From: a virus
Length of the DNA stretch: 32,313 bases
Virus record (IMG/VR): IMGVR_UViG_3300006924_000087
Location: 1 to 32,313 of that record
Reading direction: 5' to 3' (one strand)
In this document: positions 1-32,313 of the stretch, in pieces
Numbering within the stretch: the first letter of the stretch is position 1
Layout of the letters: every line of letters starts with the position of its first letter
Notes under the pieces: generated by a model
Database searches by the model: none
Seen by the model: only the letters and a program-made list of their open reading frames with translations
Told to the model about the DNA's origin: nothing
Made by a program: the position numbers and the translations under genes

Positions 1-125
1 TCGGCTCTGATCTTACGCTCAATGTCTGCTTTCGCTTGTGCGTGTTCTAAAGTGAATGACTCAATGCCCAGATTAAGTATATCAGGCACTAATTTCATCA
101 AATCTGCGTCTGTACTAAATGCCAT
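1..125 (-). CDS. Head-tail adaptor protein, N-terminal part (runs off left end)
   Basis: Reads from an ATG at 125 for 41 codons and is still open at base 1; the protein begins MAFSTDADLMKLVPDILNLG. A GGTGAT stretch four bases upstream can serve as ribosome binding site. It lies 5 bp after the basic protein gene, where tailed phages place head-tail connector genes. The C-terminal fragment at the right end of the window (32107-32313) is probably the rest of the same gene, because it is followed by gp10-like and tail genes. Direct end-to-end joining gives a stop, so some bases must be missing if this is right. Function is inferred from position. Confidence 0.6.
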   Translation of the reverse strand, partial: MAFSTDADLMKLVPDILNLGIESFTLEHAQAKADIERKIRA

Positions 126-130
126 CTATA

Positions 131-418
131 TCACCATTTTACGCGGTCTGCCCAATATGCCGCTGATGCGGTTTTATCTTTGCGACCTTTTGCTATTTCT
201 TTAGCGAAACGCGCTTTGAATGATCTACGCTTTGCCTTATCAGCTTCGCTTTCGCCTTTCCTTGGTGGCTTATTATCTGCGCCCTGCTGCCCGAACCTTA
301 TCAGCTTCACCTTGTCGCCTTCTTTAGCGAGTACAGCGTGACTCTTGGTAGGGTGCTTGCTAGTTCTCTTAGGCTTGTTGTAGCCCTCGAATCTTTCGCC
401 TCGATACGTAATAGCCAT
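131..418 (-). CDS. Small basic conserved phage protein (95 aa)
   Basis: The start at 418 (MAITYRGERFEGYNKPKR) is chosen because GGAG lies 5 bp upstream. An in-frame extension to 604 would run back through the capsid gene and its terminator. The protein is very rich in Lys and Arg and ends SAAYWADRVKW. From memory, proteins with the same KSHAVLAKEG, IRFGQQG and AAYWA-VKW blocks are common in marine phages, but I know no assigned function. Its place between the major capsid gene and the head-tail adaptor suggests a virion or head-maturation role. It is separated from the capsid gene by a terminator-like hairpin. Confidence 0.7.
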   Translation of the reverse strand: MAITYRGERFEGYNKPKRTSKHPTKSHAVLAKEGDKVKLIRFGQQGADNKPPRKGESEADKAKRRSFKARFAKEIAKGRKDKTASAAYWADRVKW

Positions 419-429
419 AATATCTCCAA

Positions 430-463
430 AATAAAACCCCACCCCCCGAAAGGGGCAGGGATT
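430..463 (-). terminator. Terminator-like hairpin after the capsid gene
   Basis: On the minus strand a C-rich arm and a G-rich arm flank a TTTC loop (core CCCCTTTCGGGG), followed by TTTTATTTT. It starts 11 bp after the capsid stop. A terminator here would favour capsid protein over downstream head-tail and tail products, with readthrough feeding those genes. The stem has mismatches outside the 4-bp core. Confidence 0.6.
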
Positions 464-473
464 ATTGTCACTC

Positions 474-1307
474 TTACAGAGCAGCGTCAGCAGTGATCTT
501 AACGCCGAAGTCGTCATCAAGCTCTGCAACACCGTAAACGGCAGTAGCATTAAGCTCGAAGGCGCGTAGAGAAGCATCGCGCTGAGTTTCGATGTTGAAG
601 TCACGCTTCATAGCGATGGCAAGAGCTTCTGGTGCAAATACGCAACCAATAGCGTCATCGTTGCCGTCAACAGATACGTTAGCTGATTCATATACGTCGA
701 TGCCAGCGATAGTTCCGACATAGCCGTTGATCATTGCTGCGTTCTGAGCGTCACCACCGTTCGGGTTAGCGAAGGTGTTAGTCAGGTTAGCTTTGATCTG
801 GTAGGCTTGGAATGGATGCAATACAGCAGCCAGATTTCCAGTTACCTTGTTAGCTCGCAGAGTAGCCTGAGCTTTGAACAAGTCAGATACAGCGATTTCA
901 GTGCCAGCGCCGCCAAGTCCTGAGCTAAAGCCAGTGAACAGAGCGATTAGGTCAGTGTCAATCTTAGTAGCGATTGCGTTACCCAGAACAGTTCCCAGCT
1001 CAACAGCAGGGTTGCCAGCACCCATAGCAGCGAGATCAGTCAAAACAACCTGTGCGCCTACTTCGCCAACAGTTACAGAAACTGAGCTAGTAGAAACAGT
1101 GGTTGAAGACATATCTGTGCCTTCGGTTAGATCAGCAGCGGCGATTGCTGGGTACTTAGGAACCTGAACGGTCTTGCCAGCTTCGTTGCCAATGTTGTAC
1201 TGAGTAACCAAGCCCATCATTAGGGATTGCTCTTCAGCAGTGAAACGAGCCTGAGCGATAATATTCGCAAACAGGTCGTCAAGAGTTGTACTAGTAGTTG
1301 CAGCCAT
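474..1307 (-). CDS. Major capsid protein (HK97-fold type, 277 aa)
   Basis: Forms the icosahedral shell. The protein begins MAATTSTTLDDLFANII, has a long Ala/Thr/Val-rich body with the P-domain-like stretch VPKYPAIAAADLTEGTD, and ends DDFGVKITADAAL. Length and composition fit small HK97-fold coat proteins with no long delta domain, and a separate scaffold gene lies directly upstream. GAGG lies 9 bp before the ATG at 1307. The gene sits between the scaffold and a terminator-like hairpin, as is usual for abundant coat genes. Family assignment rests on composition and gene order; no residue-level fold motif can be proven by eye. Confidence 0.85.
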   Translation of the reverse strand: MAATTSTTLDDLFANIIAQARFTAEEQSLMMGLVTQYNIGNEAGKTVQVPKYPAIAAADLTEGTDMSSTTVSTSSVSVTVGEVGAQVVLTDLAAMGAGNPAVELGTVLGNAIATKIDTDLIALFTGFSSGLGGAGTEIAVSDLFKAQATLRANKVTGNLAAVLHPFQAYQIKANLTNTFANPNGGDAQNAAMINGYVGTIAGIDVYESANVSVDGNDDAIGCVFAPEALAIAMKRDFNIETQRDASLRAFELNATAVYGVAELDDDFGVKITADAAL

Positions 1308-1340
1308 TGTGCATTACCTCAATGTTTAAAGTTAAAAAGA

Positions 1341-2003
1341 TTATTTGTTGGCTTTCATTAGGGCGCGGTAAGCCTCGCGACCACCGTTATTCCAATTCTC
1401 AACCATTTCAACCGCAGTCAAAGGCTTCTGCGTAGAGCCGCCAGCGTTACCCTGACTACCTGTGCCGCCTTTACTGGCTCGCACAAAATGAGGGTTTGCT
1501 GTAAGAAATTCGCCTACCATCTCATTGACAGTAAGCAGTTCACCGCTGTCATTGTAACGCGGCGTACCATTGTTGTCTAATACCTCAACTGTGCCATCTT
1601 CAGCTAGTCGAGTTTGGTTTCGCAGCAGGGCAGATACTTGCTCTGGATTGACAGCATTATTGGAACTAGCAGTTTGCAATAGCGCACCATCGATAAGAGT
1701 TTTTTGCAGTTTGCTTTTGTAGCTTTCAATCTCAGCATCTTTCTTTTCTACAGTCTGCTTCAGGATTGTCTCAAACTCCCCGCGCTCTTTGAGCTTGTCT
1801 TGCTCGATCTGTTCTTTCTGAGATAACAATTGTTTAGCTTCTTCTAAGTCAATACCAGATAGCTTTTTCTCAAACTTGCGCTGCTCACGCGCTAGGCGTT
1901 TAGCCACAACATCTTCTAGCTCTGCCTGTGTGAATGTTTTAGTTTCTTCATGCTGAATGTCATCTAGGTTTTCTTCTGTGTTTTCCACGATATCTTCGCT
2001 CAT
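1341..2003 (-). CDS. Capsid scaffold protein (220 aa)
   Basis: Assembly scaffold that should be lost from mature heads. The N-terminus is acidic (MSEDIVENTEENLDDIQHEE). Residues about 30-115 are charged and predicted coiled coil (KFEKKLSGIDLEEAKQLLSQ and onward), followed by a Gly/Ser linker (GGTGSQGNAGG) and a short basic C-terminal region of the type that contacts coat protein. I start at 2003 rather than the longer in-frame start at 2066: the extra 21 residues are basic and unlike a scaffold, and they would use up the divergent promoter region. It lies directly before the coat gene, 33 bp away. Confidence 0.8.
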   Translation of the reverse strand: MSEDIVENTEENLDDIQHEETKTFTQAELEDVVAKRLAREQRKFEKKLSGIDLEEAKQLLSQKEQIEQDKLKERGEFETILKQTVEKKDAEIESYKSKLQKTLIDGALLQTASSNNAVNPEQVSALLRNQTRLAEDGTVEVLDNNGTPRYNDSGELLTVNEMVGEFLTANPHFVRASKGGTGSQGNAGGSTQKPLTAVEMVENWNNGGREAYRALMKANK

Positions 2004-2081
2004 GTAACGATGCCTCAAATAGAGTTTGGTGAGTCTCGATTTTAGCATATAAACTTTTTTGCTCAAATATCATCTAAAGTG

Positions 2082-2110
2082 TTGACATTAATGTAAACAA
2101 CAGGCATTAT
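2082..2110 (+). promoter_or_regulatory. Promoter A with operator-like dyad, drives the plus-strand gene pair
   Basis: TTGACA (2082-2087), 17-nt spacer, CATTAT (2105-2110). The -35 box is part of the quasi-palindrome TTGACATTAATGTAAA. Six bases after the -10 comes ACATTCAAAAAACAA, which should be the transcript 5' end. The same arrangement recurs at 15240-15268 and 9638-9666 on the minus strand. The gene at 2145 begins 34 bp after the -10. Confidence 0.85.
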
Positions 2111-2144
2111 TCTCCTACATTCAAAAAACAAAGGGTTAAACGAC

Positions 2145-2366
2145 ATGAAAAAATTACAGGCTGGCAAAACTTATCGCGGTAGATTTATTTCAAACTATGA
2201 CAGCACATTTGAAGTAACGGTTACACGCCGAACAGCTAAAACAGTATTTTTCAACCATCCAAATACTTGTGAGCCAAAAAAAGCTAAAATTCATGAATAC
2301 AATGATTGCGAATACTTCATGCCGTTTGGAAACTACTCAATGTCGCCAACAGTAGACGCTGCATAA
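2145..2366 (+). CDS. Small conserved phage/plasmid protein, plus strand (73 aa)
   Basis: Begins MKKLQAGKTYRGRFISNYDS and ends FGNYSMSPTVDAA. From memory this resembles a small protein found on many phages and plasmids, with an AGKTY start, a middle VxxRTAKTV block and a GxYSMAP end; I know no proven function. The likely fold is a small beta-barrel, judging by alternating hydrophobic residues (FEVTVTRRTAKTVFF). It is the first gene of a two-gene plus-strand unit set against an otherwise minus-strand genome. It is driven by promoter A, and AGGG lies 9 bp before the ATG. An early, host-directed role is inferred only. Confidence 0.8.
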   Translation: MKKLQAGKTYRGRFISNYDSTFEVTVTRRTAKTVFFNHPNTCEPKKAKIHEYNDCEYFMPFGNYSMSPTVDAA

Positions 2367-2373
2367 TTCAACC

Positions 2374-2389
2374 GCCCCCGAAAGGGGGC
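2374..2389 (+). terminator. GCCCCCGAAAGGGGGC hairpin between the two plus-strand genes
   Basis: Perfect 6-bp GC stem closed by a GAAA tetraloop, 7 bp after the stop of the upstream gene. There is no T-run on the plus strand, so it may act as an mRNA-stabilising or attenuating hairpin rather than a full terminator. Near-identical hairpins occur at 13583-13600 and 15030-15047, with a shorter form at 444-455. Confidence 0.6.
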
Positions 2390-2408
2390 TACCCTCGGAG
2401 GTAATAAA

Positions 2409-2612
2409 ATGCTTACAATGAAAAAGGTCAATAAAGCGATTCAAGAGATAGAGGCTGGATGGGAGCTATACAAAGGTGAGGGTTATTTTTACTGGATACA
2501 CCCAACAGATATTAGCTACACCGATTGCCCATCAATCCCTGTCTACAAACTGAATGACTTCACCTTAGACCGATGGATTGAAGAATTTAACAACAGATAT
2601 AATACCTATTGA
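2409..2612 (+). CDS. Small conserved protein, plus strand (67 aa)
   Basis: Begins MLTMKKVNKAIQEIEAGWEL; a perfect GGAGG sits 7 bp before the ATG at 2409. The stretch IEAGWELYKGEGYFYWIHP, with an aromatic-rich centre, resembles small plasmid and phage proteins that often neighbour homologues of the previous gene; function is unknown to me. It is the second gene of the plus-strand unit and is closed by a strong terminator at 2631-2660. The pairing of these two genes under their own regulated promoter suggests a transferable accessory cassette. Confidence 0.75.
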   Translation: MLTMKKVNKAIQEIEAGWELYKGEGYFYWIHPTDISYTDCPSIPVYKLNDFTLDRWIEEFNNRYNTY

Positions 2613-2630
2613 TTTTTCCCCCAAGACTTT

Positions 2631-2660
2631 AGCCCAGCTTATTTAGTGGGCTTTTTTTTC
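2631..2660 (+). terminator. Rho-independent terminator of the plus-strand pair
   Basis: AGCCCA (2631-2636) pairs with TGGGCT (2647-2652) across a 10-nt loop and runs into an eight-T tract, then TTC repeats. It ends the plus-strand unit just before the convergent MuF gene. The same AGCCCA/TGGGCT arms are used in the minus-strand terminator at 15279-15303. Confidence 0.9.
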
Positions 2661-2683
2661 TTCTTCTTTTTACCGTATGCCAT
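2639..2683 (-). CDS. Candidate 14-residue lysine-rich peptide gene
   Basis: The open frame from ATG 2683 to TAA 2639 encodes MAYGKKKKKKKPTK. A GAGGAA sequence lies 6 bp upstream, inside the end of the MuF gene, whose stop is at 2685-2687. The seven Lys codons are the complement of the T-run of the plus-strand terminator, so the A-rich tract may simply be that terminator. The good ribosome binding site and immediate position after MuF make translation possible. It could bind nucleic acid by charge. Low confidence. Confidence 0.35.
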   Translation of the reverse strand: MAYGKKKKKKKPTK

Positions 2684-2684
2684 G

Positions 2685-3566
2685 TTATTCCTCGTCAAAT
2701 ACTGGTCGCCAATGATGACGGCAGTTATAGCCGCCTCTTACTATGTAAGGGTCGCCAGATGATTTACCTTTCCAACTACCCGCCCAAGTGTCTGCAATCT
2801 CTTCTTCAGTGAACACCTGTCCTGCGTGTTCGCGGCAGAAAGGTCTGCTGTCCCTGATGACATCGCCGTAGTATTTCCATTTAGTCGCACCGCTTTGCTT
2901 GCCAATAGCAGTGTTAATTGATGCATCAAACTGCATCAAACTGTCTTGCGCATATACAGTTGCATATCGCCGCAGGTTATTACCCGACCTATCTCTGGCA
3001 AACTTAGTGCGTAATTGCTCGGCAGCTTCCTTGGCTGCAGTAGGCGATCCACTGTTTACAATATCCACTAGCCGTTGGGCTTCCACATCGTCGCTCTGGA
3101 TATACACGCCGTTGATTGTCTGGCGCAGGTTCTTGACCGTATCGTTAAACGATCTGCCTGTCAGAGTAGACTGATAAACTTCGTTAGCAAGTACATCGAG
3201 ATATTCGTTGGCAACAGACTCGAAGCCTTGAAATGATAGACGCTGCAACTGGTTAATCACCGTAGAATCTAACTTGGTGAAGTCGCCATAAGTTGACAGC
3301 ATATCCTGAGCCTCTACTGCGACCTGTCCATATTCCCGAACAACAGAATCAACAGCAGTCAAATAGTCTTGCTCCATGGCCTCACGTAATTGCGGCCTAG
3401 CAGCAATAGCCCATTCAGTATCGAACAGGTTGCCGTTCTCTAGTGGCGCACCAGACATAACACCCGCTACACGCTCCTCTAAGGCTGTTAGAGCCTCTGA
3501 AAGCCTACGCTGATGGTCATCTGCCAGCCTGTCGAGAATCTCGTCATATTGCGATTCTGTAGGCAT
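2685..3566 (-). CDS. MuF-like head morphogenesis protein (293 aa)
   Basis: Minor head protein of the SPP1 gp7 / Mu gpF type, which works with the portal in head assembly and possibly DNA ejection. The C-terminal third carries the hallmark segment: WKYYGDVIRDSRPFCREHAG followed by GGYNCRHHWRPVF at the end (Cys/His at the usual MuF positions). The N-terminal 170 residues are mainly helical and charged. The ATG at 3566 overlaps the portal stop (TAATG), so translation is probably coupled. The length is typical of a short stand-alone MuF with no fused toxin or peptidase. Confidence 0.85.
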   Translation of the reverse strand: MPTESQYDEILDRLADDHQRRLSEALTALEERVAGVMSGAPLENGNLFDTEWAIAARPQLREAMEQDYLTAVDSVVREYGQVAVEAQDMLSTYGDFTKLDSTVINQLQRLSFQGFESVANEYLDVLANEVYQSTLTGRSFNDTVKNLRQTINGVYIQSDDVEAQRLVDIVNSGSPTAAKEAAEQLRTKFARDRSGNNLRRYATVYAQDSLMQFDASINTAIGKQSGATKWKYYGDVIRDSRPFCREHAGQVFTEEEIADTWAGSWKGKSSGDPYIVRGGYNCRHHWRPVFDEE

Positions 3567-4948
3567 TATTCAGCCTCTTCGTTGAACTGCCCTATAACTT
3601 GTGTGCCTTGGTCGATTTCAAGGTGCGATTTAGCCAGCTTTTCATCGTCTAGCACTAGGTCGGCGATCTGCTTGTCTATCTCTTGCGATAGAGTTACAGA
3701 CTTAACGCCGGTCGCTCGCATCTGCTGCAAGAATATTAGCTCCTTGTCGTAGTCGCGAATATCGAAGCTGTCAGGGTAGAATATTTCAACATCTGGGGTC
3801 AGCTCTTGATAATCGCACCAAAAGTTCCAGATTTGCTCTTCAGCTAATTCTAATATGTCGGCCTTCTCAGCCAGCTTCGCGTTAAGCATTTGAAACTCAG
3901 TCTGCATTGCTACACCAGACTGCGTGATTGCCTCTGTGCCGCGTACTGCGCCCATATGAGCCATGCGATTGATATATTCGATCTTGTCGTTGATAGACGC
4001 TCTAACGCTATCTAGGTTCTGACCGCTGGGCTGTAAAATATAGGGCTTCATGCCAGCTTCCATATCGTCAGGCATATTGATCACCGAACCAGCACCTGCA
4101 CTTGCGTCAGTCTCGTATGACTTAACTAAAGTGGGGTGGTTACTGATACGAATAAGCTGCTCGATCTCTGAAAGCTCTTGATAGATAGCTCGTTGCATAT
4201 ACGCAACATCTGATAGGTCGCTAATACCGATACCGCGAACTACTGATCTCTGAGCAGGCAGGAAAACAGCAGGGATGCGACCAAGCACATTGTCCATAAC
4301 TTCAATCTGCCGATCCATTTCATTAATGCTTTCCCAAAGCTCAACAGAGTCTTTGCGCCAGATACGATAATAAACACGCTTTTCAGTGTCGCTGATTTCT
4401 TCTATAGATTCGCGAACTTTAAGATAGCAAAGCTCATACCGACCAGAAGGCATACGTTCATATTCCCAGTCAAATACATTTTCTGGGGTGAACATAGTCA
4501 CATAAGGTCGAATGTCCTGCCCTAGCTCTTCGGCTTTAGTTCTGGCATTAGACTGAGGCTTATCAACAACAATCCAGACGTTGCCGTAAACGCTAGCCCA
4601 GATATTAGCTTCACGCATAAAGGCATTAAATCCGCGACCATCAAGATCAGCGTCTTTAAGGAATGGTTCTAGTGCATAGTTGCCAGCGGCAGAGTTAAAG
4701 CTGCGCACTGGGGGCTGTCGCCATAAGAAACTGCTGTAGATGTGGACAATGTTCTTGCTGTGGTTGTCCATCGGGGTTAGATCGAGTCGTCTGCTATACT
4801 CGTCTTTATCTTCATTGACGTAGCGCGTCAGATATGCGCCATCGCGGTAATCTTCACCACCCATATAACTGCGCAGGTAAAACTCCCAGCGGTATTTGTT
4901 ATTATCATATTCTGGGTGCGTGTATTCTAAGTCTTTGCTATAAGCCAT
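3566..4948 (-). CDS. Portal protein (460 aa)
   Basis: Ring at the special vertex through which DNA enters. It resembles the DUF4055 group of portals: N-terminal YxxRWEFYLRSYMGGEDYRD, followed by a head-protein-like block around LDLTPMDNHSKNIVHIYSSF, then a long alpha-helical stem and crown region in the C-terminal half. The length fits. I take ATG 4948, which overlaps the TerL stop (TAATG); a GTG at 4957 is the alternative. It lies between TerL and MuF, the standard order. Confidence 0.85.
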   Translation of the reverse strand: MAYSKDLEYTHPEYDNNKYRWEFYLRSYMGGEDYRDGAYLTRYVNEDKDEYSRRLDLTPMDNHSKNIVHIYSSFLWRQPPVRSFNSAAGNYALEPFLKDADLDGRGFNAFMREANIWASVYGNVWIVVDKPQSNARTKAEELGQDIRPYVTMFTPENVFDWEYERMPSGRYELCYLKVRESIEEISDTEKRVYYRIWRKDSVELWESINEMDRQIEVMDNVLGRIPAVFLPAQRSVVRGIGISDLSDVAYMQRAIYQELSEIEQLIRISNHPTLVKSYETDASAGAGSVINMPDDMEAGMKPYILQPSGQNLDSVRASINDKIEYINRMAHMGAVRGTEAITQSGVAMQTEFQMLNAKLAEKADILELAEEQIWNFWCDYQELTPDVEIFYPDSFDIRDYDKELIFLQQMRATGVKSVTLSQEIDKQIADLVLDDEKLAKSHLEIDQGTQVIGQFNEEAE

Positions 4949-6159
4949 TAGCTCCACCGTCTTGGTTGTTCTACAACGCGTTCTGTGCGTACTGGGAATA
5001 GATACTCTACCAGATAGCCGAGCGCATCATTCATGTGGTCAAAACCATCTTTATTAGGAATACTTGTTCCCTCTTTGTAGGTCTGACGCTCTAAAGATTC
5101 AATCGTCTGCTTGCATTTAGGGTCTATCAGCAACTTCCGCTGACCATCACTAGACAGCAATCGGGAATTGACCGCATTTATTCTGTCCCTAACCAGTGCG
5201 TGTCTGGTCTTAGCCTTTACCTCAAAACCCGCGTTCTGAAGTATGCTCAAATCGGTTCTACCGCCTGCGCTAGTTTTTCTTTGTCTTGACGCGGGGTCGG
5301 GGTAGATGATAACACGTTTGTCAGGATATCGCGCTTTCAATTCTTGCGCCATTTCATCAGTGTTACTGCCCCACATTACAACCTCATCAATCGCCAACAA
5401 TGTGTCGTGATGCCTAACGCAAACAACCGCACTCATTGGGTCAAGGTTAAAGTCCATTCCAACGTGCAGTGTATGGTGGTCTGCCTCGATCTTACCAACA
5501 GATTCTTCTCGATTAAAGCCGTAGTAAATGATGCCGCTGTAGTTTACAAACTGGGCTTCATACTCTTGCTTGAACGTGCGCTCATCTAAATCTTGTCTGG
5601 CTTGCTCGATCTCTTCTGGGGGAACATTGCCGCCTTGGATAGTCGTGTATTGAAAGCTATGCCAGTCATCATCACCATCAAGCCCTTTGCTATACAAGTC
5701 ATAGAAATGGTTGCGACCTTTAGGCGTACCGATAAACAGAGCAGAGCCTAGCCTGTCAGATAGCGATGGTCTGATTACCTCATACCAAGCCTCTGGGCGC
5801 ATATCTGCAAACTCATCAAGCACCACAAAGTCTAACGCTCGCCCTCGCAGGTTGTTTGGCTTCTCTGCTCCCTTCAGGCTGATAGTGCTGCCGTTTATCA
5901 GGCGCATAGTCAGGCTGCTTTCGTTTGTCTTGGTTAGGTACTCAGGGGGAATGGTATGAATGAGCATATCCCAAGCAATCTCTTTAGCAGAGCCGTAGGT
6001 CGGTGCTACATACCAGCAGTTCTTATTCTTACCTGATGTGGCTGCTCGCAGTATCTCGCCAGTGCTAAGGAATGTCTTGCCGAATCGCCGCCCAGCAACA
6101 ACGCTACGGAAACGGCTAGTGCTACAAAATATCTCACTCTGCGGCAGGGTCAATTGCAC
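4948..6159 (-). CDS. terL: Terminase large subunit (403 aa)
   Basis: Packaging motor ATPase and headful/cos nuclease. Walker A is GRRFGKT at residues 23-29 and Walker B is FVVLDEF with D115-E116; the coupling segment GTPKGRN is at about 144-150. The RNase H-like nuclease half has a first acidic residue in GMDFNLDP (D236), a middle DE at about 258-259 and a final D in DHMNDALGY (about 374-381). The start is a GTG at 6159 that overlaps the TerS end by 26 bp. It is complete at the short end of the size range. The motif order supports a TerL of the Terminase_6/RNase H kind. Confidence 0.93.
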   Translation of the reverse strand: MQLTLPQSEIFCSTSRFRSVVAGRRFGKTFLSTGEILRAATSGKNKNCWYVAPTYGSAKEIAWDMLIHTIPPEYLTKTNESSLTMRLINGSTISLKGAEKPNNLRGRALDFVVLDEFADMRPEAWYEVIRPSLSDRLGSALFIGTPKGRNHFYDLYSKGLDGDDDWHSFQYTTIQGGNVPPEEIEQARQDLDERTFKQEYEAQFVNYSGIIYYGFNREESVGKIEADHHTLHVGMDFNLDPMSAVVCVRHHDTLLAIDEVVMWGSNTDEMAQELKARYPDKRVIIYPDPASRQRKTSAGGRTDLSILQNAGFEVKAKTRHALVRDRINAVNSRLLSSDGQRKLLIDPKCKQTIESLERQTYKEGTSIPNKDGFDHMNDALGYLVEYLFPVRTERVVEQPRRWS

Positions 6160-6514
6160 GATGGTCTACCACTATATTAATTGGGGGAATCTCTTGCGCT
6201 TCTGCCTCGTTTTCTCTCCAGCCAGCCTGCGTTTTGAGGTAAAAAATATTCGCAGAGACATTACCGGCTTTTGCCAGTTGGATAAGATTCGATCCCATCC
6301 CTGCTATCTGATTGACTCGCCCCTTTTTATAAGCCTCAGAAACTTCAGGCTGTCTTTTCTCTAAAGCTCGCAAAGTGTTCTCGCAGATGCCAAAGTAATC
6401 AGCAACCTGTGCCTTATTTAATACAGACGCAAGGGCTTTTAGCTCAATTATCTGCTCTGGCGTTAGCTCAACAGGTGGTCGCCCACCCCCATCGCCTTGG
6501 TTGCCTTGTTTCAT
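6134..6514 (-). CDS. terS: Terminase small subunit (126 aa)
   Basis: DNA-recognition subunit of the packaging terminase. The start at 6514 (MKQGNQGDGGGRPPVELTPE) makes an ATGA overlap with the dioxygenase stop; a longer frame to 6613 would read through that gene. After a Gly-rich lead comes a helix-turn-helix-like segment (NKAQVADYFGICENTLRALE, residues about 33-52), then a helical oligomerisation region and C-terminal tail. The phrase FYLKTQAGWRE near the end is typical of TerS proteins of this class. It is translationally coupled to TerL. Confidence 0.85.
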   Translation of the reverse strand: MKQGNQGDGGGRPPVELTPEQIIELKALASVLNKAQVADYFGICENTLRALEKRQPEVSEAYKKGRVNQIAGMGSNLIQLAKAGNVSANIFYLKTQAGWRENEAEAQEIPPINIVVDHRAIDPAAE

Positions 6515-7257
6515 GCGTTTATAAATGCCTGTAATGGGTAAAAAACTAAACTGTTTCTGTAGCCGCCATCGTGCGTTGGCAATATCGGGGTTACGCCATG
6601 CACGTTGCGCCATGCTGGATATACAAGGATTGAATTATCGCACTGGTCGATAGTTGCATTGTAATCAGGTACGCAGAGATTGCCGCCAGTGCTGTTCTTG
6701 CGCTTAGTGATAATCACGTTGACAGTTTCTTTGATGTTGGCTGTGTCTCGATGAAAAGGTGCGCTTATATTGTAGTTGCTAATAGATGAAGTGAACATGC
6801 TGCCGACTTTCCACTTGTCATCTATGCCGTCGAATATCTCTTTTTGTCTAGCATATTGCTCTGGCAGATGCTCCGCAATCAGCTTCTCTGACTCTCTCGC
6901 CAACAGTATCATAGCTTTGATGAAGTTATGCGCTGACTTCTTTTGATGAACTGAAGATATACTGGGGTAAGGCCTCCTCATGTGCGGCTTTGGCGGCACA
7001 CCACCGATGATACAACTAAACTGCTCTACGCCTGAAGCTCTGACCATAGCAGTCTTTGGCACGTTGTCGCTTCGTAGCTCATGGTTAGCCAGATTAGCCA
7101 GCTTGCAAGCCTTATCAGGCATTTGCTTGATGAAAAATCCTATAGGCTTTCCGTCTTGCAGAAAGATGCAATCTTCTGTAACAGTAGGCTTTATATCTCC
7201 GCATACATCGCCGACAGATATTTCATGTTCAACCTGCGTTAACTCAATAGTTTTCAT
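6511..7257 (-). CDS. TET/JBP-like 2OG-Fe(II) dioxygenase (248 aa)
   Basis: Predicted Fe(II)/2-oxoglutarate oxygenase of the TET/JBP DNA-base-oxidising group. Iron ligands: H169 and D171 in APFHRDTANI, and H220 in WRNVHGVTPI; R234 in GGYRNSLVFY is the likely 2OG carboxylate ligand. The HRDxxN followed by VNVIITKRK closely matches the HRD-N-VxxTLTR layout of animal TETs, and the GGNLCVPDYNATID segment fits the JBP-type core. Residues 1-150 form an N-terminal half without a clear match. It is joined by ATGA overlaps to the ParB-like gene before it and TerS after it. Likely substrate is 5-methyl-pyrimidine in phage DNA; no methyltransferase is seen in the window. Oxidation of another substrate is possible. 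Confidence 0.8.
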   Translation of the reverse strand: MKTIELTQVEHEISVGDVCGDIKPTVTEDCIFLQDGKPIGFFIKQMPDKACKLANLANHELRSDNVPKTAMVRASGVEQFSCIIGGVPPKPHMRRPYPSISSVHQKKSAHNFIKAMILLARESEKLIAEHLPEQYARQKEIFDGIDDKWKVGSMFTSSISNYNISAPFHRDTANIKETVNVIITKRKNSTGGNLCVPDYNATIDQCDNSILVYPAWRNVHGVTPILPTHDGGYRNSLVFYPLQAFINA

Positions 7258-7835
7258 AACTTGTCTTTCTCCGCCTTCAGATAGTTCATCATCATATAGC
7301 CAACGTATGCGCCCTGCTCTCTCCAGAACTTTACAAGCTCGTAAGCCTCGTCGTAATGCTCAAGCTGAAACTCAATCTGGATAGCCTTTTTGCAGCCATC
7401 TTCTAACGTATCTATATCGTCATCTAAGAGGCCATAATCAACGTCAGGCTCTATCTCAGGTATATCGTCGAACCCTGTGATTAGAAAGCTAATGTCAGTC
7501 TCAGATATAGCCTTTAGCTCATTAGCCAGCATCTCAGAGTCCCAACTACTGTTCAGGGCTAACTTGTTATCAGCAATAACGTATGCCTTCCTCTGAGCCT
7601 CTGTAAGCCCTTCTAACGTGATTGTCGGAACCTCGGCAATACCGCATAGCTGTGCAGCCTGAAGACGCCCATGCCCCGCTATAATGCCGCCCTCGTCGTC
7701 TATAAGGATTGGGTTGGTAAATCCAAACTCTTTTATACTTGCTGCTACCTGTTGTATCTGCGCCTCGCTGTGGGTTCTTGAATTGTTTACATAAGGGATA
7801 AGCTCCCCAGTGGCTTTATATTCGACAGATAACAT
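7254..7835 (-). CDS. ParB-like nuclease/CTPase-domain protein (193 aa)
   Basis: The N-terminal ParB/Srx-like domain is at residues about 5-100: YVNNSRTHSEAQIQQVAASI, then FGFTNPILID and the signature GGIIAGHGRLQAAQLCG (residues 49-65). The same N-terminal layout is known from phage ParB-methyltransferase fusions, but here no methyltransferase follows; the last 90 residues are acidic (VDYGLLDDDIDTLEDG) and unassigned. TAATG and ATGA overlaps link it to its neighbours. It may mark or bind DNA for the dioxygenase or terminase, or be a nuclease; neither can be decided from the sequence. Confidence 0.85.
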   Translation of the reverse strand: MLSVEYKATGELIPYVNNSRTHSEAQIQQVAASIKEFGFTNPILIDDEGGIIAGHGRLQAAQLCGIAEVPTITLEGLTEAQRKAYVIADNKLALNSSWDSEMLANELKAISETDISFLITGFDDIPEIEPDVDYGLLDDDIDTLEDGCKKAIQIEFQLEHYDEAYELVKFWREQGAYVGYMMMNYLKAEKDKL

Positions 7836-8089
7836 TAGACCTCAGTGCCAAAGGCAGCGCGTACATTCATTATGGGGTTTTGTAGAATTAGATCATGCTC
7901 ATCAGGTGGCAATCCGTTTACCTTGCAATCTACGGCATCGCACCAGAAACGTAAAGCAGTTATTACTGGCTGTGCGGCTGTTGGGTTGTCGATAAGGCTT
8001 TGCGTAATGCCATCGACTTTAGACAGTAGGTCGTACCAACCGTTCTCTTCGCACTCTATGATTCGGCTTACTATATTCAACTGACACAT
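7835..8089 (-). CDS. Unknown 84-aa protein, first gene of packaging block
   Basis: Not recognised. Begins MCQLNIVSRIIECEENGWYD; it is mixed helical, mildly acidic, with no membrane segment. The ATG at 8089 has a full GGAGG 5 bp upstream. It opens the run of coupled genes that continues through ParB-like protein, dioxygenase and terminase, and its stop overlaps the ParB-like start (TAATG). It lies 38 bp downstream of a good sigma70-like promoter. A structural or regulatory role in packaging is possible from context only. Confidence 0.75.
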   Translation of the reverse strand: MCQLNIVSRIIECEENGWYDLLSKVDGITQSLIDNPTAAQPVITALRFWCDAVDCKVNGLPPDEHDLILQNPIMNVRAAFGTEV

Positions 8090-8126
8090 CTTAACCTCCG
8101 CAGGCTAACCGTTTTGTTGTGTCTGT

Positions 8127-8155
8127 ATTGTAAACTCTGGTTATTTTTTGTGCAA
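8127..8155 (-). promoter_or_regulatory. Sigma70-like promoter for the packaging/head block
   Basis: On the minus strand TTGCAC (8150-8155), 17-nt spacer and TACAAT (8127-8132), followed six bases later by ACAACAAAAC. It stands 38 bp before the ATG at 8089. It lacks the ACATTAATGT operator core found in promoters A, B and C, in line with separate timing. Confidence 0.75.
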
Positions 8156-8376
8156 TCTTAGGTCTTGAATAGCTACAAGGGTTAGAGATAAGAGAATAAA
8201 CCCTATCATATATAACATATTTTTTGCTCCGGTTGGTAAATTCGCGGGGCATTGTAATGTCTAAAATATATGATTAGTAGTGATGTTTGTTTATGTAAGG
8301 TATGCCATAAAAGATATAGTGCCGCGTTGTGACTACAGGTGCGGCAGACCTGCTTCAAGGGTAAGGAGGGGGTACC
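8133..8376. other. Largely non-coding stretch between early and packaging blocks
   Basis: About 245 bases with no convincing gene on either strand. It holds the promoter -35 region at its left edge, an AT-rich middle (around 8205-8225 and 8265-8330), and overlapping inverted repeats on the right: TGCCGC with GCGGCA, CAGGT with ACCTG, and AGGGTA (8358-8363) with TACCCT (8373-8378). The last could be a weak end signal for the gene stopping at 8377. A replication origin or packaging site could lie here, but nothing specific proves it. Confidence 0.4.
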
Positions 8377-8553
8377 CTAGTCAAAAAAGATTATAAACAA
8401 ACCTACTATCATGGCAAGCAATCCGATTATAGACATAAACAACAAGCCAAGCTCATGGTCTACAGCTTCTTGGTTTTTAGCCAAGTGATCATCAGCGCAT
8501 TCATGTACGGAGGCAACCATTTTTTCTAGCTCTTCTTTGCTTACTTTATTCAT
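8377..8553 (-). CDS. Small membrane protein (58 aa)
   Basis: Begins MNKVSKEELEKMVASVHECA. The first 35 residues are polar and helical and are followed by one membrane segment (LGLLFMSIIGLLAMIVGLFI) ending IFFD, so it is a tail-anchored type. The start at 8553 gives an ATGA overlap with the previous gene's stop; an in-frame start two codons upstream is less likely. It is the last gene of the small early cluster driven by promoter C. Function unknown; membrane-targeted roles such as superinfection exclusion are guesses. Confidence 0.75.
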   Translation of the reverse strand: MNKVSKEELEKMVASVHECADDHLAKNQEAVDHELGLLFMSIIGLLAMIVGLFIIFFD

Positions 8554-8906
8554 CTGCAAGTCATAGTCCCCAGCACATTAGTGGAACATACGGTTCCATC
8601 ACTAAATCGCGTGTTCCCGAATACATCCACCGATGAGCTTGTGCCATCGTTATATCGTGTAGTGCCTAAAACGTCAGTTCTCCAGCTCGATCCATCAGAG
8701 CCTCTTGTTGTTCCTAAAACGTCTGTTCTATAGGTAGTGCCAGTTCTCGAATCTCTAACAGTGCCTAAAACATCTCGCGTGAGGGTTCCGCTAGTACCGC
8801 CGCAGTTATATCTTGTATTGCCCCATAGATCGACTGTAGCAGTGCAGGTTGCATAAGCACTTGTCGAAAAAACGCTAATTAATAAACATATTAATAACTT
8901 ATTCAT
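8550..8906 (-). CDS. Secreted repeat protein with DVLGTTR units (118 aa)
   Basis: A clear Sec signal peptide (MNKLLICLLISVFSTSAYA, cleavage near A19/T20) is followed by about six copies of a 16-17 residue unit with consensus TDVLGTTRxxDGTxxR, starting near residues 25, 44, 61, 77, 93 and 109. The mature part has Cys at 21, 35, 107 and 117, which could form disulphides closing the array in the periplasm. AGGAG precedes the ATG at 8906. From memory, similar FGNTR/VLGTTR repeat proteins occur in phages and proteobacteria without known function. It sits in a cluster of small membrane genes. Confidence 0.8.
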   Translation of the reverse strand: MNKLLICLLISVFSTSAYATCTATVDLWGNTRYNCGGTSGTLTRDVLGTVRDSRTGTTYRTDVLGTTRGSDGSSWRTDVLGTTRYNDGTSSSVDVFGNTRFSDGTVCSTNVLGTMTCR

Positions 8907-9105
8907 CTGTAATTACTCCTAATCGTTGGTTTTCTTCAAAACCATATCCAGCGCCCACCAGAAACAATTGAAACTCCTCTAGCAGACCATTTATGTCTAA
9001 ATCATGGTCAAAGAGTGTAACTTCTAGCTGTACTGGGGTTATTTCTATAAATGAACTTTCGTATGGATATTTTTTAAATACAAAAGCAGGTCTACCATGT
9101 TTCAT
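8899..9105 (-). CDS. Unknown small acidic protein (68 aa)
   Basis: Begins MKHGRPAFVFKKYPYESSFI. I start at 9105, which overlaps the upstream stop as TAATG and has AGGGGG upstream, instead of an in-frame start at 9126. It is acidic in the second half (LFDHDLDINGLLEEF), soluble, with no recognised motif. It lies between a one-TM protein and the secreted repeat protein in the promoter C operon and overlaps the latter by 8 bp. Confidence 0.7.
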   Translation of the reverse strand: MKHGRPAFVFKKYPYESSFIEITPVQLEVTLFDHDLDINGLLEEFQLFLVGAGYGFEENQRLGVITDE

Positions 9106-9260
9106 TAGCACACCCCCTGCAAACAATCGTTATAGCTCATAGTTGAAACAACTAGGTACATAATAAAGATGGCAGCACCCAGCGCGGCAGACGTACGCGA
9201 TTCTGTACGCTTTTTGTTTTCTATCCGGTCACGCGCATATTTATAATCGTAATTAATCAT
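9105..9260 (-). CDS. Small one-TM protein (51 aa)
   Basis: A short gene read directly from the sequence: it begins MINYDYKYARDRIENKKRTE, has one hydrophobic segment (SAALGAAIFIMYLVVSTM) and ends SYNDCLQGVC. The basic N-terminus and short polar C-terminus suggest N-in, C-out. Both ends are TAATG overlaps with neighbours, strong support for a real coupled gene. The two C-terminal Cys (residues 46 and 51) would face the periplasm. Function unknown. Confidence 0.8.
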   Translation of the reverse strand: MINYDYKYARDRIENKKRTESRTSAALGAAIFIMYLVVSTMSYNDCLQGVC

Positions 9261-9604
9261 TACTCACCCCTTTCATATCCAGCGAAAGCCTCAGCCTTAA
9301 CATAAGTTTGTGAAAAGTATTCCTGCACTGGTTCGCGCATGGCTAGCTCTAACTCTAAATAAATAGCGTTCTTTAAAGCAATGCTGGCAGGATCATCACC
9401 AAATGAATAAAGAATGTGGACATAGCCTTCGATCTGGTTAATTGCAGCAAATGGTAAATAGTCAGCCTGCCAAGTTGGATAGGCACTCAGCCATTCATGG
9501 CACAAAGCGTCTTTGTTTCTATCGGAAAGGTCTATAATATCGCCTGTCCAGTTTTGATTGCGATAGACAAGCCCGTCGATAAAGTCTTTCATTGATTGTT
9601 TCAT
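9260..9604 (-). CDS. Unknown early protein, first gene of promoter C operon (114 aa)
   Basis: The start at 9604 (MKQSMKDFIDGLVYRNQNWT) has GTGAGG 7 bp upstream. The longer frame to 9682 would swallow promoter C and its conserved leader and is rejected. It is acidic, with mixed helix and many aromatic residues (LSAYPTWQADYLPFAAINQI), no membrane segment and no match that I recognise. It heads a five-gene run of small genes ending at 8377; an early host-interaction role is inferred from the promoter and small size. Confidence 0.75.
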   Translation of the reverse strand: MKQSMKDFIDGLVYRNQNWTGDIIDLSDRNKDALCHEWLSAYPTWQADYLPFAAINQIEGYVHILYSFGDDPASIALKNAIYLELELAMREPVQEYFSQTYVKAEAFAGYERGE

Positions 9605-9637
9605 GTAGAACCTCACTTGTTTTTTGAATGTTTTGCT

Positions 9638-9666
9638 ATCGTGCCTGATGGTTACGTTAATGTCAA
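9638..9666 (-). promoter_or_regulatory. Promoter C (operator-bearing, regulon member)
   Basis: On the minus strand TTGACA (9661-9666), 17-nt spacer, CACGAT (9638-9643). The dyad is slightly diverged (TTGACATTAACGTAAC). Six bases after the -10 comes ACATTCAAAAAACAA, identical to promoters A and B, then a GTGAGG ribosome binding site and ATG 9604. Confidence 0.85.
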
Positions 9667-9668
9667 CA

Positions 9669-10100
9669 CTATATTTCACCAATTCGCCATTCTTGCTCTT
9701 TTATCTGCTGTTTTAAATCTCTTGCAAATTGTATAACTTCATCACGATTAAACTTTTTAGCAGGTCGCCAAGCCAGCCTTTCCATAGCCTTGACTCTTCG
9801 CTCACCATAATAGTCAACCATCCACTGCCTATAGCGCAAAACGTAGTGCGATTGTTTCATGCCCCATAGGTTGCAGCTGGGACACTGTATTTGTATGTTG
9901 GGTTCATAAAGTTTAAATATAGTTCTACCCCTTGGAATGAAGTGGCCGCCCTGCATATTTTTATAGTGGTCAACTTTTCCGCAGGTAACGCATTGGCAGT
10001 ACCCTTTCTCATCTGAACCTTTTAATCTTACTAGTCGCTGTAATAACTTTGCAGCTTTTTCAACTTCCTGCGCGACAGTTGTTTTTCTTCTTCTCGGCAT
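9669..10100 (-). CDS. ninG: NinG-like recombination protein (143 aa)
   Basis: Resembles lambda NinG (Rap), a structure-selective nuclease acting on recombination intermediates. The zinc-binding core has CVTC (C37, C40) and CPSC (C73, C76), with GGHFIPRG between, then the NinG-type WRPAKKFNRDEV segment and a helical end. The length is shorter than lambda NinG, mostly at the N-terminus, but the core is intact. It belongs to the early block with ERF, NinB and an SSB-like protein. It overlaps the DUF3310 gene by 41 bp in another frame. Confidence 0.88.
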   Translation of the reverse strand: MPRRRKTTVAQEVEKAAKLLQRLVRLKGSDEKGYCQCVTCGKVDHYKNMQGGHFIPRGRTIFKLYEPNIQIQCPSCNLWGMKQSHYVLRYRQWMVDYYGERRVKAMERLAWRPAKKFNRDEVIQFARDLKQQIKEQEWRIGEI

Positions 10101-10299
10101 ATTCTAGTTCCAGTAATAACTCGCAATAATGAATCGCTTTTAATACATCTTGTTTCTTATTCTTTGTTTTGTGTCTTAAAATGTACTTTATGATATTAGC
10201 CTCAATAAAAGGCACATCGTTTGCATGAATAAACTCTAATGGCTGTATAGCCATATTTTTATAATGGCTTCCACCTTCTTGCTTATCAAGTGCGCTCAA
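10060..10299 (-). CDS. DUF3310-like protein (79 aa)
   Basis: A small nucleotide-kinase-associated phage protein family of unknown activity. Diagnostic blocks: GGSHYKNMAIQPLEFIHAND near the start, then IIKYILRHKTKNKKQDVLKA. The start is probably TTG at 10299, which overlaps the zinc ribbon gene's stop and has GGAG 8 bp upstream. The C-terminus is basic (EKKKNNCRAGS). It sits among replication and recombination genes, as relatives commonly do. Confidence 0.85.
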   Translation of the reverse strand: MSALDKQEGGSHYKNMAIQPLEFIHANDVPFIEANIIKYILRHKTKNKKQDVLKAIHYCELLLELEYAEKKKNNCRAGS

Positions 10300-10478
10300 T
10301 GCTCAGTCTCCTCGCCTTTGAGTTGAATCGAGTCAGGAACATTAAGGTCGCAGCGGTCGCATAGACCGTAAGCACTATCATCGTCACCCAGCCAATAAGA
10401 AAGAGGCAGATCACATTCGTCACAATATAGTCTGTGAATTTTAGTAGTTTTCTTAGGAAATTTAATAACACCACTCAT
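10296..10478 (-). CDS. Zinc-ribbon protein (60 aa)
   Basis: Two CxxC pairs (C19-C22 in YCDECD and C40-C43 in LCDRCD) are spaced as in a small zinc ribbon, preceded by a basic N-terminus (MSGVIKFPKKTTKIHRLY). The ATG at 10478 overlaps the phosphoesterase stop (TAATG). A hydrophobic frame also exists across the same bases but lacks coupling and is treated as a shadow. The role could be nucleic-acid or protein binding; no specific family recognised. Confidence 0.75.
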   Translation of the reverse strand: MSGVIKFPKKTTKIHRLYCDECDLPLSYWLGDDDSAYGLCDRCDLNVPDSIQLKGEETEH

Positions 10479-11644
10479 TAGCCCACCTTTATTTTTACGC
10501 GGGAATCTTCACCGCTATCTTTGTGATATACGACCGCAGTCATGCTTCTCTCTGCGCCGTATCTGCTGTCGCTATGCCACTGATCAGTCGCAGTAAGGCT
10601 GCCCCAGTGTTCAAAGTGCATAGAACCTACCTCTCTGGCAGTGTGATGATGAATATGCCCTAGATGGCAGTAGCGGTTTTTAGACTCTGCCCATTCATCG
10701 TCTAGGTTCTTAATCACCGTCTGAAGGATCTGCTCATGCTTAATGCGGTCGCCATGATGAAATACAAACAGATTGTTGTGCCACTGGTAGGATATAAACT
10801 TGCTGTAGTTCTGCACTACCTCCACTCTAGGCTCTTTGCTGTAAAGTAACTCTAAGCAGCTAGACAAGTGACAGGCCATATCATAGTCGTGATTGCCTCG
10901 AACATTAACCACAACAACCTTTTCATGCGTCTGTAGCATCTTTTCAATTAGCACGTTAAAGAGTCTGCCTGCTAACTTAAAAGTCTTTCCGATACGTGTG
11001 TCTACGTCTACCGGCGTTCCCTTAGTGGTGGTGTTAAAGCTGCTGTCAGCGTGAAAGAAATCACCTACGTTAAGCAAAACACCAGTGCCAGCGTTACCGA
11101 CTCGGTTAGCTAGTCTGTCGGTTGCGTCGATTAATATCTGTGTCGCTATTTTTACATCCCAATCATCATCATCAACTTTAGTTTCTGAGTCAGCAAGCAT
11201 TCCAAAGTGGTGGTCGCCAATCATATACATAGCTAAATAATCGTCGCGCACCTTAGCAGGGGCAGGAACAGGGTCTTTAAATCCCTGTATGTCATCTTTA
11301 ACGCCCTCTATCATCAGGTCTAGGCGCTCTTTTAGGCTTTTCTTTTGCGGCTCTTGTATAACCCACTGTAAAGCTACTGTGCCATCTTCTTTGTAAGCAG
11401 TAGATACGCGCTTGGCATCGAAGCCTTCTGCGGTCTGGTGTACTAGGTCGCGATGCGGTGCGACTCCTTTGGCTGCGGCATAACCCTCGACTCGCTTTAT
11501 TGTTCTGTCAATGCCCCTTCTCGACATTCCCAAAGCCTGCGCTGCTTTATTATTTGATCCATGCTCAATAACTGCCTGTACTACTCTGTTCTGTGCCTCT
11601 GATTCTACAAACTCCAACAAACTACGCGGGTCAATTTTATCCAT
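10478..11644 (-). CDS. Calcineurin-like metallophosphoesterase with N-terminal HTH (388 aa)
   Basis: The phosphoesterase metal-binding motifs appear in order: GDHHFG (143-148), GDFFH (194-198), GNHD (250-253), HHGD (about 296-299) and GHIHHH (329-334). Residues about 19-50 (VVQAVIEHGSNNKAAQALGM and SRRGIDRTIKRVE) form a helix-turn-helix of the Fis/recombinase type, so the enzyme is probably brought to DNA. Similar HTH-phosphoesterase proteins occur in phage replication blocks; nuclease or phosphatase activity is open. It is coupled to NinB by TAATG. Confidence 0.88.
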   Translation of the reverse strand: MDKIDPRSLLEFVESEAQNRVVQAVIEHGSNNKAAQALGMSRRGIDRTIKRVEGYAAAKGVAPHRDLVHQTAEGFDAKRVSTAYKEDGTVALQWVIQEPQKKSLKERLDLMIEGVKDDIQGFKDPVPAPAKVRDDYLAMYMIGDHHFGMLADSETKVDDDDWDVKIATQILIDATDRLANRVGNAGTGVLLNVGDFFHADSSFNTTTKGTPVDVDTRIGKTFKLAGRLFNVLIEKMLQTHEKVVVVNVRGNHDYDMACHLSSCLELLYSKEPRVEVVQNYSKFISYQWHNNLFVFHHGDRIKHEQILQTVIKNLDDEWAESKNRYCHLGHIHHHTAREVGSMHFEHWGSLTATDQWHSDSRYGAERSMTAVVYHKDSGEDSRVKIKVG

Positions 11645-12111
11645 TATTCCACCTGTTTTAATTGTAATTTACGGTACTCACTTTGCGGATCAATATCTAA
11701 ATTACAGCCAATCTCAAAAGCCCAATGATAAATCTCGTTCATAAAGTTGTGCATTTCCCCAGTATCTAGCTTGCTGGTCTGCCTTAATTGATTCTCGATA
11801 ATTGTTTTACCAACTTTAATATTCTCAGTACCAAGAAACTTTTGTTTAAGCAGTAGTTTAACATTTTCTGGGGTATAACTTGTATCTCGCTCAATAACCC
11901 AAGCACTAAGCTGCCTACACCAAGCATGAAACATAGCATTCTGAGATATTGATCTGGGGTTTTTGTACGGCTTTAAAAAAATAGCGCATGGGTAAGTATA
12001 ATCCCACTGCTTTAAGCGGTCAGCGATGTAACCAAGCCGAACTTCAATCTCTTCGACTCGGTACACTTTAACTGTATCGCCTTGACTCAAACTATACGCC
12101 TTGAAAGCCAT
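11644..12111 (-). CDS. ninB: NinB-like recombination protein (155 aa)
   Basis: Resembles lambda NinB (Orf), which binds single-stranded DNA and helps load recombinase in place of RecFOR. It carries a KPYKNPRSISQNAMFHAWCR block, typical of the family, preceded by a beta-rich N-terminus and followed by helices (LKLLKQKFLG-type and MHNFMNEIYHWAFEIG). The length matches. It overlaps the upstream gene by 25 bp and is coupled to the phosphoesterase. Together with ERF and NinG it gives a Ninx-type recombination set. Confidence 0.85.
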   Translation of the reverse strand: MAFKAYSLSQGDTVKVYRVEEIEVRLGYIADRLKQWDYTYPCAIFLKPYKNPRSISQNAMFHAWCRQLSAWVIERDTSYTPENVKLLLKQKFLGTENIKVGKTIIENQLRQTSKLDTGEMHNFMNEIYHWAFEIGCNLDIDPQSEYRKLQLKQVE

Positions 12112-12401
12112 TCTTGGCTTAACATATCCATTGCAGATTCAAGCCTAGATTCAAAAGGCTTGTCTACATTGTTATTGTGATTAGCGGCAGCATTTCTTAG
12201 GTCATAGTCAGTAACTATTTTACACTGCTTCGCACGTATCCTGCTGTGCAAGGTTTTAGGATTTATGCCTGCAATTTCAGCCATATAAGACAGGCTGTAC
12301 TTATTGCCGTTTTTCAATCCGCCTTTTTTGCCTGCGAATGAATAAAGTTTTGCAGGTTTGCAAGCGTGTTTTAAATGATTAAATCTTCTGTCATTACGCA
12401 T
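12087..12401 (-). CDS. Putative HTH DNA-binding protein (104 aa)
   Basis: Begins MRNDRRFNHLKHACKPAKLY. The middle part SLSYMAEIAGINPKTLHSRI (residues about 38-57) reads as a helix-turn-helix, flanked by basic residues. The C-terminal 40 residues are polar. No family recognised; it could be a replication or regulation factor. It overlaps the genes on both sides by 8 and 25 bp, so it is part of the early operon. Confidence 0.65.
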   Translation of the reverse strand: MRNDRRFNHLKHACKPAKLYSFAGKKGGLKNGNKYSLSYMAEIAGINPKTLHSRIRAKQCKIVTDYDLRNAAANHNNNVDKPFESRLESAMDMLSQEWLSRRIV

Positions 12402-12786
12402 ATTTCAACTCCCTCCCGCCATCATAGTAAAAACCAAACTTAGTCAGACAGTGCTTTTTTTGGTTTTCTTTATCTTGGCCTTCGAGCCATGAAATATCAG
12501 TCATGCTCATTTGAACCGTTCTACCGCGTATTTGTTCATCACCAGCAGCAAGTTCAGGCTGCTTTGCTGCATACGGCGAAACACCGCCTGTCTTTTTTGT
12601 TCTACTTAGCCACTTGTTGATAAATGCAGGCATACCGCGCAGTGTCTTTCTCTTTGCTGGGTTTGTGTATAGCCACATCTTCATAGCTTCTAGCTCATTG
12701 CGCACCATATCTTCGCCATAGCTGTTTACCAACTTCTCGTACAGATCGTCAGGCACAATATATTCTTCACCAGTTTGAATCAGCAT
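12394..12786 (-). CDS. Replication-like protein, possible initiator/helicase-loader fragment (130 aa)
   Basis: The segment MKMWLYTNPAKRKTLRGMPA followed by FINKWLSRTKK resembles the C-terminal part of phage replication proteins (replisome organisers or helicase loaders), where a planar helix with NPxKRK and FINxWL residues is common. The N-terminal winged-helix or ATPase domain of full-size proteins is absent. The start at 12786 follows GGGGG at a good distance. It may be a reduced replication adaptor that recruits host helicase; this is inferred. Confidence 0.55.
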   Translation of the reverse strand: MLIQTGEEYIVPDDLYEKLVNSYGEDMVRNELEAMKMWLYTNPAKRKTLRGMPAFINKWLSRTKKTGGVSPYAAKQPELAAGDEQIRGRTVQMSMTDISWLEGQDKENQKKHCLTKFGFYYDGGRELKYA

Positions 12787-12787
12787 T

Positions 12788-13000
12788 TTAAGCCCCCATC
12801 AAGAAATATCTTGATACTGTGCATTCTTCGTCAAATCGGTTAGTCACTTTGATCTGCTCGGATAATATTGGTATTCCCTCAGCTTTTAATTCAAATATTC
12901 TTGCTGCTAACTGAGTGATGCCAAGCTCTTGGTATGCTTCCAAAGATGTGATCGTGTTACCACTTTCAAGGTGTTGCAGTATGCGTTCTTTCTGGCTCAT
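12788..13000 (-). CDS. HTH-domain protein (70 aa)
   Basis: The start at 13000 (MSQKERILQHLESGNTITSL) has GGAG 7 bp upstream; the longer frame from 13078 would include promoter D and is rejected. The layout KERILQHLESG, ITSLEAYQELGI, TQLAARIFELKAEG is the typical winged helix-turn-helix of short phage and plasmid proteins. The end ECTVSRYFLMGA would be the wing. It is the first gene after the structured leader and may regulate the operon that follows. Confidence 0.8.
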   Translation of the reverse strand: MSQKERILQHLESGNTITSLEAYQELGITQLAARIFELKAEGIPILSEQIKVTNRFDEECTVSRYFLMGA

Positions 13001-13055
13001 TGTTCTACTCCATTGGTTCGCGCTAAAGCGCTCACTAGTTTTTGAATGTTTGTTA

Positions 13056-13084
13056 ATTTTAATATTTTTAACAGGCACTTTTAC
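13056..13084 (-). promoter_or_regulatory. Promoter D (variant regulon promoter, weak -35)
   Basis: On the minus strand TAAAAT (13056-13061) stands six bases before ACATTCAAAAAC, the same offset as in promoters A, B and C. Seventeen bases further upstream the -35 position reads GTAAAA, a poor match. Just upstream lies the dyad at 13088-13105. The arrangement suggests activator dependence. Confidence 0.55.
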
Positions 13085-13087
13085 CCT

Positions 13088-13105
13088 TTTACTTCGAAAA
13101 GTAAA
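13088..13105. promoter_or_regulatory. TTTACTT/AAGTAAA inverted repeat
   Basis: Perfect 7-bp arms around a 4-nt centre (CGAA on plus, TTCG on minus), centred about 47 bases upstream of the expected start of promoter D. It could be a protein site or, on the plus strand where six T follow, a weak terminator. No plus-strand gene needs a terminator here. Confidence 0.5.
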
Positions 13106-13109
13106 TTTT

Positions 13110-13275
13110 TTGATGATAGGGCTAAGCGACTATCCGGTAAAATCGTTATCGTATCGAATATCTAATCTATCCGTCTGCCAGTACCGACCGGCTTCAGGGG
13201 CTATGTCAAGAGGGGCAACTTCGTCTTTGGGGTTTTATTTAAGGGATTCCCCAACCTCTAGCCCGATAACTTGGT
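13110..13275 (-). ncRNA. Candidate structured leader RNA
   Basis: A stretch of over 150 bases without a gene lies just after a minus-strand promoter. Read on the minus strand, GGGCTA (13259-13264) pairs with TAGCCC (13198-13203); inside these, AGAGG/CCTC arms and TTGGGG/CCCCAA arms (13249-13254 with 13227-13232) nest in order. A second hairpin GCCGGT-CGGT-ACTGGC follows (about 13178-13193). It does not fit a tRNA: there is no T-loop sequence. It could be a riboregulator, an antitermination leader or a small RNA. Confidence 0.45.
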
Positions 13276-13278
13276 GCA

Positions 13279-13306
13279 GTATTATCTATATCAACCTGAT
13301 TGTAAA
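13279..13306 (-). promoter_or_regulatory. Promoter before the structured leader
   Basis: Minus strand TTTACA (13301-13306), 16-nt spacer, TAATAC (13279-13284). The upstream sequence AGTGTTTACAATCAGG recalls half of the operator promoters (GTGTTGACA and ATCAGG blocks). It starts right after the Cro-like gene's stop (13314) and would produce an RNA beginning near 13272. Confidence 0.55.
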
Positions 13307-13313
13307 CACTAAT

Positions 13314-13520
13314 TTATGAACCTAAGCGAAAAAAAGTGATTATGTCTACATTTAAGGCATCACAAATATGCTGCATAGTGTGTAGCTTAATGTTTTTCTG
13401 TGATCGCCATCGTATAACCTGCTGTGGGCTTGTATTAGCGATTCTTGATAGCTCGGCATTGGATATACCTGCATTATGTTGTGCGGCTCTAACAGCCTTT
13501 CCTGCGTCTAATAGTTGCAT
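13314..13520 (-). CDS. Cro/CI-type HTH regulator (68 aa)
   Basis: Small XRE-family regulator. The helix-turn-helix is at residues about 18-45: NAGISNAELSRIANTSPQQV then IRWRSQKN; the last helices (HTMQHICDALNVDIITFFRL) fit the standard five-helix domain. There is no C-terminal oligomerisation or protease domain, so it is Cro-like rather than a CI repressor. It is the best candidate in the window to bind the ACATTAATGT operators. It follows the SSB-like gene after an 89-bp gap holding a hairpin. Confidence 0.85.
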   Translation of the reverse strand: MQLLDAGKAVRAAQHNAGISNAELSRIANTSPQQVIRWRSQKNIKLHTMQHICDALNVDIITFFRLGS

Positions 13521-13582
13521 ATTATTTGCCTACTTGTGATATATTGTAATTGACCGGCTAGCGCTGGTCTTTCTCCTGTGTT

Positions 13583-13600
13583 TGCCCCCGAAAGGGGGCA
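13583..13600. terminator. TGCCCCC/GGGGGCA hairpin after the SSB-like gene
   Basis: Seven-bp perfect stem with a four-base loop (GAAA on plus, TTTC on minus), 10 bp past the SSB-like stop. The T-run (TTTTAATTTTT) lies on the plus side, so a classic terminator would act on plus-strand transcription; on the minus strand it would be a transcript-end or stability hairpin before the Cro-like gene. Confidence 0.55.
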
Positions 13601-13609
13601 TTTTAATTT

Positions 13610-13879
13610 TTAGAATGGAATATCTTCGTCAAACTCTACAGCCTCTGGCTGCAATAGCTTTTTAGTCTCTGCAATAGCTTTATTCTGTAGCTCGTCTTTT
13701 GCGTTGAACTTTAGTGACATATACTTAGTTCCTGTTTTGCTGGTATTAACCCAGCCGCTTACCCAGTATTCCTTACCGTCAATCATTGCACTACCTTTGC
13801 GGTCTGGATGTGTCTCAGACTCTTTCTTGTCATTAACAAACATAGCGCCGCTGTTGTCTTTCTGCTCGTAGTTACTCAT
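13610..13879 (-). CDS. SSB-like protein with acidic DEDIPF tail (89 aa)
   Basis: Begins MSNYEQKDNSGAMFVNDKKE and has a short beta-rich body (IDGKEYWVSGWVNTSKTG, YMSLKFNAKDE) followed by a linker and the C-terminus FDEDIPF. Bacterial SSBs use an acidic tail ending DIPF to recruit replication and repair enzymes, so a matching tail suggests the same partner docking. The body is shorter than a full SSB OB fold and resembles small phage proteins of the DUF736 type. Gene order with ERF supports a recombination or replication role. GGAG precedes the ATG. Confidence 0.75.
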   Translation of the reverse strand: MSNYEQKDNSGAMFVNDKKESETHPDRKGSAMIDGKEYWVSGWVNTSKTGTKYMSLKFNAKDELQNKAIAETKKLLQPEAVEFDEDIPF

Positions 13880-13889
13880 TTTTTTTCTC

Positions 13890-14525
13890 CTATTGTGCTT
13901 CTCTAAACTCAGGGGTTTTCATTGTGACGCGTTCTTGTGTAGTAAATACGCCGCCTTTACTTGGTGCTTTCCAGAGTAGCTGCTTCTCTGTGTCAGTAAG
14001 CTCTTTCCATGCTTCATTAGCTGTAGACAGGTCGCCAGTTGCCAGACCGTCTTTGATAGCTTTAACGCTAGGCATCAGGTCGATAATTGAATCTTCGTAG
14101 CTTTCCTGCTCGGCCTTCTTTACTGCCTTTTCGCTTCTTAGCATTGCCGCTTCTGCGTCATCATCTACTTGCGGGATTCCAGCCATAGCCGCTAGGCCGT
14201 AACGTCTTGCGTAGGTAATACAAGAGCCGCCCGCCTGTGGGTCACGCTTAACCATTGGCAGCAAAAACTCTTGCTCTAGCCACTGACCAGATGTGTGCAT
14301 CAGTCTGGTTGCTACACCTACACTGTTCTCGGTACTAACTGGGAACTGCACATAGCTCAGGCCATTATCCGCAAAGGGTTGTTTGACCACCTGCATAACG
14401 TCTGACAGGTTCGCATATTTGGATTTAAAGAAAGGGTTGCCAGTGCCTTTAACAGCACCCCCCATAACTGCCTGAGCTTCACATAACGCTTTTGCCAGTT
14501 CGTTGATTGATTCGCTAGATTTCAT
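13890..14525 (-). CDS. erf: ERF-family single-strand annealing recombinase (211 aa)
   Basis: Anneals complementary single strands, as in P22 Erf. Family blocks: SINELAKALCEAQAVMGGAV, NPFFKSKYANLSDVMQVVKQ, then LSYVQFPV and GGSCITYARRYGLAAMAGIP with VDDDAEAA after it. These cover the usual ERF domain (about residues 5-130). The C-terminal 80 residues form a separate region (LATGDLSTANEAWKELTDTE), as in many ERF relatives. The ATG at 14525 has GGAGG. The neighbouring SSB-like protein is its natural partner. Confidence 0.92.
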   Translation of the reverse strand: MKSSESINELAKALCEAQAVMGGAVKGTGNPFFKSKYANLSDVMQVVKQPFADNGLSYVQFPVSTENSVGVATRLMHTSGQWLEQEFLLPMVKRDPQAGGSCITYARRYGLAAMAGIPQVDDDAEAAMLRSEKAVKKAEQESYEDSIIDLMPSVKAIKDGLATGDLSTANEAWKELTDTEKQLLWKAPSKGGVFTTQERVTMKTPEFREAQ

Positions 14526-14555
14526 ATTTCCTCCGGTTTGTAATCAATTATTGTA

Positions 14556-14747
14556 CTAAAAAGTTAAAGATGCGGTAACACTTTTGTCAGGGTCAGCGCA
14601 GTTTGCAGAATTGCACTCGCCCTGAGCGTATAGTGCGCCGTATGCGTGATAATATTCTTCTGGCATATCATCTCGCGCTGGGTTTTGCATGGCGTAGTCT
14701 TTCTCTGCCAGCTCATAAAAGTAATTATTGAAATCAGTTGTAAACAT
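14556..14747 (-). CDS. Unknown small acidic protein (63 aa)
   Basis: Begins MFTTDFNNYFYELAEKDYAM. Acidic and aromatic-rich, with two Cys close together (GECNSANCADP) near the C-terminus. GGAGG sits 5 bp before the ATG at 14747, the same context as the ERF gene, so it is probably well expressed early. Not recognised. Confidence 0.7.
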   Translation of the reverse strand: MFTTDFNNYFYELAEKDYAMQNPARDDMPEEYYHAYGALYAQGECNSANCADPDKSVTASLTF

Positions 14748-14762
14748 ATTTCCTCCAGTTAT

Positions 14763-15014
14763 TTATTTGCTTGTGTAGTCAAAAGCGTAGTTGATGAACA
14801 GCCGCAAGATTCCGCTGTGGTATTTCTGAAGAAATTGCACTGACTTCCAAAACTCCTCAGACTGTTTTCTTTCAGAAACTGGCGCATGAAAGCACCAGTG
14901 GCTAACCACGTTTAAATGCTGCACCAGCAATCCATGCCAATAGATTCTGTGCTTTTCCATATTGCACATATTGTCGCTGTTGACTGTGGCGTAGTTAAAA
15001 AATGAGTTGTTCAT
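14763..15014 (-). CDS. Unknown early protein (83 aa)
   Basis: The start at 15014 (MNNSFFNYATVNSDNMCNME) has GGAG 5 bp upstream; the longer frame from 15059 would include the GCCCCC hairpin and is rejected. Rich in aromatic residues and His (HRIYWHGLLVQHLNVVSHWC). No membrane segment or known motif. It is the second gene of the promoter B operon. Confidence 0.7.
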   Translation of the reverse strand: MNNSFFNYATVNSDNMCNMEKHRIYWHGLLVQHLNVVSHWCFHAPVSERKQSEEFWKSVQFLQKYHSGILRLFINYAFDYTSK

Positions 15015-15029
15015 ACTTGCTCCAAGGAT

Positions 15030-15047
15030 AGCCCCCTTTCGGGGGCT
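15030..15047 (-). terminator. AGCCCCCGAAAGGGGGCT hairpin after first promoter B gene
   Basis: Seven-bp perfect stem and GAAA loop on the transcribed (minus) strand, 11 bp past the stop of the 48-aa gene and 16 bp before the next start. There is no T-run follow-up, so it may set gene dosage by attenuation or protect the upstream RNA. Confidence 0.55.
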
Positions 15048-15058
15048 GTTTGTTTGCA

Positions 15059-15205
15059 TTAAGATTTTCTTGTGGCTTCTTTTTCTTCAAAGTGCTTTAG
15101 GTCGCTTTCAAACTGCGCCCCGAATCTAGCGTGTTCTTCTGGGGTCATCTCTGCTAAAACTGCTTTGATTTCGTCGATTTTTTCTTGAAAAGTTGGAATA
15201 AACAT
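15059..15205 (-). CDS. Unknown small helical protein (48 aa), first early gene
   Basis: The start at 15205 (MFIPTFQEKIDEIKAVLAEM) follows the conserved leader; AGGG lies 9 bp upstream, the same distance as in the plus-strand gene at 2145. A longer frame to 15241 would run into the leader and is rejected. The protein is almost all helix and highly charged, ending FESDLKHFEEKEATRKS. Probably one of the first proteins made after infection. No family recognised. Confidence 0.7.
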   Translation of the reverse strand: MFIPTFQEKIDEIKAVLAEMTPEEHARFGAQFESDLKHFEEKEATRKS

Positions 15206-15239
15206 TTGCGTAGCCCTGTTGTTTTTTGAATGTAGGCTC

Positions 15240-15268
15240 ATAGTGCCTGATGTTTACATTAATGTCAA
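15240..15268 (-). promoter_or_regulatory. Promoter B (operator-bearing, early recombination operon)
   Basis: Minus strand TTGACA (15263-15268), 17-nt spacer, CACTAT (15240-15245), with the -35 inside the dyad TTGACATTAATGTAAA and ATCAGG just before the -10. ACATTCAAAAAACAA begins six bases later. It sits directly after the late terminator and heads the unit leading to ERF. Confidence 0.88.
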
Positions 15269-15278
15269 CACTATAGGC

Positions 15279-15303
15279 AATAAAAAGCCCAAATTTATGG
15301 GCT
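15279..15303 (-). terminator. Rho-independent terminator of the tail/lysis block
   Basis: Minus strand AGCCCA-TAAATT-TGGGCT followed by TTTTATT: arms at 15298-15303 and 15286-15291. It closes the long tail and lysis unit 16 bp after the M15 peptidase stop and insulates promoter B. Confidence 0.92.
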
Positions 15304-15319
15304 AGTCGTCTAGGGCTGT

Positions 15320-15703
15320 TTAGTAGCTCCAGATTGCAGGGCAGGTAAAGCCATCCTCTTCTGTGCAGCCGTCTAGGTGGATAAACCTTGTGCGACCTTT
15401 CTGCTTTACCCCGATGCGCTGTATACCATGCTTTAAAGCCACCTCAATGAGTTTTAAGGCGTTTTCTCCGCTAACTAGTATATCGACTGCCTTTCCGGTT
15501 GAATGCGATCCAGCCTTCTCCTTACGCTGTTCTATGGGGTGCTGTGGGCTACGGTATGCGCTGCTGATAGGAAAACCAAAGCCGCACTCTTTGCGTATTG
15601 CAATTAGAACCTTCAGAAAGTCAGCATCAAAGCCGCTTTCTCCAGTGTGCTTACACGCCAACTCTTTTTCTGTAAAATAAACAACTTTCTTTTTTGCTGT
15701 CAT
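15320..15703 (-). CDS. M15-family peptidoglycan peptidase, endolysin (127 aa)
   Basis: Cleaves peptide crosslinks of peptidoglycan at lysis. Zinc ligands are visible: H67 and D74 in GSHSTGKAVDI, and H109 in RFIHLDG; SSAYRSPQHP at 47-56 is the usual lead-in. There is no signal peptide or anchor, so a holin must release it. It overlaps the holin gene by ATGA. The length is typical of a single-domain M15A/M15_3 enzyme. Confidence 0.9.
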   Translation of the reverse strand: MTAKKKVVYFTEKELACKHTGESGFDADFLKVLIAIRKECGFGFPISSAYRSPQHPIEQRKEKAGSHSTGKAVDILVSGENALKLIEVALKHGIQRIGVKQKGRTRFIHLDGCTEEDGFTCPAIWSY

Positions 15704-16068
15704 TTTTTAACCCTTTCAAAAGTTCTAAGTCCACCTAATCCTAACATTCCCATCAAAACTGGCAACATAGTAGAAGTATCGGCTTGTGGTATGTCTACAC
15801 CAAAACCAGCGGCAAGCGGTGAGACTAGAAAATTAACGGCAAATCCGAGTGCAGCAATCCAGCCGGTTGCGGGTCGCCAGCCTGCTTGGAACCAGTTTCC
15901 TTTTGCTTCTGCCTTGTTGACTTCAATCTGTGCCAGTGCAATTTCCTGCGCGTGTCTCTCTGACATTGTAGCGATTTCATGCGCGATCTTCTGTTTGACA
16001 TCAGCATCAGGTATAAACTTATCCAGCAGTCCGGTTACAGGGGCAATTAGTGCGTTTACTAGGCTCAT
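15700..16068 (-). CDS. Holin, GTA 3TM type (122 aa)
   Basis: Matches the layout of the 3-TM holins named for gene transfer agent release: a helical, partly amphipathic N-terminal half (AHEIATMSERHAQEIALAQI), then GNWFQAGWRPATGWIAALGF with membrane segments at about 70-88 and 100-115, and a basic end (RTFERVKK). It lies directly between an XhlA-like protein and the M15 peptidase, both joined by 4-bp overlaps, which fixes its role in lysis. Confidence 0.88.
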   Translation of the reverse strand: MSLVNALIAPVTGLLDKFIPDADVKQKIAHEIATMSERHAQEIALAQIEVNKAEAKGNWFQAGWRPATGWIAALGFAVNFLVSPLAAGFGVDIPQADTSTMLPVLMGMLGLGGLRTFERVKK

Positions 16069-16250
16069 TGAAACATCTTCCCGACTACAAATAAACCGAT
16101 AATCAAGGGATAGATTCCCCAGATCATCATTTCCGCTTTTTTAAATCTTTCAGAGCCATCATTTAATCTACGCTCAATATTTCCATAGCGGATAGCGCAT
16201 TCTTTTTCATGCCCTTCTAGTTTGAGTAAAGCCTCAGTTACTGTAGCCAT
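16065..16250 (-). CDS. XhlA-like membrane protein (61 aa)
   Basis: A short protein with a polar helical part containing HEKECAIRYGNIERRLNDGS (residues 14-33) and a C-terminal membrane segment (MMIWGIYPLIIGLFVVGKMF). This is the layout of the haemolysin XhlA family, which assists holins. It is coupled to both neighbours (ATGA and TAATG). It may act as a holin partner or antiholin; which one is not decidable here. Confidence 0.8.
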   Translation of the reverse strand: MATVTEALLKLEGHEKECAIRYGNIERRLNDGSERFKKAEMMIWGIYPLIIGLFVVGKMFQ

Positions 16251-16678
16251 TATCGTTTCACCATTAATATAATGCCATAGACCATTATGGGAATTACTGC
16301 TAATCCTATGGCGATAGCAGCAAAAAATGTTTTAAACATCCTGATTCTTGTACGCCTTACCGCTTCCAATCTTCTAGCTTCGGCTTCCCTCTTTCTTCTA
16401 CACTCTGCCTGAAAACTTAGCCAGTCATTATACATTTCAGGCCGACCAGCGTAGACCATGTGTTCCTTTAACCAAATCTCCTGCTCTTTGATCTTTTCAA
16501 GTGCCATGAAAGCCTCTAGGTCTGACTTTCCTTTAGAGTTTACACGCTTTGCTATGGCACTTTTGTTGTCAAAGTATTTCTGAGCAGCGGCACTACAGTC
16601 GTAAAGCTCCTTGCCATTACTGATAGCAGTTTTAATAACTTGAAAGGCAGCATTTGCCGCCGCTATCTCTGCTATCAT
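16250..16678 (-). CDS. Coiled-coil protein with C-terminal membrane anchor (142 aa)
   Basis: Begins MIAEIAAANAAFQVIKTAIS. A central charged helical region (SDLEAFMALEKIKEQEIWLK, then ECRRKREAEARRLEAVRRT) leads to one membrane segment (FFAAIAIGLAVIPIMVYGII) and a basic end. From memory, relatives with AGRPEMYNDW occur in marine phages and carry no function. Its place in the lysis block suggests an envelope role, but the anchor is C-terminal, unlike a classic inner-membrane spanin. Confidence 0.75.
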   Translation of the reverse strand: MIAEIAAANAAFQVIKTAISNGKELYDCSAAAQKYFDNKSAIAKRVNSKGKSDLEAFMALEKIKEQEIWLKEHMVYAGRPEMYNDWLSFQAECRRKREAEARRLEAVRRTRIRMFKTFFAAIAIGLAVIPIMVYGIILMVKR

Positions 16679-16701
16679 TTTTCCTTACTCCAACTAGCAA
16701 T

Positions 16702-16905
16702 TCATTCAGAAGCCGAACGAATGTCTTTAGCGATGCCTTCAACCAATGTAGCCGAACCTGCACCAACACCTTTGGCAGTGTTCACTACCATGCCTTGTGC
16801 TGAGTCAACAGTTGAGTTGACGATCTGCTGTGATCCGTCAATAGCACCGTTAAAAGTATTGCATCCAGAAATTACAAATATTGTAGCGATAATTAAAGCC
16901 TTCAT
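16702..16905 (-). CDS. Small lipoprotein (67 aa)
   Basis: Lipoprotein signal: MKALIIATIFVISGC, with lipobox I12-S13-G14-C15. The mature part (NTFNGAIDGSQQIVNSTVDS and on) is small, polar and predicted helical, ending KDIRSASE. It recalls entericidin-like lipoproteins. In a lysis block it could be an outer-membrane spanin, but no clear inner-membrane partner is present. Its presence points to a Gram-negative host. Confidence 0.75.
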   Translation of the reverse strand: MKALIIATIFVISGCNTFNGAIDGSQQIVNSTVDSAQGMVVNTAKGVGAGSATLVEGIAKDIRSASE

Positions 16906-16920
16906 GTTATTGCCCTATGT

Positions 16921-17157
16921 TTAAGATGGATTTCTTTGTTGTTCAGTTGTTGGTATTTCGTGCAATACGTTATAATCTTCACCGCCCTCGTAAAGCTTAT
17001 AACCGCGCACAACTGACAGTATAGACTCGTCACTTACTGATGCTAAAACTAATGCTTCAGCACCATCAATAGCTTCTTGTCTAGTCTCGTAATCTTGATG
17101 CTTGATATATTCAGTTCTACCATCCGCATCGTTTCTTGTATATCCCACTACATACAT
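16921..17157 (-). CDS. Unknown 78-aa protein downstream of the tail fibre
   Basis: Begins MYVVGYTRNDADGRTEYIKH; acidic and soluble, with a beta-alpha look (EAIDGAEALVLASVSDESIL). GGGGAGG precedes the ATG at 17157. It stands 1 bp after the fibre gene, where small fibre-assembly chaperones are often found, so a chaperone role is possible but unsupported by any motif I recognise. Confidence 0.65.
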   Translation of the reverse strand: MYVVGYTRNDADGRTEYIKHQDYETRQEAIDGAEALVLASVSDESILSVVRGYKLYEGGEDYNVLHEIPTTEQQRNPS

Positions 17158-17158
17158 A

Positions 17159-20100
17159 TTAAACCTCCCCTACGTCTGTCAATGTAACACTCGCTGTATC
17201 TAAAACTGCGCTATCCGTAGTTGTTACCTCCTTCATCTTAAATCTATAAGTTAAACGAGAATCGTCATAAGCTACTTTAAACTTTAATGATTCGCTTTGG
17301 TGTCCGTAAGATACGTACCTTTCATCTATTTCTATCGTCTTATAGAGAGCTGTACCTGCTGATTCCCAATCATAAGGATGCCAATAAACAGTGTCTCCAG
17401 TGGACAAACTAAAACCAGGGCTTGACTCAGCTAAAAAGTAAGTTCTGTCCAGACTCTCATTATATTGCCATGCCCTAACTTTCGTTGACGTACCGCTTGA
17501 CGTTCCTGTTTTATTTATTCTGCCAAACTCAGTGAAGTGATGCGTAACATCGCCAGAAACATACCCCCAAGCTTCGTAGCTTCCGCTAACGTATCCACTT
17601 CCCGCATAATTAACGTATGTGTATGTGTAGGAACCCAGATTTACTGTTGGAGCGCCAAAGGGTACAATAATCGTTACTTGCAATTCTAAATCATTTGTAT
17701 TGGAGCTTACGTATCTCCAATCTAAATAAAGTTTTAAGTCAACATAACGAGAAGCGGCTACTGGTGTAGATGGGTGAATAATATCGAGTATCGTGCCAAT
17801 ATCTACAAGGTTGGTGCTAAGAGCAAGTGCGCTAGAGCTTGCACTCCGCAAAGCTAGTTCCTTGACTCGATGATAAGGTATAGTATCTAATCTAGCACCA
17901 TCTGTACCTACTAATCTGCCATCAACAGTTCCAGAAACAGCTATATCGCCAGTAACTGAAACACCAGTGTTAGTTGTTGCTAGTTTGGCAGAGTTGTTGT
18001 AGTAGACAGTTACACCGGCATCCTTTTGACAAAGTACAGCATTCTCTGAGCCATTCTGTAATCTAACTTGAGTGTCGCCTCTGAGGAATAGACTGCCGTT
18101 TCCTACATCTGAAATAAAACTATGAGCGCCATTGTGGTAAATTTCTAGGTCGCCAGAAGCACCAAAAGTTGCTTTTTCAGAGTCGCCTAAAGAAAGACCA
18201 TCAGCGGTTACTGTGCCAGTAACGTCAAGACCACTAGAGTCTAAAGACATTCTTGCACCTGCCGCTGCTCTGAATGTCATAGTATCGTCAGAGTTAGTGT
18301 AAGCAATAGAACCTGCATCTGTATCTGTATCGCCCATTCTTAATTCAGATTCACCTGTTGTAGATGAATTAATTAAAACTTGGGAATAAGCATCGCTTGT
18401 AGTGCCGACAGCCAAACCATCCATCGTGGCTGTGCCACTAACGTCTATACCAGTATTAGTAGTAGACAGCTTATTAACATTATTGTATTTAAGGTCACAA
18501 CTACCCGAAGTGTTAAACCTAGCGTATGTTTGACCACCGACTCCTGAAGCGCCATTTCCAATGTCAACATAGCTCGAACCACCTATATATAAATTACCTG
18601 TTCCGCCATCAACTACATAACTATTTGAACCATCGTGATGAATTTCTAGGTCATCTGATTCGCCAAGCTGAATTTTTTTATTGTCAGCAAGACTAATTCC
18701 GTCTGTACTGAATTGAGCGTAGCTTTCAGTTGTGCCATTTCCAATGTCTACAAAACTTACACCACCAAGTATCAAACCACCAGCGCCAGTTTCTACTACA
18801 TAACTATTGATACTGTCGTGATAAATTGCGAAATCATCGCTATCGCCAAAAGTTATTTGTTTTGGTGTACCTAAAGTTGAATCACCAAAGCTAATATTGC
18901 CTGTCATTGTACCGCCGGTTGTAGGCAAAGCAGCATCGGCTTTTGTACCTTGGGCAGCAGTAGCATAGTCTGAAGAATCAAATCCCTTGACTTGTGCCAA
19001 GTTAGTAACCTCAGAGTCCATCAGTGCGCCAGCGGCTGTGACGTTATCGGTATCAGTTACGTCTGCATTAGTCTCTATAGTATCGAGCTTAGTTCCGTCA
19101 GTAGCTATATCACGACCATCAACTGTGCCGTCTACCTCAATATTATCGAAAACTTCTAAGTCACCTTGAAAAGTATGGCGTGCAGAGCCATCAGAAATAT
19201 CTGTTATATCAGATAAGTCGTCTGCTGTTTTAACTAAAAAATAATTTGTCGATGTGTTTTTTAGCCTTCCTGTAAAATATGCACCAAACGTTTCGTAGTA
19301 ATTATCTGGATTAGTTATTTCTAGAGCGACATAGCTAAAAGTGTTATAAGTTACAGTCACTAATTTGTAGCTTGCCCCTGCTGCAGCGCCAGTGACACTG
19401 TTAGCAACTAAAGAGCCTTTGGGGTCAGAGCTATTACCAGAACTTACAACAATATCAACCGCACAAGCGTGCCGTAGGCCGCTAGTCCTATCCATTGTTA
19501 TTCTGCCATTGACATCGTTATTTGCAGCATTTTGGCACAACAGAACATAGACAGTGCCATTGTTGTCTACGTCATCCATTTCAAATCTGTAATTAATATA
19601 ATGGTGTTCAGGCAAGTTAATTCTGGTTCCATTTCCTTGGAATGTGAGATTTCCTGTAAGCGTTCCACCCGAAGTGTTTAATTTTGTATTAGTATCAGTA
19701 AGGCTAAATTCTGAGCCAGTTAGAGTAATTCCAGTTCCTGCGGTATATGTTGTTCCCGCGCCAGTAATTGTAAAGTTAGGATAGGTTCCAGTTACACTTG
19801 TAGTACCTGCGCCTGTAAGAGATACAGTCTGGTCTGGGGCAGTGTTGGCTATCTCACCAGTGGCAGATATACTTATGCCTGTGCCTGCGCTTATTTCGCC
19901 CAGTACAGAATCGGAAAAGTCGGCGCTAACAGCTTGGTTAGAACCATTGCCTAAAAAGAAGTTGCCGTCATTAAGATTGGGAACGGCATTAGTCCGACCA
20001 GCACCCATAACTTTAATGCTGCCAGCAGTTTGGTGAGATCGCGTAACCTTTGCTAGTTTCTGCAAAAGTGATGCTTCGCCAGTTGGCGCAGTTGTAGTCA

Positions 20101-20545
20101 GGGTTCCTGTGTCACTAACAAATAACTCATCACCCTCAGAAAAGCCAGAAGTATCTAGCCCCTGCAATGTTCCGAATGTAACAACAGAGCAATCAGCATT
20201 TAGCGATACAGTAGCGTCAACAATACCAAAGCAAGGCATTTTGCTTGCATCGTTCGCATCGGCTTTGCTAACTACAGTTTTATTGCCGCTGATACCTGAG
20301 ATATAAACTGGATCGCCTTTGGTTAGCGCCTCACCAGCTTGACCTTTAAATAAGATCGCACCAGTGAGATCACCATTAAATCCAGTAGCATCAACCTCGC
20401 CGGTAAACTCAGCACCAGTAAGTTCAGCATATCCACTGAGATCAGCAGATTCTAGCTTGTCATCATTGAGGTTGGTAAAGTTAGCATCAACCTCAGCATT
20501 TGTAAGGGGCGAGCCTTTGCCTGCCCTAGTAACTATAGTAGACAT
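17159..20545 (-). CDS. Large tail fibre protein (1128 aa)
   Basis: Begins MSTIVTRAGKGSPLTNAEVD, a start shared by many phage fibres, then LTKGDPVYISGI and a Gly/Thr-rich collagen-like shaft. Between about residues 560 and 860 there are at least three roughly 40-residue repeats of the type GDSDDLEIYHDGxNSYVxDxGxG, each ending in a GNGS or DIGNG turn. VDGRxxxTDGxxLDTI occurs twice. The last 230 residues form a separate beta-rich domain with DRTYFL...STGDTVYWHPYDW, which has a relative at the end of the J-like protein. No S74 chaperone-peptidase end is seen. Likely receptor-binding. Confidence 0.85.
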   Translation of the reverse strand: MSTIVTRAGKGSPLTNAEVDANFTNLNDDKLESADLSGYAELTGAEFTGEVDATGFNGDLTGAILFKGQAGEALTKGDPVYISGISGNKTVVSKADANDASKMPCFGIVDATVSLNADCSVVTFGTLQGLDTSGFSEGDELFVSDTGTLTTTAPTGEASLLQKLAKVTRSHQTAGSIKVMGAGRTNAVPNLNDGNFFLGNGSNQAVSADFSDSVLGEISAGTGISISATGEIANTAPDQTVSLTGAGTTSVTGTYPNFTITGAGTTYTAGTGITLTGSEFSLTDTNTKLNTSGGTLTGNLTFQGNGTRINLPEHHYINYRFEMDDVDNNGTVYVLLCQNAANNDVNGRITMDRTSGLRHACAVDIVVSSGNSSDPKGSLVANSVTGAAAGASYKLVTVTYNTFSYVALEITNPDNYYETFGAYFTGRLKNTSTNYFLVKTADDLSDITDISDGSARHTFQGDLEVFDNIEVDGTVDGRDIATDGTKLDTIETNADVTDTDNVTAAGALMDSEVTNLAQVKGFDSSDYATAAQGTKADAALPTTGGTMTGNISFGDSTLGTPKQITFGDSDDFAIYHDSINSYVVETGAGGLILGGVSFVDIGNGTTESYAQFSTDGISLADNKKIQLGESDDLEIHHDGSNSYVVDGGTGNLYIGGSSYVDIGNGASGVGGQTYARFNTSGSCDLKYNNVNKLSTTNTGIDVSGTATMDGLAVGTTSDAYSQVLINSSTTGESELRMGDTDTDAGSIAYTNSDDTMTFRAAAGARMSLDSSGLDVTGTVTADGLSLGDSEKATFGASGDLEIYHNGAHSFISDVGNGSLFLRGDTQVRLQNGSENAVLCQKDAGVTVYYNNSAKLATTNTGVSVTGDIAVSGTVDGRLVGTDGARLDTIPYHRVKELALRSASSSALALSTNLVDIGTILDIIHPSTPVAASRYVDLKLYLDWRYVSSNTNDLELQVTIIVPFGAPTVNLGSYTYTYVNYAGSGYVSGSYEAWGYVSGDVTHHFTEFGRINKTGTSSGTSTKVRAWQYNESLDRTYFLAESSPGFSLSTGDTVYWHPYDWESAGTALYKTIEIDERYVSYGHQSESLKFKVAYDDSRLTYRFKMKEVTTTDSAVLDTASVTLTDVGEV

Positions 20546-20562
20546 AGGTAGCCCCTTTTAAA

Positions 20563-21012
20563 TTAAGATGCAGTTAGAGTAATTGTCCAAGTTACTGACA
20601 TAGTGTCGTCAGCTTCCTTGTTTACAACGCTGAAAGTAGTACGGCAAAGCATATCTCCACCTGTTGAAGCGTTGAAAATACCAGCCTCAGTAACAGCACC
20701 AGTGCCATCGCCAGCTTCAAAAGAAGCCACATAGGTAATAGTGTTGCTTGATACCGTTGAACTATCTAGGGCTTCTCTGCTGCCCAGAATAGATACTAAA
20801 TCGGTTTGACCTGCTGCTGGTGCAGTAGTGCCTGAACCTAGCGCCATGTGTGACATAACGCTGGCCGAAGTTCCAGCCATTCTTGAGCAAATAAAGTTCA
20901 AACCGTCATTCACAATCAAGTTTTTGATTTCTCTGCTATCTTTTACCTTGCCGTCTTTGCCCTTCAATACTAAAGAAACATCACCGCGCAGTTTTAAGTT
21001 TTCATTTAACAT
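20563..21012 (-). CDS. Tail-associated structural protein (149 aa)
   Basis: Begins MLNENLKLRGDVSLVLKGKD; central MALGSGTTAPAAGQTDLVSI and ending FSVVNKEADDTMSVTWTITL. Proteins with the same ALGxGTTAPAAxQT, VTEAGIFNAS and LCRTxFSVVNK blocks are common next to marine phage fibres; I treat it as a small beta-sandwich baseplate or fibre-linker protein. It lies between the repeat protein and the main fibre. Confidence 0.75.
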   Translation of the reverse strand: MLNENLKLRGDVSLVLKGKDGKVKDSREIKNLIVNDGLNFICSRMAGTSASVMSHMALGSGTTAPAAGQTDLVSILGSREALDSSTVSSNTITYVASFEAGDGTGAVTEAGIFNASTGGDMLCRTTFSVVNKEADDTMSVTWTITLTAS

Positions 21013-21021
21013 ATTACACCT

Positions 21022-23007
21022 CTAAAAAGATCGGCTATAGCCGACATAATCCTCTGAAAAATAACTAAACTCACAATATCCTTGCCCTCGCAGTGAGCCA
21101 CCATCTGTTGATCCGATTGTATCACTTTTAACCTTTCCTTGTGTAACAACATATAAATCAGTTGCAGAACCATGATCCGAGCGCACTTTTACAAACTGCA
21201 TTTCCTGATCATCTTGAATTGTCGCCTCACCATCCAAGTCATCTGTGGCAAATAAGCCTTCATTTATAAACTTATGAAAATTCATTGTCTGGTCATCAGA
21301 CCAGCCTGAAGAGTCAGATAAAACTTTGCCTCTTAAAATATCAACCAAATCTGTTACAGAGGCGCTATCTGTTGCACCCCTGCTAAATAGCTTGGCAATT
21401 TGTTCTGATCCTGTGTAAGAATCTTGCAAACTTTTCGATACACCTAAATCTGATTGCTCATTTATTGAAACAGTTTCACTTATAGACCTAGAAACGCCAA
21501 GCTGCACTGCGTCAGAAAGATCACCTTGATCTTGCTCGGCTTTTGAAAATCCAAGTTGCATTAAGTCAGACAGGTTAGTCTGATCCTGTGCTGGTTTAGA
21601 AACGCCAAGCTGCATCAAGTCAGAAAGATCCGCCTGATCCTGTGCTGCCTTAGATAGCAAAATTTCTACTACTTCATCAACAGTGGTTAGATCTGACAAG
21701 CCTTTATTTACAATCAGTATTGCAACATCTGCAATTGAAGCAGATTCGTCAAAGTCTCTGTATCTCTGCAATGCTACAACTATCAGATCAGTGAAACTTG
21801 CATTCTCGCTGAATGACTTTTCAATCTGTAGAAACTGATCGTCAGACAATCCAGCTTGATCAGCGATCACCTTGATTGCGCTTTTAATTGTTTCGTCTGT
21901 AATGTTTGAGCTATCTGTTGCGCTTTTTTGATAATCTATCGATGCCTGATCTGTAATGCCTGTATTATCTGTAGCGACTTTTCCATAACTTATAGACGAA
22001 TCATCTGTAAAACCTAAAGTATCTAGAGCGGCTTTACCATAAGCCATAGAGAAATCATCAGCAATTCCTGAATCATCTGTAGCGAATTTGCCATACGCCA
22101 TAGATCGATCATCTGTAATGCCTGAATTATCTGTAGCGACTTTTCCATAACTTATAGAATTATTATCTGTTACGGTAAACAAATCTGCTTGTGGCTTTGA
22201 AATATTCTTATCAAGGCTATCGCTAGCTGCACCCTGATCTGTGAATGCTCTGCTATAACTTTTGATAGCAGAAAATAAATCAGATAGGCTTGCTGAATCA
22301 GAGCGAGCCTTAACAAATTGCATCTCTTGGTCATCTTCGGCAGTTGCTTCGCCATCAAGGTCATCAGTGGCAGACAATGCCTCGCTAATAAACTTGTGAA
22401 AGTCCACTTGTTGCGCTTCGGTGAAAGTGCCTTGCTCGAATAATAATTTGCTAACCAAGATGTCAATATCTTCATCAGCAATACCGGCATCAGAAATAGC
22501 TTTACCAAAGTTTGCAGACTGCAAATCGGTGAAAGCACCTGCATCACTAAAATGCTTGTTAGATGCAATTATAATTTGCTCGTTAGCTAATCCATTATCA
22601 GATAATACTTTACTGATCAAAATATCAATATCTTCGTCAGCTAGACCTGCATCAGCAATAACCTTGCCTACCGCTGCAATCTGAAAATCAGAAAAAATAC
22701 CAGAATCAAATTTTGCGCTATCAATATTTAAAGCGGTTGCGTCACTCAAATTTCCGCTGTTACTTATTGTTTTTGTCGTTTGTAGTTCTGTACTATCAGA
22801 TGCTAATGCTGTGTCTGCAAAAGTCTGGAAAATGATATCTGCCGTAATAAGTGCTATTTCTACTATTGCTCGGCTAAAGGTAATCTCTGCTGCAGCTCTT
22901 CTTTGAGAAATCTTGGCAATGGCATTTTTAAATTCGACAGATGCCTTAGCTCGTCTTTCAGCTATACGTGCATAAGCCCTATTAAAAATAACATTCAAAT
23001 CGATCAT
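21022..23007 (-). CDS. Repetitive tail protein (661 aa)
   Basis: Nearly the whole protein is built from irregular 18-23 residue units centred on (S/T)D-x3-10-(S/T)D with GK or SK between (e.g. SYGKVATDNSGITDDRSMAY). Residues 202-243 and 576-617 are a second-level duplication (DFHKFISEALSATDDLDGEA versus NFHKFINEGLFATDDLDGEA). The N-terminus is Ala-rich and helical; the C-terminus GYCEFSYFSEDYVGYSRSF resembles ends of other phage tail proteins. A long fibrous shaft, perhaps Ca-binding given the Asp density, is likely. DNA repeats are visible at 21540-21660 and 21890-22160. Confidence 0.8.
   Translation of the reverse strand: MIDLNVIFNRAYARIAERRAKASVEFKNAIAKISQRRAAAEITFSRAIVEIALITADIIFQTFADTALASDSTELQTTKTISNSGNLSDATALNIDSAKFDSGIFSDFQIAAVGKVIADAGLADEDIDILISKVLSDNGLANEQIIIASNKHFSDAGAFTDLQSANFGKAISDAGIADEDIDILVSKLLFEQGTFTEAQQVDFHKFISEALSATDDLDGEATAEDDQEMQFVKARSDSASLSDLFSAIKSYSRAFTDQGAASDSLDKNISKPQADLFTVTDNNSISYGKVATDNSGITDDRSMAYGKFATDDSGIADDFSMAYGKAALDTLGFTDDSSISYGKVATDNTGITDQASIDYQKSATDSSNITDETIKSAIKVIADQAGLSDDQFLQIEKSFSENASFTDLIVVALQRYRDFDESASIADVAILIVNKGLSDLTTVDEVVEILLSKAAQDQADLSDLMQLGVSKPAQDQTNLSDLMQLGFSKAEQDQGDLSDAVQLGVSRSISETVSINEQSDLGVSKSLQDSYTGSEQIAKLFSRGATDSASVTDLVDILRGKVLSDSSGWSDDQTMNFHKFINEGLFATDDLDGEATIQDDQEMQFVKVRSDHGSATDLYVVTQGKVKSDTIGSTDGGSLRGQGYCEFSYFSEDYVGYSRSF
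21540..22160. repeat. Tandem coding repeats in the 661-aa tail protein
   Basis: Two sets of near-identical units: about 57-60 bases at 21540-21660 (CCAAGTTGCAT-type and TCAGA-AGATC blocks) and about 57 bases at 21890-22160 (ATCTGTAGCGAC and CCATAACTTATAG blocks). Units differ mostly at third codon positions, so selection keeps the protein repeat. They are coding, not an array of spacers. Confidence 0.75.
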
Positions 23008-23333
23008 TAAAAGTCAGCGCGCAAATAAAACTCTAAAGTCTCGTAGACAGTTTCAACAGTTCGATTGAGGAATGCGATTTCAATCTCCCCTTCATAATAG
23101 CCTTCATCTAAATCTAAGTTTCCATCAGCAAAATAAAATATAGCAATGCCATTTTCAAGATCACTTTGATTATCTATAGCGGTAAGAGTAAATAATGTGG
23201 TTGTTGTCCCTTTGGCTCTAAACTTTAGGCTGACAGTAGCGTCTGAGCAGTCAATCACACTACCATCATGCGATCTAGTTAAGTTAGCCTGAATTGCTGG
23301 TGCTGTGTCGTTTTGAACTAATAAATATGTCAT
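23007..23333 (-). CDS. BppU N-terminal-like baseplate protein (108 aa)
   Basis: Resembles the N-terminal domain of lactococcal BppU baseplate proteins, which connects fibres to the tail tip: a short all-beta domain with DTAPAIQANLTRSHDGSVID, then SVSLKFRAKG-like and ending EGEIEIAFLNRTVETVYETL. The ATG has GGAG, and the stop overlaps the next start by one base. The fibrous part is presumably supplied by the separate 661-aa protein. Confidence 0.75.
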   Translation of the reverse strand: MTYLLVQNDTAPAIQANLTRSHDGSVIDCSDATVSLKFRAKGTTTTLFTLTAIDNQSDLENGIAIFYFADGNLDLDEGYYEGEIEIAFLNRTVETVYETLEFYLRADF

Positions 23334-23335
23334 CG

Positions 23336-23533
23336 TTACTCCGCAGGATCAAGAAAGCCGTAGCGTTGCATTCCTTGCCCAAAATCTGTTTGCATAAAAA
23401 AAGTAATTATTTCCTGTCTTGTGCTTAGGTCATCTCGCAATTCTATGATCGCAGAGTTAGCCTCAACAGGTGAATCATAACTGCCAGTGACAGTATCTTC
23501 GTTAGAGCTTGTAGTATAACCGATCTCAATCAC
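23336..23533 (-). CDS. Unknown 65-aa protein after the tail tip gene
   Basis: I take GTG 23533 because it makes a GTGA overlap with the tip protein's stop and has GGAG 8 bp upstream; another GTG at 23569 lies further inside the tip gene. Begins MIEIGYTTSSNEDTVTGSYD. Contains RDDLSTRQEIITFFMQTDFG, unrecognised. Probably a small tip-associated protein by position. Confidence 0.65.
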   Translation of the reverse strand: MIEIGYTTSSNEDTVTGSYDSPVEANSAIIELRDDLSTRQEIITFFMQTDFGQGMQRYGFLDPAE

Positions 23534-26406
23534 GACACTAACTCCATTGTTCCAATAAACTTTTCGCACTCTACAGGTACATCTGTATAAAAAGATACAA
23601 CCTTCATGCTTGCTCTGAAGTCCGTTGCAGTAGTTGTAGCACCATAAGTATCAGATACGCTATGCCTGTTGTAATAAAATCCTCCGCCTGCCGGTGCGTC
23701 TACGCTAATTACATCAGATGATGCGGGATTAACCCATGTGCCTACTGCCGCGAACTTGTAAGGGTTAAAGTACATAGTTTCACCAGTGCTGAAAACTGTT
23801 GTTGCTTGCCCGACTAAAACGTAAGTTCGGTCATTAGTGCCGTCATAATAAACGCCTTCAATAGTGCCATAACCAGTGCCGCTGCTGTTGTCTGCCACAC
23901 CGCCAGTATTATCTAGCTCTGCAAGATAGTTGCCAGAGATATAAACAAGCTGCTTGAACGTATGCGGGAAACTAACAGCAACCACACCGTTAGTAGCACC
24001 AACCTGTACGCCCGTTGCGCTTTTGCTTTTAACCTGTAAGTTAAAGTTAATAGTTACCTTGCGATCAGTTGCGCCGGTATTTCGTAGCTTAAACATAAAT
24101 TCTAAATCTAGCCTTGCTCGCTTACTAATACTTAACTCGGGCGCTGGCAAAGTAAATGCTGTGGTTTCTTGAAATGATGATGTTAGCTGTAAGTCATCAA
24201 ACATAGAGACTGGGAACAACTCTGAAACATCACCTGATAACTTATTGGCAGTAATACTGTCAGCTTTTATCTGATCACCAGTAATTGTGCCGTCAACTAC
24301 TAGATCGCCGCTAATAAAGTTAGTGTTCTCGCTCCAACTGGATGTTCCTGTGCTGTATGTCCAAGCGTGAACGGTATCCTCAGTTGTGGTTGTGTCAGTC
24401 GCTAAAAACACATCGCCATTCTTAGGGTTGCGGCCTGCAACATCGCTAAACTGTTGCGCAGTTGGTGCTGTGGCTGAATCAGTTACCGCTTGATAAAAGC
24501 TAGGCAGGTTAGGTGTGCTGTCAGCAGTTGCAGTTGCAGAGCCAGTAAGTGCGGTTGATTTAACGCCTAAACCATTTACTGCAAAGATGCTTATATCGTA
24601 AGCCTTGCTGGGAATCACTGGTGCTATGGAATAGTCAGCAAGTTTGGTAATTTGATTATAAGGCTGTGCATTATCAGTAGTGTTTCGCCACTGCACAATA
24701 TAGTGATCAACAAAAGCATCTACTGCAGCTGTCCATGTAACCTCAAATGCTGGTGTAACCGTTCCGTCATCATTTACAGTAGTTACCGGCGTTACAGTTA
24801 AATTTGTAGGCGCTACTGTGGTTGTGCCGTCATACAGAGGCACCTCACCACCTTCAAGATAATCTTCCTCATCAGATGATTGCCAATCAAAAATAGCAGA
24901 TGCAGTTTCAATAGCCTGCACATTTACAATTATTTCTCCAGAAGCGTTAAAAGCCAGCTCATAATCTAGAACCTGAAACACCTTTTGCGACCATCCCATC
25001 TTGGTATTTGTAACCATGATGTTATCGCCTGCCTTAAACTTCAAAGCTGCCAAGTTGCAGGGAATAGTAATTGCTGTCTGCATACGCGACTTCAGCAAAG
25101 CAAGTTTTGCAATACGCTGTGCGCGGATATTGTTAGTAGTAAATGGCAGCGGAACGTCTAGGTACTCGATGCCGTCATCTTCTGCACCATACGCTGAAGC
25201 GCTACCTGTTCCTGATCCAGCACCAGTGGCAGTAAATATAACGCCTACAGTGTTGCTAGATGCGCCAATGGCAGTGAAGTCAGTAGTGCCTATGACTGTA
25301 ATCTTGTATTTTGTACCAGTAACAAAGCTGCCAGCAGATGTTCTAGCTAATTGGGCAGGGTAATCGGCAGTACTATAGTTATCATCTTCATTTACAAATA
25401 GCCCTTTCACGCCATTATAAATAGACCTTCTGGATTGCTTTGTTTGTACTGCTATATCACCTACAAGATTAGATTCGTCAATAGTAACTGTTGGCGCAAC
25501 ATATTCTGAACCAGAAATAAAAAATTCGCCGCCAGAGTAGCTCATAGTTCCAGCCATCGAGCTGAGCATAGCCTCAATGTTTTCTTTGCGTGAACTTGCA
25601 GTATCCAGCCTGCCATTTAGCGTATATCTTTTCTGTGTGCCACCAGCAGACAGCGCCACATCTTCGTCACAAAGCGCAATAGCCGTAGCCAAAGCGGTCT
25701 GGTTTATATTTGTTGCATCTTCACCCATTCCGTATTTAGTGTCGCGCATATAATCATAGACACAAAGGGCAGGGTTTTGACTCCATGCCGTAGTAGTTGT
25801 GACTGGGTTATAGACTTTTTTCCCGCGCACAATAGCAGAGATATTTGGCAGGCCGTTTGCAAACAAATCACTGTCCCATTCTAATCGCACATAAATGTAA
25901 GCTATGCCGAGCAGTCTGTGAGCAGATGTCCATTCACTAGTGTTGATTACAAGATCAGAATCAGCGGTCGTCTGATCGCCTAAATGTACGTTGATTTCGA
26001 CATTATTAGCAAACTTAGTTTGTACTGTGCCATTTGACCATGCAATTTCTTCGTTGAAATATATCTTCTCAAACGCATCAATCTCATGGTCTGCAACTGC
26101 AATAACAAGATTTAGATATTTGTTGTCTGCATGGGTTGATTCCATGAAAACAACTGCGCCGCCAACTCTTGCTCTGCCGTAGACTAATTTACGCGAAGCA
26201 TCAGGCTCTCTGACCGTAAATTCTGTTCCTGTTATTTGTTGTGGCAAATCGGGCTTTGGCATTAGTGCGCGAGATACTAAAGACAGACCAGCGCCAATCG
26301 CAAAAGCTGTCGCAAAAGCCGCTAAATTAAATGCAGTGCCAGCTATTGCCGCTGAAATTGCCGCGCCACCCGCTGCTGTTAATCCTGCAATTGCTGTTAC
26401 TGCCAT
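23530..26406 (-). CDS. J-like central tail tip protein (958 aa)
   Basis: Host-recognition tip of lambda J type. A hydrophobic Ala/Gly-rich N-terminus (residues 1-47) is followed by LVYGRARVGGAVVFMEST and the J-like body to about 345. An inserted module at about 357-405 (YKITVIGTTDFTAIGASSNT, FTATGAGSGTGSA) precedes the body's end (DNIMVTNTKMGWSQKVFQVL). A fibronectin III-like domain is at about 531-628 and a DGTITGDQIKADSITANKLS linker at about 706-724. The C-terminal beta domain (733-958) has DRTYVL...STGETMYFNPYKF, shared with the main fibre. Confidence 0.88.
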   Translation of the reverse strand: MAVTAIAGLTAAGGAAISAAIAGTAFNLAAFATAFAIGAGLSLVSRALMPKPDLPQQITGTEFTVREPDASRKLVYGRARVGGAVVFMESTHADNKYLNLVIAVADHEIDAFEKIYFNEEIAWSNGTVQTKFANNVEINVHLGDQTTADSDLVINTSEWTSAHRLLGIAYIYVRLEWDSDLFANGLPNISAIVRGKKVYNPVTTTTAWSQNPALCVYDYMRDTKYGMGEDATNINQTALATAIALCDEDVALSAGGTQKRYTLNGRLDTASSRKENIEAMLSSMAGTMSYSGGEFFISGSEYVAPTVTIDESNLVGDIAVQTKQSRRSIYNGVKGLFVNEDDNYSTADYPAQLARTSAGSFVTGTKYKITVIGTTDFTAIGASSNTVGVIFTATGAGSGTGSASAYGAEDDGIEYLDVPLPFTTNNIRAQRIAKLALLKSRMQTAITIPCNLAALKFKAGDNIMVTNTKMGWSQKVFQVLDYELAFNASGEIIVNVQAIETASAIFDWQSSDEEDYLEGGEVPLYDGTTTVAPTNLTVTPVTTVNDDGTVTPAFEVTWTAAVDAFVDHYIVQWRNTTDNAQPYNQITKLADYSIAPVIPSKAYDISIFAVNGLGVKSTALTGSATATADSTPNLPSFYQAVTDSATAPTAQQFSDVAGRNPKNGDVFLATDTTTTEDTVHAWTYSTGTSSWSENTNFISGDLVVDGTITGDQIKADSITANKLSGDVSELFPVSMFDDLQLTSSFQETTAFTLPAPELSISKRARLDLEFMFKLRNTGATDRKVTINFNLQVKSKSATGVQVGATNGVVAVSFPHTFKQLVYISGNYLAELDNTGGVADNSSGTGYGTIEGVYYDGTNDRTYVLVGQATTVFSTGETMYFNPYKFAAVGTWVNPASSDVISVDAPAGGGFYYNRHSVSDTYGATTTATDFRASMKVVSFYTDVPVECEKFIGTMELVS

Positions 26407-26410
26407 TTCT

Positions 26411-26860
26411 TTACCTTAATAATTTAGAATATATACGCTCGATCAAATCAAATTCCATGCTTTCCATAAGGCTGTCGAAGGGAATATGAACCTTGGTATT
26501 AATTGTTAAAAGTGCAACGCCTGCATTTTTGCAATGTTCCTCAGCGGCTTTAATTAACTTGTAACCCACTGCTGTATTCCTATACTCAGGCAAAACAAAC
26601 ACAACATCATTAACCGCAAAAACGTGATCTTTGTAGTGTATGCTGCGATTCGCAATAATCACACAATAACCTACTAACCTGCCGTCTATTCGCGCTGTAA
26701 ACGCAATTAACGAGCCTTCAGCGTCAAGTCTGGCGTACTCTTTCCAATCTGGGTTCAACTTGATAGCGCCTTGATGTAGCGCAACCTCTTCCCAGTGCTT
26801 TTCTAACAGAGGCTTAATATCTTCTTTAAAACTTGGCAGGCATTCATGCTGAATGATCAT
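26411..26860 (-). CDS. GNAT-like acetyltransferase-fold protein in tail block (149 aa)
   Basis: GNAT fold by layout: FTARIDGRLVGYCVIIA (beta 2-3), then the motif A region VNDVVFVLPEYRNTAVGYKL (84-102) with helix AAEEHCKNAG, and final strands. The acetyl-CoA loop R-N-T-A-V-G-Y is a variant of the usual QxxGxG/A, so activity is uncertain. The ATG overlaps the Hint-bearing gene's stop (ATGA). It stands where GTA-like tail blocks usually carry an NlpC/P60 peptidase, so it may modify a tail or host protein. Confidence 0.75.
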   Translation of the reverse strand: MIIQHECLPSFKEDIKPLLEKHWEEVALHQGAIKLNPDWKEYARLDAEGSLIAFTARIDGRLVGYCVIIANRSIHYKDHVFAVNDVVFVLPEYRNTAVGYKLIKAAEEHCKNAGVALLTINTKVHIPFDSLMESMEFDLIERIYSKLLR

Positions 26861-27900
26861 TTGTTATGAACAACGTAGTTATTGGCAATAAATGTGTCAT
26901 CGCCATCAACGTCAAGGTTGTAAACTGCCTCAAGGTTTTTGCGAACATTAACTTGTTTTACTGTCTCCATGCTGTAACCGGCTAATGGGCAGTATTTAAC
27001 TAATTTGTCCCCTATTTCTAGTTTGCCTACGATGTCTATATCATCATGCAGCTTTAAAGTTTGTTCTGGGTTAAATGATTTCCAGCCGCGTTCAGTCAAT
27101 AGAGGGTGCGTATCTGTAATCTCTAATGAGCCGTTTATGCTGTAAAGCTCTCTATCATCAACAGGGAAAGTGTAGACTTTGACGACATTATTAATCTGCC
27201 CTTTTGATCCTACAACCTTATCACCGACGATGATATTTTGTATCTCACTATACTTATTACCTTCAATAAGAATCAGAGTACCTAAAGTGAAGCAGCCGCC
27301 GAGTCCCCTACCACTATCACTGCCACCTGATGTTCTAGGATTGGGTCTACCCCAGATGATATCTTTGCGCTTTATTTTTGAAACAAACTCCAGACCTTTG
27401 TCTGTTGGATAGTCTATTTTTTGATCTTCTGCGGTATAGCGTCTAACTGATGCGCGATCAAATGCAATCAATTTGTTTTCGCAGGCTATCTTAATAACAG
27501 AAGTTTGAGCTGAGTCAGTAATTGTCATTACATCCATAAACCCGCTAAACACCACAATCGGGCTACTGATAATATCTCCAGAATCATCAAATGCGCCAAA
27601 TAGCATTGTTATCTTTCGGCCTTGGTAATTCTCATCTCTAGCTTTTGCAACCAATGAAGCCTTTACGCCAGATACAGTTATATTGCATCCATTTGCGGTT
27701 AGCTCGTCAGATTCTTTAATAGGGCTAATGTCTAGAAGATCGCCGCCGCCTACATAGGTATCGCCGTTATATACTAGATTGCCCAATCCAGACCATAAAT
27801 TAAGATCACCGCTGTCAAACTCCATCTTGACCAAATAGATAGGGCGTACAAGATCAGCAGTTGCGACTGCCTGCATTTCTGTAGATAGGGTTCTGCTCAT
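26857..27900 (-). CDS. Tail protein with C-terminal Hint (intein-like) domain (347 aa)
   Basis: Residues 1-202 form a DUF2163-like minor tail protein (YLVKMEFDSGDLNLWSGLGN at 22-41). Residues 203-346 are a complete Hint domain: block A starts at C203 (GGCFTLGTLILIEG), block B is EITDTHPLLTERGW with T262 and H265, the C-terminal blocks are AVYNLDVDGDDTFIAN and VVHN. The protein stops one residue later (HNK). A +1 Lys cannot support splicing, so the domain may cleave at C203 and release the tail protein, or only drop the last residue. It sits between the distal tail and tip genes. Confidence 0.88.
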   Translation of the reverse strand: MSRTLSTEMQAVATADLVRPIYLVKMEFDSGDLNLWSGLGNLVYNGDTYVGGGDLLDISPIKESDELTANGCNITVSGVKASLVAKARDENYQGRKITMLFGAFDDSGDIISSPIVVFSGFMDVMTITDSAQTSVIKIACENKLIAFDRASVRRYTAEDQKIDYPTDKGLEFVSKIKRKDIIWGRPNPRTSGGSDSGRGLGGCFTLGTLILIEGNKYSEIQNIIVGDKVVGSKGQINNVVKVYTFPVDDRELYSINGSLEITDTHPLLTERGWKSFNPEQTLKLHDDIDIVGKLEIGDKLVKYCPLAGYSMETVKQVNVRKNLEAVYNLDVDGDDTFIANNYVVHNK

Positions 27901-28457
27901 AACGCCTCAACAAATGCAAAAGTGAAGCCATATATTGACGCGGTATCTACCGACCAGCCTATATCGTTGCTCGATAAGCGCCATAAGCTCTTCGGTAATG
28001 TAAAGTCCAAAGCAGTTCCAGTAACAATCTCTGCTCTTAAAGGTGGCTGAAACTCTAACGTTCCTGCGCCTGCGCTCTTTGCGGCGGTGGTCATATAGAG
28101 ATAATCGCCAAGCTGAAAATATTCACCAGCAGCAACAGCACTGGAACCTGCTGTGGTAGTCAGTGACTCTGACCTGATCGCAGTTGTACCTGAAGTAGTG
28201 CCTGTAGCTGTGCTAGTGTGCAATGGGCTGCCGAAGGTAAAAGTTCCTGATCGGCCTTTTAAGCCGACAATGAATGCCTGCACTTGTTTTGCTTCGTCAT
28301 GGCTTAGGGGCGGCAGAGTAACTTCACACTCCCATCTAGCGCCTTGATGTTCGTATGCTTGCTGATCATAACTGAACGGCGAATCAGTGACAGCAACAGT
28401 TCGCATCAATCGCATATTAAGATTTTGTATTCCTACACTTGGGAAAGATAAAGGCAC
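27897..28457 (-). CDS. Distal tail-like protein (186 aa)
   Basis: Begins MPLSFPSVGIQNLNMRLMRT. The N-terminal half has YEHQGARWECEVTLPPLSHD, and the C-terminal beta part ends WSVDTASIYGFTFAFVEAL; a Ser/Thr/Gly-rich insert lies at about 104-125. Size and position, directly after the tape measure and before the DUF2163-like gene, fit a distal tail (Dit/gp12-type) protein that caps the tube. ATGA overlap with the next gene. Confidence 0.7.
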   Translation of the reverse strand: MPLSFPSVGIQNLNMRLMRTVAVTDSPFSYDQQAYEHQGARWECEVTLPPLSHDEAKQVQAFIVGLKGRSGTFTFGSPLHTSTATGTTSGTTAIRSESLTTTAGSSAVAAGEYFQLGDYLYMTTAAKSAGAGTLEFQPPLRAEIVTGTALDFTLPKSLWRLSSNDIGWSVDTASIYGFTFAFVEAL

Positions 28458-28458
28458 T

Positions 28459-30324
28459 TTATGCTCCTAGTAATGCTTTACTGTAACCGCCGCCGCGCTG
28501 TCTAGCATCAACAACTGCTGTCTTAGCTGCATTAGCAATCTGAGGCATCAATGTAGCAATCTCTGCTCTTACGGTTTGCTGTACGCCAGTTGTCACGTTA
28601 ATAACTTGGTTGACTGTTACGCCACCACCGCCGCCTAATTTGTTGCTAGGTATTATAGAGCCTGATTGGTTAGGCACAAACATCTCTTGCCCACGCTCAC
28701 CAACCATGTAGGGTTGACCAGCCTGAACAGATCCGCCGATAGCTCTTGGGGACATAGGGCGAGAACCTGCGCCAGACATTACAGGAACACTAGGCTTGCC
28801 GCCTGCTACTGGGCTACTTGAACCGCCAAAGCTGGCAGTGATTACATTAAAAGCCGCATCAACAATATACTTTTGAATCAGCATCTTTATCAGGCTATCT
28901 ACAACGCTTTTTGCCATTGCCTTCATAGCGTCTGCGAAGTTAGCCGCGCCTGTTATTCCTGCGGTTAGCGCATCAGTTAAGCCGTTTAAACCCTGTGTAG
29001 TAAGGCTCTTTATGTTTTCTTCCATGGTTGGAATGCTATTACTGAAAGACTTAACGCCTTGCTCAAAGCTGCCTAAAACATCCACTGTAGGTTTTAAAGC
29101 ACTTTCATTTGCTTCACCTAGCTTGCCGATAGTTTTTATAAGTCTATCAAAAGTTTCGTTGACTTTATCTGCGTCTATTAAGCCGCCTAGATTTGTGCCG
29201 AAAGATAGAGCCTTATCTTTTCCTTCCGCCAATTCAGCTTGCAAAACTGTCAATTCACCAACTATCGCGTTTATGTCTTTCTGTACCTTTGAAGCACCAG
29301 CTTTCCCCTTGCCGTACATCATGTAATCAATGATGCCAATACCTTTAGTACCACCTGAAAGCATTACTTCTTGTAGGTCTTGAAGGTCAGAAAGTTTGCT
29401 TTGCAGGTATTCAAATCTACCTTTCTTTGCGTTTTGCTCAAACTTCATAAAGAAGTTTCCTGCGGCATTACTGACCGTATCCAGATTCACTGACAATTGA
29501 TCAAGCGCAATAATAACACTGCGAATACCCTCTAAAAATCCTACGGCCAAGGTCTGCGCAAACTTAGCAATACCGCCTTCTGCTTTAGATGTTTTTATCA
29601 AAAAGTCAGTTAGAGCTTTGGCAGCATCCGCGATAGCTGGCGCAAGAGCCGCACTAAACTGATCTTTAAGCCCCTTACCTATAAATAATAGGTCAGTGAA
29701 TGCGTCATTTGCTTTTTCTGCGCCCAACGCCGCTTCGCTAGACATAACAATGCCAAGAGATTTAGCCCTGCCAAACAGCTTTTCCATGCCGTCAGAGCCT
29801 AGCGCTAATGTATTAACAAGAGCAGCGCCTTCACTATCAAAGAGTTTAAATGCTATTCTTAGCTTGTCAGCTTCAGTATCTACCTGCTCAAAAGCATTTG
29901 CTAGTTGAAGCATCTGTTGATCAAGAGGTAATTGTTGCAATTTCCGAGCATCTAAACCTAGTTCTCGGATGGCATTTTTGGCCTCACCTGTACCCTGCGC
30001 AGCTTCAGCAGCGCGGCGAGTAAATCTCTGCAAAGCCATATTTAAGGTATTAGTCTCAACGCCTGATATTTGTGCAGCATATTGCAGCCTAGACAAAGCC
30101 TCAGTAGTTGTGCCTATCTTAGACGCTACCTTAGACAAGTTGTCTGTTGCATTTAAAGAGCTTTTGATCAAGTAGCCAAAGCCAGCAGCACCAGCAACGC
30201 CAACTAGTGCAGTTCTCATGCTAAAGAGGGATTTAGTAATTCGGCCTAGACCTGCACCAACTGATTTAAACCCTTTGCTGGTTTTATCTACTGCCGATAT
30301 TACTATGCGGGTATCTTCAGACAT
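28459..30324 (-). CDS. Tape measure protein (621 aa)
   Basis: Sets tail length and passes through the tube. The start at 30324 (MSEDTRIVISAVDKTSKGFK) is preferred to a GTG three codons upstream. The N-terminus has an early hydrophobic stretch (TALVGVAGAAGFGYLIKSSL) and family-like TTEALSRLQYAAQISGVETN; the middle is helical, a second hydrophobic region lies near 460-510, and the C-terminus is Gly-rich (GGGGGVTVNQVINVTTGVQQ). At the usual 1.5 angstrom per residue this would give a tail near 90 nm. It is preceded by the frameshifted chaperone pair, as usual. Confidence 0.92.
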   Translation of the reverse strand: MSEDTRIVISAVDKTSKGFKSVGAGLGRITKSLFSMRTALVGVAGAAGFGYLIKSSLNATDNLSKVASKIGTTTEALSRLQYAAQISGVETNTLNMALQRFTRRAAEAAQGTGEAKNAIRELGLDARKLQQLPLDQQMLQLANAFEQVDTEADKLRIAFKLFDSEGAALVNTLALGSDGMEKLFGRAKSLGIVMSSEAALGAEKANDAFTDLLFIGKGLKDQFSAALAPAIADAAKALTDFLIKTSKAEGGIAKFAQTLAVGFLEGIRSVIIALDQLSVNLDTVSNAAGNFFMKFEQNAKKGRFEYLQSKLSDLQDLQEVMLSGGTKGIGIIDYMMYGKGKAGASKVQKDINAIVGELTVLQAELAEGKDKALSFGTNLGGLIDADKVNETFDRLIKTIGKLGEANESALKPTVDVLGSFEQGVKSFSNSIPTMEENIKSLTTQGLNGLTDALTAGITGAANFADAMKAMAKSVVDSLIKMLIQKYIVDAAFNVITASFGGSSSPVAGGKPSVPVMSGAGSRPMSPRAIGGSVQAGQPYMVGERGQEMFVPNQSGSIIPSNKLGGGGGVTVNQVINVTTGVQQTVRAEIATLMPQIANAAKTAVVDARQRGGGYSKALLGA

Positions 30325-30466
30325 CTCTCTCACTCATTATCTGGAAGTAAGCCAGCCACTCATTTAATTCAGTAAGCGACATCTGCTCTGCTTCAGCTAT
30401 TGTTATGTGCAACCTCTCAGCTAAGGCGATTACATTCATTCTTAGTTGAGAGGTTTTTAGTTTTTT
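30317..30466 (-). CDS. Frameshift extension (GT form) of tail assembly chaperone
   Basis: The slippery heptamer A-AAA-AAC at 30460-30466 (minus strand) lies just before the TAA of the upstream chaperone. A -1 shift continues for 47 residues ending SLTELNEWLAYFQIMSERDV, a typical GT tail (ELNEWLAYFQ). Four bases after the heptamer, AACCTCTCA (30447-30455) pairs with TGAGAGGTT (30411-30419), with an inner CTAAG/CTTAG pair, forming a strong stimulatory hairpin. The full GT protein would be 163 aa. It overlaps the tape measure start. Confidence 0.9.
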   Translation of the reverse strand, partial: KKLKTSQLRMNVIALAERLHITIAEAEQMSLTELNEWLAYFQIMSERDV

Positions 30467-30807
30467 GCTGCTGTTTCAACCGATTCAATCGTGCTAAACA
30501 TTTGATCTGCAATTTCGCTAATTACTGTAGTCTCTTCGCCCATCAGATCGATTCTATCTTCTGCGCTAGTAAATAGCTTACTCCCGCCTTCATCTTCAGC
30601 CTTGAGCAAAATCAAATCTACCATTGCACCAATAGTCGGCGTTTGCATAATTGCCGGATGTTTCTTTTGAAGCTCATTAATGTCATAGCAGGTAATGGGG
30701 CGACAAAACATTTTAAAAGCATTGCCATCCCCATCTGCCCAAGCATCAACAGTAACTTCACGCGCTTTTAATGTGCGTCTGTTTCTTAGTTCTTTTGCTA
30801 AACCCAT
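30457..30807 (-). CDS. Tail assembly chaperone (G form, 116 aa)
   Basis: Lambda gpG-like chaperone that coats the tape measure during tail assembly. Begins MGLAKELRNRRTLKAREVTV, with a central YDINELQKKHPAIMQTPTIG and an acidic helical end; stops at TAA right after the AAAAAAC slip site. Position between the tail tube and tape measure genes and the frameshift context identify it more firmly than its sequence. Confidence 0.88.
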   Translation of the reverse strand: MGLAKELRNRRTLKAREVTVDAWADGDGNAFKMFCRPITCYDINELQKKHPAIMQTPTIGAMVDLILLKAEDEGGSKLFTSAEDRIDLMGEETTVISEIADQMFSTIESVETAAKN

Positions 30808-30830
30808 TTAATTTCTCCTGTGAAATTGGA

Positions 30831-31232
30831 TTATGCTGTAGCTTCAGTAACTGCTCCGCTAACTTGCAAAGCAAATGAAGCCTCTACCATACCATCAAAT
30901 GACGCAGTAATTGACTTGCTAGTTACAATGCCAGTGCCGGAATAGTATTTTTCGCCAGTGCCAGTGCCAGTAGGATAAATTTCAAAGTCTAGTGAAGCTC
31001 GGTTATCAATAACCAACTGCTGCGCGTCAGAGTCATCCCAGTAGCACTCAATGCTTACTGTGCTTGCTTCTAGGCCAGCCTTGTAAGTGCGAGCAGTGTC
31101 ACCCATTACGCTATCTTCAATAGTGTCAGTTGAACCATCGAGAGTATAAGAGCGCACTTCGCCAACAACGGCAACAGAAGTTCCTGCCACCTGTAATTTA
31201 ACAACGCCGCTTGAACCTGTAGTTGTAGCCAT
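30831..31232 (-). CDS. Major tail tube protein (133 aa)
   Basis: Tube subunit. All-beta look with VVKLQVAGTSVAVVGEVRSY at the start, TLDGSTDTIEDSVMGDT (the usual conserved turn), and ending SKSITASFDGMVEASFALQV; short compact form of the TP901-1 type. GGAG-like site upstream. It lies directly between the tail terminator and the chaperone, the expected order. Confidence 0.87.
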   Translation of the reverse strand: MATTTGSSGVVKLQVAGTSVAVVGEVRSYTLDGSTDTIEDSVMGDTARTYKAGLEASTVSIECYWDDSDAQQLVIDNRASLDFEIYPTGTGTGEKYYSGTGIVTSKSITASFDGMVEASFALQVSGAVTEATA

Positions 31233-31250
31233 TTTATATCACCTTCTCAG

Positions 31251-31688
31251 TTAAGTTGTGCCGCGAGTGTATTCGTACACAACGCGAACGGTTAGAATCA
31301 CACCGCCGATAGGATCAATAGAGCCTTCATCGACTTCAATATTTATTAGCTGGGTATCCAGCGCGTAACCGCCTCTTGTGCGGTCTAGTTCGAGTCCTTC
31401 TTCTATGGCCTCGATTATAGTATTCCTAGCTTGATCAATTATACCTGACTTAACAAAGCAGACCATCTCATAATTTATAGATGCCATGCGCTTGCCCATA
31501 GAGCCAGCTATTGAGCTATCTTCCCTACTTTCACCAGCAGTTCTAACCAGTACAGCGGGAAACTGTGCATTTGATAACTTGTTAAAATCAAAAGGCTCGC
31601 GAGTTACATACTTGATGCGTACAGGCTGTATGACGCTGTCGCGCAGAGTATCGACAATATTGTCTGCAATGCTTTCTCTTACGCTCAT
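31251..31688 (-). CDS. Tail terminator/completion protein (145 aa)
   Basis: Begins MSVRESIADNIVDTLRDSVI; alpha/beta with NAQFPAVLVRTAGESRE and a final strand pair GGVILTVRVVYEYTRGTT. Length and order (after the gp10-like protein and before the tube) match gpU-like tail terminators that stop tube growth and join tail to head. ATGA overlap with the gp10-like gene. Confidence 0.75.
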   Translation of the reverse strand: MSVRESIADNIVDTLRDSVIQPVRIKYVTREPFDFNKLSNAQFPAVLVRTAGESREDSSIAGSMGKRMASINYEMVCFVKSGIIDQARNTIIEAIEEGLELDRTRGGYALDTQLINIEVDEGSIDPIGGVILTVRVVYEYTRGTT

Positions 31689-32107
31689 TTAATAAACCTT
31701 TCAAATGCCCTAGATAAACGCTTTTCTTCGTCGCGACTAAACCCGAAAAAAGGTCTGGTCTGATTATTGTATGCAGCCTTGCTAGACTCTTTTGCGCCCC
31801 GAAAGAATATTTCGGCTTGCTTGTCATTAGCCTTGCTTGTCATAGCCGCAATCATATTGCCAGATATCTTTAGATTTGGCGTTAGAGTCCTATCCTTTTT
31901 AGATCTAAACGCAGCATATCTTTCACTGTAAGGCTTAAACGCTCCATCCTTGTAGCCCTGCCCTTGCGCCGTTCTGTCCTGAATAATGTTAATGCCAATC
32001 TGTGCAACTCTAAAAAGTGCAGACTTGTATTTTGCCTGCAATTCCTTACGCATCTTTTTCGGTATGCTTGCAAGATTGCGCGGCTTAGTTTCGAGCTTAA
32101 CTTCCAT
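31685..32107 (-). CDS. gp10-like head-tail/virion morphogenesis protein (140 aa)
   Basis: Resembles the HK97 gp10 / Mu gpG virion morphogenesis group: basic N-terminal helix (KKMRKELQAKYKSALFRVAQ), IIQDRTAQGQGYKDGAFKPY, LKISGNMIAAM and the typical end TRPFFGFSRDEEKRLSRAFE. It functions at tail completion or head-tail joining. The ATG at 32107 overlaps the adaptor stop region, and its own stop overlaps the tail terminator start. Confidence 0.82.
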   Translation of the reverse strand: MEVKLETKPRNLASIPKKMRKELQAKYKSALFRVAQIGINIIQDRTAQGQGYKDGAFKPYSERYAAFRSKKDRTLTPNLKISGNMIAAMTSKANDKQAEIFFRGAKESSKAAYNNQTRPFFGFSRDEEKRLSRAFERFIK

Positions 32108-32313
32108 TAGCGAACTAACCTGCCTGAGTTGATAGGCTCTTTCTCTTTATCAGTAACAGTTCCATCACCATCGGCATCATATTCTACGCCGTCTTGAAAT
32201 ACAGACTCGATCTCTTCACCGTATCGCGCCTTGTAAAAATCTATCATGCCCATAAAGCGGTCATTGTCTACCCAGTTTGTCAGCTTAGGTAGAGCATACT
32301 TCCACAACACTAA
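32107..32313 (-). CDS. Head-tail adaptor, C-terminal part (runs off right end) with EF-hand-type loop
   Basis: The frame is open to the last base (…LVLWKYALPKLTNW), so the true start lies outside the window; the GTG at 32310 is only the first possible in-frame codon. Residues DADGDGTVTDKE match the 12-residue EF-hand/dockerin calcium loop at positions 1, 3, 5, 6, 9 and 12. The order before gp10-like fits a head-tail adaptor, and it probably continues the gene that starts at 125 at the left end. Confidence 0.65.
   Translation of the reverse strand, partial: LVLWKYALPKLTNWVDNDRFMGMIDFYKARYGEEIESVFQDGVEYDADGDGTVTDKEKEPINSGRLVR

Follow-up and report, generated by a model that had tools for sequence, protein, structure and literature searches.

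Why does a marine phage tail protein carry an intein-like self-processing domain at its extreme C-terminus, with a single lysine after it? The window analyzed here is a whole virus contig of 32,313 bases in IMG/VR, and its open reading frame 26857-27900, on the minus strand like the other window features given with coordinates as parts of this gene and of the gene that follows it, encodes 347 amino acids. In the reading that we consider probable, the domain is a BIL-like, self-processing Hint that forms an exchangeable module at the C-terminus of a gpL-type tail-tip protein and releases a tail protein of about 202 residues.

The N-terminal part of the protein is the gpL-like tail-tip domain (residues 1-186; 27343-27900), supported by its profile match, by Foldseek and by the Hint-less homologues. 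The match is to phrog_2048, annotated as "tail protein" (E-value 1.2e-49), in agreement with the initial annotation, which had placed the Hint on a tail protein. In a Foldseek search of the PDB, this domain resembled siphophage tail-tip chains of T5, Chi, JBD30 and T1, as expected of a gpL-like domain. The neighbouring genes make up a tail operon of siphovirus type, running from the tape measure through the distal tail protein (27897-28457), the gpL-like gene and GNAT to the J-like protein (23530-26406), and the gpL-like assignment fits both homology and the operon slot after the distal tail protein (phrog_2048 and phrog_1302 neighbours, with the tape measure upstream and the J-like protein downstream). 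The translation places a low-complexity linker rich in Gly and Ser and ending in Gly-Gly at residues 187-202 (27295-27342), with low pLDDT over residues 166-198. The linker directly precedes the predicted scissile bond, and the Hint-less homologues end in a similar kind of tail. At the other end of the gene, the stop codon (26857-26859) overlaps the start of the next gene in an ATGA (26857-26860). This next gene encodes a GNAT-family acetyltransferase (26411-26860; Pfam Acetyltransf_1, 2.4e-10), which lies between the gpL-like and J-like genes in all examined relatives with contigs reaching that far. A cell-wall peptidase occupies the same position in other siphophages. A link between the Hint and the GNAT gene was rejected, as the GNAT gene adjoins Hint-bearing (nine loci) and Hint-less (seven loci) homologues alike.

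The Hint domain spans residues 203-346 (26863-27294). Its best Pfam match is the Vint/Hint-domain (1.4e-7, above the gathering cut-off), with weaker matches to Hom_end_hint and Intein_splicing. The catalytic residues that the initial annotation had listed are all in place. C203 (27292-27294, beginning at 27294), the predicted thioester-forming residue, stands between GRGLGG and Phe; the block B motif T262-x-x-H265 reads T262-D-T-H265 (27106-27117); and H345-N346-K347 (26860-26868), in the context V344-H345-N346-K347-stop, are the last three residues. AlphaFold2, run on an alignment of 46 rows, predicted the Hint part (residues 201-347) with a pLDDT of about 96, the N-domain with moderate confidence and the linker as disordered. 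Foldseek matched the prediction to BIL and intein structures with a probability of 1.00, supporting the horseshoe Hint fold. The earlier proposal of an intact Hint centre is supported. The top PDB match was BIL2 of the Tetrahymena BUBL1 locus (6y75/6tmm; TM about 0.77 on target length), followed by DnaB-type inteins and the Clostridium thermocellum BIL (matches including 1mi8 and 2lwy). A profile built from 15 related Hints ranked the C. thermocellum BIL (2lwy) best at 3.5e-11, with BIL2 (6y75) among the next at 6e-8. The fold search and the profile search both pick BIL domains, and the resemblance is thus found by two methods. C203, T262-x-x-H265 and H345-N346 show no variation within the gpL set, and all complete Hint-bearing gpL relatives, from three divergent lineages that are 62-71% identical, end in VVHNK-stop. 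In every complete relative examined, the first residue of the Hint is Cys, and this Cys is invariant in 32 divergent HNK-ending proteins. Block F is Asp in the gpL set, whereas DnaB-type inteins have His at the same place.

Comparison with known systems places the domain within the Hint superfamily. It is not a homing intein by content, with no Pfam endonuclease match in the open reading frame and a length of only about 144 residues. Splicing inteins (DnaB, RecA and gp41-1) share the fold and the catalytic motifs but have their own Cys, Ser or Thr at +1 and a C-extein, whereas here the +1 residue is Lys and a single residue follows Asn346. The initial annotation had also noted the single Lys and had excluded a splicing intein; K347 is indeed followed by the stop, and the Cys/Ser/Thr nucleophile is lacking. 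The exclusion is too firm, because one Lys already amounts to a minimal C-extein, splicing in the absence of a +1 nucleophile has sometimes been reported for A-type BIL domains (PMC5874633), and the Lys could act as the nucleophile itself. Hedgehog Hog-Hint and Vint are likewise C-terminal Hints that release an N-terminal partner, but the phage Hint differs from Hog-Hint in that it has no sterol-recognition region and retains Asn-Lys, with one residue and then the stop. Like the A-type BIL domain of C. thermocellum (2lwy), the phage domain has the Hint fold, an N-terminal Cys and a C-terminal His-Asn without a +1 nucleophile, the last being the defining A-type feature (PMC7765530, PMC5874633). 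Its location is different. BIL domains have been described as insertions within the variable regions of bacterial proteins that are not conserved (PMC5874633), whereas this domain forms the very end of a conserved phage tail protein, with Lys as the sole following residue. From these features, we judge the terminal Lys+1 BIL-like Hint to be a Hint superfamily member that would work most like an A-type BIL domain, and we judge it to differ from described BILs in its single Lys and in its placement at the very C-terminus of virion proteins. Hints on phage proteins also occur in uncultured Caudovirales (for example A0A6J5KSY2 and A0A516L6G1, known only as predicted records), and A0A516L6G1 aligns with the tail protein over its whole length at 29% identity.

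The tail domain mostly occurs without the Hint. Relatives of the tail protein are encoded on 141 viral stretches in IMG/VR, of which 80 loci were kept, and about 70 of these are Hint-less and end near residue 205. One Hint-less homologue (L011) has 204 residues, is 82% identical over residues 1-202 and ends in GGGQ. The predicted cut at Gly202-Cys203 would yield the length of these homologues, which makes plausible the earlier suggestion that a 202-residue tail protein is released, since the Hint-less forms, of about 205 residues, stop at the same place. The last residue of the Hint-less homologues (L011-L080) is Arg in 25 of 44; a basic end is common with or without a Hint.

Recent exchange is evident from a Hint-bearing and a Hint-less locus (L006 and L012), which share 97.7% DNA identity across 3.7 kb as far as codon ~184. 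Beyond this codon, L006 has the Hint and L012 a short tail, and both then resume with the same GNAT gene. On the tree of the N-domain, the Hint label requires five gains or losses, at least three of them forced by supported branches, and a single origin was found in no bootstrap tree. Within Hint-bearing pairs, the Hint evolves with a dN/dS of 0.05-0.12, similarly low to the tail domain. The swaps, the changes on the tree and the low dN/dS together argue, at the sequence level, that the Hint has moved as one unit and is under purifying selection while present. The exchange of forms with and without the Hint indicates that the module is dispensable in this phage group. Patchy distribution and recent swaps would also suit a selfish terminal intein, i.e., a self-removing mobile module that recombines among phage structural genes with no benefit to the phage, as would the identity of the window Hint to Hints on unrelated proteins (47-48%), similar to its identity to the gpL Hints of L006, L007 and L009 (47-50%). 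However, the domain, of only about 144 residues, has no homing endonuclease region, it evolves under purifying selection about equal to that of the tail domain, and selfishness alone does not explain the Lys. We regard this explanation as unlikely.

The lysine is the surprising feature of the domain. Hint patterns that leave the residue after Asn free also retrieved HNK-stop from unrelated proteins, namely DUF4815-like proteins of ~1330 residues, J-like proteins of ~1000 residues and fibre-like proteins of ~580 residues. The statement in the initial annotation that HNK ends recur in phage proteins was correct, and the recurrence is stronger than stated there. The pattern G-phi-phi-V-H-N-K-TAA/TAG, which itself fixes the Lys, was present in 111 stretches, 101 of which end open frames of at least 60 residues that join into one BLAST group with 38 clusters (many of the counted HNK loci are related, and the counts are not independent, yet they span many clusters). 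Wherever the start of the Hint is visible in this group of 101 proteins, it opens with Cys.

Because this pattern fixes the Lys, controls with a free residue were run. The control N-G-phi-phi-V-H-N-any-TAA/TAG had 59 matches in IMG/VR, comprising 47 Hint ends with Lys, one real Hint with Cys, and 11 short or unrelated frames; Lys is thus found in 47 of the 48 IMG/VR Hints with one residue between Asn and the stop. Real Hint ends matching NN[FY]VVHN-x-stop also all carry Lys, save one with Thr. The control N-G-phi-phi-V-H-N-stop returned four matches, none of them a Hint, and thus no Hint ending directly at Asn. For A-N-G-phi-phi-V-H-N, which requires no stop, a 120-row sample of viral contigs included 107 in-frame matches, with +1 residues of Cys (76), Ser (23), Thr (3) and Lys (3). 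Cys, Ser or Thr therefore occupies +1 in 102/107, and only two of these matches end within three residues, each with a single Lys.

Several simpler causes of the rule were considered. The Lys codons at the HNK end are AAG in 60 cases and AAA in 51, and the use of both led us to reject a DNA-level cause of the last codon and indicates that selection acts on the amino acid. Compensation for a missing block F His is unsupported, as HNK-ending Hints carry either His or Asp there. Nor does a preference for Lys in the final codon account for everything, as 15 loci have HN-K followed by further residues. Codon use, the controls and these extended loci together place the rule at the amino-acid level and tie it to the residue after Asn. 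Among 26 proteins with several Hints, the last HN is followed by Lys and the internal HN mostly by Arg, Ala, Cys or Phe, and so a +1 Lys does not appear to be required by every related domain.

Block B is less strictly kept. In the scanned stretch of the HNK-ending proteins, TxxH is found in 71/101, and TxxQ without TxxH in 18/101. L153, L215, L243 and their relatives form a subgroup of HNK-ending Hints that open with CVEENT and have TxxQ replacing TxxH; Cys, His-Asn and Lys are thus better kept than the block B His. The TxxQ cases and the block F Asp suggest that catalytic details differ or that some of these Hints are weak. The absence of the block B His from some HNK-ending Hints is also what could be seen if the domain were inactive and remained attached to the tail in a structural or adhesive role. 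We consider such a domain very unlikely in view of the invariance of C203, T262-x-x-H265 and H345-N346 in the gpL set and of the Cys that opens every complete Hint examined.

Self-processing of the tail protein is likely. Computation here gave the fold with its motifs, their conservation, the modular exchange, the purifying selection and the restriction to Lys, and every chemical step is one that we infer. Hint chemistry proceeds through an N-S acyl shift, a thioester and Asn cyclisation (PMC5874633, PMC7765530, PMC8616854). After folding, the Gly202-Cys203 bond would be converted to a thioester by an N-S acyl shift, helped by T262 and H265. Asn346, activated by His345, would cyclise and cut the Asn346-Lys347 bond. 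The thioester would then be resolved by an amine or by water, the Hint departing and the tail protein returning to the ~202-residue length of its Hint-less homologues. Water as the resolver would give plain release and a free amine would give joining, with Lys347 in the +1 slot or a Lys of a neighbouring virion subunit as candidate amine donors. Hydrolytic N-terminal cleavage alone at Gly202-Cys203, with HN-K as a leftover or structural cap, would also give a product as long as the Hint-less homologues, and BIL domains are known to cleave at their N-terminal side (PMC7765530). However, a leftover would drift, whereas HN with one Lys is kept over 38 clusters, Lys holds the place in 47/48 and none ends at Asn, and we hold this account to be rather unlikely. 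Asn cyclisation, by analogy with intein chemistry, needs a leaving residue, and the lack of HN-stop ends thus suggests that the bond after Asn is cut in use.

For resolving the thioester, we slightly favour a lysine amine over simple hydrolysis. Only Lys, among the amino acids, offers a side-chain amine that is nucleophilic. It stands here in the slot of the intein second nucleophile, and BIL2 is reported to form a lysine isopeptide; taken together, these analogies make Lys plausible as the acceptor nucleophile. In one version, the side-chain amine of the +1 Lys would attack the Hint thioester to form an isopeptide rather than an ester, and Asn cyclisation would free the Hint, amounting to lysine-nucleophile splicing; we regard this specific route as doubtful. 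In another, also improbable, version, the Gly202 thioester would be passed in trans to a Lys of another tail subunit or of a host surface molecule, as by BIL2. BIL2, from the BUBL1 polyubiquitin locus of T. thermophila (6y75/6tmm), is the top structural neighbour and likewise has GG before its Cys, and it has been reported to form an isopeptide bond, K(eNH2)-C-ter, with other proteins (PMC8616854). It passes ubiquitin-like domains to substrates, and the flanks before the Cys in the window (R-G-L-G-G) and in L004 (R-G-G) resemble its reported RGG flank. However, this flank varies across the wider HNK class, a conserved acceptor was not identified, and the GNAT gene next to it accompanies Hint-bearing as well as Hint-less forms. 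Unlike the phage Hint, which has only one Lys after it, BIL2 sits between ubiquitin-like domains, and its reported nucleophilic Lys lies in the neighbouring ubl5.

The recurrence of HNK-stop on unrelated structural proteins points to an undescribed processing or lysine-joining reaction in virus particles. A single-Lys C-extein is a striking rule in a family with chemistry thought to be understood, and it poses the question of the role of Lys at intein +1. If the Lys resolves the thioester, the making of isopeptides without ATP, to date reported for a BIL domain of a ciliate, would extend to phage virions and could yield a compact tagging or ligation tool. Phage structural proteins would then be capped with, or joined via, an isopeptide-bound Lys, a chemistry previously undescribed. 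If it does not, many phage structural proteins may still be self-processing precursors, and gene length would not equal the length of the virion protein.

A tblastn search of 50,697 isolate phage records with five Hint queries returned no close relative, only inteins and one Erwinia phage protein, which could explain why the class was overlooked. In the searchable literature, which subscription journals mostly lie beyond, we found no description of the Lys-stop rule. As a possible bacterial source, a genome scan gave two ordinary intein-like matches, HNS and HNC, and this source was rejected. Among cultured phages, the closest case is gp117 of Erwinia phage pEa_SNUABM_7 (L391:2020-3456), a jumbo phage virion structural protein with collagen-like repeats and a C-terminal Hint ending in HN-TDMTAQAEKT, i.e., HN-T and nine further residues. 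Relatives of gp117 are present in nine Erwinia phage records.

The gpL-like protein of the window is one identifiable N-terminal partner of HNK-ending Hints. Others are a phrog_32 tail assembly protein (L165), a J-like tail protein (L094), phrog_358/DUF4815 proteins (L115 and L167), a baseplate-wedge-like protein (L217) and fibronectin-type proteins. Judged by sequence similarity, the nameable partners are nearly always virion tail, baseplate or fibre proteins, several of the 38 clusters having no nameable N-terminal part. Some HNK-ending proteins (L222:6934-9285, L256:6722-9049, L204:706-2967 and their relatives) apparently carry two or three Hints in tandem, often with the Asn of one Hint just a few residues ahead of the Cys of the following one, and with HNK-stop at the end of the final Hint. 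In a further group (L096-L098, L100-L104, L106-L108, L111 and L112), the Hint is followed by HN-K-(G) and a second Hint-like stretch that starts with CF and has no HN end; some members of this group are glycine-rich and adhesin-like.
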